In this document: positions 1-61,833 of the stretch, in pieces
How the letters are laid out: each line of letters opens with the position of its first letter
How positions within the stretch are numbered: the stretch's first letter is position 1
Origin: a virus
Strand: one strand, 5' to 3'
Virus record (IMG/VR): IMGVR_UViG_3300032086_000660
Coordinates: 1 to 61,833 of that record
DNA: 61,833 bases
Position numbers and translations under genes: made by a program
Notes under the pieces: model-generated
Told to the model about the DNA's origin: nothing
Seen by the model: the letters and a program-made list of their open reading frames with translations, nothing else
Databases searched by the model: none

Positions 1-44
1 CAGATGATTACTACAACGAAACCTTTAACACCAAAAGGAAATGA
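1..44 (+). CDS. 3' end of a truncated ORF
   Basis: An open frame enters from the window edge and ends at a TGA at 42-44. The visible tail is DDYYNETFNTKRK. The stop overlaps the next ATG as ATGA, the usual sign of translational coupling in this phage. The rest lies outside the window and no function can be given. Confidence 0.45.
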   Translation, partial: DDYYNETFNTKRK

Positions 45-226
45 AAGAGAATCTAAACATCGCTTGGTGGCACGAGCGAATGATGCTCACAGCACTTGCT
101 CGTTTCAAGACTCAGAAAGAAGCGGCAGCTGCGCTTGGAGTAAGCGACAGAACTTTAATACGAATGAAAAAAGAATACAATGAAAGACAGTCAAAATCTA
201 ACGGACAAGATAATCAACGCTTGTAA
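41..226 (+). CDS. Small helix-turn-helix protein
   Basis: A 61-aa protein. Residues about 26-48 (QKEAAAALGVSDRTLIRMKK) read as a Fis/NtrC-type helix-turn-helix, so DNA binding is likely. It begins by ATGA overlap with the preceding reading frame and lies at the head of an early cluster of nucleases and a primase-helicase. It could be a small transcriptional regulator or a nuclease accessory protein. No sensor or catalytic domain is present. The HTH is clear; the role is inference. Confidence 0.6.
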   Translation: MKENLNIAWWHERMMLTALARFKTQKEAAAALGVSDRTLIRMKKEYNERQSKSNGQDNQRL

Positions 227-243
227 CAACGACAGAGACACCT

Positions 244-768
244 ATGGAATCGAAGCAGACTGATTACTATGGGTTCATCAAGATTGATGTAACGGAAGCT
301 CAGCTGAAAAGAGCTGAGGAACGCTTTGAGTTTGGAGCTTTGAAAGGCTCCATAACCAAAGGCGATGGAAACCTTGCTGGAGCTCTCGGAGAGATAGTCA
401 CACTCGACTATATGGTTAGCAAGGGAAACGAAGTAAAAGACATAAGCACCTATGACTACGATTTAATTATAGATGGTCATAGAGTTGATGTAAAATCAAA
501 ACGTCAGAAGTACGCACCTCAACCCAACCACCGATGTACGGTATCAGCGTATAACACTCGTCAGAAGTGTGACTACTATTTCTTCACGCAAGTGATGTAT
601 GATATGAACGCAGTGTATCTAAGTGGATACAAAAAGAAGTCTGACTTTTTTAATCAGTCTACTTTCTTTGAGAAGGGAGACACCGACCCATCTGGTCAGA
701 AGTCCGACTTTGTATTTAGTTACGACTGCTATGTAATGAACTTAGAAGATTTAATAAAATTCAAATGA
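244..768 (+). CDS. PD-(D/E)XK nuclease-like protein
   Basis: A 174-aa protein. The pattern GALGE50, then YDYD73, then VD82VK84SK fits the restriction-endonuclease-like fold, in which an acidic residue, a second acid and an (D/E)xK lysine bind metal. The middle strand-strand arrangement (LIIDGHRVDVKSK) is typical. It resembles small phage nucleases of unknown target, possibly involved in host DNA breakdown or branch resolution. Its stop overlaps the next ATG by 4 bases, so it is probably co-translated with the Nmad1-like protein. The fold is moderately well supported and the substrate is unknown. Confidence 0.55.
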   Translation: MESKQTDYYGFIKIDVTEAQLKRAEERFEFGALKGSITKGDGNLAGALGEIVTLDYMVSKGNEVKDISTYDYDLIIDGHRVDVKSKRQKYAPQPNHRCTVSAYNTRQKCDYYFFTQVMYDMNAVYLSGYKKKSDFFNQSTFFEKGDTDPSGQKSDFVFSYDCYVMNLEDLIKFK

Positions 769-1082
769 CAACACAAGACAAAATCAGAGCGATAGGCAAG
801 GAGGTAATTGACTTGCTAATCGAAAAGAACGAATCGTATGGAGACTCTGCTTTAAACCCCGCAAACATATTTGCAAAAGGCGATGCGGTAGAGAATCTTT
901 GTGCGAGGATTGACGACAAATTGATGCGAATCAAGTCACAAGGAATCAGCGGTTACGGAGAAGACAATGTAAAAGATTTGATTGGTTACTTAATTCTTCT
1001 TAAAATTGCATTGGATAACAAGTCCGACTGGAAAGAAGAGATTCTCAGCAGAGAAGGATTCTACACCACAACTACAACCTAA
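765..1082 (+). CDS. Nmad1/DUF1599-like protein
   Basis: A 105-aa all-helical protein. The order KNESYGDSAL, then ARIDDKLMRIK, then DLIGYLILLKIAL resembles the DUF1599 (nucleotide modification associated domain 1) family. That family is common in phages beside nucleotide-metabolism genes and is distantly MazG-like. A role in nucleotide pyrophosphohydrolysis or modified-base metabolism is suggested by the family, not shown here, and no other base-modification enzyme is recognised in the window. It overlaps the preceding nuclease gene and sits 6 bases before the primase-helicase gene. Confidence 0.55.
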   Translation: MTTQDKIRAIGKEVIDLLIEKNESYGDSALNPANIFAKGDAVENLCARIDDKLMRIKSQGISGYGEDNVKDLIGYLILLKIALDNKSDWKEEILSREGFYTTTTT

Positions 1083-1088
1083 AACATT

Positions 1089-2918
1089 ATGACCGAACAA
1101 GTAACAATCTTTCAGAACATCTACGAGAAGGACAACCCCTTCTACAAGTCTGTAGAGTTCTGTCTGAACAGAATCAAGAATGGTAGCTCGAAAGTAGCTA
1201 TCGAAAAACTGCGCTCTGGCGAGAAGCAACACAAGAAGACTCTTCCAGTTGTTCTTTGGAGCGGTACTTTCACATCAAGAAAAGATGATGCAATAGTTGA
1301 ACACAATGGATTCATCGTGCTCGACTTTGACAATGTAGATACTATTCAGTCTAAGGCTTTGCTTGCAACAGATAGCTATGTATACTCTTGCTGGGTATCT
1401 CCAAGCGGTAACGGACTGAAGGCGTTGGTAAAGGTATCTGACAGCTCGGCTCACAGAGACCACTTCAGAGCTCTCTCACGATACTTTGACAAAGAGTATG
1501 GTCTCGAGGTAGACCCAAGTGGTATCAATGAATCTCGTGCGTGTTACGAGAGTTACGATGAGAACATCGCAATCAACGAAAGCGCATCTATATTTACTAC
1601 ACGATTAACTGAAGAAGCGCAAGAGACTGGTCAAACTGTTGTTCGAAGACACACGGACTACACGGACTACGCCAAGCTGAACATCGCAGCTCGTATGGTC
1701 AACCAAGCTCCCGATGGCGCAAGACACGAGACTCTTCTCAGAGCATCTAAGTTCTGTGGTGGATACATAAGCGTTGGTCGTATGGAAGAGGAAGAGGTCA
1801 AGCGTGTTCTCTTTCAAGAGTTCGCTCGTAGAGAGTACGACACCGACTACAATCCAAAGTCTACCATCATTGATGGAATCAACTACGGAAAGAACACACC
1901 GATAACAGAGACACTTGCAGAAGAGAAATCAATCGAGCGTGACTTAGCTATCTACGATGGAGATATGTCTTTCATATCATCAGATGATGAGGACTACGAT
2001 TGGATTGAGAAGCTTGCAAGAGGTGAGATACAACTTGGTCTTACAACTGGCAATGAGGAACTGGATAAGTATTTCAGATTCAAGAAGGAGTTCGTTATGA
2101 TAAACGGTCACTCCAATGTCGGTAAGACCACATCTGCATTGTATCTGATATCAGCATCTGCAATCACACACGATTGGAAATGGATTATCTACTCTTCTGA
2201 GAACAACACAGCATCTATCAAAGCTAAGCTTATGCAGTTCTTGGTAGACAGAAGGTTGACCGAGATGACAGAGGAGGAGCGTAAGAAGGCGTTCAAGCTC
2301 GTGAAGAAAAACTTCATCATCATCAGCAACAAGGATGTGTACTCTTACACTGATTTGATTCTGTACGCTCAGAAGATTATGGTCAATCAGAAGGTAGATG
2401 GGTTCTTCATAGACCCTTACAACTCTCTGAAGATTAAGATGAGTAGTGGCTCGAGCATCTCTACGCACGAGTATCACTACGAGGCAACATCAGAGCTTCT
2501 TACATTCAGCAAGGCTAACGACATTGCAGTATGGGTAAACGCACACGCTGTAACAGAAGCACAGAGAATGAAGGGAGAGGATGGACTACCTATCGCTCCG
2601 TTTGCAGAGCAGACTGAAGGAGGCGGTAAGTTCGTGAACCGCTGTGATACTTTCTTAACGTTCCATAGGAAGGTTCAGCATCCCGACCACGATGTTCGGA
2701 GAACAACTGAACTTCACGTTCGCAAGGTTCGTGAGACAGAGACTGGTGGAGAGCCTACTCCATTTGACTCGCCATTCACTATGGTGATGAACTCATCTAT
2801 GACTGGATACTTCTGTACGCAAGGCAGTAGAAGGTTATTCACACCATACACCTTTGAAACATTCAGTAACGGTTTGGAGATTTCAAATAATATACCTACA
2901 TTAGAACAATCCTTTTAG
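1089..2918 (+). CDS. Primase-helicase (VirE_N-like plus DnaB/RecA-like)
   Basis: A 609-aa two-part replication protein. The N-terminal third resembles the BT4734/VirE_N domain that is fused to helicases in Bacteroidota elements (FIVLDFDNV near residue 80, then WVSPSGNGLKALVKV). A helical linker follows. The C-terminal half is a RecA-fold ATPase with Walker A GHSNVGKTT at residues 340-348, including K346. Its Walker B-like strand is VDGFFIDP, with D442. It probably unwinds the fork and primes lagging-strand synthesis, using the host polymerase since no phage polymerase was found. It is the only replicative helicase candidate in the window. Whether the N-terminal part is catalytically a primase is inferred from family knowledge. 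Confidence 0.75.
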   Translation: MTEQVTIFQNIYEKDNPFYKSVEFCLNRIKNGSSKVAIEKLRSGEKQHKKTLPVVLWSGTFTSRKDDAIVEHNGFIVLDFDNVDTIQSKALLATDSYVYSCWVSPSGNGLKALVKVSDSSAHRDHFRALSRYFDKEYGLEVDPSGINESRACYESYDENIAINESASIFTTRLTEEAQETGQTVVRRHTDYTDYAKLNIAARMVNQAPDGARHETLLRASKFCGGYISVGRMEEEEVKRVLFQEFARREYDTDYNPKSTIIDGINYGKNTPITETLAEEKSIERDLAIYDGDMSFISSDDEDYDWIEKLARGEIQLGLTTGNEELDKYFRFKKEFVMINGHSNVGKTTSALYLISASAITHDWKWIIYSSENNTASIKAKLMQFLVDRRLTEMTEEERKKAFKLVKKNFIIISNKDVYSYTDLILYAQKIMVNQKVDGFFIDPYNSLKIKMSSGSSISTHEYHYEATSELLTFSKANDIAVWVNAHAVTEAQRMKGEDGLPIAPFAEQTEGGGKFVNRCDTFLTFHRKVQHPDHDVRRTTELHVRKVRETETGGEPTPFDSPFTMVMNSSMTGYFCTQGSRRLFTPYTFETFSNGLEISNNIPTLEQSF

Positions 2919-2927
2919 TTTTAATGG

Positions 2928-3356
2928 GTGGCAAAGAAGAAGAAATCTAAAAACTTAGGCAAATACGCCAGCGGATTGGAGAAATACTGCGGTGATTCTC
3001 TTGGCAAAGCTGGCTTTAAATTTATCTACGAACATCAGTTCGTTCTTATGGAGGGGTTCAAATACCCCTCCCCTTATTTTAAATCAACACCTAAGTCTAA
3101 GGAGTTGAAAGACGTATCGTCAAGGAAAATTCTTCCGATTACTTACAAGCCCGATTTTTACTTACCCGACCACAAGGTCATCATCGAAACAAAGGGATGG
3201 GTCAGAGCCAACGACTCTTTCCCACTGAGATGGAAAATCTTTATGAACTACTTAGTCGCCAATGATATGGACGACCATAGTCTGTTCATACCAAAGAACA
3301 AGAAACAAGTAGATGAAATATTAAACCAACTAAACCGATGGAAAGAGAAAAACTAA
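2928..3356 (+). CDS. Endonuclease I-like Holliday-junction resolvase
   Basis: A 142-aa protein of the PD-(D/E)XK fold. The core YKPD76FYLP...IIE87TK89G, with an upstream acid at E18, matches the T7 endonuclease I family, which cuts branched DNA during replication and packaging. The start is GTG at 2928. An ATG at 2924 is in another frame and stops after eight codons. The Lys-rich N-terminus (AKKKKSK) would help DNA binding. It sits 9 bases downstream of the primase-helicase. The nuclease fold is well supported; branch specificity is inferred. Confidence 0.7.
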   Translation: MAKKKKSKNLGKYASGLEKYCGDSLGKAGFKFIYEHQFVLMEGFKYPSPYFKSTPKSKELKDVSSRKILPITYKPDFYLPDHKVIIETKGWVRANDSFPLRWKIFMNYLVANDMDDHSLFIPKNKKQVDEILNQLNRWKEKN

Positions 3357-3556
3357 GTGAGCTTTACAACCTTGCTTGCATTAACGCACACAAGCTCTTG
3401 GACGAGTTGTACGAGCAAGTACATACTCCCGATGGAGACCCTCTGATTACACCAGACGAGGTAAAATCTGTACGCCAGAAATACTTGGCTAAAATCAGAC
3501 ACGAACTTGAGTTAATTCAAACAGCGAGCGATGAAGCAAACGAAACTATGCAGTAA
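3338..3556 (+). CDS. Small helical hypothetical protein
   Basis: A 72-aa acidic, helical protein (SELYNLACINAHKLLDELYEQV...) with no motif I recognise. It overlaps the resolvase gene by 19 bases and the GIY-YIG gene by 26 bases, so it belongs to the same operon. The coding frame is supported by this tight packing and by phage-like codon use. Confidence 0.6.
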   Translation: MEREKLSELYNLACINAHKLLDELYEQVHTPDGDPLITPDEVKSVRQKYLAKIRHELELIQTASDEANETMQ

Positions 3557-3878
3557 ATGCAAGGACTTCAAGCCGTTTGTTGAGTTCCATAAAGACAAGA
3601 GTCGTGCTGATGGACTACAGCGGTATTGTAAGCAGTGCAAAAAGAAGGTTGACACTCACGGCAGCAGCGGTGAAGAGGGCAAGTACATATTGTATTATCT
3701 CCCCAAAGAGAGGTACATAGGTATGACTAAGAACTTCACCAAGAGAAAGCAGAAGCATAGAAAGGGTGGCAAGGATGTGAGATGGGCATTCGTGGTTATG
3801 AAGACCAGAAAGGTAAAGCTCGCTCACCTTGTTGAAACTCTATTCCATATGCTTGGATTTAACGGATTTCGTTATTAG
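3531..3878 (+). CDS. Zinc-ribbon GIY-YIG endonuclease
   Basis: A 115-aa protein. The N-terminus carries a four-cysteine ribbon (C7, C10, C33, C36) of the kind that precedes nuclease domains in phage genes. From residue 52 it shows a degenerate GIY (YIL 52-54), the YIG motif at 62-64, the expected Arg near 72 and a Glu at 102. These are the catalytic landmarks of GIY-YIG nucleases. It is short for a homing endonuclease but near the minimal domain size. It is the last gene of the left + block, just before the 3926 terminator. It could be a free-standing homing nuclease or an enzyme acting on host DNA. Confidence 0.68.
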   Translation: MKQTKLCSKCKDFKPFVEFHKDKSRADGLQRYCKQCKKKVDTHGSSGEEGKYILYYLPKERYIGMTKNFTKRKQKHRKGGKDVRWAFVVMKTRKVKLAHLVETLFHMLGFNGFRY

Positions 3879-3925
3879 ATTTACATCAGATTTGTTACTT
3901 GGTTGTAACTGGTTTTGGTTAAACG

Positions 3926-3956
3926 GAAAGGGGGCTATTTGCCCCCTTTCTTTTTC
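3926..3956. terminator. Bidirectional terminator between convergent blocks
   Basis: A perfect 10-bp stem (GAAAGGGGGC with its complement) has a 5-base loop and is followed on the + strand by a T-rich tract. It lies where the rightward early genes meet the leftward late genes. On the - strand the stem includes the stop codon of the 3935-4033 ORF. Confidence 0.85.
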
Positions 3957-4033
3957 TTCTTAGTTTTCTTCTTGTCACAACAAGAGCCATCGCATTCGAC
4001 TGGTCTTGTCTTACACCATTTTTGTTTCTGCAT
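3935..4033 (-). CDS. 32-aa Cys/Lys-rich microprotein
   Basis: A short ORF missed by length-based calling. It begins at an ATG at 4033, one base before the u-spanin stop, and ends at a TAG inside the terminator hairpin. It has a Cys-rich centre (WCKTRPVECDGSCC) and a Lys-rich tail (KKKTKKKKKGGK). It may be a secreted-like or metal-binding microprotein of the lysis cluster; function unknown. Support is its position, packing and unusual but structured composition. Confidence 0.45.
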   Translation of the reverse strand: MQKQKWCKTRPVECDGSCCDKKKTKKKKKGGK

Positions 4034-4034
4034 A

Positions 4035-4457
4035 TTAGATGTGCTTATCAACGAACCTTTGTAACAACTTAACTCCAATAATCAGAGCTAAAAGATACAA
4101 AAGCCATCGTTGCAACATCTGCATAGGCTTCTCTTTTTCGACATAAACTATTTTTTCGTACGGAACTTCAATGGTCTTAACTATTGTATCCGAGTCGCAT
4201 TTCCCTTCTATAATAAGAGTGTCCAGACTCTTTACGATTCTGACGCTCAGCTTGTCCTTTTGGAGTATTATAGTATCGTGTTGCTTCAAAGTCACAGTAT
4301 CCGTGATAGCCACAGCTGGCACTACAACCGTGTCCTTCACAACCAGCGTGTCTCTTTCCATTATTGTAGGGTCTTTCTTCACCGCTTGGTTTAGATGCCA
4401 AGTGGCGCTGCAACTGCTTAACAAGCTTATCGTGATTAACTTTACCACCCATTTCAT
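4035..4457 (-). CDS. Predicted unimolecular spanin (u-spanin)
   Basis: A 140-aa protein with two membrane anchors. It has a lipoprotein signal ending in the lipobox LSSC16 and a C-terminal transmembrane helix at about 116-134 (RWLLYLLALIIGVKLL) followed by a short basic tail. The segment between is rich in alternating hydrophobic residues (TLVVKDTVVVPAVAITDTVTL), expected to be beta structure. This architecture is that of u-spanins such as T1 gp11, which link outer and inner membranes and fuse them in the last step of lysis. It lies beside a wall-enzyme candidate and a holin candidate. The assignment rests on architecture and context. Confidence 0.7.
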   Translation of the reverse strand: MKWVVKLITISLLSSCSATWHLNQAVKKDPTIMERDTLVVKDTVVVPAVAITDTVTLKQHDTIILQKDKLSVRIVKSLDTLIIEGKCDSDTIVKTIEVPYEKIVYVEKEKPMQMLQRWLLYLLALIIGVKLLQRFVDKHI

Positions 4458-4927
4458 ATCGTATCAAAGTCTGTGTAGGTGATGGTCACCTTCTCCCCCC
4501 TTTCAATAGCCTCAGAAATTGGAGGATAAATTCTTTTATAAGCATTAACTGACGACCCCACCATACCATTACTATCGCCAAAATTCGCTTGTTGACTATC
4601 ACCAACAAGGAGACACCCAGCAGTGTGCTCATCAGTATTACCAGTGTGAATAAGGATATACTCAAAGTTAGGTACATCCCATACCCATAACATCCCTTTG
4701 TGCATCTCCCCATACTTCTTTAGATATCTGCTATGGAATCCTCCGACTTTTCTGAGTACGAGGTCGTATGTTCCAGCGGGAACACGAGTCTCGCCAGCGA
4801 CTTTCTCCTCCCTATGCTCATCTTCAAGCGTGTAGCATAAGAACTTTCTTTCTCCCCCAGTAACATCGAATAGTATCCCATTGGTGCTGTCTTTCTGACT
4901 GCTGAAGCGCAATACTTCTAACTGCAT
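4454..4927 (-). CDS. DUF5675-like cell-wall enzyme, endolysin candidate
   Basis: A 157-aa protein resembling the DUF5675 phage family. Notable segments are CYTLEDEHREEKVAGETRVPAGTY near the N-terminus and ILIHTGNTDEHTAGCLLVG in the middle. The His...Gly...Thr-x-Gly-Cys arrangement recalls L,D-transpeptidase catalytic motifs (HxxG...S/T-x-GC). A role in cleaving or remodelling peptidoglycan cross-links is plausible. It overlaps the u-spanin gene by four bases and abuts the holin candidate, completing a lysis cassette. The family match is fairly clear; the catalytic role is inference. Confidence 0.62.
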   Translation of the reverse strand: MQLEVLRFSSQKDSTNGILFDVTGGERKFLCYTLEDEHREEKVAGETRVPAGTYDLVLRKVGGFHSRYLKKYGEMHKGMLWVWDVPNFEYILIHTGNTDEHTAGCLLVGDSQQANFGDSNGMVGSSVNAYKRIYPPISEAIERGEKVTITYTDFDTI

Positions 4928-5178
4928 TACTCTCCCTTTTTAGCAAACTTCTCCAAGCCCGCAATACCGAAACTACCAAGAGTCACTATTACGAAAGAGT
5001 TGTAGGTAAACTCATTGATGACCAAATCATTACCCATAGCCCCACTGATTACATCAGCTAACATTACCAACACCATTACGGCAAAAGATAAGAAGCCGAT
5101 GATGGTCTTCTCATTGTAGTCGTTTTTGTCTTTGAAGATTTCTCCGAATTTCATAACTGCTTTTTTTAGTCTGTTCAT
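4927..5178 (-). CDS. Holin candidate
   Basis: An 83-aa protein with two predicted membrane helices, about residues 26-48 (IIGFLSFAVMVLVMLADVISG) and 62-76 (FVIVTLGSFGIAGLE), and a basic N-terminus (NRLKKAVMKF). Size, two-helix topology and position directly before the wall enzyme and u-spanin fit a class II holin. It begins just after the 3223-aa virion protein gene. No sequence motif proves pore formation. Confidence 0.6.
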   Translation of the reverse strand: MNRLKKAVMKFGEIFKDKNDYNEKTIIGFLSFAVMVLVMLADVISGAMGNDLVINEFTYNSFVIVTLGSFGIAGLEKFAKKGE

Positions 5179-5196
5179 AGTATTATATGTTGAATT

Positions 5197-8100
5197 TTAC
5201 TTTTGTTTCATTTTGTAGTAGTACCCATTGAACTGCTGATAGATAGCAATCTTCTTGTCGTGTAGCTTGTCCAGAAGCTCTTGTCTCTTCACTGGGTCTT
5301 CGATACGCTCTGCACGCTTCTCAGCCTCAGCAAGTTTCTTAACCTTGCTCTGTACTTGCTTATCAAGATTAAGCAGTCTGTTTAGTTGCTTCATCTCTGC
5401 CGTCATAGGCTCTCCACTCTTCAGTGCACCGATAGCCTTGTTCTTCTGCTTGAGAATCTCTCTTCGTGTCTCGTAGTATCGACCCGCAGCTTCTGACTCT
5501 CTTACTGTGCCCAAGAACTGTCTTGCCAGAGGAACATCGTTGAACTCAATGTCACCAGCTTTTCCTTTGTATAGCTTTTGACCAGTATCCATTGTTCTGT
5601 TGATGAACTTACCAGTACCACCCGACAAGAACGTAAACAAGTATTCAATAGTATCTGGGCTCAAATCAACCATACCCTTCTCGTAGTCGCTACCACCAGT
5701 CGCCTTGTTCAAGAACACAGCCATAGTCTTAGCCCACTCCGCAGCGTGTTTAGTTGGACGCTGTGAGTCTGGAGTGTCTGCTGAGTAGTAGAAGTCTTTC
5801 TTGTAGATTGGGCTACCGAAGAAGTTCTCATTAAGCTGTAGCTCCACGATTGGCTTCAATACTGTAGGCGTAGCACTCTTCAGAAGAGAGCCTCCCAAAT
5901 CACTACTCTTAGACAAAGAGATAGGAGAGAAAGAACCGACTATTCCATTCAGTAAGAATGAAGCAGACTCTGCTGGAGTAGAAACACCGAACGCTGTCTC
6001 AGAAAGAGCAGTACCCATGTTGAAGAACATACTCACACCATATGGCAGAGGAATCTTGAAGTAGTTTCCACGCTCGCTTCCGTACATAATGATTAGGAAA
6101 CGCTCACGCTCGTACTCTGGAATCTTGTTGTACATAGGGATGCCGTCTTCGTCTTCACCGCCCACAGCGATGTTCATCATAGTGAGTAGCGCACTGAACG
6201 CCATCATACCACCAGCAACCTTCTGAGCTTTCTTACTCTTGACAACCGAACGCAACAACCTTGTCGAACCTTGCACAGATGCATTGAAGAACAAGTATAG
6301 CGAGTTGGCTACAGCGCCAAGTTCACCCGAGCGGTTAAAGTTGATAGTGAGTTCTTTCACAAACTCTGCTGCTTGGTCTGCTGGTACGCCATTCTTTCTT
6401 GCAGCGATGTACGCACCGAAGCGGATACCGTTCTCAATAGATGTGTTTGCAACATCAACGAACTTAGCAACCTCAGAGAGCGAAGCAGTACCTTTCACAC
6501 CAACAGCTCTTGCCTTGTCTCTCAATGATGCTTCATCTGTAATCGGTTTTGTCTTCTCGATGTACTTGAGCATCTCTTTCTCAATCTCCTCAGCACTCTT
6601 CAATAAGAACCAGTCAGTCTTTGCACCCGATTTTAGGTACTCCTCGTAGAACGCTTTGGTCTCAGAGTCCATACCTTCTCTGTTTCCTTTCTCGTATTGG
6701 AACACGCCCTTGATAGCGTTAGGTACATTTCTGAGAGACTCTAAAACGAAGTCTTGACCAGAGATGTTTGACAACTCCATATCTTGTTCAGCCATCTGAT
6801 TGTACATAGCTGTTTGGATATCACGAGTGAAGTTAGCGAAGATAAACTCGGGGTTCCACGAAGTAAATACTCTTGTGAAGTGACGAGATGCTTTAGACAG
6901 TGCTTTCACCAGCATATTCGTCTTTGCTACACCACCATCGTTTAGCGTTCTTGTGATACGCTTGTCGTTGAACTTGATGTAGAATGTCTTACCCTTTACT
7001 TTCACTGGAACATAATCATTGTTACCAGCCATAGCAACACCAGCCATTCTTCTTCTCAGCTCGTACTCGTATTCTTCTCCAGTTGCTTCCTCAATGAAAA
7101 TAGATTCACCTCGTGAGGCAACACGAACACGCATATCTGGGTTTTCTTCTGTGAAGACCTCCCAAGCTTTAGCGTCTTTGTTCTGTTGAACCATCTCGAG
7201 TAGAACTTGAAGTACCTCGTTCTTTCTACCTCTTGAGATAGTACGCAAATGATTACTGATTACAGTTTCAAGCGGTGATTGAGCTTCAGAGAAACGACCA
7301 GAAACTTGTCTGTATTCCTTACCGAAGATTGCGATACCACCACCTCTCGACATATCTTGAGATGAACGAGTGTCGGTGAAGTCAAACAAATCAGATGTAG
7401 GAGTAACTGCTGTACCGACTAACGGAACGTAGTTCTCAAACATACCGAATGAATCATACTGTGCTTTGTTAATCAGTCCAAAGTCAAGCATCATCTTACG
7501 AGAAGCCTCTGTGATTTCGTAGACCATATCAGCCAGCTCATCCATTCTTGCTTTGTCCCCTTCGTACTTTTTGATGATTGCATCAGCAACCTCGTTAGTC
7601 ATACCAGAGCCAGCTTCATTTGCTGGGTCAATAGTATTCTTAACGAACTCGTTACGCTCACGAGCGTGTAGTGCGTATAGGTACTCAGAGATTTGCTCGT
7701 TTGTAACACCATACTCAATCATCTTATCCATCAAAGGCTTGAGCTTCTGCTCTTCAAACTGACGAGCATCTTCCGCAGCCTTACCGTGCATCAATGCTTC
7801 AGCTCTACGGAAGTTAGCATCGCTTCTTAGTACACGCCCTTGAGCCTTCTCGATAGATTTCTGTAGGTTCTGTAGTGGCTGGTACTTGTCCGCAAACTTG
7901 AATCTCAAGTGTTCGAATAGTCTGTATGCACCACCTTGTGTCTCAACGAAGTTTTCTACACCGTTTCGAATCAACTCTTCTTGGAACTCTTTCTTGAATA
8001 GGTCGTACTCTTGCGTTCCCTCTATAAGCTGTGCTTTACCCTTTTGAGACTTATCGTTCATTTTGTTCAGAAGAATTTTAATCTCTTCTGATACCTTGTC

Positions 8101-11100
8101 GATGTTTTTTTGGTTTTCAGCCTCCATATCAGCTCTTTCCATAGGGTCTAAAGACAGATTATCTAAAGCCTTGTTAGCTCTTTCGATAGCCTTTCTTTTA
8201 GCTTCTATTTTAGCCAGTCTTTTGAACGCATAGGCTGGAGGAGACATCCATATTTCATCTCTACTCACATCTGGGTAAAGCTCGTGAAACGCTGGGGTTC
8301 TGTTTTTTACTTTTTGAGTACCTCTTTGTCCTACGAAACGTGCTTCTGCTTCTCCAAGTTTTCCTTGATACACTTGATAGTCGCTCGCTCTTCCTCCAGT
8401 CATTTTTTCAGTGAATCTTTTCACGTTCAATGCAGCTCCTTGAGCAACGTTTCGAGCGACCTCTTTGAAATAGTTCAATGAATCAGCATTTAGGGTTTCA
8501 AGCATCCACTTAGTCCCCTTCATTGTCTTGTCCTTCTGCATAGCCTCCACAGCATACAGTAGAGATATAAAATCTTTGTTTCTTTCAGCAAAATCCTTCA
8601 TCTTGCTTCTTAGCTCTTCCAGTACCTCTGTGTTTACTTGGTCTCTGCTTTCGAGATTCGCTGTAATAACAGCTTTTCTTAAAGACGAGCTGTATGGAGC
8701 TCTACTTGTTAACCATGTAACTCCATCTGAATTTTTTACAGCGTCAACGATGTCTCCTCGAGACTCTATGAACTCTGACAAAGAAGACATATTAAAGTCG
8801 TACAAATCGTTTAGAGCCCAGTCAACATTTTCGAAATCTTCATTGGTTACAATGCGCCACAGCTCTTTAAGAGAGCCTATGAAGTCACCGTTTCTTTCTA
8901 TCTCAAGTATCTTTTCTGTCAAATTGTTTGCTGTTTTCAACTGAGCTTCCGCTGACCTTCTTGACCTTGTTCCAGAGTATCTTGCATCTCCAGATATTCT
9001 TCCAGTGTTGTACCCCTCGTCAAACTGCTCTATGTGTTGTACAGCGTGCTGTACTTCGTGATACACCGTGTTCATCAGCTCCGTGAAATCTCCTCCAAAA
9101 GTGCCTTTCTTTTTTCTTATCGGCTTTATCCCTAATTCAGTTTTCTCAAAGAAGTTATCCCAAGACACAGAAATCTCTTTTGAATAAGAATTGTGCTCAC
9201 CTTGCAGAAGAGGGTTAGAAAACTTTTCTATGATGAATGAGTATTCTTTTAGAGAAGGGTACATTCTGTATAAAGCCTTGTTCTCCAAAAAGTCTTCAAG
9301 CTTCATTTTGATTCCAACAGTCTTTGTTCTCCCTTTTACTTTTTTTGTAATCAACTCGAGCATAGGGTTCAGACTTGCATTCTCACCGTACATATCTGAC
9401 AGAATGTTAAGGGTACTGCCTTTTACGAAACCATAGTTGATTTCTGAACGCCAAAGATTGTCCATACCTCTGTACCATCCAGTTGCAAAGAAGATTGCTT
9501 CTCTACCCTTTCCAGCTTCCTCCATCTCTCTTGCGAGATTTAGATTCTCTTCAAGTCTACCACCAGCCATAGCGCCAATCTCTCCAATAATCTGTGCTTT
9601 ACCCTCTGGGGTAGAAGACAGCTTATGGTATTGGTTGAATGGGTCTGTGTCTGGAAGAGCTACCAAATCAAGAACAGCCTCTTGTGTAGACTCTTGGAAG
9701 CTACCAGCGAAGATGCTTTGAGATGTACTCTGTTTCAATCCAAAAGGCGGTACTGTGTACATACCCTTTTCTTGATTGTATCCAAATGTCAGTAAGTCTT
9801 TGAACGCTTTGTCAACTTGATATCCTCCGTCTAACTTGAAGGTCTGCTTTGACGGAAGCTTAGCGTTAAACTGCGGATGTGCAATACCGCTGTTTTGTTG
9901 GAAGCTCTCTCCCCAGTCAAGCGAAGGGTTCGTTACAAATCCGCTGTATGTGTATCCCCAGTCTCCATTGAGCGCTCCCTCTATGTATTCATCTGTTCTT
10001 GTCTCTGGTGAAGAATACTTTCTCCAGAAATCTACTTGACTGAATCCAGCCTCTGCCATTCTTTTTGATAGGCTTACAGCTACTCTTGCGTTAGGGTTGA
10101 TTCGCTCAACTCCTTTCACCTTGCCGTATCCTTTAGGTAGTAATGATTTTACGATTGCCTTTCTTAGCGGGAAACTCATCTTATCAACTACCTCAGCAAC
10201 AGCTTCTGATTTAGAGCCGTTAGCGATACCGTCAATAAACTTCTCTACAAGGTCAAGCTCCCCAGAGTTCTTGATAGGGGTAAGACTCATCAATCTTTCT
10301 TTGATTTCCGCAGCCGCTTGCTTTCTATCGTCCTTAAATGTCTCTGTAATAGCTTCAGCTAAGTAATCAGCAGCGTAGAAGTTTCCAAGCATTCCGTCTG
10401 GAGCTTGCTGCATAATCAGTACCGTAACATCTTTTCCGTTACCGATACTCTGAACCATATTTTTAATCTTGGTGACAGACTCTTGACTTACAGATGCAAA
10501 CCCAACACCATCTCTTAGATTTTCTTCTATGAATGAGTAGCCAATTCCACCCATAACGTCTTTACCGTCTACCTCACCAATACCAGTGTTGTCAGATGTA
10601 ATAACAAGGACACGACCCTCTGTTTGCTTTAATGCTTCTTGTAGGCTAAACGTAGGTGCGTCTCCAGTAATCACTTGAGCCTTTCCAGCCTCTGGGCTTA
10701 TAAAGCTTTCATCAGCTTGTGCTGCTACGCTTCCATCTTCAAAGTTCTGTTTTGTGATGTCAATCTGTGGGTATACCAGTATCTGGTCTTCACGAGCAAC
10801 ATCTTCTGTAGTAGACAACGGCTTCTGACGCAATTGCTCCACAGAATAGTAAGAACGAGTCTCAGCGTTTCTTGACTCAACCTCACCAGCGAGTCTTTGA
10901 TACAACTGATATCCGTTAGCAGAGTCGCTCTTTCTAACAACCTCGTCCCAGTAATCAAAAGCAGCGTTAGCCATATACTGGTGTCCCTTGTAATCCCACC
11001 ATCCATTCTCTTCGATGTTTTCTGTCATACCGTTTAGTATGTCTTCATCGAGGTTAGATAGGAACTCGATAAGCTCTTCAGCTTGTTCTTCGTCAAGTAT

Positions 11101-14100
11101 GTCATCGCTCGCCTCTACGATTTGCTCTGGAGACATATTGACCATATCGTTGTAGTTTCCTCCGAAACCAGACATCTCAGCCCCTTCAGCAAACCAGTCA
11201 AGGTATCTCGCCATATCTCTTGCCTTCATAAACGGCTTGAGAGGTTCTATAATCTGCTCATAAAGCTTCTGAGCCTCTTGAGTACCACCAAAGAAAGTTT
11301 GGAAGCTACCTCCAGTAGCCATCATCTCTCTGTGTTGCACCCAGTGCTGTAGTTCGTGAACAAGGTATGTTCTTACAGCTGAAGGTGTTTTTACTTGTAT
11401 CTCTATCGTGTTCTGAGAAGGACTGTACCAAGCTTCTGCTCTACCAGTTCCGTCTTCAGCTACATTGATGTCGATAACAATATCTTTTGACTCTGGGTAC
11501 ACCTCGAATAGCTCTGTTTCTATTACGTCAGACAGCTTAGCTCCTTTAATATTTGTTCCAGCTTGTAGCTCTGCTTTGATTGTAGGATACTCTATTTCGT
11601 ATCTCCACTTGCCGTCTGCACCTAAAGTCCAACCAAACGACTCTTGAAGTATTCTTTCAGTCTCTTCCTCAGACTTTACGTCTTTAATCATATCGTAGAA
11701 CTGCTTGGCTTGCTCTAACCTTCCAGAAATCTCTGGTCTTAGGTTTCCGCTTTCGCCAATAATCTGAGCCTTGTCGCCAGTCTCTTGACCTTTGTCCTTT
11801 CTCTTACGCAGTCTCTCGATGTCGTTAGGGTCGATTGGCTCGCCTTCTCTCATAGAAGCAGCGATGTCCTTCATAATCTGAACACCTTGAGTTCTTGAAG
11901 GAATAGGTACTTCAAACCCAAGAGCATCACCGATTACCTCAGCAATCTTTCTCAGAATACCTTTTTCAATCTGAATATCAAACTTGCCAGCAGCAAGCAT
12001 TGCAATGAACTCAGTAACACCTTCCTCAGAACGGTTTCCAGCTTCGTATCCAGCAATAAATCTTTGGATAGCAGAACCTACTGCCACACCCTCAATGCCA
12101 GACTGCTTAACCATCTTAGCAATCTCACCGAATAGAGCATCAAAAGACTTGTTTCCAAGCACCTCTCCGAATGCACCGTGTGTTGCTTCGTGGTATCCAG
12201 TAGTAGAAACCATAGCTGGAGCAAGGAAGTGAATCTCGTTTCCCTTCATAAAGTAACCACGAGTAAGTTTATCCAGTCCAGTTGCATCTTTAAATGCTTG
12301 TGCGCTCGTATGCACGAACACCTTTGCATCTGGTCTTACTGCTTTGATAGCCTTAACAGCGTTTTCAATAGACTGAAGACCTTTGATGGCAGCGTCTTTA
12401 GTTGTTTTAAAACCTTCAAATACTTGCTCACCAATTGTTTCAAAGTGATTGATGAGGTCAGCCAAAAAGCCTTCTTTGCCATCGTATTCAATAGTAGGCT
12501 GTAGCTTACCCTTCTCCATTTCAAATGGAACGTATAGCTCTTTACCACCAGCATCAGAAACCGCTTGTTCAACCTCAGCTTGATTCTCTGCATAGAAGCT
12601 TTCCTCTTCCATTGTAAGCGATTCTCCTTGCTTAATCTTTTGTGCAATAGAGATTGCCTCAGCAGACATATTTGAAGCGCTCTGAACAGATTGTAGACCC
12701 TTGTATTTTTCTTCGATAGCAAGCTTCTCTTGGAAGTCTGCTTTAATCTCTGCTCCAAGTGCTGACTTCGCAGCTCCTTCTGGCATAGAGTTCCACTGGT
12801 CTACCTTGCTTTGGAATGTATCAGCAATCTGCATCAACTTAGCGTGGTCTTCTGGAGACTCTTGTCTGATTCTTTCGAAGAACTCAGCGTTCTGCTTGTT
12901 ACGCATACCCTCTTTTGCGAGAGCTTTAGCAAGCTGAGCGCCTATAATTCCTTTTGTTTTCTTGTCTGCTGCGTTTTGATATTCCTCAGACAACTGCTTA
13001 ATCACAGCTCTTGAACGCAACTTGTCCATACCCAAACCAAGCTTACCAGCAATGTGTAGGTTCTGAACCTCGAATGGTGCACGAACCGCTGTTGTTGCAG
13101 TCTGCATACCGCCAGTCATAAGAACAGCAGAGTCAACAGCCTCCATTAACGGCTCTTTTAGTCTTTCCCAAGTAGCTCGTTTGCCTTGTGCTTCAAGCTC
13201 GTATTTAGTTTGAACGAGAGCTGTAGCAGCTTCGGCTGCCGCCTCCTCTGAAACAGATGTTCCATAAGAGTATGCAGTTGCCTTGATAAACTCACCGAAT
13301 GTCTTTTTAGCGGCTTCGCCAGAAATACCCTTTAGTGCTGGGGTAATCATTCTGTTAAAGATGTGCGCAGAAACGCTTTCACCAAGACCTTCTGCAAGAC
13401 CGTTTACCGTTGCAAGGGTAACACGCTGGGCTGGGCTCATTTCAGAGAACCAATCTTGACCCATTACAGACATATAGTAAGAAGAACCGCTTAAAGCCCC
13501 CATACCTACTGTCGATGTAGTCATTGCTGCGAGCGACTTGCTGCCAGAAATAGTTAAACCAGCTGCTCTTGAAGCGCCTTGAAAGTAACCAGCACCAACC
13601 ATATATGGTGCAGACTTAGCAAGAAGAGTTAGCGACTCGTTTACAAGTACAAGAGGGTTCTCATTTATGGTTTGGTTACGACCAGTTAGAGCTTCGCCTA
13701 AATCTACATCGCCCATAACTCGTTGACCTTCCTTACTTCTATAGTATTCGAGACCGTCACGAACCTTTTTTAGTGCGTGTGAAACATCAAATAAGTCGTC
13801 ATCTCCAGAGTATTGAAGTCTCTTGTCTATTCTGTCCCCAAGACCATCGAGCCCTTTCCCAAGCTCCTCTGTAGCCATAACAGTTGTTTCGAGAGCACCA
13901 GCTATAAGTGCTAATCCAGAAACAGCCATTTCGGCAAACGAAACAGCCGCAACATTTAGGCTACTATCTAATATGTTTTTGTTGTAGATTTTTCCATCAC
14001 CAGTGAGGTCAATAGACACATTACCCCAGTGCATAGTGTTTTCAACATCCTTCAAAAACTCCTCGTCATTGCGAAGGTTTTCTGGAAGGTTTTGCATCAA

Positions 14101-14868
14101 GTTGGTTTTGAAAATATCGTTGTATTCTCTTCCGTACTTCTCGTAGTATTTAGCACGGATTTTTTCTTTGCGTGCTTCTGGGTCATCAGTATCCAGTTGC
14201 TCTGGCATACCTCTACGCTTCTTCTCTTCTTGAACTGCCTCGTATGCAGCAGCTGCATTTTTAGAAGGTCTGTATCTCGATGGTTTAGATATCGATAAGA
14301 GAACACTCTTGTCTTTTACCTCATTCTTTAACTTTGTATGTTTCCAAGACTCAAAGTCATCAAGCACACCCAGTTCTTCAGCGATATCTTCGTCAGTCGT
14401 AGTCAGTGCCTCGTCATATGCCTTAACCTCTTTCTGATAGTCTTCATCATTATCAATGAGGTGGTCAAACAAGTCGTTAGGACTGTTTATCTCTAAGTCG
14501 GGAGCTTTGATGTTTTTATAGTCGTTAAACGAGCTATAGTTGATGAGGTCAATCTTCTCCTTTGGAAACTTCTCTGTAATAGAAGAATCCAAGCGTGAAG
14601 CTTCTGCCAGCAATTCTGATTCTGTAAGTTCTGGTGTTCTTTTTTTTTTACGTTCTGCGAGAATAACGTCAATGTCGTTATCAGAGAAGTTACGCATCTT
14701 CAAGATGTCTGCAATCTCTCTATCAGACTTGTTGCTCTTTACAGAAGCCTCGAGAATCTTGTCGTAGTCAGTTTTACTTATCTTACGAGATGTGTCGTAA
14801 GTAGGTTCTTCTTTCTTTACAATTTTTGCTTCCGTTTGATAAACGTACTTAGAATCGTTACCAGCCAT
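5197..14868 (-). CDS. Giant polyvalent virion protein with three HExxH zincin-like modules
   Basis: A single 3223-aa ORF covering 16% of the window. Residues about 290-620 are Ala/Gly-rich helices of possible membrane character. Three HExxH motifs occur: HEATH at 893-897, HELQH at 1171-1175 and HEVQH at 1937-1941. The last two are followed by W/A-VQH, and their modules begin with a GW..G-x-x-x-x-WR-x-EI motif, as in LPD-type large polyvalent protein domains of phage and conjugative elements. Four KAQ-(V/I/L)-I linkers start at K1033, K1396, K1757 and K2278. A segment near 2830-2930 (TINFNRSGELGA, then LYLFFNASVQGSTR) resembles the LPD38 domain. The C-terminus is coiled-coil. Such proteins are packaged and injected with DNA and are thought to counter host functions. 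Order after the muzzle and cargo-like genes supports a virion cargo role. No RNA polymerase signature was seen. Confidence 0.75.
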   Translation of the reverse strand: MAGNDSKYVYQTEAKIVKKEEPTYDTSRKISKTDYDKILEASVKSNKSDREIADILKMRNFSDNDIDVILAERKKKRTPELTESELLAEASRLDSSITEKFPKEKIDLINYSSFNDYKNIKAPDLEINSPNDLFDHLIDNDEDYQKEVKAYDEALTTTDEDIAEELGVLDDFESWKHTKLKNEVKDKSVLLSISKPSRYRPSKNAAAAYEAVQEEKKRRGMPEQLDTDDPEARKEKIRAKYYEKYGREYNDIFKTNLMQNLPENLRNDEEFLKDVENTMHWGNVSIDLTGDGKIYNKNILDSSLNVAAVSFAEMAVSGLALIAGALETTVMATEELGKGLDGLGDRIDKRLQYSGDDDLFDVSHALKKVRDGLEYYRSKEGQRVMGDVDLGEALTGRNQTINENPLVLVNESLTLLAKSAPYMVGAGYFQGASRAAGLTISGSKSLAAMTTSTVGMGALSGSSYYMSVMGQDWFSEMSPAQRVTLATVNGLAEGLGESVSAHIFNRMITPALKGISGEAAKKTFGEFIKATAYSYGTSVSEEAAAEAATALVQTKYELEAQGKRATWERLKEPLMEAVDSAVLMTGGMQTATTAVRAPFEVQNLHIAGKLGLGMDKLRSRAVIKQLSEEYQNAADKKTKGIIGAQLAKALAKEGMRNKQNAEFFERIRQESPEDHAKLMQIADTFQSKVDQWNSMPEGAAKSALGAEIKADFQEKLAIEEKYKGLQSVQSASNMSAEAISIAQKIKQGESLTMEEESFYAENQAEVEQAVSDAGGKELYVPFEMEKGKLQPTIEYDGKEGFLADLINHFETIGEQVFEGFKTTKDAAIKGLQSIENAVKAIKAVRPDAKVFVHTSAQAFKDATGLDKLTRGYFMKGNEIHFLAPAMVSTTGYHEATHGAFGEVLGNKSFDALFGEIAKMVKQSGIEGVAVGSAIQRFIAGYEAGNRSEEGVTEFIAMLAAGKFDIQIEKGILRKIAEVIGDALGFEVPIPSRTQGVQIMKDIAASMREGEPIDPNDIERLRKRKDKGQETGDKAQIIGESGNLRPEISGRLEQAKQFYDMIKDVKSEEETERILQESFGWTLGADGKWRYEIEYPTIKAELQAGTNIKGAKLSDVIETELFEVYPESKDIVIDINVAEDGTGRAEAWYSPSQNTIEIQVKTPSAVRTYLVHELQHWVQHREMMATGGSFQTFFGGTQEAQKLYEQIIEPLKPFMKARDMARYLDWFAEGAEMSGFGGNYNDMVNMSPEQIVEASDDILDEEQAEELIEFLSNLDEDILNGMTENIEENGWWDYKGHQYMANAAFDYWDEVVRKSDSANGYQLYQRLAGEVESRNAETRSYYSVEQLRQKPLSTTEDVAREDQILVYPQIDITKQNFEDGSVAAQADESFISPEAGKAQVITGDAPTFSLQEALKQTEGRVLVITSDNTGIGEVDGKDVMGGIGYSFIEENLRDGVGFASVSQESVTKIKNMVQSIGNGKDVTVLIMQQAPDGMLGNFYAADYLAEAITETFKDDRKQAAAEIKERLMSLTPIKNSGELDLVEKFIDGIANGSKSEAVAEVVDKMSFPLRKAIVKSLLPKGYGKVKGVERINPNARVAVSLSKRMAEAGFSQVDFWRKYSSPETRTDEYIEGALNGDWGYTYSGFVTNPSLDWGESFQQNSGIAHPQFNAKLPSKQTFKLDGGYQVDKAFKDLLTFGYNQEKGMYTVPPFGLKQSTSQSIFAGSFQESTQEAVLDLVALPDTDPFNQYHKLSSTPEGKAQIIGEIGAMAGGRLEENLNLAREMEEAGKGREAIFFATGWYRGMDNLWRSEINYGFVKGSTLNILSDMYGENASLNPMLELITKKVKGRTKTVGIKMKLEDFLENKALYRMYPSLKEYSFIIEKFSNPLLQGEHNSYSKEISVSWDNFFEKTELGIKPIRKKKGTFGGDFTELMNTVYHEVQHAVQHIEQFDEGYNTGRISGDARYSGTRSRRSAEAQLKTANNLTEKILEIERNGDFIGSLKELWRIVTNEDFENVDWALNDLYDFNMSSLSEFIESRGDIVDAVKNSDGVTWLTSRAPYSSSLRKAVITANLESRDQVNTEVLEELRSKMKDFAERNKDFISLLYAVEAMQKDKTMKGTKWMLETLNADSLNYFKEVARNVAQGAALNVKRFTEKMTGGRASDYQVYQGKLGEAEARFVGQRGTQKVKNRTPAFHELYPDVSRDEIWMSPPAYAFKRLAKIEAKRKAIERANKALDNLSLDPMERADMEAENQKNIDKVSEEIKILLNKMNDKSQKGKAQLIEGTQEYDLFKKEFQEELIRNGVENFVETQGGAYRLFEHLRFKFADKYQPLQNLQKSIEKAQGRVLRSDANFRRAEALMHGKAAEDARQFEEQKLKPLMDKMIEYGVTNEQISEYLYALHARERNEFVKNTIDPANEAGSGMTNEVADAIIKKYEGDKARMDELADMVYEITEASRKMMLDFGLINKAQYDSFGMFENYVPLVGTAVTPTSDLFDFTDTRSSQDMSRGGGIAIFGKEYRQVSGRFSEAQSPLETVISNHLRTISRGRKNEVLQVLLEMVQQNKDAKAWEVFTEENPDMRVRVASRGESIFIEEATGEEYEYELRRRMAGVAMAGNNDYVPVKVKGKTFYIKFNDKRITRTLNDGGVAKTNMLVKALSKASRHFTRVFTSWNPEFIFANFTRDIQTAMYNQMAEQDMELSNISGQDFVLESLRNVPNAIKGVFQYEKGNREGMDSETKAFYEEYLKSGAKTDWFLLKSAEEIEKEMLKYIEKTKPITDEASLRDKARAVGVKGTASLSEVAKFVDVANTSIENGIRFGAYIAARKNGVPADQAAEFVKELTINFNRSGELGAVANSLYLFFNASVQGSTRLLRSVVKSKKAQKVAGGMMAFSALLTMMNIAVGGEDEDGIPMYNKIPEYERERFLIIMYGSERGNYFKIPLPYGVSMFFNMGTALSETAFGVSTPAESASFLLNGIVGSFSPISLSKSSDLGGSLLKSATPTVLKPIVELQLNENFFGSPIYKKDFYYSADTPDSQRPTKHAAEWAKTMAVFLNKATGGSDYEKGMVDLSPDTIEYLFTFLSGGTGKFINRTMDTGQKLYKGKAGDIEFNDVPLARQFLGTVRESEAAGRYYETRREILKQKNKAIGALKSGEPMTAEMKQLNRLLNLDKQVQSKVKKLAEAEKRAERIEDPVKRQELLDKLHDKKIAIYQQFNGYYYKMKQK

Positions 14869-14888
14869 ATCAGAATTAGTGTATTAGG

Positions 14889-14896
14889 CAAATTTA
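14889..14896 (-). promoter_or_regulatory. Bacteroidota-type -7 box upstream of the giant gene
   Basis: On the - strand the sequence reads TAAATTTGCC, matching TAnnTTTG, about 20 bases before the ATG at 14868. A second A/T-rich near match lies just upstream. No clear -33 box was identified. Confidence 0.45.
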
Positions 14897-14928
14897 CAAA
14901 ATATTACCTAACGCTCTGATAATCAGTC

Positions 14929-16392
14929 CTACTCTTCTCCAGCTAAAATCTCGTCAGCTACTTGGTCACCTATACCATCTTGTTGCAAACGACTGACCAC
15001 TTGTTGACCAGTTTCCATTTGTACTTTCTGGCTAAGCAATCCGCCCATTGTTTCACCAAAGGTTCTGTTTAGCTCTCTTGGGTCGAATACACGAATCTTA
15101 ACAAACTTCTTCTGAGCCGCCTTGAGGTCTGGTAGGCTCTTCCAGTATTCCAAGCGCTCTTGCATACTCATATCTTTTGGAGCACCCTCGTCTTCAATAG
15201 TGATGTCTGTAGATAGTAGGTCGTCAAAAGAACCGTCCTTGATTTTTTCTGCTGGCACTTTTATAATGAAGTGGTCAAGATTACCGTTTTGGTCAAAGTA
15301 AATCTTGTCTACCTTCTGACCCTCAGCCTTGTCGTACGAAATATCAAGAGCCTTCATATCCATAGAGTACAAGTCGATGTCCATAGTCTGTCCGTCTGGA
15401 CGCACAAGCTGCATTTTCTTGTGGATATCTAAAGGTCTGTCAAGTATACGCTTTTCGTTAGCACCTAAGCTAAATCCAGTTCCATCGTCATCTGGGTCTC
15501 TTCCGTATTCCTTTTCAAGTCTGTTTTTGATATCTCTTGTGTAAGAGCTCCAAGCAGCGCTGTGACCTTTCTCGTCTTCAGAATACTTTTCAATAGCTTC
15601 ACGCTTCTCCGCTGGAGATAGCTGTCTGTTATCTTTTGCACGACCTAAAACATCTCTGTAATAATAGATGGCTGCCGCATCACGATACTCTTTGCTGTCT
15701 CTATCAATCTGAAGCTGACCGTCAATCCTTGTAGCGACATCGCTCCAGCTGTCATCTTCCTCTACGTTTAGTAGGTTTCTATAACCAGCAGATGCTTCTG
15801 AAGGGATAGCCAGTTTCGGCACTTCTGTAGCCTTTTCTAAGATGTAGTCACTCTTTCCAGCGTTGATGTTCTTGACATCAGAATAAATAGTGTTCTGCCA
15901 AGCAACAGTTTCTCCATTGTCTTTGACTACAAGCAAACCAGTCTTAGGGTCAAGTGTTGGTTCTTCATCAAAACCAGTTTCCATAACCGCAGTCCATTGA
16001 CCGTCTACTTCTGCTTGCCCACCGAGTACACCTTCAAAACCAGCCTCGTATGCTGCGTTTCTTGCAGCGGCAGCTCTATCGTAACGAGCCTTTCCTACTG
16101 CAAGTGTGCTCATTAGCTCGTTCTTTAGGTCTGTGTATCTTTGTAGGTCAGCTTGACTACCGCTCTTGCGATAGCTAATGTATGCATCTTGCATACCCTT
16201 TACATACGCTTGAGATGCTTGAACGTGCTTCTGAGGCATAAACCCACGAGTAGCAGCAGCGTAAGCCTCTTGCTTCTTTAGGTCTTCACCAGTCTTTTCT
16301 CGTTTAGCTACCTCTTGCTTCGCTTGTTCAAATGCAAGTTTACCGAGCTTTGGTTGCTGGAATACTTGCTGACTAATCATCTTATCAAGCAT
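14929..16392 (-). CDS. Probable internal virion (cargo) protein
   Basis: A 487-aa, charged, largely helical protein without a recognised catalytic motif. The first 130 residues are Ala/Gln/Lys-rich helices (KLGKLAFEQAKQEVAKREK). The C-terminal part ends RLQQDGIGDQVADEILAGEE. It lies between a 282-aa cargo-like protein and the giant polyvalent protein, the position occupied by ejected cargo proteins in crAss-like podoviruses. The role is inferred from composition and order only. Confidence 0.55.
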   Translation of the reverse strand: MLDKMISQQVFQQPKLGKLAFEQAKQEVAKREKTGEDLKKQEAYAAATRGFMPQKHVQASQAYVKGMQDAYISYRKSGSQADLQRYTDLKNELMSTLAVGKARYDRAAAARNAAYEAGFEGVLGGQAEVDGQWTAVMETGFDEEPTLDPKTGLLVVKDNGETVAWQNTIYSDVKNINAGKSDYILEKATEVPKLAIPSEASAGYRNLLNVEEDDSWSDVATRIDGQLQIDRDSKEYRDAAAIYYYRDVLGRAKDNRQLSPAEKREAIEKYSEDEKGHSAAWSSYTRDIKNRLEKEYGRDPDDDGTGFSLGANEKRILDRPLDIHKKMQLVRPDGQTMDIDLYSMDMKALDISYDKAEGQKVDKIYFDQNGNLDHFIIKVPAEKIKDGSFDDLLSTDITIEDEGAPKDMSMQERLEYWKSLPDLKAAQKKFVKIRVFDPRELNRTFGETMGGLLSQKVQMETGQQVVSRLQQDGIGDQVADEILAGEE

Positions 16393-16394
16393 AC

Positions 16395-17243
16395 TTATTT
16401 CTTTTTAGCCTCCTTTGCGAACTTCTTAAACAGTTTTCTTGCGTACTCGCTTTGCTCTGCAATCTGCTTCGCTTGTTCTGGGTTAATAACGTATTCACCT
16501 CCAGTGGCTTCTCCTACTTTTTCACCGTTTTGAATTAAGTGGATAGGGTTATCCTTGTGACTGAATTTACCTTTAGTCATCATACCTCCGTCTTCGAGGA
16601 ATGTTTTTGCAAGGAAGTTCGCACCCATTTTAGCATACTTACCACCGATTTGATTCAAAACACTGCCTATAACTCCGGGCTTTTGTTCTTCTCCAAGCAT
16701 CTTGTTAGCCATAGACTGGTAAGCCATATTCTCAGCGCCACCAGCAATTGCTTGTCCGATATTCTGTGTACCAGCTTGGAAAGAAGCCTCTACTCTTGCT
16801 CGTTCTTGGTTGAAAGCATCAATCTTTCTTCCTTGAGCTTCTGATTCAGCAGCAGCGAGTTGCTGACCAGCTTGCATACGCATAGCACGTTCATCAGCAA
16901 GCATTTTGTTCATACCCATCTGACGTTGCGCTTCAATACTTCCGAGACCACCTACTAACGCTCTGCCTCCTCCACTCTGAAGGGCATCAAGATTTGCACC
17001 GTATGCTCTGTTAATAGCATCAGTTTCCATACGAGCCAACTGGCTATCGTAAGCATTCTTGTAGTTTTCGTAGTATTGCTCTGGTGTATCAAGAGATGGA
17101 GCAGATGCCTTTAATCTTGCATACTCCTTTTCAGCTTTCTTGCGCTGATGTATTCCGTGTAGAGCTTGTGCACCCGCAAGTCCAGCTTGAAGTAGCATAC
17201 CTCCACCGAAGTATTTTTTTGGTTTATTTCTCTTTGAACGCAT
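16395..17243 (-). CDS. Probable DNA-ejection/cargo protein
   Basis: A 282-aa protein. The N-terminus is basic with a glycine stretch (KKYFGGGMLLQAGLAGAQAL). The middle is a long Ala/Gln/Glu-rich helix typical of internal virion proteins. The C-terminus holds GKFSHKDNPIHLIQNG and GGEYVINPEQ, a motif type also found near tape-measure and cargo-protein C-termini. It follows the muzzle gene directly. A TAAATTTGC box ends only a few bases before the ATG, so a transcript from it would be almost leaderless. Ejection function is inferred. Confidence 0.55.
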   Translation of the reverse strand: MRSKRNKPKKYFGGGMLLQAGLAGAQALHGIHQRKKAEKEYARLKASAPSLDTPEQYYENYKNAYDSQLARMETDAINRAYGANLDALQSGGGRALVGGLGSIEAQRQMGMNKMLADERAMRMQAGQQLAAAESEAQGRKIDAFNQERARVEASFQAGTQNIGQAIAGGAENMAYQSMANKMLGEEQKPGVIGSVLNQIGGKYAKMGANFLAKTFLEDGGMMTKGKFSHKDNPIHLIQNGEKVGEATGGEYVINPEQAKQIAEQSEYARKLFKKFAKEAKKK

Positions 17244-17247
17244 ATTG

Positions 17248-17255
17248 CAAATTTA
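17248..17255 (-). promoter_or_regulatory. TAAATTTG promoter box, near-leaderless
   Basis: A TAnnTTTG match on the - strand separated by only four bases from the ATG at 17243. A transcript from it would begin at or next to the start codon. Confidence 0.5.
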
Positions 17256-17261
17256 ATGTTT

Positions 17262-20200
17262 TTAGTTGACTCTATCGTTATGCAGTCGTGACCTATCAAA
17301 ATGTGTAGACAGTGCGTGTACCTCGAAAGGAGTTGTATCAGAGCTCTCTATTTTAATCTTCAAGAATACATCTCTCATAGGGTCTCCATCTACTCTTGCA
17401 GCGTGCTCAACAAACACATTGTCTCCAGCAGAGATGTTACTGATATTTGTAGTACACTGAATAGTTTTTCTTCCGTCAATACCGCTAATCTCCATACCAG
17501 TTCCAGTCAATGTTGAACCAGATGCTGTTTTAAGAACATCACCCACAACAAATGGAATTGTGTTAATCGGTGTAGTGAATGTTACCTTGTCTCCAGATAC
17601 AGAGTCAACCTTTCCTAAGTATATCTGATGCTCTGTAGATTTAAGCGTATCACGAGGTATCATAGCGTATCTATGACCTTCACGAACATCAAAGTCAGAA
17701 GTGCCTATAGTTGTACTCTGCTCTGAGTTGCTTACAGTTGAAGACCAAGTACCGTTTCCTTCTACAGCGAGTGCTTCATAAACCTTAATCATAGATGGGT
17801 TTCTGTTGCTCACTACCTCAATCATAGAATCGTACTGAGTATTGTAGAAGTTGTTTCTTGTCGTGTTTACGTTATGCTCCCAAACAAGTCTGTTGTCTTC
17901 GTTATCAAAGAAGCTGTACAAGTCGTTGTTGATGTTCACATAAGAGGTAGGCTTGAAGCTGTACTTGCTTCCCCATACACCTTCCTTGTGCTTGTATGCT
18001 ACGGTAAACCCTTCTTCTTTTTCTGTTGCTGCCCCAACGGTAATGCTATCACCTTGACAAGTGGTAGATGGAAGGGTAATCTGTCCAGTAGACAAGTTTA
18101 CTTGACCTATTGCGCTGAAGCTGTAAGAAGAGTCAGTAACAAGAACATCAATGGTAGAGGTACTGCCTAAGTAAGATAAGTCAACAACAACACCTTGCGC
18201 ATTGAATGCTGAGTCTACAAAAACAACTCCGTTTCCTACATCGTCCCAATCACCACAGAATGTGTTCCACACGTTGCCCCATACGTTCCATAGAACCGTG
18301 TTCTGTACATATGTGATTCCTTGAATGGTAAACTCTGCGTTTGCATCAACTGGGATGTTATTTGTATCAGAGCCAATGGTTAGCTGCGAGTTGTATACTG
18401 GTTCTACAGTTACAAGGTACTCATCGTTGTCTGGGTCGAAACCACCTACTACACGAATCTTCTCGGTAATTGAAAGCAAGCTCTTGAACTTGTCCTCAAA
18501 GAAGCTGTTCATTCCCTTGTCGCTAATAAGCGTGATACCATCAGTAGACAGTCTTACAATCTTTCCAGCCTTAGCGTCTGCATAGTACACAACTCCAAAT
18601 CGCTCTACAACTGACTCTGGGTTACCAGATGTTCCGAAGTCTCCAGCGTAGTAGCTTGGCTGAGACAGTACATTTCTTGATACAGTTACACCAGCTTGAC
18701 CGTTTGCGTACTCGATTACATTTCTGTTTACTGGTATCTGAGATGCCTTGCTGTCTTGCAGACAAGTGAGTGAATCAGCTCTGTTAATCAGAGAGTCGAT
18801 ACCACCATACTTGATGTCTACGTCTGACCAGTTGGCAAGAGACAGATTAAAGCTACTTAGGTTGAGCTTATCCGAGTCTATAACGAATGGGTCAGAGTAT
18901 GTAATAGAAGCTCTTCTGCGAAGTCTTTTTGCTTCTGGAATATGTGCGAATGGTCTACCAGTAGAACCAAACTTAGAGTCAAAGAAATCACTAACAGAAT
19001 AGTCTTCTGCGTACTTGACCATAGATGCAATGATGTTTGCCTTCACAAAATCGGTGTCATCAATCTGCTCTTCTTTCGTGAACATTACACGAGGTCTAAA
19101 GTAAGCATCGCCTACATTTAAGTCGATAACAGCGTCTGGGTTGCTTACCGTGAATGCGTATGTAGCAAGAGGTAAAGGCGTTGCGCTATTGTCGTCTGCG
19201 TAGAAATAGTATGTGCTTCCGTCTTTGTATACGTTGCGAACAGTAAGTGTTCCAGCGCTTGTAGTAAGAACATCGCCTTTAAACACTCGTACAGCTGTCT
19301 GTGCAAATGCAATTCCGTTAGTATTAGAGTCAATCTGAGCGTTCAGAGAGGTAAAGTTTCTCATATCAGAGTGAGTACCGCTATTACAGTCATACACCTT
19401 ACCAAGCTCATAGTATACTCGGTCTTCTGTTTTCTTGTCCTTGCGGAATACCTCTACGACACATCTTTTAAACCAGCCGCTTGAATCGTTGGCTACGGCA
19501 GATGTGTTAAATGATGGAGCAGTCGGATTGTTCTTGATTACCAAGAAATCACCAGTGGTTGCCTCGATAGCATCCTTGCTTCTTCTGCTAAGAATAGGGT
19601 TGGTATCAAGGTCGTTTACAAGTGTTCTGTGGTCTACCACCTCAAACTCTTTCTTTGTTCTTTGACCTCCATCGTATTCTACGATTCTTAGTCTGTCTCC
19701 TTTCTCGAATTGATACTTGATGTCCGCACCAGTTGCTTTTGTGTAGCTGTCTGGTTTATGGAACAAGCTGTTTAGAGAGAGGTATATAGTGTCTTGTATA
19801 GAGAATCCACTTGTTTCTCCAGTAGATTTAGGTAGGAAAGCACCCTTTACTGAGTACATCAGCTTGGTTTCGGTTTCCCCTTTTCCTACATATACTGGCA
19901 TCCAAGTTCTCGCCCAGCTTGGTGCGCTGTGCTTTAGTCTCATAACGATAGATGCTCTACCGTGTAAGTCGTCTTCTTGGGTTCTGTCGTTTAAGTGTTT
20001 TACATAGACATCACCAGCCTCTTGTACGCCACCAGCACGACCTCTGTTATCGAAATAAACCACACCCATCTTGTGTGCAGAGCCAGACTTAAATGTCTTA
20101 CCACTGTCTAAGTATTTAGCGGCAAATGAACCCCCGTTGTTTATGGTTAAATCTACTTCTTGGAATCCGCCATACGGCTGATAAGAAGAGCCAGTTAAAT

Positions 20201-21887
20201 CAACAACAGCTGTTTCCGTCTCAATTATGTCAACCTTTTTGCTTCCAGTAGCAAAGAAGTCAACAAGACGAAGCGTGGCTTCATTAGGCTCTACCTTGAT
20301 TCTAACTTGCTGAGTACCAACATTGTATGAGTTGATTCTAAACTTAACCTCACCCTCAAATCTACCAGACTGAGTAGTAAAAGGAGTAGAACCGCTTGTG
20401 TTCAATATGCTGTAGCTCTCTTCCCCTTCTTTTGGAGAGAACACAGCAGTCTTGTATGTGTCGTGAAACTTATCTACAATCAGCGCTCTAACATCAGAAA
20501 TGGTGCTACCAGCTGGTACAGATATAGCTTCTTTAAATATGATTCCGCTCAGATGACCGTGTATACCTCCTTTTGCAACAGATATGTTGAACTCTTTGGT
20601 CTCTCTGTTGGTGTCATCGTTATCGTTGTAGTATTTGACCCAAGTATCTAAAGGAACATTGAGGAGACCGTTCTTATCAATCTTTACGTCTTTTTGCTCG
20701 TAAGAAACATTTATATGAACTGTTGAAGCATCATTAAAAACTGACGGAAGGTCTGATAGGCTAAGAGTAAAGCCTCTACCGTTAAGCTCATTGTCGTAAA
20801 CAGTGAGTGAGATGTCATATACATCTGGTATGTTGCCGTAGTTGGCAAGCATTTCGACATCAGTGTCAACATTATCGTATCCTTCTATGTAGTTTCCGTA
20901 CATCAATCTATTTCCTACGATAGCTTGAGCCTTAGCTACTTGAGGTACGTTGTCGTATGTCTTATTCAGTTCATTGTTTGCAAGAGGTGAGCCAAGAGTA
21001 TCGTTTGTAAACTCGATTGTTCTTGTGCCACCAGAGGTGCTGTTTGACACCTTCTTTGCTTGATAGAAAGTTCCGTTACCCTCACGAGCATACAGAATAA
21101 TCTCTTTCACATCTGCAACAGAGTTCTTTACGAATACGTTGATTTGATTGTAAAAGTCTTTCTGTTCCTCGCTGTTCAGTCCATCTCTAAGCTGGCTTAC
21201 AGCAACTGTAAGAGAGCTGTACGGTGACAGTGCACTGTGCTCACCATCCTCATATACATACTTGTAAGCAAACTGAAACACACTTCTTTTGATGTTGTTC
21301 TGAATAAGTGTAGGGTTGTTTACAATGTTGTATGTAGGTGCGTGCTTTGGTGGCTGTTTAGCCGTTGTCAAGCAAAGTAGTTTTTCTGCATCTGTACCAG
21401 AAGTAAGAGCTGCGGGGTATCCACCTCTAATCAGTCTCTGTACATTCAGCTTCATCGGAGGGTTGTCGTTGTCTGTCCAGTAGAACAGAGTGTCTTCGTC
21501 CTCGTTGATAATTACATCACACTTAGCGTAGCTGTACTTCTTAAAGTTTAGAACACTATCCTCGTATAGCTTCTGATACTTGTTAGTGGTTAGGTCTATA
21601 CGATAGATACCGTGATTCCCAGCGCTGTTCCATACGAGAAACAAAATCTCTTTGTTGTGCTCATTTGCAATAGAACCGATTACACGATTATCTCCAGAAG
21701 GCACATTGTCCGATGAGCTTCTCGGGCTTACAGACTCATTACCTTTAACATTCTTAACTACCCCAGCTGTTCCTTCTGCATCGTTAGATATGCGAACATT
21801 GAGGTTGTCTGTCATCTCAACAGACTTTACGAGTTTTTGGTCAGTATCCGAGTTTAGATACTGAGGTATGAGTTTGTCAATAGCCAT
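17262..21887 (-). CDS. Muzzle/tail-stabilisation-like protein
   Basis: A 1541-aa beta-rich protein. The N-terminal 400 residues (DNLNVRISNDAEGTAGVVKNVKGN..., EILFLVWNSAGNHGIYRIDL, TLFYWTDNDNPPMKLNVQR) show successive short blades that suggest a beta-propeller, as in P22 gp10-like stabilisation proteins and the muzzle of crAss-like phages. No enzymatic motif was seen. It follows the adaptor and ring genes with a 3-base gap and precedes the cargo genes, matching the connector order. It probably closes the distal tail and holds fibres. Confidence 0.65.
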   Translation of the reverse strand: MAIDKLIPQYLNSDTDQKLVKSVEMTDNLNVRISNDAEGTAGVVKNVKGNESVSPRSSSDNVPSGDNRVIGSIANEHNKEILFLVWNSAGNHGIYRIDLTTNKYQKLYEDSVLNFKKYSYAKCDVIINEDEDTLFYWTDNDNPPMKLNVQRLIRGGYPAALTSGTDAEKLLCLTTAKQPPKHAPTYNIVNNPTLIQNNIKRSVFQFAYKYVYEDGEHSALSPYSSLTVAVSQLRDGLNSEEQKDFYNQINVFVKNSVADVKEIILYAREGNGTFYQAKKVSNSTSGGTRTIEFTNDTLGSPLANNELNKTYDNVPQVAKAQAIVGNRLMYGNYIEGYDNVDTDVEMLANYGNIPDVYDISLTVYDNELNGRGFTLSLSDLPSVFNDASTVHINVSYEQKDVKIDKNGLLNVPLDTWVKYYNDNDDTNRETKEFNISVAKGGIHGHLSGIIFKEAISVPAGSTISDVRALIVDKFHDTYKTAVFSPKEGEESYSILNTSGSTPFTTQSGRFEGEVKFRINSYNVGTQQVRIKVEPNEATLRLVDFFATGSKKVDIIETETAVVDLTGSSYQPYGGFQEVDLTINNGGSFAAKYLDSGKTFKSGSAHKMGVVYFDNRGRAGGVQEAGDVYVKHLNDRTQEDDLHGRASIVMRLKHSAPSWARTWMPVYVGKGETETKLMYSVKGAFLPKSTGETSGFSIQDTIYLSLNSLFHKPDSYTKATGADIKYQFEKGDRLRIVEYDGGQRTKKEFEVVDHRTLVNDLDTNPILSRRSKDAIEATTGDFLVIKNNPTAPSFNTSAVANDSSGWFKRCVVEVFRKDKKTEDRVYYELGKVYDCNSGTHSDMRNFTSLNAQIDSNTNGIAFAQTAVRVFKGDVLTTSAGTLTVRNVYKDGSTYYFYADDNSATPLPLATYAFTVSNPDAVIDLNVGDAYFRPRVMFTKEEQIDDTDFVKANIIASMVKYAEDYSVSDFFDSKFGSTGRPFAHIPEAKRLRRRASITYSDPFVIDSDKLNLSSFNLSLANWSDVDIKYGGIDSLINRADSLTCLQDSKASQIPVNRNVIEYANGQAGVTVSRNVLSQPSYYAGDFGTSGNPESVVERFGVVYYADAKAGKIVRLSTDGITLISDKGMNSFFEDKFKSLLSITEKIRVVGGFDPDNDEYLVTVEPVYNSQLTIGSDTNNIPVDANAEFTIQGITYVQNTVLWNVWGNVWNTFCGDWDDVGNGVVFVDSAFNAQGVVVDLSYLGSTSTIDVLVTDSSYSFSAIGQVNLSTGQITLPSTTCQGDSITVGAATEKEEGFTVAYKHKEGVWGSKYSFKPTSYVNINNDLYSFFDNEDNRLVWEHNVNTTRNNFYNTQYDSMIEVVSNRNPSMIKVYEALAVEGNGTWSSTVSNSEQSTTIGTSDFDVREGHRYAMIPRDTLKSTEHQIYLGKVDSVSGDKVTFTTPINTIPFVVGDVLKTASGSTLTGTGMEISGIDGRKTIQCTTNISNISAGDNVFVEHAARVDGDPMRDVFLKIKIESSDTTPFEVHALSTHFDRSRLHNDRVN

Positions 21888-21890
21888 AGA

Positions 21891-22703
21891 TTAACCTTTA
21901 GGGCTTTGCTTGTAGTTCTTTCTAATAGTCTTGAGAGCTTCTTCCTTCGTGAATGATTTCAAGCGTGCGTTAGCCAGTCTTCTTTCATTGAAGTATTCTT
22001 GTCTTGCTCTCATCTTCTCCGCCATAGGAACGTTAGCCTTACGCTCCACAAGTCTGTAATAGATGTAAGAGCGCAGTGCGTTCTCTGCGTAAATATGGAT
22101 GGATGGGTTTGTACTTCTTGCTTCATCCGCAATGTATTCTATAACGATTTCACTGTATCCAGCGGTGCTGTACAGCTCAATACGGTTTTGTTCGAAGTTG
22201 ATGCGGAACTCGCCAGAGTATTTACCACCGCCAATACCGTAGGCACGACCAATGTTACCCTCGTACAAGAAGTTACGGAACGTGTAGCTTTCAAAGTCAG
22301 ATAGAGACGCACGGCTTCCGCCAGCGTTTTTAGCATCCTCACGGTCATACACGCCATCGCTGTCAGAGTCTACTCTGTTTCCAGCTGCATCGACCTTGTA
22401 CTTCATAGGGGCAGCTTGATTCTTGTTCTCAGCGAAAACATAAATCAAACCATCAGCACCTACAATACCAATCTTGGTGTAGTCCACAAAATCGTCTGGC
22501 AACTCTACAGTGTCGTTAGAGCTATTTACAGACAGTTTAAGAGACTTTATCTTCTTCTGAATGTCAAAGTTCATCTCACGGATTCCTCGTAGCGCATAGT
22601 TGCGTACAATAACTCCGTTAGCGTTGTTTACATAGTCATCGCCATCAGCGGTAAGCATAAAGTCGTTAACTATCTGGTCTACTGATACTGTATCTCTTGC
22701 CAT
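21891..22703 (-). CDS. Head-tail adaptor/tail tubular protein
   Basis: A 270-aa protein. The N-terminus is helical with DYVNNANGVIVRNYALRGIREMNFDI, and the middle is beta-rich (LKLSVNSSNDTVELPDDFVDYTKIGIV). The helical C-terminus (YAENALRSYIYYRLVERKANVPM) resembles the gp4/gp11-type adaptors that sit under the portal of podoviruses. It is packed between the ring-protein and muzzle genes with 3-base gaps. Homology is inferred from pattern, size and order. Confidence 0.62.
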   Translation of the reverse strand: MARDTVSVDQIVNDFMLTADGDDYVNNANGVIVRNYALRGIREMNFDIQKKIKSLKLSVNSSNDTVELPDDFVDYTKIGIVGADGLIYVFAENKNQAAPMKYKVDAAGNRVDSDSDGVYDREDAKNAGGSRASLSDFESYTFRNFLYEGNIGRAYGIGGGKYSGEFRINFEQNRIELYSTAGYSEIVIEYIADEARSTNPSIHIYAENALRSYIYYRLVERKANVPMAEKMRARQEYFNERRLANARLKSFTKEEALKTIRKNYKQSPKG

Positions 22704-22706
22704 CTA

Positions 22707-23447
22707 TTACTGCTTTTGTTTCTGCTCTTCAGCATTAGTGTATGCAACAACATCTTGGTCACGAAGGTTGATTCCTACCATTTTACCAATCTCAATAACC
22801 AGTGTAGGTACATAGTGGTCTGGTAGCTCAAAGTCTACAGATGTAGTAGGGTCAAACACTTCTGTTGATGCTCCCAAGTTGGTTGCGTTGTATCTTGGTG
22901 TTAGAGCTGTTCTCGCTCCAGTGCTTACGTTTCTACCCTCTGGGTACTTGTAGTAACGCACTTTAATCTTCTTAACACTTGTAGGGAATACCTCGATATC
23001 CTCAGATACCATAGCAACTGGGTGTGTCGCAGATGGTGCAGATAAATCAGATTGTAGTATGTACTCAATCTTTGATTCATCGTATATCACATCTATGGGT
23101 GTAGATGTAGACTGACCGAATACATAAGCACCGTGTGTCTTCATAGAGATGATTCTCGATAAGTCGTCTGGCTTACCGAACACTCCGTTTGACTGACTAA
23201 GTGTAGATTCCTTAGAAAAGTACGCTAAGTCTTCTTCCAATCTTTTGATGTAAGACTGGTGCGTTTTTGCATCAATGTTTCTTGCACGCATTGTCTGCGC
23301 CTTAGTCAGTTCATTGAATAGGTCGTTGAATATCTTGTTCTGAGCAATGGTAGTAAACGTGTTAAACACCTTTGGGGTGATGAATCCACGCTCATCCTTG
23401 TTTGCCAGATTTTTAAGTGCTGAATAAACTTCGTTTACAGATGCCAT
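22707..23447 (-). CDS. Tail ring/connector protein
   Basis: A 246-aa protein whose N-terminal helices (VNEVYSALKNLANKDERGFITPKVFNTF) and later beta segment (VFPTSVKKIKVRYYKYPEG) look like ring proteins of crAss-like podoviruses. The gene begins 20 bases downstream of a TATCTTTGC promoter fused to a terminator for the preceding gene. It is the first gene of a connector operon continuing to the muzzle. Confidence 0.58.
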   Translation of the reverse strand: MASVNEVYSALKNLANKDERGFITPKVFNTFTTIAQNKIFNDLFNELTKAQTMRARNIDAKTHQSYIKRLEEDLAYFSKESTLSQSNGVFGKPDDLSRIISMKTHGAYVFGQSTSTPIDVIYDESKIEYILQSDLSAPSATHPVAMVSEDIEVFPTSVKKIKVRYYKYPEGRNVSTGARTALTPRYNATNLGASTEVFDPTTSVDFELPDHYVPTLVIEIGKMVGINLRDQDVVAYTNAEEQKQKQ

Positions 23448-23466
23448 AATAATTCTGTTCTATAGG

Positions 23467-23474
23467 CAAAGATA
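23467..23474 (-). promoter_or_regulatory. TATCTTTG promoter for the connector genes
   Basis: A TATCTTTGCC box on the - strand directly follows the T-run of the 23475-23505 terminator. The ATG at 23447 is 20 bases downstream. Confidence 0.65.
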
Positions 23475-23505
23475 CAAAAAAGAAGGGGCTGCGTAATGCA
23501 ACCCC
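23475..23505 (-). terminator. Intrinsic terminator after the AAPK protein
   Basis: An 8-bp stem (GGGGTTGC with GCAGCCCC, one G-U pair), a 5-base loop and a run of T on the - strand. The T-run leads straight into the next promoter. Confidence 0.75.
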
Positions 23506-23532
23506 CTCGTATACAGTAACTTATAAGTTAAC

Positions 23533-24360
23533 TTAGATTTTAGACAACTGTCTTTCGATTTCTTCGAATACGGTAGCACCCTTGTCTGTTAGACAGAAGC
23601 GTGTAGCGGTGTCGAGTGTATCTTGTCCAGCTGGTGTAGCTACAATCAGCTTACCGCTGTCGTACCACTTCAATCCATCTACATCTGCACGAAGAATTTG
23701 GAAGTCTACAGCATTCATAATTGTACTACGAGTCTGTACTTGTGGGTTGTCAAACATCTTGATAAAGCGAGTCGGGTTAGACTTGGCTTCTTGTAGAAGC
23801 TCACGCTTAATCTCCATATTCTTTTGATTGACATCGATACCCAAGTATAGTGCTACTGGTAGTAGTTCTTCAATAGACTTGTCACGAACCATAGCCACTG
23901 CATCAACCATAGCAAACTCTTGCTCGATTTCTACCTCAGCTTTAGCTTCGTTGTTTACAAGCTCAAATCGACTACCACCGTTAGAAAAGTTATCTGGATG
24001 CAAGTCCAAATACTTCATTAGGTTTGGCTTGGTGAAAGGAACGTAGAGCTCTTTATTATTGAAGATAATCTGTTCACGGATAATGTTTTCTCCTTGCTCA
24101 TCTGCAAATACAGAGTTCTCATTAGGAGAGTAACGAAGCTGTCTTACAAGACCAGACTCTTCATCGAATACCGTGATGTTTTGTTGTTTAAGCTTGTACC
24201 AGTGACCGCCACCATTAGTGACACGATACAGCCTATTTTGACGAGCCTCTTCAACGAGGTTTCTCTTTACTTTTTGCGCTAAAGGAGCGGCTTTCTTTGG
24301 AGCTGCTTTTGGTGCAGCTTTAGGTGCAGCTTTAGGGGCTGCCTTAGCAGTTGTTGCCAT
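23533..24360 (-). CDS. Head-associated protein with AAPK-repeat tail
   Basis: A 275-aa protein. Residues about 7-26 are AAPK repeats followed by KKAAPLAQKVKR, giving a histone H1-like, flexible, positively charged N-terminus. The rest is mixed alpha/beta (HWYKLKQQNITVFDEESG...) without a motif I know. The gene lies between capsid and ring-protein genes and is bounded by terminators on both sides. It may contact packaged DNA or decorate the capsid; that is inference. Confidence 0.55.
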   Translation of the reverse strand: MATTAKAAPKAAPKAAPKAAPKKAAPLAQKVKRNLVEEARQNRLYRVTNGGGHWYKLKQQNITVFDEESGLVRQLRYSPNENSVFADEQGENIIREQIIFNNKELYVPFTKPNLMKYLDLHPDNFSNGGSRFELVNNEAKAEVEIEQEFAMVDAVAMVRDKSIEELLPVALYLGIDVNQKNMEIKRELLQEAKSNPTRFIKMFDNPQVQTRSTIMNAVDFQILRADVDGLKWYDSGKLIVATPAGQDTLDTATRFCLTDKGATVFEEIERQLSKI

Positions 24361-24383
24361 TGTTATTGATATTAAATAAAATT

Positions 24384-24412
24384 AAAAAAAGAGGGAGGGG
24401 ACGAATCCCCTC
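24384..24412 (-). terminator. Intrinsic terminator after the capsid gene
   Basis: A perfect 7-bp stem (GAGGGGA) with a TTCG tetraloop on the - strand, followed by CC-TC and seven T. It separates the capsid transcript from the AAPK-protein gene. Confidence 0.8.
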
Positions 24413-24430
24413 ACCTCAGTAGTGTTATGC

Positions 24431-25813
24431 TTACGCCTTAATCAACAAGTGACGGTTAGCAGCACGAGTAATCAAGTTACACTCAGAACGGTAGTGGAAC
24501 TCAACGTTGTCCTTAGTTGCGTTAGACGCACCCAATACAGAACCAATCATCCAGTGCTCCATTTCACGAGAGTAACCGTTAGCAGCTTTGTAGTTCATTT
24601 CCAAAGCTGGTGCTTTTTCACCAGTTTTAGCATCAGCTACTTGCGCCATTGGTACAGCTACACCGTAGAAGTCTGAGTCAGCCAACAATGTTGGGTCGTT
24701 CAACAACTTCCAGTCGTGCTTGTGGAATGTGTATCCACCACGAGCGAAGCTGCGGAAACCAAGAGTCAAAGCTGTCTCTGGGCTGTTTTGGAATGAACCG
24801 AAAGCAGCAGCACCTACAGTAGTTGCAGATGTACCAGAAGCCAACTGACCAGCAGCCAACATATCATCGATAGCCAAATCTTGTGCACGGTTAACGTAAA
24901 GAGCGTACTCAGATGCAGCACCTTCTTTATCGAATACCTTAACGATGTCATCAACCTCAGAGATAGTGTTGATTAGACCAGACTGAACCATACCTCTATC
25001 TTCGATTGCAGCGAAGTAACCTTCAGAACCGTCAATAGCAGTGTAGTCGTAAGAGCCAGAAGAACCAGCAGTGCTGTTTCCTACAGTCTGTCCCAACAAC
25101 ATCATCATTTCACGCTTGTCCATGAAACGCTGACGAGTGTCGCTTTCTGATTTCAAGTACCAGCGGTAGTCACCGTTACCCAAGTTAATCCAACCGATGT
25201 TAGTTGCTTGAGAACCAGTTACACTGTATACTTCCTTCATAATCATAAACTTGTTGGTACGCTTAGTGATACCAGACTCGATGAAAGATGAAGGTTGGTC
25301 AGAACCTTGCTCGTACAAGTTACCAATGATTGGGAACTCGTAAGAAGTACCAGAAACCAATGCTGGAAGGTTAGCATCAGCCAAGTTAGCGATTTCGAAA
25401 GACGTGTCACCAGTAACCTTGATTACGATAGCACGGCTTGAACCGTCACTTGACAATACGATGTCGTTCAAACGAACGATAGCTTTGTTAGCAGAGCCCA
25501 AAGTAATAACTTGTACTTTGCCAGTAGCTACAGCACCAGTTGGAGTAGCTTTTTGCTTCTTGTGCAAACGCTCTTCTTCCCAGTATTGTACTTCGTCATT
25601 TGTTGCAACAGCTTTTGTTGCACCTACCAACTGGAGGAATCCAGTGATACCTTGTGAACCGTAAGTCTTGATAAGAGCGTCACGGTTGTCTGGCTTGTTT
25701 ACCAAGTCGTACAAAGAGATGTACTTGGCAGCATCCAATTTTTGTAGGTCAAACTGGTTACCAGCAGCGTTGCTACCAGCAAGACCATACGTTACGTTAC
25801 CTAAAGTAGCCAT
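24431..25813 (-). CDS. Major capsid protein
   Basis: A 460-aa protein beginning ATLGNVTYGLAGSNAAGNQFDL. It is rich in Ala, Gly, Ser and Thr, and runs of loop residues alternate with helices (KREMMMLLGQTVG). It follows a scaffold-like acidic/Gln-rich protein and precedes the connector genes, which is the normal head-gene order. Size and spacing fit HK97-fold capsids of crAss-like podoviruses, and its own strong terminator fits high expression. The call rests mainly on context and overall character. Confidence 0.72.
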   Translation of the reverse strand: MATLGNVTYGLAGSNAAGNQFDLQKLDAAKYISLYDLVNKPDNRDALIKTYGSQGITGFLQLVGATKAVATNDEVQYWEEERLHKKQKATPTGAVATGKVQVITLGSANKAIVRLNDIVLSSDGSSRAIVIKVTGDTSFEIANLADANLPALVSGTSYEFPIIGNLYEQGSDQPSSFIESGITKRTNKFMIMKEVYSVTGSQATNIGWINLGNGDYRWYLKSESDTRQRFMDKREMMMLLGQTVGNSTAGSSGSYDYTAIDGSEGYFAAIEDRGMVQSGLINTISEVDDIVKVFDKEGAASEYALYVNRAQDLAIDDMLAAGQLASGTSATTVGAAAFGSFQNSPETALTLGFRSFARGGYTFHKHDWKLLNDPTLLADSDFYGVAVPMAQVADAKTGEKAPALEMNYKAANGYSREMEHWMIGSVLGASNATKDNVEFHYRSECNLITRAANRHLLIKA

Positions 25814-25824
25814 AATCTATGTGT

Positions 25825-26949
25825 TTAAATCTTAAACGTTAATCCATTGTCATTCATCCCGAGAGCTTGACGAACTTGGTCTTCTAAACTTGGCACATTA
25901 GACTGACCAGTATTGCCAGCTTGATTAGGTTGTTGATACTGCACGTTTGCAGCTTTGTCAACCAGACCACGCTGTCCTTCTCCAAGTCCTTGCTGATAAG
26001 CAGTCTTTACTATCGTTTCGATATTGTCTAAGACTGTTTGATGCATATTCCACTTTTCGAAGTCAAACTGACCAGCTTCTGAAACATAGTTTGAGAAGAA
26101 GTCTTCAATGTTCTCGTTCTTAGACAAGAGTTGATTCTTGTACGACTCGTCAAGACCAAATGTAAACGATTTGTCTTTTCCAAGCTCGAACTCAATGCCA
26201 TCCAGTGCATCAACTTCGGCTGACATATCGCCTAACCATTGCTCATCAACGATACCCTCATACTCTTGCTCCGCACGTTGTGGAGCTGCGTATTGAGAGC
26301 GCACAGACTCAATTTCTTGTCTGGCTTTGTCTGCGTCCATCTTGAGCTGTAGCTGCGACAATCTAACATCTGCCTCATCATACAAATCTGCGTCCAGCTT
26401 GTACTTGTTGTTAAGCAGTAAATCCAAGTCGTCATTAGAGATATCACCGTACTGATTACGCAACTGAGTTCTAACCGCAGCTAAATCATCCATTTCGGAT
26501 GGGTTCATAGCTTGGTATGTAAACCAGTCTTGTGGGTCTCGTCCAGTTTCTCTGACGAATTGATTGATTGCAGCAACACGCTCATCAATTTCCGTAGACG
26601 TATTTTCACTCTGTCCGATTTCATCGAAACTACTTACTTGTCGTCCCAGCCTTTCGCTGAGGTAGCCAAGCATTGCAGCTTCCATTTCCTCATCAGAGAT
26701 ATTTTCATCGTCTTCTTGTAAAGAACTTTGAGGCTGTTCTACAGCCGCCTCAGTCTGTTGTGGCTGCGTAGGCTCTTGAAACTGTTGTGCTTCTTGTTGC
26801 ACTGGCTCTTGCACCGTTTCTGGTGCAGACTCTACTGGAGCTTCTTGAGGCTGTTCCGCAGTTGGTTCTAAATTTGTTGGAGCTTCGTTAGATACAGACA
26901 TTCCCATATCACCTACCAAGCTCTCTAAGTCTTTGTTTAAATCGCTCAT
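25825..26949 (-). CDS. Probable scaffold protein
   Basis: A 374-aa acidic protein. Residues about 20-80 are Pro/Gln/Glu repeats (EAPVESAPETVQEP...) followed by acidic helices, and the C-terminus is Gln/Asn-rich. This matches phage scaffolds placed immediately before the capsid gene, here 11 bases upstream. I chose the ATG at 26949 (MSDLNKDLESL). A TTG nine codons earlier overlaps the TAATTTTG promoter and is unlikely to be the start. Confidence 0.68.
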   Translation of the reverse strand: MSDLNKDLESLVGDMGMSVSNEAPTNLEPTAEQPQEAPVESAPETVQEPVQQEAQQFQEPTQPQQTEAAVEQPQSSLQEDDENISDEEMEAAMLGYLSERLGRQVSSFDEIGQSENTSTEIDERVAAINQFVRETGRDPQDWFTYQAMNPSEMDDLAAVRTQLRNQYGDISNDDLDLLLNNKYKLDADLYDEADVRLSQLQLKMDADKARQEIESVRSQYAAPQRAEQEYEGIVDEQWLGDMSAEVDALDGIEFELGKDKSFTFGLDESYKNQLLSKNENIEDFFSNYVSEAGQFDFEKWNMHQTVLDNIETIVKTAYQQGLGEGQRGLVDKAANVQYQQPNQAGNTGQSNVPSLEDQVRQALGMNDNGLTFKI

Positions 26950-26973
26950 TTGAAATAAATTGTAATTACGATA

Positions 26974-26981
26974 CAAAATTA
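26974..26981 (-). promoter_or_regulatory. TAATTTTG promoter for scaffold and capsid
   Basis: A TAnnTTTG match on the - strand placed between the 26985-27010 terminator and the scaffold ATG at 26949. Confidence 0.55.
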
Positions 26982-26984
26982 CAC

Positions 26985-27010
26985 AAAAAAGGGATACATT
27001 TCTGTACCCC
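26985..27010 (-). terminator. Intrinsic terminator upstream of the scaffold gene
   Basis: An 8-bp stem (GGGGTACA with TGTATCCC, one G-U), a GAAA tetraloop and six T on the - strand. The near-twin at 28571-28602 has the same ACA-GAAA-TGTA apex. Confidence 0.78.
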
Positions 27011-27030
27011 TCTAATAATCAGTGTGTTAA

Positions 27031-27420
27031 TTACTTTCGGTAACGCCTTACTTTCTTGGCGATACTCTTCGGCTGTTTTACGAACTGCTTACCTTTTCGG
27101 TTTCCAGCTGCTTTAGCTCTGTTGGTAGCTCTTCTTTCCGCTGGGCTCAATGCTCTCCAAGCAGCATCTGGTAAGTATCTTTTCTTTCCCCGAGACTTGC
27201 TTCCGTCTGAGGTTCTCCACTTTTGCTTACTCCACTTAGATAGACTGTTGGATGATTTCTTTTTGCCCTTGTAACCACCCCCAGCTTTTTTGTAGCGAGC
27301 CACAGCAATCTGCGCCTTACGAGCAGACCACTGCCCAGCACGACCACCTTTAGTACCAGACTTAACTGATGCTACGATGCGCTTCCAAAGAGATGGGTTT
27401 GATTTTTTAGCGGTACTCAT
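27031..27420 (-). CDS. Basic virion-type protein (DUF5872-like)
   Basis: A 129-aa very basic protein. NPSLWKRIVASVKSGTKGGRAG, SARKAQIAVARYKKAGGGYKG and RYLPDAAWRALSPAERRATNR resemble the DUF5872 family seen in many aquatic phages and some large DNA viruses. Its charge suggests nucleic-acid contact in the virion or early in infection. It is one of four Lys/Arg-rich small proteins in the late block. Biochemical function is unknown. Confidence 0.6.
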   Translation of the reverse strand: MSTAKKSNPSLWKRIVASVKSGTKGGRAGQWSARKAQIAVARYKKAGGGYKGKKKSSNSLSKWSKQKWRTSDGSKSRGKKRYLPDAAWRALSPAERRATNRAKAAGNRKGKQFVKQPKSIAKKVRRYRK

Positions 27421-27423
27421 AAT

Positions 27424-27525
27424 TTAGCTGCCACAAGCCTCACAGTCTTCTGGGTTTTCAAGGTTACAAGTTGGTTGTTCTGCGTTCTCCAATTCGTTAA
27501 CGAAATCTGCAAAGCTGTCTGACAT
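27424..27525 (-). CDS. 33-aa acidic Cys-containing microprotein
   Basis: A short ORF reading MSDSFADFVNELENAEQP then TCNLENPEDCEACGS. It has three cysteines in the last 14 residues and a strongly acidic composition. It ends four bases before the basic 129-aa protein gene starts. The mix of acid and Cys suggests a folded or partner-binding microprotein. Support is position and composition only. Confidence 0.45.
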   Translation of the reverse strand: MSDSFADFVNELENAEQPTCNLENPEDCEACGS

Positions 27526-27571
27526 AATAGTATGTGTATAGGGTTAGTAAAAAAGGGCTACGAAGATACAA

Positions 27572-27883
27572 TTATTTGTTCTTCAATCTGTCGTTCTCCT
27601 TCTCCAAGAACTCTACCTTAACACGGAGCGCAGAAACCTCTTGCGTTAGGGCTAATACTTGGTCACGAAGTTCATCTTTTTCATCGCTGCTCGAAGCTAA
27701 CAAAGCCTCAAGGTTGCGTACTCTGTTCTTTAGGTCATCACGGTACTGCACACCATCATTATTTTCAAGTTGGGATTTACGTTCATCGGATTTGACTTTT
27801 AATCGAGCTTGTAGGAATTGCCAAATCCCAGCTGTCCCAGCGACAGATACTACAGTAATAATTATTTGCGTGATATCTTCCAT
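27572..27883 (-). CDS. Membrane-anchored coiled-coil protein
   Basis: A 103-aa protein with one N-terminal membrane helix (residues about 5-22, TQIIITVVSVAGTAGIWQFL) and a long coiled coil from residue 45 to the end (DLKNRVRNLEALL...LRVKVEFLEKENDRLK). The layout resembles small phage i-spanin or holin-accessory proteins. It overlaps the 128-aa membrane protein gene by one base. Lysis-related function is possible but unproven, as a separate lysis cassette exists at 4-5 kb. Confidence 0.55.
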   Translation of the reverse strand: MEDITQIIITVVSVAGTAGIWQFLQARLKVKSDERKSQLENNDGVQYRDDLKNRVRNLEALLASSSDEKDELRDQVLALTQEVSALRVKVEFLEKENDRLKNK

Positions 27884-28269
27884 TACAAGCCCTTCTCCAT
27901 TTTCTCTTTAAATACTCTGACAGTGTTCCACATAGCGAATACCATTATAATAGCCCATCCAATACGACTGCCATTAAGCATTCCCTCTACGAATAGATTT
28001 TCTACTGTCATAAAAGCTATTATTGCTGCAATCTGCACAGCGTATAAACGCATACGAAGTGTGCCATCCCACACCACAGACCACATCTGAAAAAGACCAG
28101 CAGCTACACCTCCTAATATCAAAGGTATAGATGGGTTATCAAAGTCTACACATAGCGCAGCGGGAAGAGCAAAGATGTGACAGAATGCAATCAACACTTC
28201 GTTTGGCTCAGAGTCTGAATACCAAAACAAATCTTTAACCTTAGCTAATCCTTTCTTTCCCATTACCAT
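27883..28269 (-). CDS. Multi-span membrane protein
   Basis: A 128-aa hydrophobic protein with about three or four membrane helices (VLIAFCHIFALPAALCV, LILGGVAAGLFQMWSVV, AVQIAAIIAFMTV, IGWAIIMVFAMWNTV). The start is either ATG 28269 (MVMGKK) or ATG 28263 (MGKK); the first overlaps the upstream gene by seven bases. It is paired with a membrane-anchored coiled-coil gene. It may be a second holin-like or a host-membrane-modifying protein; no motif decides. Confidence 0.55.
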   Translation of the reverse strand: MVMGKKGLAKVKDLFWYSDSEPNEVLIAFCHIFALPAALCVDFDNPSIPLILGGVAAGLFQMWSVVWDGTLRMRLYAVQIAAIIAFMTVENLFVEGMLNGSRIGWAIIMVFAMWNTVRVFKEKMEKGL

Positions 28270-28556
28270 TTAACTTTATTAGCCCAATAAGCAGCAGACA
28301 ATTTACCTTTTGCAATGTTCTTGCGGTGACGTGCTTTAAATGATGCACGTTTCTTTTTCATACGGTCAGATTCACCAGCCTTCGGCTTACCAGCCGTGCT
28401 TGCTCCTTGTTCACCAAAGCGAATAGTCTTAATAATGTCACCCACTTTAGCAACCACAATGTGCGACTTTTTTGGGTGATTAGGAGTGCGTTTTGGTTTG
28501 TTGTAACCAGACACCCCCGCACGAACAAGTCTTGAGTCTTTTTTCTTCGCTTTCAT
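28263..28556 (-). CDS. Basic conserved phage protein (DUF6321-like)
   Basis: A 97-aa Lys-rich protein with VGDIIKTIRFGEQGASTAGK, then AGESDRMKKKRASFKARHRKNIAKG and a C-terminal SAAYWANKVKW. I recognise this pattern from aquatic phage and virus proteins (DUF6321-like). Function unknown, probably virion or nucleic-acid associated. The ATG lies only five bases after a TATCTTTG box, so the transcript is nearly leaderless. Confidence 0.62.
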   Translation of the reverse strand: MKAKKKDSRLVRAGVSGYNKPKRTPNHPKKSHIVVAKVGDIIKTIRFGEQGASTAGKPKAGESDRMKKKRASFKARHRKNIAKGKLSAAYWANKVKW

Positions 28557-28561
28557 AGCTA

Positions 28562-28569
28562 CAAAGATA
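28562..28569 (-). promoter_or_regulatory. TATCTTTG promoter, near-leaderless
   Basis: A perfect TAnnTTTG element on the - strand, immediately after a terminator T-run and five bases before the ATG at 28556. Confidence 0.65.
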
Positions 28570-28570
28570 T

Positions 28571-28602
28571 AAAAAAAGAGGGCTACATTTCTGTAACCCT
28601 CT
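28571..28602 (-). terminator. Intrinsic terminator
   Basis: An 11-bp stem (AGAGGGTTACA with TGTAGCCCTCT, one G-U), a GAAA tetraloop and seven T on the - strand, leading into the next promoter. Confidence 0.82.
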
Positions 28603-28653
28603 GAGTATAAGCGAGGTAATGAATCTCTTAAAGGAGGTGGCTCTCTCCCAAAC

Positions 28654-28902
28654 CTATTCCGCTGTTTCTTCTTCTACAACCTCGTACTCACCAGTCTCTA
28701 CATCGATAGATACGTTGCCGTACTTGTCTTGTAGAACCTTGCGCTCTTCTGCAAGTTGCGCTTGAGCTTTTTGATATTCCGTGAGCATTGTTGACTTAGC
28801 GATTTCTAAGTCTCCGATACGAGCTGTGATTGCACGAACAGAGCTAACTGCTTTCTGCACGTTCTCCAGTTCAGTCTTTGTAAGCTTTGTTTTCTTAGCC
28901 AT
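28654..28902 (-). CDS. Small coiled-coil protein
   Basis: An 82-aa helical protein (KTELENVQKAVSSVRAITARIGDLEIAKSTML...) ending in an acidic tail (VETGEYEVVEEETAE). It has its own TATATTTG promoter upstream and a terminator downstream, so it is a single-gene unit. The heptad-like pattern suggests oligomerisation. Function unknown. Confidence 0.58.
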   Translation of the reverse strand: MAKKTKLTKTELENVQKAVSSVRAITARIGDLEIAKSTMLTEYQKAQAQLAEERKVLQDKYGNVSIDVETGEYEVVEEETAE

Positions 28903-28934
28903 AATTATGAATGAATTAAATTGTTATAACGTCA

Positions 28935-28942
28935 CAAATATA
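28935..28942 (-). promoter_or_regulatory. TATATTTG promoter
   Basis: A TAnnTTTG match on the - strand 33 bases before the ATG at 28902. It abuts the stop codon of the 28948-29067 ORF. Confidence 0.55.
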
Positions 28943-28947
28943 ACAAA

Positions 28948-29067
28948 CTATTGTGAATCTATCCACTGCTGACACTCTTCTTGTGTCCCCATATAACAGA
29001 CTACCGCTTCGTCTTGCCAGACTTCGTAGACTGTAGCCGCTTCATCGTAAGGTTCTATAGTATACAT
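28948..29067 (-). CDS. 39-aa small protein
   Basis: A short ORF beginning MYTIEPYDEAATVYEVWQDE and ending CQQWIDSQ. Its ATG overlaps the stop of the LamG protein gene as TAATG, showing coupling. The acidic, aromatic-rich sequence resembles small phage proteins of unknown role. Confidence 0.5.
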   Translation of the reverse strand: MYTIEPYDEAATVYEVWQDEAVVCYMGTQEECQQWIDSQ

Positions 29068-29975
29068 TAGTAAGCTATTCTTGACCCGCCTACTATACTT
29101 GTGTCGTATAAACCAGCTGAGTCGTGTTCGTTAGTATCAAATGTCCATTCAGTAAGTAAACTGCTTGAATGAGTCTGTGAGCTGTCTGCAATATTACCAC
29201 TATTATAAAGCGTAGTAATCTCAGAAGATGTAAGCACGTCTGTAAATACTTTAAACTCGTCTAAGTCTACATTAGCATTACCAGCAGAAGCTGTAGTGTG
29301 TATGTTCTCACAAAACCTAAACCAGTCTGCACGAGTTGATGTTCTTGTGCCGCTATTCGCAGCCGCTTGAGTAGTCAGTTCAGAGCCATTCCAGTACAGC
29401 TTAAAGGCATTAGAAGCATTAGTCTGAGAGGCGTCATAAGTAAGAGTAAGCATACAGAAGTTGTCTGAGTTTACATTACCACGCTGCCCAGTTGTCCATC
29501 CAGTAGAACTGTTTGTAATGCCAGTTGCAGAGCTGTTGTCGTGTAGTCCGTATTGTCTGTCAAAGTTTACAGAGTTTGTTCTAACACGGCAAAGAAGTCT
29601 GTTGGAACTTGCAATGTACTGCATAAATATACGGTTGTTACCATTGGCTTGTGTGCTACCAAAGTTCCATAGCGTTTCGTTGTTTTTGGTGCTGCTTTTA
29701 ATCCTAACCCAAAAGTTAAATGATAAGTCTTGAGTAGTGTTTATGTCAAAAGGAGTAGCACTTATTTTACCGCCAGTGATGTAGTCATTAGTACCATCGT
29801 TAGAGTAATAGTGACTATTAGTGTATGATGCGTATCCGTAAAACTCTGATATAGCATCTGGTTCAGTAAATCCAGCCGTGTCAGACATAGAGCCAAGAGA
29901 TACGTTGGATAACGATACCCCTTGCTCATTAGCTATCTCCGACATTTTAATCTGTCCACTGGTCTGTAAAGCCAT
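29067..29975 (-). CDS. LamG/concanavalin-like virion protein, copy 1
   Basis: A 302-aa protein. The N-terminal 45 residues (GQIKMSEIANEQGVSLSNVS) are an attachment motif common at phage tail tips. Residues about 70-270 read as a LamG-type beta-sandwich (DLSFNFWVRIKSSTKNNETLWNF, then ANVDLDEFKVFTDVLTSSEI), a fold used for glycan binding. It is paralogous to the 272-aa protein at 39942-40760, sharing YGLHD/YALHD, GW..(G/S)QRGNVN and the SSEITTLYNSG-like end. It probably acts in receptor or surface-polysaccharide binding. Confidence 0.65.
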   Translation of the reverse strand: MALQTSGQIKMSEIANEQGVSLSNVSLGSMSDTAGFTEPDAISEFYGYASYTNSHYYSNDGTNDYITGGKISATPFDINTTQDLSFNFWVRIKSSTKNNETLWNFGSTQANGNNRIFMQYIASSNRLLCRVRTNSVNFDRQYGLHDNSSATGITNSSTGWTTGQRGNVNSDNFCMLTLTYDASQTNASNAFKLYWNGSELTTQAAANSGTRTSTRADWFRFCENIHTTASAGNANVDLDEFKVFTDVLTSSEITTLYNSGNIADSSQTHSSSLLTEWTFDTNEHDSAGLYDTSIVGGSRIAY

Positions 29976-32900
29976 TATAGTCTGTTTTCTAAGTCAATGA
30001 TACGCTCTTCTAACTGGGCAATAACATCTTGTTGCTCTTTGTTAGCCTCGATAAGAAGACCTACAAGTTTAGCGTAGTCTACACGCTTGGCTGTTGTACC
30101 ATCGAGCAACTCGCCTTCGCTTACTACCTCTGGTACTACTTCTTCAACCTCTTGTGCAATCAAACCGATATCACGCTGTCCTTTGCGCTTTCCGTGATTC
30201 CAAGTATACTCGACACCACGAAGCTGAGAAACCTTCTCAGATGCGCTTTCAATAGTCTGTATGTCGGTCTTTAGTCTGCGGTCAGAGTTTGTAACTGTAG
30301 AGTAAGCTACAACGTCACCGTCTACATCAAGAGTACCAGAATTAGACAGTCTCATATCTAACACACCGTCTAAGTACCAAGCAAAGTTAGTGGTGTTGAA
30401 TGCGAGGAAGTCATTACTATCTCTACCTATGTGCGTAATACCATCACGAAGGTCTGTTTCGATAGAGAATGTACCGCTTGTTAAATCAAGACCAGTACCA
30501 GCAGAATACTGACTGTTTGTAGAGTCGATAGTAATCGTACCGCCAGACTTGTTAACGCTTGTTGCACCACCGCCTACGAGTGTTATAGTTCCAGTAGAGT
30601 GGTCGCCAGTAATACCTACACTTGTTATAGTGTTGTCGTTTGGTGGTATAGTCCACCCACCATCACCGTCAAGATAGTATGTAGCATCGTAGCTATCACC
30701 AGCGGGAACAAGACCCGCAGCATCTCCAGTAAATGAAGAATACTGAGTATCTGTGTAGTTGTCTGCGTGAATATTTTCAGTCTGACTAACAGTCCAGTCA
30801 ATGATAGCGTTACCGCTTGGGATAGTAGGTTTGTTTTTAATAAAGGCGTCACCAGATGTAGCATTCCAATCAGACTGTACGTTAGCTTCTGCATCACTTG
30901 GTGCGTGGGCAGCTTGACTATGTGTATAAGCAGTATCCCATTGACCTACTTTAGCGTTTGTAATAGTGTTTGAGCCACCGCCAAGAGTTAGAACCGAATC
31001 ATCGGTTAGCTTCATTTTTTGATTGGCATTTGTACCGTCATTATCGTGCTTCCACCATTGCCAAGAAGCTGTGCCCGTTGCACTGGTATGAAGCTCAAAC
31101 CTTGTTTGATGGGTAGAACTTCCAGTTTCGTCTTGTCTGTGTATTAAATAAGCAGTGCTGTCATCCGTTCTTACACCCCAGTATTGAGATGTATCTCTAC
31201 CAACTTTAAACTGGGCGGTGCTTGTGGGTTGCGCTCCACCAGAAACTCTTACAACAAGACCAGTATCAGCTACAGCGTGTACAATATCTAAATTACCGCT
31301 TATTGTATCTCCAGAAGCAGAAACAAAGTCTGTTGAAGCGGCAGATGCTGCTGTACCAAGAGTAGGCAAATTGGTGATGTCAGCATCATAATCAATTTGA
31401 TTTAATGTAATTACTTGACCACTTATAGTAAGGTAATCGTATGAACCAGCAAGTGTAACGTCAGTAGAATTATCAGTACCTACTGGGTCGAAGTCTGTAC
31501 CGCTTACTGGTATAGAAGTATCCCCAGCCAAAGCTGTTGTAGAGGTCGTTCCTAATTGCAGAGCGTCAGTAATACCGTAGCCAGAAATAGTTGTAGGCGT
31601 ACTTGTAAGGTCTGAAAATGCTACAGAAGTTAGATATGTAGATGTATCTACACTTACAACACCAGAAGCATTTGTTTTGAGTAAACCAGCTCCGTAATTA
31701 GACAAGGTTAGTGGTTTGGTAATGTTAACCAATTCTGCACTACCGTCTATATTCAAATATGTTGTAAGACCACCAGAGCCATCATCACTACGCAAAGAAA
31801 TATCACCATCGTCTTGAAGGTTTTGAATAACTAAGTTGCCAGTATTGTTTGCAATTCTGCTATATGTACCATCGTGGTAGATTTTTAAATCACTACCACT
31901 ACCAAACCTTGCTTCTACGTTGTCATAGAACAAGAAGTTTTTAGAAAGTTTAGTGGTAGTATCAGAGCCATCAAGTCTAATGTACTCTGTCATTCCACCG
32001 CTACCATCGTCAGTTCTTAAAATAATATCACTATCGTTAGCGTCATTTTGAATGTAAATGTGACCAGTGCTATTTTGAAGAACACTATCTGTTGTGTTGT
32101 GATATATTTGGAAATCTGTGTTTCCTCCAAATGTAGCCTTTACATTGTCTAAAAACAGTGCGGATTTAGAGAACTTATTGTATCCAATACTGCCATCTAT
32201 AGCAAGATACTCTACTACGCCTCCACTACCATTGTCACTTCTAAATATTACATCTTTATCATCCGATGTATTTTGTATAAACAAATGACCAGTCTCATTC
32301 TGAATAACAGTATCTGTACCGTTGTGATACATTTGCAAGTCCGAGCTTGAACCTAAATCAACTCTTACGTTATCGTTGAATTTGATATTACCAGTAACAG
32401 TGTCACCACTAACAGCAACAAAATCTGTTGAAGCTGATGTAGCTGCCGTACCCAATCCTAAGTTAGTACGAGCAGCAGATGCACTTGATGCACCAGTACC
32501 ACCGTTGGCTATAGACAAGTCTGTACCAGACCAATCTGAGTTACTGATAGCCAGTGTACCACCAAGAGTGAGGTTGCCCGTTGAGGTTACTGTACCAGTT
32601 AGGGTGAGTCCATTTACAGTACCAGTACCACCTACAGATGTTACCGTACCACTACCTCCACTTGCTACTGTAGTAAAAGACAGTGTGCCATTACCATCTG
32701 TTGTAAGCACTTGTCCGTTTGTACCGTCAGTAACGTTAAGTTCGGAAATACCTACAGAGTTAGCAGCAATAGAAGTTAGGTATGTATTGTTAGAGTCAAA
32801 CTTGGTTGTACCTCCAGCAACAATTCTTACTCTATTTGTATCAAACTGAATGTTTGTATCAGTATCGCCACTATGAATGATGTCATCAAGAACATACATA

Positions 32901-34015
32901 TTGGTAGCTTTTGCGTTACCGCTTACATGAAGAGTTTCATCTGGGGAAGAAGTTCCTATACCTACCCTTCCGTTAGTTAGGATGTGTAGTTTTGAAGAAT
33001 CATTTGCTCCAAGATAGAGAGGGTGATTTGATGTAGAACCAAGAAACATAAACCCACTTGAATTTGGATTAAATGTACCTTCTTGTGTGCCATTTGACAC
33101 TTCAAATTTATATGTAGGATTAGTTACACCAATACCTACATTACCACCAGTAGTGATAGTCATTCTTTCCGTGTTACCACCAGCACCTAATGCAAGTCTA
33201 TTTCCAGAAAGACCGTATACCATTGCACGACCAGTATCCCAAGACAATCTACCAGCAGTAGCTGAGGACCCCCAATATACAGTTCCGTCATCATCAAGTC
33301 TAATCTTACTTGCTACGGTAAACTCATCGTCAGTCTTTAAGACATTAGCTGCACTACGATATATATTAGTGTCACCGCTTTGACCAAACTTTAGTTTACC
33401 GTCTGTATCAAACTGCCAAGTATTTCTATCTGCCCAAGCTGTACTATTGTTTGGAAAAGAGTGAATAATAGCACCGCCCTCTGCACCAAGAATTACTCTC
33501 TCGTTACCAGCAGCGTGGTTTGCGTTTAGAGTAGCACCTACATCACCACCGACAATCATTGTAGTGTCATCGTGACCAAATGTAATAGCACCGTTTGCAG
33601 AACGTCTCTCAAGAATAGTCTGTCCGTCAAACTTGATTAGCACACCCGTGTCTGGAGTATAATCAATAGTACCACCAGTACCGATAGTCATAGTAGACGT
33701 AAGGCTCATACCATTATTTATGGTTGGATTGTATAGGTTTAGCGTAGTATCCGATGAACCAACAGTAAGTGTAACAGTACCTCCATCTTCACCTTTGATG
33801 GATGCGTTCTGCTCAAACAAAAGGTCTACAGAGTTCACACCATCACCGATGTATACATCACCTCCAGCATCACCGAATAATACATTACCGACAGCATTCG
33901 TAATAACGAGGTCGTTGCCATCCATTTCAATCTTTCCAGCGTCTGTACCAGCACTGGTCTGAAACTGAATAGGTTGCTTTGTAGTTAAGTCTGTTAGAAA
34001 TCTAATTCCAGCCAT
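29975..34015 (-). CDS. Tail fibre with S74 self-cleaving chaperone
   Basis: A 1346-aa fibre. The N-terminus (MAGIRFLTDLTTKQPIQF) is an attachment segment and the shaft is Gly/Thr/Ser-rich beta repeats. Residues about 547-762 hold three tandem units of the form SDL-x-IYH...TG-x-L-x-IQN...DDGSGG...IDGS. The C-terminal 103 residues are a peptidase S74 intramolecular chaperone, SDRRLKTDI...IGLIAQEVEEVVPEVV...YAKLVGLLIEA. It has Ser1244 and Lys1249 at the five-residue spacing of the endoNF dyad (S911/K916), so self-cleavage near Ser1244 is predicted after trimer folding. A terminal coiled coil (LEERIIDLENRL) follows. It probably binds host surface glycan or protein. Confidence 0.8.
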   Translation of the reverse strand: MAGIRFLTDLTTKQPIQFQTSAGTDAGKIEMDGNDLVITNAVGNVLFGDAGGDVYIGDGVNSVDLLFEQNASIKGEDGGTVTLTVGSSDTTLNLYNPTINNGMSLTSTMTIGTGGTIDYTPDTGVLIKFDGQTILERRSANGAITFGHDDTTMIVGGDVGATLNANHAAGNERVILGAEGGAIIHSFPNNSTAWADRNTWQFDTDGKLKFGQSGDTNIYRSAANVLKTDDEFTVASKIRLDDDGTVYWGSSATAGRLSWDTGRAMVYGLSGNRLALGAGGNTERMTITTGGNVGIGVTNPTYKFEVSNGTQEGTFNPNSSGFMFLGSTSNHPLYLGANDSSKLHILTNGRVGIGTSSPDETLHVSGNAKATNMYVLDDIIHSGDTDTNIQFDTNRVRIVAGGTTKFDSNNTYLTSIAANSVGISELNVTDGTNGQVLTTDGNGTLSFTTVASGGSGTVTSVGGTGTVNGLTLTGTVTSTGNLTLGGTLAISNSDWSGTDLSIANGGTGASSASAARTNLGLGTAATSASTDFVAVSGDTVTGNIKFNDNVRVDLGSSSDLQMYHNGTDTVIQNETGHLFIQNTSDDKDVIFRSDNGSGGVVEYLAIDGSIGYNKFSKSALFLDNVKATFGGNTDFQIYHNTTDSVLQNSTGHIYIQNDANDSDIILRTDDGSGGMTEYIRLDGSDTTTKLSKNFLFYDNVEARFGSGSDLKIYHDGTYSRIANNTGNLVIQNLQDDGDISLRSDDGSGGLTTYLNIDGSAELVNITKPLTLSNYGAGLLKTNASGVVSVDTSTYLTSVAFSDLTSTPTTISGYGITDALQLGTTSTTALAGDTSIPVSGTDFDPVGTDNSTDVTLAGSYDYLTISGQVITLNQIDYDADITNLPTLGTAASAASTDFVSASGDTISGNLDIVHAVADTGLVVRVSGGAQPTSTAQFKVGRDTSQYWGVRTDDSTAYLIHRQDETGSSTHQTRFELHTSATGTASWQWWKHDNDGTNANQKMKLTDDSVLTLGGGSNTITNAKVGQWDTAYTHSQAAHAPSDAEANVQSDWNATSGDAFIKNKPTIPSGNAIIDWTVSQTENIHADNYTDTQYSSFTGDAAGLVPAGDSYDATYYLDGDGGWTIPPNDNTITSVGITGDHSTGTITLVGGGATSVNKSGGTITIDSTNSQYSAGTGLDLTSGTFSIETDLRDGITHIGRDSNDFLAFNTTNFAWYLDGVLDMRLSNSGTLDVDGDVVAYSTVTNSDRRLKTDIQTIESASEKVSQLRGVEYTWNHGKRKGQRDIGLIAQEVEEVVPEVVSEGELLDGTTAKRVDYAKLVGLLIEANKEQQDVIAQLEERIIDLENRL
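31730..32376 (-). repeat. Three tandem units inside the fibre gene
   Basis: Three in-frame units of about 210 bp encode near-identical layouts (SSSDLQMYHNGT, NTDFQIYHNTT, GSDLKIYHDGT, each followed by TG-x-(L/I)-x-IQN and DDGSGG or DNGSGG). The boundaries are approximate. They probably set shaft length by repeat number. Confidence 0.65.
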
Positions 34016-34018
34016 ATG

Positions 34019-36562
34019 TTATAGTCTTGTACCTCCAATACGTTTTTTGCTTGAAGGAGTAAATGATGTTCTTTTTTCTACTTTATTTTTAGATGCACGA
34101 CCTATTGTCGGGATTGCTGATGACTTATCAAAGTACACCTCTGGGTCTTCAAAGTAAAACAATTCTTGTCTACCATTAGATGAAGCCCCCGCAATACCAT
34201 ATACGAGAAAGTAACCCTTATCTTGTGCAGCAATAGTCATCTGCTTTGTTTGATGTATACCTTGAGAACCAGAATCAAAGTAATTAGTCTGTATAAACCC
34301 AGCCAAAGGGTTTTTAGCGTTTGTGCTGTTTACAGTGCTTGTCTGACCAGTATAGTTTGTGTGCCATCTACCTTGATGATATCCACCATAGTGGGGACGT
34401 GCAAACATAAACGGATAGCTGTACGAGCCAGTTTTCGGTGATTTAAGCTTTGCAGAAATGCGAACTGTTGTAGCTGCTGGTACATATATCTTTTCACCAA
34501 ACCATAGGTAGCTGCTTTCTGTACCAACTACCACCCAATCGTTTCCTAAATCGTTGTTTTGATATCTCCATTGAGAACCCCACGCTTGAGCAGTTAAGTC
34601 GTACTCAAAGTTATGCTCGTAGGACTGCTGGAACATATACTTTCCAGTGGTTCTGTGATATTGACCTCTACCGTCATCACCACCGTACACACTATAATCG
34701 TTAGCCCATACCTCTCCAGCTTTTCCAGTAAAGACATCTTTAACCCATCTGTTTTTAAAGTACGAATCTAACCAGTTTATCTCACCGCTACCCACACCGT
34801 TGTAAGGTATATCTGCTCTAAATCCGTCACAATACCAACGCTCATAAACAGCACCATTACCTTGATAGTAAGCGTAAAAGAATCTTTGCTCGTGGTTTAG
34901 CAGTATATGATGTCTTACCTTATTAGAACCTTCTCTGTTGTGATGCCATAATGTTCCGTAATCATCACTTCTTGTGTAGTAGTTGTATGCCCACTCACAG
35001 TGAGGCTCGTATCCAGCATCATTGTAAAAGGTAGTGTAATTAGAACGGGTAGCATAGTTATTATACCACTTTAAGTTGTGTTGTGACGACCAGTTCCAAT
35101 AGTTGTAGCTACCAATATTGTATACACAGTTGTTTCTTACCACAAGCCCGTGAGGATGTCGTGTAGTAAGACCAGTGTACGATGTCTTGTAGTTACAGTT
35201 ATCTATTACAATTCCTTGAACCTTAGATTGAAACTGATTACGATTATCAGAACTTCCGTCTTCGTATGCGCTATTGTATCCAGCAAACATTACACCTCTG
35301 TAGTAGGTGCTTTTTGTGTTACCGCCCCATTGTGTAAACCTCAAATTCTTCAAAGAGATATGGCGTGTTCTACAATTGCTGTAGTCAGTCCAATACTCAA
35401 TGTACATAAAAGGACGTGTGTTGCTGTTATTGTCAACACCCTTAACAGTAAAGTGTCTTGTGAGAATGTTTACCAACGAACCTTTGAAATGCTTGTGCCT
35501 TACTTGGTCGTCAAGCGTAAGAGTATTACCAGACTTAGCTGTGACGTTGTACTCAGTATCGTAGTCCCAGTTCGTGTCATTGTTGTTAGCATCAATAATA
35601 ATAGTGTCCCCTACAGATATATCACTTGCGTTTCCTACTGTAATTTGATTACTACTATCTACAGTTGTTACAGCAGTAGTCAGTGTGGTTGCACATCGTT
35701 CTATTCTGTCACCCGACTCGTGTTCTTTTTCAGCACCAGTCTGATACAGAGTCTGACCTACATTAGCAGATGCGAAACTAACACTCATAGTGAGCTTGTG
35801 AGACTTGTAATCAATCTCGTTTACAGTAGCCACCTTTCTGCTTGAGCCAGTACCGCAGATTAGCTTATATCCTTTTCTAAAAACCTTTGCGTTTTCTACA
35901 TAAACAGTGCTTCCAGAAACCTTAGTAATGTCTGATTTAGGGGCTACGAACTGTCTAATGTAAATTCTGTTGTTTGTAGTATCTACATCGTGTATCCAAA
36001 AACCCTCATCACCAGTAACACGATTGTCTTGATTCCCATCTCTAAATATAGCTATCCAATCTTCTGCTGCAAAGTTTGACGCACTTGAAACGGTAATGTA
36101 TGCATCGTCAATATTAACTTTTGCTGTTGTAGTTATATTCAGTCTTTTATAGTCTGCCTCAAGCTTCATAGAAGCAAAGCGTTCATTTTCTACCCAGATG
36201 CCGTGCTGGTCATCGTTAGTACCTCTAACCTCAAGTAACATATTGTTACCGCTTGAAGAGAACAACCCAGCTGTTGCTGAATTACCTTTAGTAAACCAAG
36301 CACCGCCACTTACATTCCAAGCAGCAGTGTTGTAACCACGAACTGTAATACGACCATTAAGTCTAAACTTTCCGTTTGTTTCAAACTTTAAGTGCCCATA
36401 CACTTGTATGTCTCCATACCCGTTAGTAGGTCGCAAGTCTGAGTTTACAACAACCTCGTGACCACGATTGATAGTAAACGTGTCTCCATCGCTTGGTGCT
36501 GTTCCGCCCCAAGTTGATGCAGAGCTAAAATTACCGCTTTGTGTTGATGATAATGCAGCCAT
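34019..36562 (-). CDS. Beta-helix tailspike-like protein with G8-like N-terminus
   Basis: An 847-aa protein. It starts with SSASTWGGTAPSDGDTFTINRGHEVVVNSD and GDIQVYGHLKFETNG, a pattern very like G8 domains and the first coils of pectin-lyase-like beta-helices. The middle is rich in Asn, Tyr and His (YEPHCEWAYNYYTRSDDYGTLWHHN), typical of stacked right-handed beta-helix rungs. No catalytic triad could be assigned, so both a polysaccharide-degrading spike and a binding spike remain possible. It lies between two fibre genes and abuts each by 1-4 bases. Confidence 0.62.
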   Translation of the reverse strand: MAALSSTQSGNFSSASTWGGTAPSDGDTFTINRGHEVVVNSDLRPTNGYGDIQVYGHLKFETNGKFRLNGRITVRGYNTAAWNVSGGAWFTKGNSATAGLFSSSGNNMLLEVRGTNDDQHGIWVENERFASMKLEADYKRLNITTTAKVNIDDAYITVSSASNFAAEDWIAIFRDGNQDNRVTGDEGFWIHDVDTTNNRIYIRQFVAPKSDITKVSGSTVYVENAKVFRKGYKLICGTGSSRKVATVNEIDYKSHKLTMSVSFASANVGQTLYQTGAEKEHESGDRIERCATTLTTAVTTVDSSNQITVGNASDISVGDTIIIDANNNDTNWDYDTEYNVTAKSGNTLTLDDQVRHKHFKGSLVNILTRHFTVKGVDNNSNTRPFMYIEYWTDYSNCRTRHISLKNLRFTQWGGNTKSTYYRGVMFAGYNSAYEDGSSDNRNQFQSKVQGIVIDNCNYKTSYTGLTTRHPHGLVVRNNCVYNIGSYNYWNWSSQHNLKWYNNYATRSNYTTFYNDAGYEPHCEWAYNYYTRSDDYGTLWHHNREGSNKVRHHILLNHEQRFFYAYYQGNGAVYERWYCDGFRADIPYNGVGSGEINWLDSYFKNRWVKDVFTGKAGEVWANDYSVYGGDDGRGQYHRTTGKYMFQQSYEHNFEYDLTAQAWGSQWRYQNNDLGNDWVVVGTESSYLWFGEKIYVPAATTVRISAKLKSPKTGSYSYPFMFARPHYGGYHQGRWHTNYTGQTSTVNSTNAKNPLAGFIQTNYFDSGSQGIHQTKQMTIAAQDKGYFLVYGIAGASSNGRQELFYFEDPEVYFDKSSAIPTIGRASKNKVEKRTSFTPSSKKRIGGTRL

Positions 36563-36741
36563 TAGTCTGTAGGTAGTTCGTTAATCTGCTCGTAAACGCT
36601 TGTATCAATGGCTACTTCAAAACTTACATTAGAAGAATTGTCGTCTGTTGCATTATCGTTTACAGATACATCTATGGAAGATATATCAGAAGAAACAGTA
36701 ATCTCTCCAGTTACCTTATCGTAGTTTACGCTTAATATCAT
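36562..36741 (-). CDS. Small beta-rich acidic virion protein
   Basis: A 59-aa protein (MILSVNYDKVTGEITVSSDISS...) starting at ATG 36741. An upstream in-frame codon at 36798 would place the promoter and terminator inside the gene and is rejected. Strand-like, Ser/Asn/Asp-rich content fits a small appendage subunit. Its stop overlaps the spike gene start by one base. Confidence 0.55.
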   Translation of the reverse strand: MILSVNYDKVTGEITVSSDISSIDVSVNDNATDDNSSNVSFEVAIDTSVYEQINELPTD

Positions 36742-36760
36742 TGATATACATTTTGTTCCA

Positions 36761-36768
36761 CAAAGATA
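36761..36768 (-). promoter_or_regulatory. TATCTTTG promoter for the spike/fibre genes
   Basis: A perfect TAnnTTTG element on the - strand. Its T and A are shared with the T-run of the 36768-36803 terminator. The ATG at 36741 is 20 bases away. Confidence 0.65.
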
Positions 36769-36803
36769 AAAAAAAGAGGGGTGCAGTCTGAACCACACCC
36801 CTC
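36768..36803 (-). terminator. Intrinsic terminator after the 742-aa fibre gene
   Basis: A perfect 8-bp stem (GAGGGGTG with CACCCCTC), a 12-base loop and eight T on the - strand, fused to a promoter. Confidence 0.82.
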
Positions 36804-36824
36804 GTATATTAGTCTAAGTCTGTA

Positions 36825-39053
36825 TTAGTCAATCTTAGTAACCAAGATGATAATATCATTTGCAGCTGGAGCAGTGTTAAAGTCCACTGTTACCGTACTT
36901 GCATCTGTTCTAACAACTTGAGCGTATACAGTCTCATAGCTTGATGCATCGTACATCTGAACCATTACGTCACGAGTACCGAGACCGTGAGATACTGCAA
37001 TGCTTGTAGCAGAGCCATCACCAATCGTTCCTTTGTAAGAACGAGCAGCTAAACCAGCTGGTGTTACAGCTCTCGTAGAGTCTGTACCAGCGAGTGCCTC
37101 AGCAGCAGTTGCAAGTTCAACGATACCCTTGTTAGATGCAGAAGCAGTTTCACCGCTTACGGTAAACACACCACTCGATACAGATACATCAATACCGTCA
37201 CCAGCAGCTACTCTTGCACGACCAATTGCAGAAGCTGTTGCAGTATCTACTACGAAGTCTAACTCGTTGTTAGCGTCATCGTATGTAACAGTGATACCAG
37301 TCTCTGTGTTACCAGTAACCATCTCACCAACGTAGTCTTGTACAGTTTCTTTAGAAAGCTGAGTGTTGGTGTTTGTAGCACTAATAGTAGTACCAGAGAT
37401 AGTAAGGTTTGAGCCGATGTCCAACCATTTGAATGCACCAGCAGAATCATCCCAGAATGCGATGCGGTCATCGTTAGGGTCTGCAAGAGACTCAAGACCT
37501 AAGTGGCTAAGAGATACAGCATCTGCGGCAACCGAGATACCAGTACCAGCACCTACATGAAGAGTCTTAGAGAATGCACCGCTTGAAGCAGTACCACCGC
37601 CAGTCAAACCATTACCAGCCGTTACAGTTACAGCGGTAATATCACCAGAGTTGTTTGAGTATTCAGAAGAGATTGGAATGTTGTAGTAAGTAGAACCATC
37701 ATTCGTAAACTCCCATCTGTCGTTTGTCTCGTTCCAACGGAACAATACGTTTGTAGAGTTACCACGCTCAACTTCAAGACCAGCGTTTTCTGTAGGTGTT
37801 GCTGCTGCGTTGCTGTTCAACAACAAGATATTGTCATTGAATGTAACAGTCTCTGAAGTGGTAGTAAACGAACCACCATCAATTTGCAGTGTACCACGAA
37901 TTACAACCGTAGTATCGTCATCAGCATCACCAATGTATACTGTATCTGCACTTGTAAACTGAGCCAATCTTGATTTCAAGTTAGCTACACTTACATCTGT
38001 ATCGGTGTTTGTAGTTTTAGCAGTCCAAGAGAACGAGCCGTCACCGTCTGAAGTCAACACTTGACCAGAAGAACCATTGCTACCTACGTTAAGCTCAGAA
38101 GCTCCTACAGCGTTTGCAGCAATCTCTGAAGAGCCAACTGCGTTAGCATCAATCTGAGCAGCTCCTACGCTATTCAGTGTAGCAAGAGTACCAAGACCTA
38201 AGTTTGTACGAGCTGTTGAAGCATCACTTGCGCCAGTACCACCATTTGCAATAGCAAGGTCAGCACCACTCCAGTCAGCGTTGCTAATAGCAAGTGTACC
38301 GCCAAGAGTTAAGCTACCGCTTGATGTTACACTTCCAGTAAGAGTAAGACCGTTCTTAGTACCAGTACCGCTTACACTTGTTACTGTACCAGTAGTGGTA
38401 GAGAAGTTAGCGTCGTTGTTGAAGATACTCAATGGAATCTCACTCGCAGCTTTACGCTTCTGAGATGATGCGTCCAATACAACAAACTCATCTGTAGCAA
38501 CCATCGCTTGAGTCATATCTGTCAATTCAGATAGGTCTACATTGATAGAGATAGTTCCAGATGTAGTAATAGGGTTAGTACCGCCTATGTCAATTAGGTT
38601 ACCAGCAGAAAGCTGTACAGACGTTACCGTACCAGTGTTTGTTGTGTATCCAAGACCAGTTACCCAGTCGTATACATCGTTACCAGTTACAAGCGTAGTA
38701 GCACCGTTGGTTACACCAGCAGTTTTAGCTTGTACCGTGTCAGATACAATTTCGATTGTTGTGCTGTCTACGTTTACGTTTAGTGTAACAGCTCCAGATG
38801 TACCACCACCAGTAAGACCACTTCCAGCAGTTACCGCTGTGATGTCACCAGTTGTAGTAGATAGAGTCTGCCACGAGCTACCGTTGTAGAACTTAATCGC
38901 ATCAATATCTGAGCGATAAATCATACGACCCTCGAAGTTACCACTCGTAGGGTCAGCAGTTACAACTTGAAAGCGTGAGTCGATTAACTGACCTTGATTG
39001 AGGTCAATGTTACCGTCTACGTTTAAGTTACTTAAAAATTTTACTTCAGCCAT
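36825..39053 (-). CDS. Tail fibre protein
   Basis: A 742-aa fibre. The N-terminus (MAEVKFLSNLNVDGNIDLNQGQ) resembles that of the S74 fibre and is probably a shared docking segment. The shaft contains a module (NGLTLTGSV..SGSLTLGGTLAISNADWSG...GGTGA) almost identical to one in the 1346-aa fibre. The C-terminus ends in a beta tip (AVSHGLGTRDVMVQMYD...IIILVTKID). No S74 domain is present. It may be a second receptor-binding protein or the base of a branched fibre. Confidence 0.7.
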   Translation of the reverse strand: MAEVKFLSNLNVDGNIDLNQGQLIDSRFQVVTADPTSGNFEGRMIYRSDIDAIKFYNGSSWQTLSTTTGDITAVTAGSGLTGGGTSGAVTLNVNVDSTTIEIVSDTVQAKTAGVTNGATTLVTGNDVYDWVTGLGYTTNTGTVTSVQLSAGNLIDIGGTNPITTSGTISINVDLSELTDMTQAMVATDEFVVLDASSQKRKAASEIPLSIFNNDANFSTTTGTVTSVSGTGTKNGLTLTGSVTSSGSLTLGGTLAISNADWSGADLAIANGGTGASDASTARTNLGLGTLATLNSVGAAQIDANAVGSSEIAANAVGASELNVGSNGSSGQVLTSDGDGSFSWTAKTTNTDTDVSVANLKSRLAQFTSADTVYIGDADDDTTVVIRGTLQIDGGSFTTTSETVTFNDNILLLNSNAAATPTENAGLEVERGNSTNVLFRWNETNDRWEFTNDGSTYYNIPISSEYSNNSGDITAVTVTAGNGLTGGGTASSGAFSKTLHVGAGTGISVAADAVSLSHLGLESLADPNDDRIAFWDDSAGAFKWLDIGSNLTISGTTISATNTNTQLSKETVQDYVGEMVTGNTETGITVTYDDANNELDFVVDTATASAIGRARVAAGDGIDVSVSSGVFTVSGETASASNKGIVELATAAEALAGTDSTRAVTPAGLAARSYKGTIGDGSATSIAVSHGLGTRDVMVQMYDASSYETVYAQVVRTDASTVTVDFNTAPAANDIIILVTKID

Positions 39054-39054
39054 A

Positions 39055-39375
39055 TTAGTTCATATACGCCTTCCCACTCGTAGGGGCAGACAAGGTTATT
39101 GTTAAAGAATTATTATCTGTATACGACACAGCTCCATACAAAACTGTATCTGCACTATCTACGACAGTAACGGCTGGTTTCTTGCCGAGATTGTGTGTTA
39201 CACTCCAAGTATCAGAAACAGAGTTCTGATTGTGGGTATAGTGAGAGTCCTTAGTAGAAATCACACCAGCAATCGCTACATTGATTTCTGGTTGACTAAT
39301 CTTAGCTGTGGTTACCTTAGTGGTAACTCCTCCAATCTTTACAGAGTCTCCGCTATTTACTTCTATATTACTCAC
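39055..39375 (-). CDS. Fibre-tip/appendage protein
   Basis: A 106-aa beta protein. SDTWSVTHNLGKKPAVTVVDS and a C-terminal TITLSAPTSGKAYMN match a small tip fold that recurs at phage fibre C-termini; the 742-aa fibre ends with a related HGLG motif. It overlaps the 119-aa gene by 8 bases. Confidence 0.58.
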   Translation of the reverse strand: MSNIEVNSGDSVKIGGVTTKVTTAKISQPEINVAIAGVISTKDSHYTHNQNSVSDTWSVTHNLGKKPAVTVVDSADTVLYGAVSYTDNNSLTITLSAPTSGKAYMN

Positions 39376-39727
39376 TTACGTCTTCGTTGATTTTAAAGAT
39401 TCCGTATACCCAAGTTTTTACCGTGCCACTATTTGTAGACTGCAAGTCATACACATAGAGACCGCCAGATACAGCAGCCATAGTAGCAGCAGTTGCTGTA
39501 ACTGTAAGCTCACCATCTGAGTTTCCAGAGTAAGTGAAGCTTGAATCTCCAATAATATCAGAAGAAGAGGTGTCTGTTTCTTTGACATCCATCTTCCAAG
39601 TATAGCTCGTTAGGTCAATGGCATCACCATCGTCATCAGTAAAGGTGAACTCCAACTTGAACGTGTCTCCTCTGCGACAAGTAATATCTACTCTCGTAGC
39701 TGTATCTAAGTTAATCTGTGTTGCCAT
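39368..39727 (-). CDS. Ig-like/BppU-type N-terminal domain protein
   Basis: A 119-aa beta protein. VDITCRRGDTFKLEFTFTDDDGDAIDLTSYTWKMDV resembles the N-terminal fold of BppU-type baseplate or tail linker proteins. A second strand set is GGLYVYDLQSTNSGTVKTWVYGIFKI. It is probably a small linker in the fibre apparatus. It shares one base with the 71-aa gene. Confidence 0.55.
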   Translation of the reverse strand: MATQINLDTATRVDITCRRGDTFKLEFTFTDDDGDAIDLTSYTWKMDVKETDTSSSDIIGDSSFTYSGNSDGELTVTATAATMAAVSGGLYVYDLQSTNSGTVKTWVYGIFKINEDVSE

Positions 39728-39942
39728 TATTCTAAATCTTCTACCCAGTCATCTGAGTTGTCATACATATATTTTTGAGCTTCGTCCTTACCAATAAAAT
39801 ACTGAGTATGAGTATCAGTAAGTGGAGTTCCAGAAGCCAGTTGCACAATGTGCATATCACCGTCTAAGTTAGACTTAGTTGCACCAGTGTAGTCCGCTGT
39901 AGTTCTTGAGTCATATTGACTCTGTGTCATTAGTACATACAT
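39727..39942 (-). CDS. Small appendage protein
   Basis: A 71-aa protein (MYVLMTQSQYDSRTTADYTGA...DDWVEDLE) with no recognised domain. It is coupled at both ends by one-base stop/start overlaps between the LamG protein and the linker gene, so it is probably part of the tail appendage. Confidence 0.55.
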   Translation of the reverse strand: MYVLMTQSQYDSRTTADYTGATKSNLDGDMHIVQLASGTPLTDTHTQYFIGKDEAQKYMYDNSDDWVEDLE

Positions 39943-40760
39943 TAGCTAAATGTTCCTCCGTTGTTAGTTGTTGTGTATATACCGCTACTGTCTGTAACAT
40001 CGGTATCAAGCTCCCACTCTGTAATGAGGTTTGAAGTTACACCCACATCAGAAGCGTTTAACGGTCTTCCAGAGTTGTAAATAGATGTAACATCTGAAGA
40101 GCTTAATACAGAGCTGTACAGCTTTATTTCGTTTATAGCTCCACCAAGAACACCAGCAGAAGGACTGGCGTTACCAACATTCTCTCCGATTCCTAAAAAT
40201 TCTGGGTTAAAGTTGGTTCTACTTGCTTCTGCTATATTGTAACCTCCAGAAACATTTAACTCTGTTGCATTCCAGTATGCTTTAATTCCATTGCTTCCAG
40301 AAGAAGCATCGTAGGTAAATGTGATATTGACAAAGCCATCATCATTTACATTACCTCTTTGACTTGCTATCCATCCATTTGTAGGGCTGGTGATTCCAGT
40401 AATAGTATCGTTACTGTCATCGTGAAGAGCATAGTATCTTTCGTGGTTTGAACCACCAAATCTTTGTCGAAAGTATATTCTGTTGCTATTAGCCGTATAA
40501 AATATAGTCCAGTTGTTGTTGGTATTCGACTCAGAAGCCGATAAACAGAATATCTGCTGATTCTTTTTTGAGGTAGAATCAATTCTAATCCAGAACGAAA
40601 TACTTAGGTCTTGTGTAGCAACATCTGTCCATATAAAAGGTGTTGAGTCTGTACCGTTTATATAGTCATTGACGCCATCGCCCACCCACCAGTTTTGGTC
40701 AACGGGATACACAGCGTCTACATACGCTTGTTTAGCTATTGATAAACCTAATCCTTGCAT
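39942..40760 (-). CDS. LamG/concanavalin-like virion protein, copy 2
   Basis: A 272-aa beta-sandwich protein. Landmarks are DLSISFWIRIDSTSKKNQQIF, YYALHDDSNDTITGI, GWIASQRGNVNDDGFVNITFTYDAS and AINEIKLYSSVLSSSDVTSIYNSG. All have counterparts in the 302-aa protein at 29067-29975. The pair may give two glycan specificities. Gene ends are coupled to both neighbours. Confidence 0.64.
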   Translation of the reverse strand: MQGLGLSIAKQAYVDAVYPVDQNWWVGDGVNDYINGTDSTPFIWTDVATQDLSISFWIRIDSTSKKNQQIFCLSASESNTNNNWTIFYTANSNRIYFRQRFGGSNHERYYALHDDSNDTITGITSPTNGWIASQRGNVNDDGFVNITFTYDASSGSNGIKAYWNATELNVSGGYNIAEASRTNFNPEFLGIGENVGNASPSAGVLGGAINEIKLYSSVLSSSDVTSIYNSGRPLNASDVGVTSNLITEWELDTDVTDSSGIYTTTNNGGTFS

Positions 40761-41035
40761 TATCTGTCTTGTGCTTCTCTGTATGCTAAAATTTTACCAG
40801 AGCTTACTGTGATGCTGCTAAACTTACCGTAGATAGTCAATCCTTTAGGAATTGTTACTGACGATAAGTTGTCTCCACCAACAGCAGATGTTACACTAAT
40901 GCTTGCATCTTCAAGAGCACTGATAGCCATATACGAGTGAGCATTGATTGTCCCAGTCGTAACATAATCGAAACCAGACTGACCAAAGGCTTGAAGGTTT
41001 GCATTATAGTTGTGAACTAATTTGTTTGCTGCCAT
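40760..41035 (-). CDS. Small beta-rich head or appendage protein
   Basis: A 91-aa protein (MAANKLVHNYNANLQAFGQSGF... TIPKGLTIYGKFSSITVSSGKILAYRE). The repeated strand pattern suggests a trimeric decoration or fibre-base domain. It is the first gene after the portal and has its own TACCTTTG promoter. Function is not established. Confidence 0.5.
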   Translation of the reverse strand: MAANKLVHNYNANLQAFGQSGFDYVTTGTINAHSYMAISALEDASISVTSAVGGDNLSSVTIPKGLTIYGKFSSITVSSGKILAYREAQDR

Positions 41036-41049
41036 TTTGTTATTTTTTA

Positions 41050-41057
41050 CAAAGGTA
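41050..41057 (-). promoter_or_regulatory. TACCTTTG promoter for the appendage operon
   Basis: A TAnnTTTG match on the - strand 15 bases before the ATG at 41035. It should drive the closely coupled genes down to 36825. Confidence 0.6.
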
Positions 41058-41072
41058 CTAATTTACTGGTTA

Positions 41073-43511
41073 TCAAGACTTTAGCAAGTCCATCAACCCG
41101 TCTTCTTCTTCTTTCAATTCTTCTCTCTTGCCTTGTCGCTGAGATATTAGTTTTGACTGCTCAACGGCTTGCTTTTTTACACGCTCGTCTTTAGCCTTCT
41201 CTTTATCTCCTTCGAGCTTCTGTCTGAACTGCATATCAGACAGCTTTTCCGCTTGAGTGCTTTGCAGTTTCATTTGCTCCATCTGTCCTTTCAGCTGATA
41301 CTCCATTTGAAGCAACTGAGCGTTAGCTTGAGCTTGTGCTTGAATCTCTGCAATCTTAGCTTGTGCTTGCGCTTGAATCTCTTGCATCTTTCCTTGCGAT
41401 GTTGCCATTGCGGTCTGCTGATTAGCTTGCGCTTGCATCTGAGAGTTTTGCTGAGCAATCTGTTGCATCATCTTCATACGCTTCTTGCGTCTTACGATAA
41501 GCAGTCTCTCAGCTTGGTCGATATCTCGTAGCTGACGAATTGCGATTGCGTCTTCGAGGTCTATTTCTTTTTGACCCAGAGCTACTTGAATGTTTTGCTC
41601 CAAGTAAGCCTTCTCTGTTTCATCCATCTCAGTCTGAACCTTGACACCGAAGTTGTACATCGGAAGGTTAGAGAATGATTGTAGGATAGCCATAGTCTTT
41701 TCTCCGATAGCCTTTTCGTACACTTGGAACAGAACTGACTTAGGAGGAATAATCTGTAGACACTTTACGATGTCTTCGCAAATCTTACTGTACAAGTAGA
41801 TTGATGCGTTTGTGATATCGTAGATAGCGTTGTTACCAGCAGCCATAGCTTGCTGACGAACACCAACCAACTGCTCTCCTTTTGGAGAAGTGCCGTCCAT
41901 CACCTCGTTTATACCAGTGGTATCACGAATGAGGCGAAGATTATGGTTATAAATAGCGATAAGCTCGTTAATGTTACGAATGCTATTGTCCAAAGAACGG
42001 ACGGGTGGATTTTGAAAACCACCTTCTGGGTTCTTGCTTCTATAGTAGAATACACCAGTTTGCTCATAGATGTCTTGTATATCAAGGGGCTGTAGTTCAC
42101 CGCCCTTACCAAGCTGAACGTTTTCAAGACCCTCGATGTCTACAATGAGACCGTCTGGTTTTGCCTTAGCGATAGCTTGCTGTAGTTTCAAATGAGATAG
42201 CTGCAACTGGTCTGCGAAACCGATTACCGAGCCTACAAGAGACTTAGGCATCATTCTACGCAAGTTTGTTGCGACTACTGAGTACGACAGTTTAGCTTTC
42301 GTTAGGTCGTGTACGTTTTTAGGTACGTTTGCTTTTTGACCATATCCGAACATATAGTCACATCCAACAACGTAGCTACCACCGTACACAGTGGCTATAG
42401 ACATATTCACTGGTTTTCTATCGTACACAGATTCCTTTGGCGGGGTGTACTCAAGTCCTTTGTAGTAGAAGCCCACGTTACCGTGCTTAGATTGCTTCTC
42501 CTCAAAGTGAATGTCGTCAACAGAGATGAACTCAAAGTCCATAACTTCAACAATGAACTCATCGTATCCGTAGGTTGTACGGTCAAGAGTCTCATCGTAG
42601 TATTTGTAGCTTAGTTTATCTGCTCTGTTTTGGTATTTGTTTTTAACCTTCTGAGCTATCTTTTGGAATTGCTCTTCTGTAAACTCTGAACCAGCGAGAC
42701 GTTTAAGCTCCGAGATGCTAATCTTTTTAACGTGCCCAGCATAGATGAGGTCTGAGAACGTTGGGTCTTCTGTGTAGCTGTGGAAGAAGAACGCTGGGTC
42801 AATATACTCTTCAGTAATTCCATAGTTGGGGTCGTTGTTTCTCTTAACAACCGCCATACCACAAGTAACCAAATCGTTTACAGCTCTACGGTACACACGC
42901 TGGTCAAAGTCGTTCCACTCAAGAGTTAGGGATGTACCTAACTGAGCTGCAACCTCAGCATCTGTTTTTACGGTAGAGTCAATAAATATTTCTGCTTCTT
43001 CTTTTGTCTCTGGCACAGACTCTAAATCGTCTTCGATAGGAACACCAGCTGCTTTTGCTTGAGCAAGTAGCTCTCGGTTCTCTACGTTGAACATCATCTT
43101 AGCCTTCTTCTCGTCTTTCTCTGTGCGAGACAGCGGGTCAATAGCCACTACATTAGGGTAAGGCTTTCTCGATAGAATGTTGTTTACAACAATCTTTACG
43201 AACTTAGGAACGATTGGAACTGGAGACCAGTCCAAGTTAAGTAGCGTTCCATCGCCAGAGTTAGGGTCAAGTGAGTTAAGGATTTGTTTGTAGATAGAAG
43301 TATCTTGAGTACCGTTGGCGTAATCACGGTTAGTCTCAAAGTCTTTCATTCTTCTACGGAAAAGACTTCTCTCATCATCAGCGTTACCCCACTGTTTTTC
43401 AATGGCTTTAGCATACTTCAGACCATACGCCTTGCTGGTCTTTTGTTTATGAGGTGAGAATGGGTCTGGGAAATTACCGTACTTCCCTTTGTCGTTGTCG
43501 TTACTGTACAT
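41073..43511 (-). CDS. Portal protein
   Basis: An 812-aa protein. The N-terminal part contains LLNLDWSPVPIVPKFVKIVVNNILSRKPYP and IDPLSRTEKDEKKAK. The middle contains LKLQQAIAKAKPDGLIVDIEG and IYNHNLRLIRDTTGINEVMDG, a helical stem pattern usual in portals. Residues about 690-790 are Gln/Ala-rich coiled coil. Size and position directly downstream of the large terminase match crAss-like portals. It forms the dodecameric DNA gate. It has its own TATATTTGC promoter. Confidence 0.8.
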   Translation of the reverse strand: MYSNDNDKGKYGNFPDPFSPHKQKTSKAYGLKYAKAIEKQWGNADDERSLFRRRMKDFETNRDYANGTQDTSIYKQILNSLDPNSGDGTLLNLDWSPVPIVPKFVKIVVNNILSRKPYPNVVAIDPLSRTEKDEKKAKMMFNVENRELLAQAKAAGVPIEDDLESVPETKEEAEIFIDSTVKTDAEVAAQLGTSLTLEWNDFDQRVYRRAVNDLVTCGMAVVKRNNDPNYGITEEYIDPAFFFHSYTEDPTFSDLIYAGHVKKISISELKRLAGSEFTEEQFQKIAQKVKNKYQNRADKLSYKYYDETLDRTTYGYDEFIVEVMDFEFISVDDIHFEEKQSKHGNVGFYYKGLEYTPPKESVYDRKPVNMSIATVYGGSYVVGCDYMFGYGQKANVPKNVHDLTKAKLSYSVVATNLRRMMPKSLVGSVIGFADQLQLSHLKLQQAIAKAKPDGLIVDIEGLENVQLGKGGELQPLDIQDIYEQTGVFYYRSKNPEGGFQNPPVRSLDNSIRNINELIAIYNHNLRLIRDTTGINEVMDGTSPKGEQLVGVRQQAMAAGNNAIYDITNASIYLYSKICEDIVKCLQIIPPKSVLFQVYEKAIGEKTMAILQSFSNLPMYNFGVKVQTEMDETEKAYLEQNIQVALGQKEIDLEDAIAIRQLRDIDQAERLLIVRRKKRMKMMQQIAQQNSQMQAQANQQTAMATSQGKMQEIQAQAQAKIAEIQAQAQANAQLLQMEYQLKGQMEQMKLQSTQAEKLSDMQFRQKLEGDKEKAKDERVKKQAVEQSKLISQRQGKREELKEEEDGLMDLLKS

Positions 43512-43537
43512 ATAGCCTTTCGCAAAATACTTCCTTG

Positions 43538-43545
43538 CAAATATA
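43538..43545 (-). promoter_or_regulatory. TATATTTG promoter for the portal gene
   Basis: A TATATTTGC match on the - strand 26 bases before the ATG at 43511, in the gap after the terminase gene. Confidence 0.6.
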
Positions 43546-43565
43546 CGAAATTAAAGCACTGCCTA

Positions 43566-45695
43566 TCAGCGCCTTATCTCTTTGGTGTATCTTCTGAAAA
43601 ACTTCTTGTCGTTAAAGTTAGATTCCTTCTTCTCCACCCTTACTTTTTGAGCAGCAAGCAGTGCTAAACCAGAGCTAATGGTAAGGTCAAACTTAGTTCG
43701 GTTGTCTATTTTGTAGCCTATCCAGTCTTCAAGGGTTCTATCAAAGTACATCTTACCCATATCACCGTTTTGACTGTTTATTCCAACGTGTTCTTCCACA
43801 TAAGCTTCGATTGCGTGTGCGTGAGCTTGGATAACATCTTGCGAGTTGGACGGAATACCACGAGTTTTTACGTTTGAAGACGCATTTGGTGGTTTCAAGT
43901 GCTCTGGACGCTTCATAACGTACTCTTCGTACCCTCTTGCCTCAAAATGACGCACAATTCCGTACTTGTTGTTCTCTATAAGCAGTGGATACCCGTAGAA
44001 TACAGCTGCCATAAGCACATCTTCGTAGAATATCTTAGCCAGAGGGGGTCGTGAGGCGTATTCAGCCACAAACATATTGGCTGGAGCGGCTAAACTAAAC
44101 TTATTGTATAGGTGACAAGCTCCTTTAGAGCCTCTGTTGTCTGAGGTAGAGTCCAAATCGTAGCTATCGACACCTCCAACGCCTATATGGTCGTTCGCTG
44201 GGTGCTTTTTTCCGTACTTAATTGCGTACTTGTTTCTATCCTCTGGCTTCGGCATCCAAGCTATACGCCATCTACCCTCTTTGTTTGGACTGAATACAAC
44301 TTCCTTGTCGCTTACTCCGTCTTTCCAGCTGAAGTTGCCACGAACCACTGGGTTTGGAAACAGCTCTTGGTTGTATTCTATTTGTTCGTATATCTTTCCA
44401 ATATTAAATGTAGACCCCTCGATACTGTCTCGCATCGCTTCCTCAACTGTAAACGGGAACTGTCGTACATACTCGTTGAGTTCTCTTGCATCGTGCTTGA
44501 GTGCGTCTCTTTCGTTTTTGAGGTACGTCTTTGCACCAATGTCGACAAAATCGCCATCAATCGTTTTAACTGGTTTTTCTGGGTCTTCCACAATTGGATT
44601 ACCGTACTCGTCAAAGAAACCTTCGAGAGCTTCGTAGGCTGGTATAAATAATCTATAAAGTCCAGTCTTTGTCCTTCCGTTTGCGTTTCTGTCGTCTGGG
44701 TCTGAGTCTCGCCAGAGTTCTTTGTATTGCTTTCCACCTTTGTCCATTGGATTTACTGTAGAACCCATAAGACACTTACCAATAATCTTACGACCTACAA
44801 TTAAACAAGTTCTTTCTATTCGCCACGCCTCACGGATGTCGGTAGGCTTCTCCCACTTACCGCTCTCATCCATATACATCATATGAAGCTTCTCACCATC
44901 GTATGCGTTGTTCGTGGTGTTCTTCCAGTTGATAATGCTGTTGAGGGCTTCTCCTTTTGATGAGGTCTTATTATTCTTTGTGATACGCTTAGATGGCTCA
45001 CGGAATGCTAATTCCATACGGGGGTTTGTAGTACCATCTTGAATAGGCTTAAAGAAGAATGGGTAGCTTTTAAACATAGGAACTACCTTCTTCATAAAGA
45101 TGTTCTCTTGCGCATCCTTACCAGTCTTAGACTGAATACCCAGTAGCTTGTCTTTTACTTGCGTGCCTTCGTCCACCAGAATAGCAGCAGACATATTGGT
45201 GTATCCAGAACGTCTACACTTGGTGTACATCTGACCCATAGAGCGAGGGTCTGCCTCACAAGCTGCGAAGTGTAAGAACAGTCTTCTCTGGAACTCTAAG
45301 TAGTAGCCGTAGCCGATATCCAGCTTCGACCACTGTAGCATCATATAGTGTCTCCCCGTAATGTAGACACGCTCACCGTTATTCCAGAACCAAACACCTT
45401 CACGCCTACGCTGAAACTCCTTTTCGATATATGGAGAAAAGCGTTTTTTAAATTCGGAAGGCATCTCGTACCACTCATCCATAGAGCGAATCCTTTGCAG
45501 TTCTTCTGGCACAGAAAGTCGTCTCCACATTTGCAGATGAACATCCCTTCCATAGTTGAGGATGTCTTCGTCTCTTGGAGCTTTGGGAAGCTGAATATCA
45601 ATCCCACCGACTTCGATGACTTCACCCTCCGTATCGTTGGGACATATGTTGACAACGTAGTTATCATACCCTTCAACTTGTTTAAGACCAGCCAT
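43566..45695 (-). CDS. terL: Terminase large subunit
   Basis: A 709-aa packaging motor. A degenerate Walker A-like region (CRRSGYTNMSA) lies near residue 165, and Walker B with the catalytic Glu (MMYMDESGKW) near 275. The conserved GRKIIGKCLMGSTVNPMDKGGK coupling segment follows. The nuclease domain starts near 510 with GGVDSYD, whose Asp is a probable metal ligand. Length and motifs fit terminases of crAss-like and flavobacterial phages. It cuts concatemeric DNA and drives it through the portal encoded next door. Confidence 0.88.
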   Translation of the reverse strand: MAGLKQVEGYDNYVVNICPNDTEGEVIEVGGIDIQLPKAPRDEDILNYGRDVHLQMWRRLSVPEELQRIRSMDEWYEMPSEFKKRFSPYIEKEFQRRREGVWFWNNGERVYITGRHYMMLQWSKLDIGYGYYLEFQRRLFLHFAACEADPRSMGQMYTKCRRSGYTNMSAAILVDEGTQVKDKLLGIQSKTGKDAQENIFMKKVVPMFKSYPFFFKPIQDGTTNPRMELAFREPSKRITKNNKTSSKGEALNSIINWKNTTNNAYDGEKLHMMYMDESGKWEKPTDIREAWRIERTCLIVGRKIIGKCLMGSTVNPMDKGGKQYKELWRDSDPDDRNANGRTKTGLYRLFIPAYEALEGFFDEYGNPIVEDPEKPVKTIDGDFVDIGAKTYLKNERDALKHDARELNEYVRQFPFTVEEAMRDSIEGSTFNIGKIYEQIEYNQELFPNPVVRGNFSWKDGVSDKEVVFSPNKEGRWRIAWMPKPEDRNKYAIKYGKKHPANDHIGVGGVDSYDLDSTSDNRGSKGACHLYNKFSLAAPANMFVAEYASRPPLAKIFYEDVLMAAVFYGYPLLIENNKYGIVRHFEARGYEEYVMKRPEHLKPPNASSNVKTRGIPSNSQDVIQAHAHAIEAYVEEHVGINSQNGDMGKMYFDRTLEDWIGYKIDNRTKFDLTISSGLALLAAQKVRVEKKESNFNDKKFFRRYTKEIRR

Positions 45696-45740
45696 TTCAT
45701 CGAATTTTACTATATTTACATTAAATTAACATTCCAGCTT

Positions 45741-45878
45741 ATGAAACGTATATTGCTTTTCGCTGGGTTTCTATTACTAACCGCTTGTGTTAGTAGCGAA
45801 AGTATAGCAGTTCAGTCATCTTGCCCCCATCACGGTTGTGACCTCACCGCTATACACTCCCACGCTTACTGGTACTAA
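45741..45878 (+). CDS. Small lipoprotein, moron-like
   Basis: A 45-aa protein on the opposite strand to all nearby genes. It has a signal peptide MKRILLFAGFLLLTAC with a canonical lipobox (LTAC16), then a short mature part with Cys and His (SSCPHHGCDLTAIHSHAYWY). A weak TATATTTA element lies upstream. Isolation, reverse orientation and lipoprotein nature suggest a moron, for example a superinfection-exclusion or surface-altering factor, as small phage lipoproteins often are. The His/Cys motif could bind metal. Function is inferred. Confidence 0.6.
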   Translation: MKRILLFAGFLLLTACVSSESIAVQSSCPHHGCDLTAIHSHAYWY

Positions 45879-45902
45879 TAATCCCAGTAGATGAAGACTT
45901 GA

Positions 45903-46196
45903 CTACTTTGAGAATCGCTCTGCGAATCCCCCAGAGTAGTCTTTGTCTTCTTCAATCCCTCCAGTTTCCTTGAGTTCTTTGACCATTTGTTCCAGTCTTT
46001 GGTACTCGATAAGCAGTTCTTTTGCATCTGTTGCCGTTTGTTTGATACTTTGAAGCTCTGCCTTTCTCTGCGAACCAGACAGCTCTGAGTCTACTGGCTT
46101 GCGGATTTCATCAATCATATTATTGATTGCCACCTCCATAGAAGACAACAATCTTGTCGATGCTTCAATCGTTGTAAATTTACTCTTTCTTGGCAT
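45903..46196 (-). CDS. Small helical protein, possible terminase small subunit
   Basis: A 97-aa, mostly helical protein (STRLLSSMEVAINNMIDEIRK, then LLIEYQRLEQMVKELKE) with a conserved-looking C-terminus GGFAERFSK. It lies next upstream of the large terminase in the direction of transcription, separated only by the lipoprotein gene. A small-terminase role is suggested by place and size; no HTH was clearly seen. Confidence 0.45.
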   Translation of the reverse strand: MPRKSKFTTIEASTRLLSSMEVAINNMIDEIRKPVDSELSGSQRKAELQSIKQTATDAKELLIEYQRLEQMVKELKETGGIEEDKDYSGGFAERFSK

Positions 46197-46749
46197 ACAC
46201 TAATTCTGTTATGCGCATACGATAAACCTTCGTACCGTCTTGAAGCTCCATTTCATATTCAGAGTTCGGTCTGTAACCCACCACATCACCAGACTCCGCT
46301 CCAATCCATTCTGCATCTCGGGGTAGACTGAGTAGCTCTCCTTCCAGTTTAGGTTCTTCTTTGATGCTAAGAATAATGCCAGAATCACTTGTTTCCTCTT
46401 CTGGCTCATCTGGGGGTAGTACGAAACACCAATCCCCAAGCATATCAATATTGCCAGTTTTATCTTGGACAGCAATAGCGTGGTTTCCATATCCTCCATC
46501 TGGGTCGTAGTTTACTAAGTATAGGTCATCTCCAATGTCATACATCTGCTCCATCACAACGTGGTGGTGGAAGTACAGAGTATCTCCAACGCAGTCAAAT
46601 CCTTTTGGTGCGCCTATGATTTCTGCCGAGTTGTGACGGTGCTCAAACTCGTTAAACTTGCTAACCAGCTTTAGCTTTCCTCCGTTGAAGGATACTTCGT
46701 CTTTAAACTTGTTTGGTATTCTTACGATGAAATGATGTAACGGTCTCAT
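46180..46749 (-). CDS. Tandem GroES-like co-chaperonin
   Basis: A 189-aa protein starting at ATG 46749 (MRPLHHFIVRIPNKF); longer in-frame starts overlap the neighbouring gene. The C-terminal half is GroES-like, with CFVLPPDEPEEETSDSGIIL, ESGDVVGYRPNSEYEMELQDG and KVYRMRITELVYA. The N-terminal half repeats a degenerate version (HHFIVRIP...SAEIIGAPKGFDCVGDTLYFHHHVV). It probably caps host GroEL for capsid folding, as phage gp31 does. The two-domain form is noteworthy. It is placed among head and packaging genes. Confidence 0.68.
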   Translation of the reverse strand: MRPLHHFIVRIPNKFKDEVSFNGGKLKLVSKFNEFEHRHNSAEIIGAPKGFDCVGDTLYFHHHVVMEQMYDIGDDLYLVNYDPDGGYGNHAIAVQDKTGNIDMLGDWCFVLPPDEPEEETSDSGIILSIKEEPKLEGELLSLPRDAEWIGAESGDVVGYRPNSEYEMELQDGTKVYRMRITELVYAKKE

Positions 46750-46750
46750 A

Positions 46751-46981
46751 CTATTCAAATTTAAGGTCGTACTCCAGAATACAAGGCATATCGTCAATAG
46801 CCTTCCATAACATCGTTCCTTGCTCATTCTCAATGTAAATGAGATACCGTTTTTTACTGTACTTGTGTAAATGCGCCTCGTCTTCAACAATAGCGACTAC
46901 TTTTCCAGCTCCAGCTCGCATACCCACATAGTATGCCATAGCGTCTTTCGGGTCACGCCCGATAACAATTTTTCTAATCAT
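46751..46981 (-). CDS. Small hypothetical protein
   Basis: A 76-aa alpha/beta protein (MIRKIVIGRDPKDAMAYYVGM...YLIYIENEQGTMLWKAIDDMPCILEYDLKFE). I do not recognise the family. Its stop is one base from the co-chaperonin ATG, so the two are co-expressed. Confidence 0.58.
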   Translation of the reverse strand: MIRKIVIGRDPKDAMAYYVGMRAGAGKVVAIVEDEAHLHKYSKKRYLIYIENEQGTMLWKAIDDMPCILEYDLKFE

Positions 46982-47011
46982 TTTAATTAAAGTATGTAAA
47001 GGGTTTGGCGT

Positions 47012-47347
47012 TTAGTTTACGCTGCCGTCCCCTCTTGATAAGTTTATCCAGTAATCTATATTGGACGTGTCCTTCTCCTCTTCTTCCTTCTCCATACGGT
47101 ATGCTTCCACACAGTACGAGAGTAGGTCGTCTAACTCTTCCTCATCGTGCACAGCAAACGAAGAGAGCAAGCTCATATTAGCTCTTTCTGCTCCGTCCTC
47201 ATCTGTAAACTGGCTTTCCATATCGAGAAACCCTACGGCTAATACAGCAAGGAACTCGTTTTCAAGCTCGTACTTCTTTACTACATTGTTTATAGCGATG
47301 ATGAGGTCTTGAATTTCAAGCACACATTCCTTTTGTCTTTCAGTCAT
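47012..47347 (-). CDS. Acidic hypothetical protein
   Basis: A 111-aa acidic helical protein (IQDLIIAINNVVKKYELENEFLAV..., then EEELDDLLSYCVEAYRMEKEEEEKD). No domain was recognised. It is packed between the decoration-like and 76-aa genes in the late direction. Confidence 0.55.
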   Translation of the reverse strand: MTERQKECVLEIQDLIIAINNVVKKYELENEFLAVLAVGFLDMESQFTDEDGAERANMSLLSSFAVHDEEELDDLLSYCVEAYRMEKEEEEKDTSNIDYWINLSRGDGSVN

Positions 47348-47353
47348 ATTTAA

Positions 47354-48241
47354 TTAGTCTAATTTGGTAACAGCAAACGTGCTCGAAGTAAGCAACGATG
47401 CTCCACCAGAAGAGTTTCTTGAGATTTCGTAGTAGATATCTGTGTCATCAGCAGCGTGACGGAACAGACTAAATCCGATAGCCATATTACCAGCAGCAGC
47501 TTTGCTTCTTACAATACTCTGAATAGTAGCAGCTGAACCACCAGAAGGTTTTTCCTTTACATCAATAGTAACATCAGTGTTTGCTGTTGTTACCTCAAGC
47601 ATAAAGTTGATGTCAATGCGAATCAAACCGTTACGCTCGATAGTCATAGCTCCAGTTGTAGTAGATGAAGTTTGTAGGTGCACATTGCTGTCATCGTTTA
47701 CAAGGTGAGAGGATGTGTTACTGTTGTTGTTTACCGCAGCTTGCGTTGGTGTAGCAGCTGTAGTAGTAAGAGAGTAGGACGCACTCGGTCTCAAGATAAA
47801 CATTGGGTTACCGAATACAGATGCTGTAGAAGCAATCGTAACTGTATCTGTAGATGCGTTTGTAGTAAGAGTAATGTTACTACCAGCTGCAAGCGTCAAT
47901 GTATCTGTAGCAGAGTCGGCAACGACATTGCCTTGACCAGAAACAGCTATAGTCTTAAACGCTGCTGTTGCAGCTGTGTCAAACGCTGTTGAATCTAACT
48001 CACGAGTAACTACATTGTTAGTACCGTCTACAAGTAGAGCGGTAAGCTCAGATGCTGACGAAGTAGGTGCAGAGCCGAAGCTAAGTGCAGCTACCTCAAC
48101 CTCAGTTGTAGATAGTTTCAGTGCAGAGTCAACACCCGCACCGTCTTCTACGGTTTTCAATGTTGAGGTTACACCATTAGATTCTAATTTGAGTAGGGAC
48201 GTGTAGGTGTCCTTGACCTTATTTCCAGAAAGAGTTGCCAT
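47354..48241 (-). CDS. Fibre or capsid-decoration protein
   Basis: A 295-aa Thr/Ser/Ala-rich beta protein. The first half is repetitive (LDSTAFDTAATAAFKTIAVSG). The second half (MTIERNGLIRIDINFMLEVTT...SGGASLLTSSTFAVTKLD) suggests a jelly-roll or TNF/C1q-like trimer domain used by head fibres and receptor-binding proteins. It lies away from the main fibre cluster, beside packaging genes, which favours a head fibre. Its promoter overlaps that of the divergent wHTH gene. Confidence 0.55.
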   Translation of the reverse strand: MATLSGNKVKDTYTSLLKLESNGVTSTLKTVEDGAGVDSALKLSTTEVEVAALSFGSAPTSSASELTALLVDGTNNVVTRELDSTAFDTAATAAFKTIAVSGQGNVVADSATDTLTLAAGSNITLTTNASTDTVTIASTASVFGNPMFILRPSASYSLTTTAATPTQAAVNNNSNTSSHLVNDDSNVHLQTSSTTTGAMTIERNGLIRIDINFMLEVTTANTDVTIDVKEKPSGGSAATIQSIVRSKAAAGNMAIGFSLFRHAADDTDIYYEISRNSSGGASLLTSSTFAVTKLD

Positions 48242-48246
48242 TTGCT

Positions 48247-48271
48247 TAACTTTGTATACAATGCAAATTTA
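48247..48271. promoter_or_regulatory. Overlapping face-to-face promoters
   Basis: TAACTTTG at 48247-48254 points right toward the ATG at 48278. TAAATTTG (complement of 48264-48271) points left toward the ATG at 48241. Their transcripts would overlap by a few bases and the polymerases would compete for one site. Confidence 0.6.
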
Positions 48272-48277
48272 ATAAAA

Positions 48278-48712
48278 ATGGCGAAGCGTTCACGAAAGAG
48301 TATGTTCCGTGACTTCAAGATGAGGGATGCCAACAAACTTGGTAGCTCCTACGGAAAGTATCACAGACTGGTTATCAGAGATTTAATAGAGAGTGCAGAA
48401 CTAAAAGAGCGTGAAATAAATTTTTTGATATTTATCTACGACTACGAGTTCTTCACCTTAGACCATATGTCTGAAGCATACTTCTACAACAAGCTGAAGC
48501 TTGCGCAGAGGTTGGTATACCCGCTTGTAAACAAGGGATACCTATACAAGTATTTTGATAAGCTGTCACCCAGCACTTACGAGGAAGCTATATTTCACGA
48601 AAGCAAGATGGGATACAGAGTTAGATACGCCTTATCCCAGAAGGGTAGGCTTTTGGTGCAACGATACTATAGGAAGCTCGAAGGCAACGAACAGATTAGT
48701 GTGCCGTCTTAA
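48278..48712 (+). CDS. Winged-helix DNA-binding regulator
   Basis: A 144-aa basic protein on the + strand inside the leftward late block. The start is ATG 48278 (MAKRSRKSMFRDFKM), after the TAACTTTG promoter. REINFLIFIYDYEFFTLDHMSEAYF followed by KLAQRLVYPLVNKGYLYKY looks like helix, recognition helix and wing. RYALSQKGRLLVQRYYRKL is a MarR-like C-terminal helix. Its promoter collides with that of the 295-aa virion gene, so it may repress or time late expression. The fold is likely; the target is inference. Confidence 0.6.
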   Translation: MAKRSRKSMFRDFKMRDANKLGSSYGKYHRLVIRDLIESAELKEREINFLIFIYDYEFFTLDHMSEAYFYNKLKLAQRLVYPLVNKGYLYKYFDKLSPSTYEEAIFHESKMGYRVRYALSQKGRLLVQRYYRKLEGNEQISVPS

Positions 48713-48854
48713 CCTTGAACTCTGCTTTCAGAGATGCGTTTTCGTGTGGGACGAACTTGCCCTTGTGAGGCATTAGGTAGTAACGCCCCCTCTCGAGCAT
48801 CCAGTGATACCCAGAGGGAGCTTTTACTTTTACTTTCTTGCGAGAAGCTTTCAT
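48696..48854 (-). CDS. 52-aa basic small protein
   Basis: A short ORF (MKASRKKVKVKAPSGYHWML...HKGKFVPHENASLKAEFKVKTAH). Its ATG overlaps the stop of the 236-aa gene as TAATG. Its 3' end overlaps the convergent wHTH gene by 17 bases. The G-YHWML-x-x-GRYYLM core resembles small phage proteins of unknown function. Confidence 0.55.
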   Translation of the reverse strand: MKASRKKVKVKAPSGYHWMLERGRYYLMPHKGKFVPHENASLKAEFKVKTAH

Positions 48855-49564
48855 TACTTCTTCTTAGCTTTTGCTTTTGCCATTAGGATGAAGTCAGCTT
48901 TGCTAATCTTGCCATCCTTGTTGAAGTCAAGAGCTTTTTTCTTTCCAAGCATACCACCCTTCTTGTAGGTCTTGATTTTATCAATACCCATCTCTTTTCT
49001 TTTTTCAGCGTAGTATTTGTCAGAGATAGCCTTACGAAGCTTGCTGTCGTTACCAGCACTACCAGCAGTTGCATCAACTTTGTCCATATCAGCGCTGTTA
49101 GGGTAGTTTAACTCGCCAGTTCTTGGGTTTCTACCAACTGTTGACTCGTAGCGTCTGTCGATTTCAGCCTCGTCAGCCTTCTTCATTTTTTTAGTAGGGT
49201 CGATTTTACCACCCTTGTTATACATTTTCTTTTTCGCTTTCATAATTCCTCCGTTTGAGTATTCTTTTTTATCGTGTTTCTTTAAGTGTACATATACTGT
49301 TTGACCAGCTTCGTTCTTGGTTCTGTATACCTTTTGGTCATTGTAGTTTACCTCTGAAGCTCCCTTAGAAGCTGATATGCTTGAAGCTCTGTTGGCTTTT
49401 CTCTGTGCAACAGACGGGTCAATAGAAGCTCCTACGAATACTGTATCGCTCTGCGGATTGAAATCCGTAAATGCTGCCGCTGCCGACTGGTAGTCTGCAA
49501 AGGTTTCAGTCTTTCCGTAGTTAGGTCTTTTTATTTTACCCTTTCCTTTCTTCTTAGGTGTCAT
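48854..49564 (-). CDS. Lys-rich virion-type protein with EF-hand-like end
   Basis: A 236-aa Lys/Ala-rich protein. Repeated KKGG or NKGG turns occur (MYNKGGKIDP, YKKGGMLGKK). The C-terminus contains DFNKDGKISKADF, a good match to a calcium-binding EF-hand/dockerin loop with Asp, Asn, Asp and a late Asp. The loop suggests Ca-dependent stability, fitting a marine virion. It is in an operon with a basic 80-aa protein and a lysozyme. Function is otherwise unknown. Confidence 0.58.
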   Translation of the reverse strand: MTPKKKGKGKIKRPNYGKTETFADYQSAAAAFTDFNPQSDTVFVGASIDPSVAQRKANRASSISASKGASEVNYNDQKVYRTKNEAGQTVYVHLKKHDKKEYSNGGIMKAKKKMYNKGGKIDPTKKMKKADEAEIDRRYESTVGRNPRTGELNYPNSADMDKVDATAGSAGNDSKLRKAISDKYYAEKRKEMGIDKIKTYKKGGMLGKKKALDFNKDGKISKADFILMAKAKAKKK

Positions 49565-49803
49565 TTCTTACTTCTGTTTCGTTTAGCTGTAATGAATCTT
49601 CTTTCATCGTGGTCGTAGTCCATACCGTCACCGTTACCGTAGCGACCAGCCTTTCTACGCATCTTTACCAAGAATGCACGATACCGTCTACGAGCTTTAG
49701 ATGAATGGTACTTTGTATCGTACTTCTTCTTCTTATCACGAGCCTTCTTGTTCTTGCGGTAGTATTCCGCTGAGGACTGCTTCTTTTTCTTCTTGGCTTT
49801 CAT
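49561..49803 (-). CDS. Strongly basic small protein
   Basis: An 80-aa Lys/Arg-rich protein (SAEYYRKNKKARDKKKKYDTKYHSSKARRRYRAFL). It ends GNGDGMDYDHDERRFITAKRNRSKK, where DYDHD recalls a minimal HNH-like centre, though the full motif is absent. It is probably nucleic-acid binding. It overlaps the 236-aa gene by four bases and the lysozyme gene by one. Confidence 0.58.
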   Translation of the reverse strand: MKAKKKKKQSSAEYYRKNKKARDKKKKYDTKYHSSKARRRYRAFLVKMRRKAGRYGNGDGMDYDHDERRFITAKRNRSKK

Positions 49804-50417
49804 TACTTGCTGTATGTTTTATCGTACGCAGTCATACTCTCACGGAAGCTATCGTAGTTCGTTGTAGAACCTCCAGCGTGGTGGTAGTTGCCCCAGAATT
49901 GTTCTGTAGAAATCTTTCCATCCTTCCAAGCACCGAGATTGGCTTTAGGATGTTGTAGGTAGTTACCGATGAATAGCGTTCTCTGCTGGTCACCAGTTAG
50001 TTTAGATGCATCCAGTGATTTCTCCTTGTATGCTTCTTGCAACCACTTAGGGATTTCCATACCACTGTCCTTGAACTCTTTGTATGTTCTGTTCACTGCG
50101 GTGATACCACCAGCGGCATCTCCAGCCTCCATCATAAACAGTCCTCTGCCCACTCCTTGTGGCACGAGTTCTCCCTTATCGTTTTTGATTAACTGGATAG
50201 CATTCTCTTTCATTCTCTGCTGTGCTCCAGTTTCGTGGAATGCAATACGATTCATCAAGTCTTCGTACTGCTTAGATGTTCCTCCCTTAACGTCAAGTAG
50301 GTGTTTCATCATTGCCGAGTAACCACTCTTGGGTGGGTCTGTTGGCTTTGACTGAATCATACCCCCTTCATCGAAGAAGAGCGTGTACTTTTGTTTACCC
50401 TTGCGTTTTGCTATCAT
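49803..50417 (-). CDS. Lysozyme/lytic transglycosylase-like virion protein
   Basis: A 204-aa protein. NRIAFHETGAQQRM provides a candidate catalytic Glu, and GRGLFMMEAGDAAGG with later NYLQHPKANLGAWKDG fits the lysozyme-like fold. NYHHAGG lies near the end. It may open peptidoglycan during DNA entry or act as a second endolysin. It is the second gene of the leftward late block and is far from the lysis cassette, which favours a virion role. Activity is inferred from motifs. Confidence 0.58.
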   Translation of the reverse strand: MIAKRKGKQKYTLFFDEGGMIQSKPTDPPKSGYSAMMKHLLDVKGGTSKQYEDLMNRIAFHETGAQQRMKENAIQLIKNDKGELVPQGVGRGLFMMEAGDAAGGITAVNRTYKEFKDSGMEIPKWLQEAYKEKSLDASKLTGDQQRTLFIGNYLQHPKANLGAWKDGKISTEQFWGNYHHAGGSTTNYDSFRESMTAYDKTYSK

Positions 50418-50574
50418 CCTTTCTTCTTATGCAGTCCTTCGACTTCTCACAGATACAGAGCTCGTCCGTACCACAACCAAAGTTGTCTGGTACATTACGA
50501 CTGTAACCGATTAAGTCTAAGACTGTTACGGGAACAAAGATAATCAATATTAGGATAAAAATAGTGGTGAGCAT
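50395..50574 (-). CDS. Single-span membrane protein with Cys-rich tail
   Basis: A 59-aa protein with an N-terminal membrane helix (LTTIFILILIIFVPVTVLDLIG) and a Cys-rich tail (FGCGTDELCICEKSKDCIRRKDD). I prefer ATG 50574, which puts the helix at the N-terminus; ATG 50601 is also in frame. It is the first gene after the leftward promoter and overlaps the lysozyme gene by 23 bases. It may help hold or regulate wall enzymes; function unknown. Confidence 0.5.
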   Translation of the reverse strand: MLTTIFILILIIFVPVTVLDLIGYSRNVPDNFGCGTDELCICEKSKDCIRRKDDSKTQG

Positions 50575-50738
50575 ATTAGGTACAGTTTGGGTACAGTGCA
50601 TCGCAATACAACTCTTTGTGTGTGCGTTACAACTCTACTTTCAATGAAAAACATCTTGTGCGGGTCTAACGTTCAGACTGGTTAACCGCTTTCATTTCAC
50701 ATTCGTTCAAACGCTTAAACCCATCGTTGATTGCATAG

Positions 50739-50746
50739 CAAAGGTA
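50739..50746 (-). promoter_or_regulatory. Candidate main leftward late promoter
   Basis: TACCTTTGC on the - strand, a perfect TAnnTTTG, faces the whole leftward late block and would give a leader of about 155 bases before ATG 50574. A CAAA at 50761-50764 may be a short-spaced -33 element. Confidence 0.55.
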
Positions 50747-52013
50747 CAACATATTTATGACAAAATCAAGTGTCTACTTTGATACTGATTACGTGTTGAT
50801 GGTACAAAAAGCACCACATATATAGAGAGGTACGAAAATGCATAACATATATAGGGGTGAGTAATATAGAGGGTGGGGATTATAATACATATAGCACGCA
50901 CGCAGACACATACCGAAACGCAACCCAAGACCCTACCCCCCATCGATTGGCTGAGCGCCTACAGATATTTCAGCGTTTGCCCACAGCGCACAGACATTCT
51001 ATGTATTACAGCTATGTTGATAGTGAGATAGTACATAGACTATGTATGCAATCAATCCACTACAGATAGCTCAGTTGATTTGTGAGCGCAGTTCGTTACA
51101 GAGTGAGCACAATACCCCCCAATGAATTTATAACAGCATCACAGCGCCTCAATGGGGTACGCATTATATCTATATATAGCTACCCGTCTTATTTAGATTG
51201 GTTCTAAATTAACATCAAATGTGAAATATTTTACCACAGCGCTTGTGGAAACAAAATAATTGCGTATCTATGCAATGTCGAAAGCGACAAACGTTCTTTG
51301 AATCTGCACTTGCAACAATCACTACAGCGCCTCCGCTGACTGCCGTACTTGTGGGCATTAAACACTCGAATCAATGTCAGCAACAGCGCACCAATGTAGT
51401 GAGCGGAAACGAGTCAGAGCACGAGCATCTTGAAATACGGATGCAAACTGCGGATAGGCGGTACATATGGTAACTGCCTTGATGAGCTAACTTTAAGTGG
51501 TGTAAACTTGGAAGCGGAGCTACAGCGGAAACCAAATGTACCTATGGGGCATTCGGACTTAGGCTGTAGGGACTTCGGTCAGATGTGAAAGAGGTGTAAT
51601 CATTGATAGCAATAAGCGAGGAGTGAGAGTAGTACAAGAATCCATCAAAGCGACAATGGTCACAGCGACAGCTGTAGTCCACTTGGGGTTTTGGAGAGGG
51701 TAAGAGATAGCCATAGGATGTCTCTGAGAGTATTCAACTACTTTGGGTTTTGGAGAGCAGTATAAACACATCAACAGCGGAGCATCGAGAATGCTCAGAG
51801 CTACATCAAACATCTGATTAGGGCGCTCAATTGGGAGCGCTTAGAATCTGTATCACAATGGCTGAATTTGTTATGAGATTGGGAGCGCACAAACAGAGCA
51901 TTTGCTCGGGTGCTTAATACATCAATTGCATAGGAGGTCGTGGTACGGCAATAATCGTTTGGTATATCTCAGACATCTTGCCTAATTGGAGGCGCAATGC
52001 TGTTGTAGTGTTA
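50747..52013. other. Long gene-poor intergenic region, possible origin/control region
   Basis: About 1.27 kb with no convincing gene between the two divergent blocks. It contains ACAGCGC at 50983, 51141, 51236, 51324 and 51383, and ACAGCG-other at 51522, 51662 and 51774, all on the + strand. It has CATATATA-like A/T-rich stretches at 50815-50900. A 13-base direct repeat occurs at 51686 and 51745 (GGGTTTTGGAGAG), and a hairpin at about 51815-51840 (GCGCTC/GAGCGC). Short ORFs here have unphage-like composition. A replication origin or RNA-coding region is possible. Confidence 0.5.
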
Positions 52014-52069
52014 GCCCTAATTGGTTTGCTTTAAATGGAAGGTACGCAGTTCGATTCTGTGTTAGGGCA
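52014..52069 (+). ncRNA. tRNA-like element 1 (no anticodon arm)
   Basis: A 7-bp acceptor-type stem (GCCCTAA 52014-52020 with TTAGGGC 52062-52068) stacks on a canonical T-arm: stem CGCAG/CTGTG at 52045-52061, loop TTCGATT. An A follows as discriminator-like base. Directly after the 5' strand is TTGGTTT, resembling a D-loop GG. Only 24 bases connect it to the T-arm, too few for both D- and anticodon arms. The layout is close to the tRNA-like part of tmRNA. A terminator follows at 52074. It lies 51 bases before the amidoligase ATG. No CCA is encoded. Confidence 0.5.
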
Positions 52070-52073
52070 CAAA

Positions 52074-52098
52074 TGCTGAGTGACATCAGCACTTTTTT
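52074..52098 (+). terminator. Intrinsic terminator after tRNA-like element 1
   Basis: A perfect 6-bp stem (TGCTGA/TCAGCA), six-base loop and six T. It ends 23 bases before the amidoligase ATG. It either ends a small RNA or acts as an attenuator for the gene. Confidence 0.65.
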
Positions 52099-52120
52099 AT
52101 TAACCAAAATTTTATCAATT

Positions 52121-53686
52121 ATGTCACAAGTTAGAAACATCATCACCAACAGAATGATTAACAGCGAGAATGCTCGTATGTCTAATCTAATGGGAGGTTA
52201 CATTCACGTTAATGTAGCTGAGCAAATTGTCGAATCAGTACGAGTAGATGCTGATTCTGTTTACGATGCAATCCGTACAGAGTATGATTGGGTTTCTCGT
52301 GATTACAGAGATTCTCAGTGCATCAAATTGCTATTGGTAGTCCTTGCAAACGGAGGTCGTGTTCGCACTCTCAATGCTTGGGCATCGCCTAACATCAACT
52401 TAGATGGTCTAAACTTCTTCCACATTGGAACAACAAAAGTTTACACTAACCTACATTGCAATGGTACAGATTGTCCGCCGGATTTTCTCAAGCAAGTATC
52501 TATACTCGAGTACGGAAATCCTAACGGCAATCCTACCGGCATTCTTACTTACAAGCAGTTTACTGCGATGAGCAACAGACCAAGCGCTGTGAATTTACCA
52601 TCAGCAGTTCTGAGAGAGGTGCGCCAAGAGATGGTATGTCCTTATGTAATCGAAAGCGGATGGCTCAGAGATAAGTTATTCTCTCGCAATATGACCATCA
52701 ATGGTACAGACAGAAGAATAAACTTTATGTATGGTTCTGATTCTCATACAGCATACGAGTCTTGGAGGTCAGCGCAGTACAACAACAACAATGGTCGCAT
52801 CTTCGGGTATCACGGAAGCGGTAATTTCCGCTCGCAGTTCGATGCTCAGATGGAAGATGGTAAATGGTATTTCGGTATCGAGGCTGAGAAGCAAGATTCT
52901 GATGCCAAAGCATATGCTGATTACCTAAGCGGTAAATGTGGTCAATGGGGCGCTGAGAGAGATGGTTCACTTGGTCGTGGTGGTGCTGAGTTTATCTCGC
53001 CAATCCTACCATTACACAATGGGTCATTTGTTCGTAAGAATTTCCAACAGCATCGTTGGATGCTCGATGCGAAATTGGATGACAATGGCAATGCGAATCG
53101 TACATCTTGCGGAGGTCATATGACCATCAGCAAAAAGGGTATGAGCGGTCGTGAATTGCTCACGCACTTGCATCACTTTGTGCCTTTGTTCTACAGCCTA
53201 TACATCGGGCGCTTGAACACTAACTACGGAGGCGCTGTTGCAAAGGGCGATGTTGCTCATACACGCAGAGCATTCAACTTGAAATCGTTCGGTGTTGAAA
53301 TTCGTATCTTCAGCGGTGTTCCATCAATGGAAGGCGCTTGGTGGAGAGTTCAACTTCTGCAAGTTATCGCTGATATGATTGACAGCGGAGAGGTTCAATC
53401 GTACAAGGATGTTGCTAACGCACTCGTTACAGACAAGCATCCACTACGCAAGGTTATGCGTAAGCAGTACGATAGCAAGCGCATTCGTGACAAGTTCGCA
53501 CTTGTGCTCGCATTCGGTCATATGTACGAGAACAATGGTTCTTCAAGCATTGACATCAGCAATACATCAGATGATGTAAAGCATAAGAGTGACAGAGTAA
53601 TCAGAGCATTCAATCAGTTCAGAGATGTGCGTTCGTGTACTCAGCGCTTGTGGGGTGTTGACAGCATCACTACAACAGAGGCATAA
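52121..53686 (+). CDS. Amidoligase (glutamine-synthetase-fold COOH-NH2 ligase)
   Basis: A 521-aa protein starting MSQVRNIITNR after an A-rich leader. An upstream in-frame start at 51986 would run through the tRNA-like element and terminator. Hallmarks of the amidoligase_2 superfamily are visible: FGIE254AE, then E279RDGSLG with GAEFISP, R-x-x-C330GGH333 and FGVE393IR395IF. They form the metal and ATP site of a glutamine-synthetase-like fold. Such enzymes join carboxyl and amino groups using ATP. Members linked to class II glutamine amidotransferases and gamma-glutamylcyclotransferases are known in phages, and both occur here downstream. The substrate is unknown; peptidoglycan peptides, proteins or small metabolites are candidates. 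The N-terminal 240 residues are extra to the core. Confidence 0.78.
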   Translation: MSQVRNIITNRMINSENARMSNLMGGYIHVNVAEQIVESVRVDADSVYDAIRTEYDWVSRDYRDSQCIKLLLVVLANGGRVRTLNAWASPNINLDGLNFFHIGTTKVYTNLHCNGTDCPPDFLKQVSILEYGNPNGNPTGILTYKQFTAMSNRPSAVNLPSAVLREVRQEMVCPYVIESGWLRDKLFSRNMTINGTDRRINFMYGSDSHTAYESWRSAQYNNNNGRIFGYHGSGNFRSQFDAQMEDGKWYFGIEAEKQDSDAKAYADYLSGKCGQWGAERDGSLGRGGAEFISPILPLHNGSFVRKNFQQHRWMLDAKLDDNGNANRTSCGGHMTISKKGMSGRELLTHLHHFVPLFYSLYIGRLNTNYGGAVAKGDVAHTRRAFNLKSFGVEIRIFSGVPSMEGAWWRVQLLQVIADMIDSGEVQSYKDVANALVTDKHPLRKVMRKQYDSKRIRDKFALVLAFGHMYENNGSSSIDISNTSDDVKHKSDRVIRAFNQFRDVRSCTQRLWGVDSITTTEA

Positions 53687-53693
53687 GCCTACA

Positions 53694-53734
53694 GAGGGGT
53701 AATGGTTAATGCGGGTTCGATTCCCGCACCTTTC
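53694..53734 (+). ncRNA. tRNA-like element 2 (minihelix)
   Basis: A 7-bp acceptor-type stem (GAGGGGT 53694-53700 with ACCTTTC 53728-53734, two G-U pairs) encloses AATGGTTAAT, a D-loop-like stretch. It also encloses a perfect T-arm (GCGGG/CCCGC) with loop TTCGATT. There is no room for an anticodon arm. The third pair is G-U, the position of the alanine identity pair in tRNA-Ala and tmRNA, but the next base is C, not the A preferred by AlaRS. It begins 8 bases after the amidoligase stop. A long-range stem (CAATCATT 53740 with AATGATTG 53774) and a terminator follow. Confidence 0.5.
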
Positions 53735-53782
53735 CTATTCAATCATTCACTTGTTTCGTGGATATTTTTGGTTAATGATTGT

Positions 53783-53816
53783 GGGCGCTCGGGGTTTCTC
53801 GGGCGCTCATTTTTTT
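53783..53816 (+). terminator. Terminator of the amidoligase/tRNA-like unit
   Basis: Two GGGCGCTC copies, 10 bases apart, pair with each other over 8 bp including two wobbles, followed by A and seven T. Confidence 0.75.
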
Positions 53817-53874
53817 CACCATTCCACTATCAACGGAACAAACACACACGCACTAATCCTTAAAAATTATAGAT

Positions 53875-54180
53875 ATGGATATTCTACAACAACTGAGGTT
53901 TCAAGTTTTCAACCTCACGAAAAACGGAGAGCACGACTACGATGCAATCAAAACTATGACGACTAAGCAAGGTAAAAAGACTACAAAAATTGCTCAGTTA
54001 ATTATGCTCAAGAAAGTTCACGATTTGAACGATGAGCTACAACAAGCCAGAATCGAACACTTCGATACAGAGGAGGAGATAAGCAGTCTAATCAAAGCTA
54101 TGATTGATACTTGCTATGTCCTACAGAAGAAGGAAGGATACAAGGATGTAGCTTGGAGCTACACAAGGACGCTCGGATAA
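53875..54180 (+). CDS. Small helical hypothetical protein
   Basis: A 101-aa protein, mainly helical (TKIAQLIMLKKVHDLNDELQQARIEH) with a C-terminal SLIKAMIDTCYVLQKKEGYKD. No family was recognised. It is the first gene after the amidoligase terminator and is followed after 18 bases by the Cys-containing 98-aa gene. Confidence 0.6.
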   Translation: MDILQQLRFQVFNLTKNGEHDYDAIKTMTTKQGKKTTKIAQLIMLKKVHDLNDELQQARIEHFDTEEEISSLIKAMIDTCYVLQKKEGYKDVAWSYTRTLG

Positions 54181-54198
54181 TAACTAAATACCAACGAT

Positions 54199-54495
54199 AT
54201 GAAGGTTTACAAAATCTACAAAGCAAACGGAGAGATGCACTCATCGTTTGACAACAAGCAAGAAGCGATTGACTTCTTGGAGTACGGAGCATCAATGGAG
54301 TTCTCAGAAGAAGGATTCTATATGGAGGAACATCTCGCTTGCCGATGCGGTAACGAGGAGAGCACAGAAACACGATTCGATGCCTACGGGATAACAACGG
54401 GAGATTGGTGCGATGAATGTTACAACGGGAGCAACTATCCGTACAGAAAAGACAAGTATCACGACTACTTGTATGCGGGAGAAAGACTATACTAA
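54199..54495 (+). CDS. Small zinc-ribbon-like protein
   Basis: A 98-aa acidic protein. C48RC50 and a later C71DEC74 could form a zinc ribbon (HLACRCGNEE...GDWCDECYNG). The C-terminus is Tyr-rich (YPYRKDKYHDYLYAGERLY). It could be a host-takeover adaptor protein; function unknown. Confidence 0.58.
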   Translation: MKVYKIYKANGEMHSSFDNKQEAIDFLEYGASMEFSEEGFYMEEHLACRCGNEESTETRFDAYGITTGDWCDECYNGSNYPYRKDKYHDYLYAGERLY

Positions 54496-54511
54496 TTTAA
54501 CACCAAAAGCA

Positions 54512-54769
54512 ATGAGAAAATCAAGAATCAGAATCAGCATCGTTTACTTGGACATCACTTGCGGTCATACTCTGTACAAGATATGGCTGTACAACGATGA
54601 TATGGAAACGAGAGAGAAACTAAGTAAAGCTCAGTTCTTTGCTTTATTCGGTATCACACTACCAAAACACTACAGCTACGAGGCGCTTGACTCTGTAGCG
54701 GAGCTAATCCAAGACGAGTGGAACGGATTGGTGAAAATCAAGCACGATGACTGCATGGACATCAGCTAA
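54512..54769 (+). CDS. Hypothetical early protein
   Basis: An 85-aa protein from ATG 54512 (MRKSRIRISIVYLDITCGHTLYKIWLYN...). A longer frame from 54413 overlaps the upstream gene and is less likely. Mixed alpha/beta; I do not recognise the family. It ends about 10 bases before an inverted repeat and a strong promoter. Confidence 0.55.
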   Translation: MRKSRIRISIVYLDITCGHTLYKIWLYNDDMETREKLSKAQFFALFGITLPKHYSYEALDSVAELIQDEWNGLVKIKHDDCMDIS

Positions 54770-54779
54770 TTCCACAAAA

Positions 54780-54836
54780 TCAGAATGTTTTTTCTGAATT
54801 AAATTTGCACAACTAATCTGAATAGTGTATCTTTGC
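54780..54836 (+). promoter_or_regulatory. Strong Bacteroidota promoter with upstream inverted repeat
   Basis: TTTG at 54804-54807 and TATCTTTGC at 54828-54836 match the -33 and -7 elements with 20 bases between. An inverted repeat TCAGAA/TTCTGA at 54780-54797 lies directly upstream and could be an operator or weak terminator. Confidence 0.78.
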
Positions 54837-54892
54837 ACTATGTTTAACCAACACCGATGTCTGCGATGGGATATAACAGCAGTCCAACCATT

Positions 54893-55663
54893 ATGTGTTT
54901 GCTAATCGTAAATCAAACAAATCTTATTTCAAAGAAACATCTCAAGAATGCTTGGGAGAACAATTCACACGGAGGTGGTATGGCGTACCCATTCATCAAC
55001 GAGTACAACGAGCGATGTGTATTCATCGAAAAATTCAACGATTTCGAATCATTCTACGCTGAGTACGAGAGTGTACGCAAGATGATTGACAAGCCAATGA
55101 TTCTGCACTTCCGCATCTCATCGAGTGGTGGTCGTAGCGAGGAGAACATTCATCCATTCTATGTTCGCAAGGACAAGATGGCTATGGGTCACAACGGAAC
55201 AATCCGTACGCTTGGAGATGAAACGATGTCTGACTCTCGCCATTTGGCGCAAATCATCGGGACATTCAAGGGCAACTCTACGGCTATGCTGAATCACAGC
55301 GGTCTGCGACAGCTTATCTACGCAGTAATCGGTCAGAGCAAACTCGCATTCGTAGATGCTCAAGGTCAGTTCGCAATCTTCAACGAGCACTTAGGTCATT
55401 GGACTGCTAACGGAGATTGGATGTCTAACGACTCTTACAAGGCTGTGCGCAATTGGGTGTATCAAGGCAACAAGAAGGTCGCAAAGACTTCGCTGTCTAA
55501 TCACACAGCAAAGGCAAAGACAACGACTCAAACCTACAACAAGTACAAGGCTGACTACAAGAAGGCTGAACCAACTCGTGACTTGTTCAAGGATTGGGAC
55601 AAAGACTTGGAGAAACAAGAAGAGCAATTCGACTTGGAAACTAACAAGTGGGTTAAAATATAA
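54893..55663 (+). CDS. Class II glutamine amidotransferase-like protein
   Basis: A 256-aa protein. The start is set at ATG 54893 so that Cys is residue 2 (MCLLIVNQ), as Ntn-type class II amidotransferases need Cys1 after Met removal. SHGGGMAY, ILHFRISSSG and MGHNGTI are the glutamine-binding and oxyanion landmarks. The last 70 residues are a charged helical tail. It may release ammonia from glutamine for a ligase, or act as a gamma-glutamyl hydrolase or transferase. With the amidoligase and GGCT it forms a known phage association. It has its own strong promoter. Alternative start 54857 would bury the nucleophile. Confidence 0.75.
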   Translation: MCLLIVNQTNLISKKHLKNAWENNSHGGGMAYPFINEYNERCVFIEKFNDFESFYAEYESVRKMIDKPMILHFRISSSGGRSEENIHPFYVRKDKMAMGHNGTIRTLGDETMSDSRHLAQIIGTFKGNSTAMLNHSGLRQLIYAVIGQSKLAFVDAQGQFAIFNEHLGHWTANGDWMSNDSYKAVRNWVYQGNKKVAKTSLSNHTAKAKTTTQTYNKYKADYKKAEPTRDLFKDWDKDLEKQEEQFDLETNKWVKI

Positions 55664-55681
55664 TTGGTGGTTGGTTAGGTT

Positions 55682-55710
55682 GGGGGCACGGCTGTGGTGG
55701 CTGTGCTCCC
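55682..55710 (+). other. Strong hairpin between amidotransferase and next gene
   Basis: An 11-bp stem (GGGGGCACGGC with GCTGTGCTCCC, two wobbles) and seven-base loop. There is no T-run, so it is more likely an mRNA-stabilising or pausing structure than a terminator. Confidence 0.5.
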
Positions 55711-55735
55711 TTATCAACTTCTAAATTCAAATCAA

Positions 55736-55891
55736 ATGACTTTACACGAACAAAAACTTTACGATAGACTCGTTGAACTCAGCGAGGATATGCTGTCATA
55801 CGGAGAGATGATGGACAATGCTTACATCCGATTGAAATCAGCGGAGATTGAAGCAGTAACAAGAGAACTAATCAAAACAAGAGGACTATGA
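55736..55891 (+). CDS. 51-aa helical protein
   Basis: A short acidic protein (MTLHEQKLYDRLVELSEDML...EAVTRELIKTRGL) from ATG 55736. The stop overlaps the GGCT ATG as ATGA, so it is coupled to it. Function unknown; possibly an accessory subunit. Confidence 0.58.
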   Translation: MTLHEQKLYDRLVELSEDMLSYGEMMDNAYIRLKSAEIEAVTRELIKTRGL

Positions 55892-56313
55892 GAAAACAAA
55901 TCTTTGAAACCAATCAACTCGTAGCGGTGTACGGAACGCTGAAACGAGGATACGGCAATCATAGGTTGCTGAGCAACGCTACCTTTTTGGGCAGCGGTAC
56001 TACGAAAGACAAGTACAGATTGTGCGTAAGCGGTCTTCCTTATATGCTAAAAGGCGTAAGTGAGGAAGGTCACAATGTCGAGGTTGAGGTGTACGACTGC
56101 AATCCGTTTGAGATGTACAACTTAGACTTGCTTGAAGGTCATCCACGATTCTACAAGAGAGAGAAGGTGGATGTTGTTGTGGGAGAAAAAACAATGTCAG
56201 CTTGGGTGTACTTTGTGCCCGATAGCATCCACTACAACAACGGAACTTATGTGGATTCGTACAGAGGTGCGAACTACAATGAGGTGTTAGAACAAATCGA
56301 AACTCAATACTAA
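55888..56313 (+). CDS. Gamma-glutamylcyclotransferase-like protein (GGCT)
   Basis: A 141-aa protein of normal family size. VYGTLKRGYGNH at residues 14-25 is the substrate-binding loop, and the catalytic Glu is E83 in LDLLEGHP followed by FYKR. GGCT enzymes cyclise gamma-glutamyl amines to 5-oxoproline and free amine, undoing gamma-glutamyl links. It lies downstream of a Cys2 amidotransferase and, further up, an amidoligase. It may trim or reverse the ligase product, or act on gamma-glutamyl bonds in peptidoglycan. The fold is clear; the substrate is not. Confidence 0.78.
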   Translation: MRKQIFETNQLVAVYGTLKRGYGNHRLLSNATFLGSGTTKDKYRLCVSGLPYMLKGVSEEGHNVEVEVYDCNPFEMYNLDLLEGHPRFYKREKVDVVVGEKTMSAWVYFVPDSIHYNNGTYVDSYRGANYNEVLEQIETQY

Positions 56314-56331
56314 TCAAAACAACAAACAACT

Positions 56332-56688
56332 ATGAAAACATTTATGTTGTCCTATCCCGATAAAACGGATAGAAATCAGACTCGCTACTTGTTTGAGGTA
56401 GCACAGAACGAAGAAGAAGCTCGCACGAACTTCAGAAACATTCTCAAGATAGGTAGACTGCCTAACTTCAGTAACATCGTAGAACTTCAAGTAGAGGGAA
56501 CTCATATCTCTGAAAGCAGAAACTCTCTGCCAGTAGAGATTGACTGGAACGATGAAATCGTTATGGACTTCGCTAATCAAGTGTGGAACTTGGCGCAAGG
56601 AAAGTTTGCGAGCGAATGGGTAACCAAAGAAGAGAAAGCTGTGATTGTAACTCAGCTGAATAGGTTCAAGCGAAAATCAGTTAAGTAA
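56332..56688 (+). CDS. Hypothetical early protein
   Basis: A 118-aa protein (MKTFMLSYPDKTDRNQTRYLFEVAQNEEEARTNF...) with an alpha/beta pattern and no recognised motif. It follows GGCT by 18 bases and ends the operon, before the 56712 terminator. Confidence 0.58.
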   Translation: MKTFMLSYPDKTDRNQTRYLFEVAQNEEEARTNFRNILKIGRLPNFSNIVELQVEGTHISESRNSLPVEIDWNDEIVMDFANQVWNLAQGKFASEWVTKEEKAVIVTQLNRFKRKSVK

Positions 56689-56711
56689 TTGATTCGCAGA
56701 GTGTAAGATTG

Positions 56712-56744
56712 GGCGGGGAAAATATTCCTCGCCTTTTCTTTTTT
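56712..56744 (+). terminator. Intrinsic terminator after the GGCT operon
   Basis: A 9-bp stem (GGCGGGGAA with TTCCTCGCC, one G-U), AATA loop and a T-rich tail. Confidence 0.78.
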
Positions 56745-57031
56745 GTTCTTAAAAACAATACATATGTTTGTGCCATCGCTGAGTGTAACGGCTTAAAGGT
56801 TCACGGCTTCCGAACAACTATGTTGATAGTGGATGAGGGGCGGTGGACTGTGTGATAATCAGTCAAAGTAATCCTATTTAGGAATCGGCTTGGCAACTTG
56901 AGTCGTTAGGTGGTGATACGAACGAAGAACTCAACGGAGGTATTCATCTACTCAACTTACTTCTCTTTTGGGGGAGGGGGGAGTAAACTTGAGTAGCTTC
57001 AACTCACTCGGAATCTAACAAAGGTATTCTT
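56745..57031 (+). other. Gene-free stretch with structured RNA candidate
   Basis: About 290 bases lack an ORF of note. A TATGTTTG box near 56764 could start an RNA. An 8-bp stem CTACTCAA (56948-56955) with TTGAGTAG (56989-56996), an inner TTACT/AGTAA extension and a G-rich arm makes a long hairpin upstream of the small membrane-protein gene. Confidence 0.4.
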
Positions 57032-57184
57032 ATGGAAAACAAACAAATCATCACAGAGGTCATAGCAATTCTGGTTATGCTCTGGTTTACTGGCTTCTTT
57101 ATCTCGCAAGGCGAGGTAACGATGTCGTTACTTTTCATCGCATTCACATCCTACAAATCGATGAACTTCTTATCTAATCTTTAG
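57032..57184 (+). CDS. 50-aa two-span membrane protein
   Basis: A short ORF (MENKQIITEVIAILVMLWFT...) with two hydrophobic segments at about 8-24 and 29-40. It precedes the TATATTTG promoter of the recombination operon. It may act on the host membrane; function unknown. Confidence 0.5.
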   Translation: MENKQIITEVIAILVMLWFTGFFISQGEVTMSLLFIAFTSYKSMNFLSNL

Positions 57185-57204
57185 CTGTTTCAACGCTAAA
57201 TGTT

Positions 57205-57212
57205 TATATTTG
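57205..57212 (+). promoter_or_regulatory. TATATTTG promoter of the recombination operon
   Basis: A perfect TAnnTTTG element 23 bases before the Erf ATG at 57236. The following genes to 59365 are tightly packed, so it probably drives all of them. Confidence 0.65.
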
Positions 57213-57235
57213 TATAACAATTTAATTCAAACAAG

Positions 57236-57814
57236 ATGAGTAAAACACTAACATCTGCTCTGCTTAAAGTACAAGCGGAACTCAAAGCGCCAAAGAATCA
57301 GCGCAACAAATTCGGAAACTACAACTACCGCAGTGCGGAGGATATATTGGAGGCAGTAAAACCATTACTGACTAAGAACAAACTATCTATGCACATCACT
57401 GATGAGATTATGGAGGTAGGCGGTATCACATTCGTTAACTCTACGGTTGTGGTTACAGATGGAGAATCATCTGTCTACTCTTCTGCTCAAGCGGGTATTG
57501 ATATCAATCGCAAAGGAATGGACATCGCTCAGTCTTTCGGCTCTTCATCTTCTTACGCTCGTAAGTATGCAATGAACGGAATGTTCTTAATTGATGACAC
57601 GAAAGATGCCGATGCAACAAACACGCACGGAAGAACTACTACTTCTACACCTAAATCAAATTCTGATTCAGAGTGGTTTAGTAAGTCTATCGAGTACATC
57701 AAGAGTGCTAAAGACAAGAAGGCTAAGGAACTCGCATACAAGCAAGTGATTGCTAAGTACGGAGCAACTGCGTCTGATGGTCAGAAGAACGCTCTACTTA
57801 AATTTGTAGGGTAA
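57236..57814 (+). CDS. erf: Erf-family single-strand annealing protein
   Basis: A 192-aa recombinase. KNQRNKFGNYNYRSAEDILEAVKPLL is the classic Erf N-terminal signature. Next come VVVTDGESSVYSSAQ and GMDIAQSFGSSSSYARKYAMNGMFLIDD, with the DDTKDAD acidic end of the core. Erf proteins anneal complementary single strands for recombination and genome circularisation. The exonuclease gene starts at the last base of its stop, a normal annealase-exonuclease pair. Confidence 0.85.
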   Translation: MSKTLTSALLKVQAELKAPKNQRNKFGNYNYRSAEDILEAVKPLLTKNKLSMHITDEIMEVGGITFVNSTVVVTDGESSVYSSAQAGIDINRKGMDIAQSFGSSSSYARKYAMNGMFLIDDTKDADATNTHGRTTTSTPKSNSDSEWFSKSIEYIKSAKDKKAKELAYKQVIAKYGATASDGQKNALLKFVG

Positions 57815-58653
57815 TGGATTTTGCACAGAAACTTATGGAGCGAACGGGTAAGGGATATCTCTCTTACTCGGCTCTAAAGTATGCGGCAGATGGTTCACGA
57901 CAGCAAGATATGAAGCTGTTCGAACTCTATATGAAAGGTCTGCTCAAGAAGAAATCAGATGCTCTTTCGTTTGGGTCATTGTATGATGTGCTGTTACTTG
58001 AACCCGAGAAGCTGACTGATAGGTTCTACGTCTTGTATGACCAACAGATTAAAGATAAGCTAAACGAAAAGTACGCATCAAAGTACAAAAACCCGAGTGC
58101 ATCAAAAGTGTACAAGGAAGAGTACGATGAGTGGTATCAGAACGAACTCGAGCACGCAGAGGGAAAAGACATCGTTGATGAAGAGATGATGAACCAAGCT
58201 GAGGCTATGATTATCCGACTCGATGAATCAGAGGTACTGGATATGGAGACTGGAGAGATTAATCAAGTGAGAAGGTATCTCGCTGGAAATACTCAGTACG
58301 AAATCAACGATTGGATTGAAGACATTCCAGTCAGAGGTTTTCTTGATGTTAGAGGGGATGGATTCATCACGGACTCAAAGACTACGAGAAACCTATATGG
58401 TTTCAGATATGATGTTGGTAGTTACGACTACGACATCCAAGCATACATTTATACACAAGTGGAGCAGTGTGATAACTTCTATTGGGTAGCACAGACTAAA
58501 TCTGTTCCCTACACTTGTGCGGTTTACAAAGCAAGCAAAACAACAATCAGTAAAGGCGAGTACAAGTTTTGGTCTGCGGTGGAGAACATTCGCCAATGGC
58601 TGAACGCTCCCGAGAAAGACACTAACACATTCGCAATTTATTCAGAGATATGA
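57814..58653 (+). CDS. RecE/Cas4-like PD-(D/E)XK exonuclease
   Basis: A 279-aa nuclease. LSFGSLYDVLLLEP near residue 50 is the helical motif typical of RecB/RecE-like nucleases. The catalytic core is GFLD178V...GFITD187SK189, followed by DYDIQAYIYTQVEQ. It probably resects double-strand ends to feed the Erf annealase, with which it shares one base. It could also act in host DNA breakdown. Confidence 0.75.
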   Translation: MDFAQKLMERTGKGYLSYSALKYAADGSRQQDMKLFELYMKGLLKKKSDALSFGSLYDVLLLEPEKLTDRFYVLYDQQIKDKLNEKYASKYKNPSASKVYKEEYDEWYQNELEHAEGKDIVDEEMMNQAEAMIIRLDESEVLDMETGEINQVRRYLAGNTQYEINDWIEDIPVRGFLDVRGDGFITDSKTTRNLYGFRYDVGSYDYDIQAYIYTQVEQCDNFYWVAQTKSVPYTCAVYKASKTTISKGEYKFWSAVENIRQWLNAPEKDTNTFAIYSEI

Positions 58654-59033
58654 AATACATCAGTAACTTAGTAGATGACTACTACAACGCAATTACAATC
58701 GAGCGCAATGATGAGGCTCGAGACCACGACTCTACTCTTGCACGCCAAGCCATTATGGTAGCGCTACTCAATGTAGCCAATATGACTGAGGTGGGTAACG
58801 AGTTTAACAAAGACCATACAACGGTCTTGTACGCACGCAAGAAACACGAGAAGAATATGCGCAACCTTGACTACATCGCATTGTACGAATTGGCTAACAC
58901 TTGTGTGGACAGCGTAATCGGTAAGATTGACACAGAGGTGTTCTCAAACCGAAACAAAGCGAAGGAATTTATTTTTGCATTAGTGCAAGAGAATAACTAT
59001 CTTCGTTCAGAATTATCGAAACAAATTGTTTAA
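58650..59033 (+). CDS. DnaA domain IV-like HTH protein, copy 1
   Basis: A 127-aa protein. Residues 30-70 (LARQAIMVALLNVANMTEVGNEFNKDHTTVLYARKKHEKN) match the DnaA C-terminal DNA-binding domain, including the DHTTV signature that reads the DnaA box. The AAA+ domain is missing. It may mark a phage origin or compete with host DnaA. It overlaps the exonuclease gene by four bases. A second such protein lies at 60824-61375. Confidence 0.65.
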   Translation: MKYISNLVDDYYNAITIERNDEARDHDSTLARQAIMVALLNVANMTEVGNEFNKDHTTVLYARKKHEKNMRNLDYIALYELANTCVDSVIGKIDTEVFSNRNKAKEFIFALVQENNYLRSELSKQIV

Positions 59034-59050
59034 TTTAATACAGAGAAACC

Positions 59051-59365
59051 GTGAGTGAAACTAAGTACGACTCAGACTTCATCGGATTTGCCGATGACCC
59101 AAAGACAAACGAGGATGGAACAATCCGTTCTTGGAGACTAACGCTAAAAGACAACCACTTGGCTGAACTTGAAAAGTACAAGACAGCTAAAGGCAATGTC
59201 TACATCACAATGATGATGAGCAAAGCTGGTAAGCCAATGGCTACCATCTACAATCCTCGTTCAGAGAAAGCTATCGCTGATATGAAAGCGAAGCAAAACG
59301 GAGTAACACCGCCAGCAGATGCTGCCGTGAAGCAAGCTCCGCCATCGGATGACCTTCCATTCTAA
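59051..59365 (+). CDS. Small SSB-like protein with DDLPF tail
   Basis: A 104-aa protein starting at GTG 59051. It ends AVKQAPPSDDLPF, the acidic-hydrophobic tip by which bacterial SSB recruits partners. The beta-rich body (RSWRLTLKDNHLAELEKYKTAKGNVYITMMMSKAG) is short for an OB fold but compatible with one. Place beside Erf and exonuclease fits single-strand DNA binding. The tail is plain; the fold is inferred. Confidence 0.62.
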   Translation: MSETKYDSDFIGFADDPKTNEDGTIRSWRLTLKDNHLAELEKYKTAKGNVYITMMMSKAGKPMATIYNPRSEKAIADMKAKQNGVTPPADAAVKQAPPSDDLPF

Positions 59366-59384
59366 GGCAATCTTAGATACTCGA

Positions 59385-59414
59385 GGGGAGTGGGGAAACC
59401 CATTCCCCTTTTTT
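59385..59414 (+). terminator. Intrinsic terminator of the recombination operon
   Basis: A 10-bp stem (GGGGAGTGGG with CCCATTCCCC, one G-U), GAAA tetraloop and six T. Confidence 0.85.
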
Positions 59415-59434
59415 GTAACCAAAACACAATCACT

Positions 59435-59755
59435 ATGGACAATTTAATAGCGGGAGCTACGATGCTTAAATTCAAGCTCGACTTCAAGAGAGATGTGACA
59501 GACTACAATGGTAATCAGTTCTCTTTTACCGACAAAGATGGCGCTACCAAAAAGGTAGGATGCTACTTGGCAAAATACAACCCTACAACCCAAGATGTAA
59601 TCATATCTAAATCGGGTGACGAGGATTTTTCTGTGCTTTATTTTCCTCAGAAATCAAATGATAATGTTATATTAGTACCACAGATGACCGATACTTCTAT
59701 AAGCATATCAGACCTTACAAGCAACATCATAACTAAGTGGGCGTATGAAGGGTAA
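59435..59755 (+). CDS. Hypothetical beta-rich protein
   Basis: A 106-aa protein from ATG 59435 (MDNLIAGATMLKFKLDFKRD...). A longer frame from 59390 would start inside the terminator. Mostly beta; no motif was recognised. It begins a run of short overlapping genes. Confidence 0.55.
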   Translation: MDNLIAGATMLKFKLDFKRDVTDYNGNQFSFTDKDGATKKVGCYLAKYNPTTQDVIISKSGDEDFSVLYFPQKSNDNVILVPQMTDTSISISDLTSNIITKWAYEG

Positions 59756-59993
59756 GCCTATTTATTTTATGGAGATACTTGTTGCCTATCGAAAAGGAAA
59801 GTCTATGATGAAGAAAGACACTTGGTGTGTATCCACATACACAACTCCGAGTGACATCACAAGACACGACAACAAGACAATGAGCAGATTAAATCAAGAA
59901 CTATATAACAAGACCTACAAGTCTCAACGCAACATTGTAATACTCAGTATCGCAAGCAAGAAGCAAGTAGGTGTAACAAATCAATCGGCATGA
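59745..59993 (+). CDS. Small basic hypothetical protein
   Basis: An 82-aa protein. ATG 59745 overlaps the previous gene by 11 bases; ATG 59769 (MEILVAYRKGK) is an equally good start. Lys-rich with a beta end (NIVILSIASKKQVGV). Function unknown. Confidence 0.5.
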   Translation: MKGKPIYFMEILVAYRKGKSMMKKDTWCVSTYTTPSDITRHDNKTMSRLNQELYNKTYKSQRNIVILSIASKKQVGVTNQSA

Positions 59994-60184
59994 ACAAATA
60001 CCTTAGAAAACAAAAACACAAGAGATATGTCAGCGCCTACTTGCGTGACATAAGATGGGAGATAATCAACACAGTTATATCTTCATCACATACTGGGTTT
60101 CACAACGGAGTGGACACACACCTTGAAAACTTGGGAACGCTCGTTCGCAAATACGAAAGAAGAAAAAGACTACTTAAATTTTAA
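59990..60184 (+). CDS. Small basic helical protein
   Basis: A 64-aa basic protein (MNKYLRKQKHKRYVSAYLRDIRWEIINTV...KYERRKRLLKF). It begins by ATGA overlap, so it is coupled. It could bind nucleic acid; not recognised. Confidence 0.5.
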   Translation: MNKYLRKQKHKRYVSAYLRDIRWEIINTVISSSHTGFHNGVDTHLENLGTLVRKYERRKRLLKF

Positions 60185-60187
60185 CAT

Positions 60188-60394
60188 ATGGCTTATCACA
60201 ACGACAAAGAGCACAAGAAGATTATCGACTGCGTACTACAGCAGAATGCAAAGCTGTTTCAGAATCTGGGTTTAGATTCAAGTAAATCAGACTACGAGAA
60301 AGCAAAGGTCAAAGAGCGACAGAAACTGAGAAAGATTATGCATCTGGACGAGGAAAAAATCGGGAGACTGATTAAAGACTCACTCGATGATTAG
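60188..60394 (+). CDS. Small helical protein
   Basis: A 68-aa charged helical protein (HKKIIDCVLQQNAKLFQNLGLDSSKSDYEKAKVKERQKL). Three bases separate it from the previous stop. Family not recognised. Confidence 0.5.
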   Translation: MAYHNDKEHKKIIDCVLQQNAKLFQNLGLDSSKSDYEKAKVKERQKLRKIMHLDEEKIGRLIKDSLDD

Positions 60395-60560
60395 TCCTTT
60401 GCAGAAAGCGGGTGAGCTGATTTTTAGATACAATCGGCTCAAAGATGCAGTAGCACAAGCAAAGCAGTGCGAGGTTCTTGCTCACGATGTGAGAAAGCCT
60501 TATTGGGAACAAGTCATTTATTACTTAGAAAAATTACACGCAGATAATGGAGCAAGATGA
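60387..60560 (+). CDS. 57-aa helical protein
   Basis: A short ORF (MISPLQKAGELIFRYNRLKD...EQVIYYLEKLHADNGAR). It overlaps the genes on both sides by 8 and 14 bases, filling what would otherwise be a 150-base gap. Helical, no motif. Confidence 0.55.
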   Translation: MISPLQKAGELIFRYNRLKDAVAQAKQCEVLAHDVRKPYWEQVIYYLEKLHADNGAR

Positions 60561-60834
60561 AAAAGGAATCGAAAGATTCAGAAGCGTTATGAAACTCATC
60601 ATCCTATTTCAAGCAACCCTTGAGCAGATGGATGAAATCAAAGAGATTGAACACTTGTACAGACAAGACATCAAGAAGCAAATCAACAACCTTGAAAAGA
60701 AGCTGGAGCACTGGTTACGACCATTACTCAATGGCTCTATACCTAAAGACCAAGAAGGAATCTTTATGCAGATTCAAAGAGGTGTAGACAGCATACTTAA
60801 AAAAACACTTGAGGAGATTCACAATGAGGAATAA
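60547..60834 (+). CDS. Coiled-coil hypothetical protein
   Basis: A 95-aa acidic protein with long amphipathic helices (MDEIKEIEHLYRQDIKKQINNLEKKLEHWL). It is overlapped at its 3' end by the next gene's ribosome-binding region and start. Function unknown. Confidence 0.55.
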   Translation: MEQDEKGIERFRSVMKLIILFQATLEQMDEIKEIEHLYRQDIKKQINNLEKKLEHWLRPLLNGSIPKDQEGIFMQIQRGVDSILKKTLEEIHNEE

Positions 60835-61375
60835 CGATGTAATCGGTCTCATTGACCAACAGATGATGCTCGAGGATTACTGGAGGAAGATAGCTCAGAC
60901 ACACAACATCAAGAAGAACAGAGAGCGAAGAAATGTCATCTACAGACAAGCGTTCTTTGTGGCGGCACGGCAGTTCAGTAACCTTAGTCTAAATGCTATA
61001 GGGAACATACTGAAAAAGAATCACGCTACGGTTCTTCACGCACACAAGTGTCACGAGATGAACTACAAGTACGATAAGATATATCGAACAACATTCGACT
61101 CTATGGCTTACGCTATCACTAAGATGGTAGATGCGCATACAGAGAATATCGAACAGCTTGTAGCTGAAAGACTCTCTAAAATCAATGTAGATGTTTATGA
61201 GAACTCACTCATAGATATGTACAAGCGGAAGCTTGAAAAGACTGAAGAGAGATACGAGGAATTGTTAGGGTCTGTTAAAAGAGACCTTGCTGTAGTTACA
61301 AAACAAATGAAGCATCACAAACGAAGAGCTGAGAAGCTGAACAAAGAGTGCTTGCGATTAAAGAATCTGTTATGA
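60824..61375 (+). CDS. DnaA domain IV-like HTH protein with coiled coil, copy 2
   Basis: A 183-aa protein from ATG 60824, chosen because a purine-rich GAGGAG lies about ten bases upstream. An ATG-like start at 60809 adds five residues. Residues about 38-82 (RQAFFVAARQFSNLSLNAIGNILKKNHATVLHAHKCHE) match the DnaA C-terminal HTH with NHATV in place of DHTTV. The C-terminal half is a coiled coil (LEKTEERYEELLGSVKRDL...). It may dimerise at an origin or control site. It overlaps the next gene by four bases. Confidence 0.58.
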   Translation: MRNNDVIGLIDQQMMLEDYWRKIAQTHNIKKNRERRNVIYRQAFFVAARQFSNLSLNAIGNILKKNHATVLHAHKCHEMNYKYDKIYRTTFDSMAYAITKMVDAHTENIEQLVAERLSKINVDVYENSLIDMYKRKLEKTEERYEELLGSVKRDLAVVTKQMKHHKRRAEKLNKECLRLKNLL

Positions 61376-61521
61376 GAATATTTGAAGTTAAGTATGACGG
61401 CAACGTCAAGTGGTTCAACTGCATTAACAAGGCGAGAGAGTTTAGAGACAAGATGTCTATGAAGTTTGATGGTGTGGTACTCAGTATTACAGACAAGGAC
61501 ATAAACCCTTACGAGAAATGA
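61372..61521 (+). CDS. 49-aa hypothetical protein
   Basis: A short ORF (MRIFEVKYDGNVKWFNCINKAREFRDKM...INPYEK) coupled by ATGA overlaps at both ends. Mixed alpha/beta; no family recognised. Confidence 0.55.
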   Translation: MRIFEVKYDGNVKWFNCINKAREFRDKMSMKFDGVVLSITDKDINPYEK

Positions 61522-61673
61522 AGTGGTTTGGTTACTTAGTGTTCGCACTACTGATAGCTACGGCTTGGTCTTGTAAAGAAGAACAGACTGCGTACCAAAC
61601 GGGTACACTTACCAAAGGCAATCCCGACAACACCTATTTAGATTCGTGCGACATTTATTGTTGTGGGGATTGA
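61518..61673 (+). CDS. Small secreted or lipoprotein-like protein
   Basis: A 51-aa protein with a hydrophobic N-terminal signal (MKWFGYLVFALLIATAWSC) and a Cys at 19 in a non-canonical lipobox. The mature part is polar and ends CDIYCCGD with three more Cys. It may be surface exposed, possibly in exclusion of other phages; inferred only. Confidence 0.5.
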   Translation: MKWFGYLVFALLIATAWSCKEEQTAYQTGTLTKGNPDNTYLDSCDIYCCGD

Positions 61674-61729
61674 TATCGCATATCGCAATACGCAATAATT
61701 ATAGGCGCACACATATAAAAATAGGCGCA
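61674..61729 (+). repeat. Short direct repeats before the last gene
   Basis: TATCGCA occurs twice in tandem (61674, 61681), followed by ATACGCA. ATAGGCGCA occurs at 61701 and 61721, exactly 20 bases apart. The array could be an operator or small iteron set. Confidence 0.5.
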
Positions 61730-61750
61730 AACCTTTAAAACAAAAGAGAA

Positions 61751-61833
61751 ATGAAAACACCAATGCAAGAATTTATTGAAGTGCTAAAAATCCATAGAGA
61801 TACTGCACTTAAAAAACAGAAATTATACGAAGA
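61751..61833 (+). CDS. 5' end of a truncated gene
   Basis: An ORF begins MKTPMQEFIEVLKIHRDTAL and runs off the window after 27 codons. It is helical and charged; no function can be assigned. See the finding on the window ends. Confidence 0.45.
   Translation, partial: MKTPMQEFIEVLKIHRDTALKKQKLYE

What the first reader, a model, noticed from the sequence alone, without database searches (positions are those of the whole stretch)
52014..53816. Two anticodon-less tRNA-like elements flank an amidoligase gene
Seen in sequence: at 52014-52069 and 53694-53734 a 7-bp acceptor-type stem encloses a T-arm with the identical canonical loop TTCGATT. The 5' strand is followed by a D-loop-like GG (TTGGTTT, ATGGTTA). 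The inserts of 24 and 10 bases cannot hold an anticodon arm. Each is followed by an intrinsic terminator. One lies 51 bases before and the other 8 bases after the amidoligase ORF. Known: tmRNA has a similar tRNA-like domain, and minihelices of acceptor plus T-arm can be aminoacylated. Inference: these may be small RNAs charged with an amino acid that the ligase uses, decoys for a tRNA enzyme, or regulatory mimics. Element 2 has a G-U at pair 3, but lacks the A discriminator of alanine tRNA.
Basis: partly seen in the sequence, partly recalled or inferred. Interest (0 to 1): 0.9.

Follow-up and report, generated by a model that had tools for sequence, protein, structure and literature searches.

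The report
Mini tRNA-like elements between phage genes
Two shortened tRNA look-alikes beside a phage gene belong to a widespread, apparently undescribed RNA family that sits in the gaps between genes in many bacterial viruses, most likely marking where their shared messages are cut apart.

Summary
Each is a 12-bp acceptor/T-arm stack with a tRNA T-loop and a GG-bearing linker; shuffled windows average 0.025 of them. The one close relative keeps both in place, with compensatory changes. They are not special to amidoligases. A covariance model of element 2 finds 27 elements in amidoligase-phage loci, all on the gene strand. A pattern that ignores the acceptor stem finds the same element across unrelated phages and prophages: 71 of 122 non-tRNA sites form a full acceptor stem, against 0 of 23 when GG is swapped for CC. 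I hold 140 distinct examples. Most sit between genes, many touching the upstream stop codon and typically about 38 nt before the next start; one 7-kb contig has ten. No Rfam family, tRNA caller or paper found here covers them. Best explanation: tRNA punctuation, with host RNase P, whose known minimal substrate is this acceptor/T-arm domain, cutting polycistronic messages there. Structure and placement are shown; cleavage is inferred. Charging of these RNAs for the ligase is unlikely. Element 1 also ends a conserved, probably structured 0.8-kb non-coding region.

The parts
52014..52068 (+). TLS1, longer variant: acceptor 52014-52019/52063-52068, GG linker 52020-52027, small arm 52028-52043, T-stem 52044-52049/52057-52062, T-loop 52050-52056
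   Evidence: compensatory changes in L001
53694..53734 (+). TLS2, minimal type: acceptor 53694-53699/53729-53734, linker TAATGGTTAA 53700-53709, T-stem 53710-53715/53723-53728, T-loop 53716-53722
   Evidence: Model R1 E 8.5e-7, R2 E 1.9e-7; compensatory changes in L006
52121..53686 (+). amidoligase-like ORF, 521 aa, between the two elements
52074..52097 (+). hairpin with U-run after TLS1; hairpin position kept in L001, U-run not
53781..53816 (+). terminator-like hairpin after TLS2, conserved in L001/L006
51239..52068 (+). candidate structured non-coding RNA of about 0.8 kb that ends in TLS1 (5' end not determined)
   Evidence: 79% identity to L001, consensus-fold z -4.9 against -2.4 and -3.2 for coding controls, 19 double-compensatory pairs against 8.0 in shuffles

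Best explanation
The elements belong to a widespread family of minimal tRNA-like cassettes: the upper half of a tRNA (12-bp acceptor/T-arm stack and T-loop) plus a short linker carrying the two G's that in a tRNA dock into the T-loop. They are placed between phage genes that run in the same direction. The most likely function is tRNA punctuation. Once the ribosome has left the upstream stop codon the cassette folds, and host RNase P, which measures 12 bp from the T-loop, cuts at its 5' side; a 3' tRNA-processing activity such as RNase Z may cut or trim the other side. A polycistronic message is thus split into pieces with defined ends, the downstream gene keeping a short leader. Shown: structure, covariation, dependence on GG, shared strand, stop/start placement. 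Inferred: co-transcription, folding after termination, cleavage, and its effect on expression. By the same logic TLS1 would set the 3' end of the 0.8-kb non-coding RNA.
For: Covariation: 11 of 12 pairs with two-sided changes and score 0.999 against 0.180 in shuffles over 74 elements. Unbiased test: 71 of 122 acceptor-blind pattern sites outside tRNAs form a full acceptor, 1.6% with the 5' strand displaced, 0 of 23 for the GG-to-CC control. Strand: all 27 strong hits in amidoligase-phage loci lie on the gene strand. Placement: stop within 25 nt upstream and start within 60 nt downstream for 59 of 140, against 3.3% of random same-strand sites; alternating element-gene arrays in L153 and L214. 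Fit to RNase P: helix mostly 11-13 bp with 12 commonest, followed often by A then C as in a tRNA 3' end; acceptor/T-stem/T-loop hairpins are cleaved by bacterial RNase P, with a 12-bp ruler and elbow stacking (PMC11143913). Some relatives carry full tRNAs in the same region.
Against: No transcript or cleavage data. Several elements start inside the stop codon, so a cut at the canonical site would remove part of it. The C after the discriminator is not universal (L214 tails lack it) and CCA is absent as a conserved feature, whereas some model substrates need RCCA (PMC12710915). Nine of 140 elements have no clear flanking gene, including a tandem array in L163. In the amidoligase phages the elements are confined to one early region rather than the whole genome.
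Confidence: 0.6

Rival explanations
1. 3'-end protection: the cassette stays attached to the upstream mRNA after 3' trimming and shields it from 3'-to-5' exonucleases, perhaps after CCA addition, like plant-virus tRNA-like 3' ends.
For: Elements directly follow or overlap stop codons, which suits a 3' end better than a cut inside the stop codon; the tail often starts A-C like a tRNA end.
Against: CCA is not conserved; many elements are also set at a short distance before the next start codon, which end protection does not need.
Confidence: 0.17
2. tRNA-mimic operator: a tRNA-binding protein (synthetase, elongation factor, tRNA modification enzyme or a phage protein) binds the cassette and controls translation of the next gene, as in the thrS operator.
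For: Elements lie typically about 38 nt before a start codon; the T-arm is a substrate type for tRNA modification enzymes (general knowledge).
Against: No conserved acceptor or discriminator identity; many copies before unrelated genes; equally strong relation to the upstream stop codon.
Confidence: 0.12
3. Amino-acid carrier: the elements are released as small RNAs, charged, and used by the amidoligase or act as decoys for a tRNA enzyme.
For: Minihelices of acceptor and T-arm can be aminoacylated (general knowledge); two elements flank this amidoligase, and elements recur at other amidoligase loci.
Against: Most loci found with the general pattern have no amidoligase in the stored stretch; no shared identity elements; no conserved CCA; G3-U70 not conserved.
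Confidence: 0.05
4. Remnants: tRNA genes or attachment-site fragments decaying without function.
For: Some relatives carry full tRNAs in the same region, and Streptococcus prophages mix elements with aberrant tRNAs.
Against: Two-sided compensatory changes throughout, near-invariant GG and T-loop, one strand and fixed stop/start placement.
Confidence: 0.02

Closest known systems
Mitochondrial tRNA punctuation (RNase P/RNase Z cut the polycistronic transcript at tRNAs between genes)
   Same: tRNA structure between genes, directly against or within stop codons, same strand, repeated along an operon
   Different: Full functional tRNAs there; here 40-55 nt cassettes without a usable anticodon arm, in DNA phages; cleavage not shown
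Synthetic RNase P model substrates (AT1, pMini; acceptor + T-stem + T-loop)
   Same: Same domain and 12-bp ruler (PMC11143913)
   Different: Natural and intergenic; carry a GG linker between acceptor and T-stem; no conserved CCA
Natural RNase P targets in operon mRNAs and phage RNAs (his and other operons, C4 antisense RNA of P1/P7; cited in PMC12710915)
   Same: RNase P acting on non-tRNA transcripts
   Different: Those are isolated sites; here one recurring covarying family
tmRNA tRNA-like domain
   Same: T-arm and acceptor without an anticodon arm; sub-threshold Rfam tmRNA matches
   Different: No tag-coding part found by ARAGORN; G3-U70 not conserved
Plant-virus tRNA-like structures (TYMV)
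   Same: tRNA mimic at the end of viral messages; TYMV structure is an RNase P substrate
   Different: Pseudoknotted acceptor ending in CCA at a genome 3' end; here simple acceptor, internal, many copies
GOLLD and ROOL large phage RNAs
   Same: Large phage non-coding RNAs near tRNAs, tRNAs sometimes in the GOLLD linker (PMC12286853); compare the 0.8-kb block ending in TLS1
   Different: No Rfam match in the window

Membership tests
Canonical tRNA | 12-bp acceptor/T-arm stack with TTCRANN T-loop | tested here: met
Canonical tRNA | D-arm and 7-nt anticodon loop | tested here: not met
   TLS2 has a 10-nt linker only; TLS1 a 5-bp arm with a 6-nt loop; ARAGORN finds no tRNA
tmRNA | Rfam/ARAGORN match with tag reading frame | tested here: not met
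   No ARAGORN tmRNA; only sub-threshold Rfam matches
tmRNA | G3-U70 alanine identity pair | tested here: not met
   2 of 96 scored elements have G-U at pair 3
tRNA punctuation system | tRNA structures between consecutive genes on the coding strand | tested here: met
tRNA punctuation system | RNase P and 3' processing at the elements yields separate mRNAs | not testable with these tools
   Needs biochemistry or end-mapping
RNase P minimal substrate | Acceptor/T-stem of about 12 bp and T-loop | tested here: met
   Helix 11-13 bp in 135 of 140, 12 commonest
RNase P minimal substrate | 3' RCC(A) next to the helix | tested here: inconclusive
   A then C frequent, third base rarely C; absent in L214
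Any Rfam 15 family | Match at gathering score (window) or E below 0.01 with a plausible family (other loci) | tested here: not met
GOLLD or ROOL (for the 0.8-kb block) | Rfam covariance match | tested here: not met

The most novel reading that the evidence does not exclude
An undescribed family of minimal tRNA-like RNA cassettes, found in phages of several bacterial phyla, that phages use as modular intergenic punctuation, making host RNase P an operon-scale mRNA processor in bacteria.
Probability: 0.5. Interest if true: 0.92.

Novelty: new variant of a known kind. Interest (0 to 1): 0.86.

Why it matters
If right, mRNA punctuation by tRNA structures, known from mitochondria, also runs in bacterial viruses with a very small natural version of the signal. 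It would give phages a way to separate and tune genes inside one transcript with a host enzyme, supply natural minimal RNase P substrates, and explain many unannotated intergenic gaps. The family is easy to annotate (a 42-position covariance model) and directly testable. Even if the function proves different, a covarying RNA family of this breadth that is absent from Rfam 15 is new information.

Tried and rejected
Exact 17-18-mers of the upstream RNA: only the L001/L005 contig (L004 is a chance match). Amidoligase profile in bacterial genomes: nothing. DNA similarity of the window region in named phages: nothing; weak tRNA-Thr matches to the 3' part of TLS1 cover only acceptor and T-arm. Alanine identity G3-U70: not conserved. 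Genome-wide punctuation: rejected for the amidoligase phages, where elements occur in one early region only. MAFFT alignment of mixed-length elements put the acceptors out of register (A2), so a model from equal-length elements was built first. Covariation counts lean towards the structure because hits were chosen by it; the acceptor-blind pattern with its GG-to-CC control is the less biased test. Elements were de-duplicated by exact sequence only, and a few loci are the same contig (L111 and L034). Literature: ten searches found nothing equivalent, but subscription papers and preprints are mostly not held.

Full report
Observation. In the 6+6 register TLS1 (52014-52068) reads GCCCTA-ATTGGTTT-[GCTTT AAATGG AAGGT]-ACGCAG-TTCGATT-CTGTGT-TAGGGC and TLS2 (53694-53734) reads GAGGGG-TAATGGTTAA-TGCGGG-TTCGATT-CCCGCA-CCTTTC. 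Either register gives the 12-bp acceptor/T-arm stack of a tRNA. A strict scan finds only these two in the window, against 0.025 per shuffled window. ARAGORN and Rfam at gathering threshold see nothing; Rfam's lax mode marks only the T-arm of TLS2 as tmRNA-like.

First relative. A protein search in viral contigs found one close relative, L001, with a 57% identical amidoligase. It carries both elements at the same places. In TLS1 the T-stem changes A-U to C-G and C-G to A-U, and the extra hairpin changes U-A to C-G. In TLS2 the acceptor changes A-U to G-C and G-U to U-A, and the T-stem changes C-G to U-A. So the statement that the insert cannot hold an arm is wrong for TLS1, although the arm's 6-nt loop is no anticodon loop.

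Family in amidoligase phages. A profile of three amidoligases brought in 79 loci, many from contigs of about 60 kb; the window's terminase places it near Flavobacterium and Cellulophaga phages. A strict scan found 22 elements on the + strand, none on the other, and 1.0 on average in shuffles. A covariance model of nine equal-length elements found 27 at E below 1e-4, all on the gene strand, including TLS2. Variants with longer inserts, like TLS1, also exist: a scan that also picks up full tRNAs gave 29 hits on the + strand, 0 on the other and 0 in ten shuffles. Searching 47 whole records gave strong hits only in the amidoligase region.

Family beyond amidoligases. The pattern ATGGT, 7-9 bases, GGTTCGANTCC contains no acceptor stem. 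Outside ordinary tRNAs, 71 of 122 sites form a perfect 6-bp acceptor at the expected place; with the 5' strand displaced the rate is 1.6%. Swapping GG for CC gives 123 sites, of which 100 are ordinary tRNAs and none of the other 23 forms a full acceptor. This control shows that the GG linker and the acceptor/T-arm belong together. Model hits from these loci show covariation of 0.999 against 0.180 (alignment). Three of the 120 loci hold a recognisable amidoligase in the stored stretch. Elements also occur in Streptococcus agalactiae prophages, where a phage LF2 copy lies beside an aberrant tRNA, and in records assigned to Lachnospiraceae, Bacteroidota, Paenibacillus, Brachyspira and Alphaproteobacteria.

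Placement. Of 140 distinct elements, 109 have an ORF stop within 120 nt upstream and 121 an ATG-ORF within 200 nt downstream. With tight limits (stop within 25 nt, start within 60 nt) 59 of 140 qualify, against 3.3% of random sites on the same strand. L153 largely alternates element and gene, with a purine-rich ribosome-binding-like sequence in the leaders. L214 has ten elements in 7 kb, with very similar T-arms, different acceptor stems, and several starting on the last base of a stop codon.

Mechanism. [quoted passage not shown] Natural mRNAs and phage RNAs are known substrates (PMC12710915). What these elements keep is what RNase P reads; what they lose (anticodon arm, D-arm, fixed acceptor sequence, conserved CCA) is what decoding and charging need. 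The 3' tail is often A-C with the next base rarely C, so charging would require trimming and CCA addition. I therefore favour tRNA punctuation at 0.6. The cut itself is inference. The overlap with stop codons is a real difficulty for cleavage at the canonical site, and is why 3'-end protection remains a rival.

The amidoligase and the long RNA. The 521-aa protein shares invariant glycine/glutamate, aspartate, CGGH and arginine motifs with its relatives, and its low-confidence model (pLDDT 57) matches Dop, PafA and glutamine synthetases best, so the amidoligase label is plausible. Upstream of TLS1 the non-coding stretch from about 51239 is 79% identical to L001, with a consensus-fold z of -4.9 (coding controls -2.4 and -3.2) and 19 double-compensatory pairs against 8.0 in shuffles. 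With two sequences this is a good candidate, not proof.

Novelty. Ten literature searches found no phage element of this kind; subscription papers and preprints are largely not held, so absence is weak evidence. It is filed as a new variant of a known kind because it most likely works like tRNA punctuation; as an RNA family it failed the tests for the known families tried.

Noticed in passing
window 51239-52068: About 0.8 kb of non-coding sequence as conserved as coding sequence in L001, with more compensatory pairs than controls and no Rfam match: candidate large structured RNA ending in TLS1.
   Followed up: partly
L044, L026, L034, L037, L040, L051, L052, L063 gaps between early genes; L003 about 3147-3162 and 4913-4928: A palindromic hairpin GTGTCTTTGAAGACAC (GTGTCGTTAACGACAC in MW202828) recurs in gaps between early genes, often just before a tRNA-like element; in L031 it lies inside the element.
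   Followed up: no
L163 1086-1778: Five very similar elements about 150 nt apart on one strand in 0.7 kb without convincing ORFs: a tandem array rather than gene punctuation.
   Followed up: no
L205 1583-1778, L206 1570-2100: Streptococcus agalactiae prophages carry a cluster of aberrant tRNA-like sequences upstream of the terminase genes; annotators label them tRNA-Tyr, tRNA-His or tRNA-Ser.
   Followed up: partly
L044 7168-8217, L072 5696-6799: A glutamine amidotransferase class-II / gamma-glutamyl cyclotransferase fusion gene lies downstream of the amidoligase in relatives.
   Followed up: no
L024 2080-2154, L027 2344-2418, L041-L043 about 2263-2338, L009-L011 about 2475-2731: Relatives carry full tRNA-Arg(TCT) or tRNA-Tyr genes in the region where others carry the minimal elements, a hint at the origin of the elements.
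   Followed up: partly
window 5197-14868: A 3223-aa protein whose C-terminal third matches large phage proteins of unknown function (PHROG 14770, 616).
   Followed up: no
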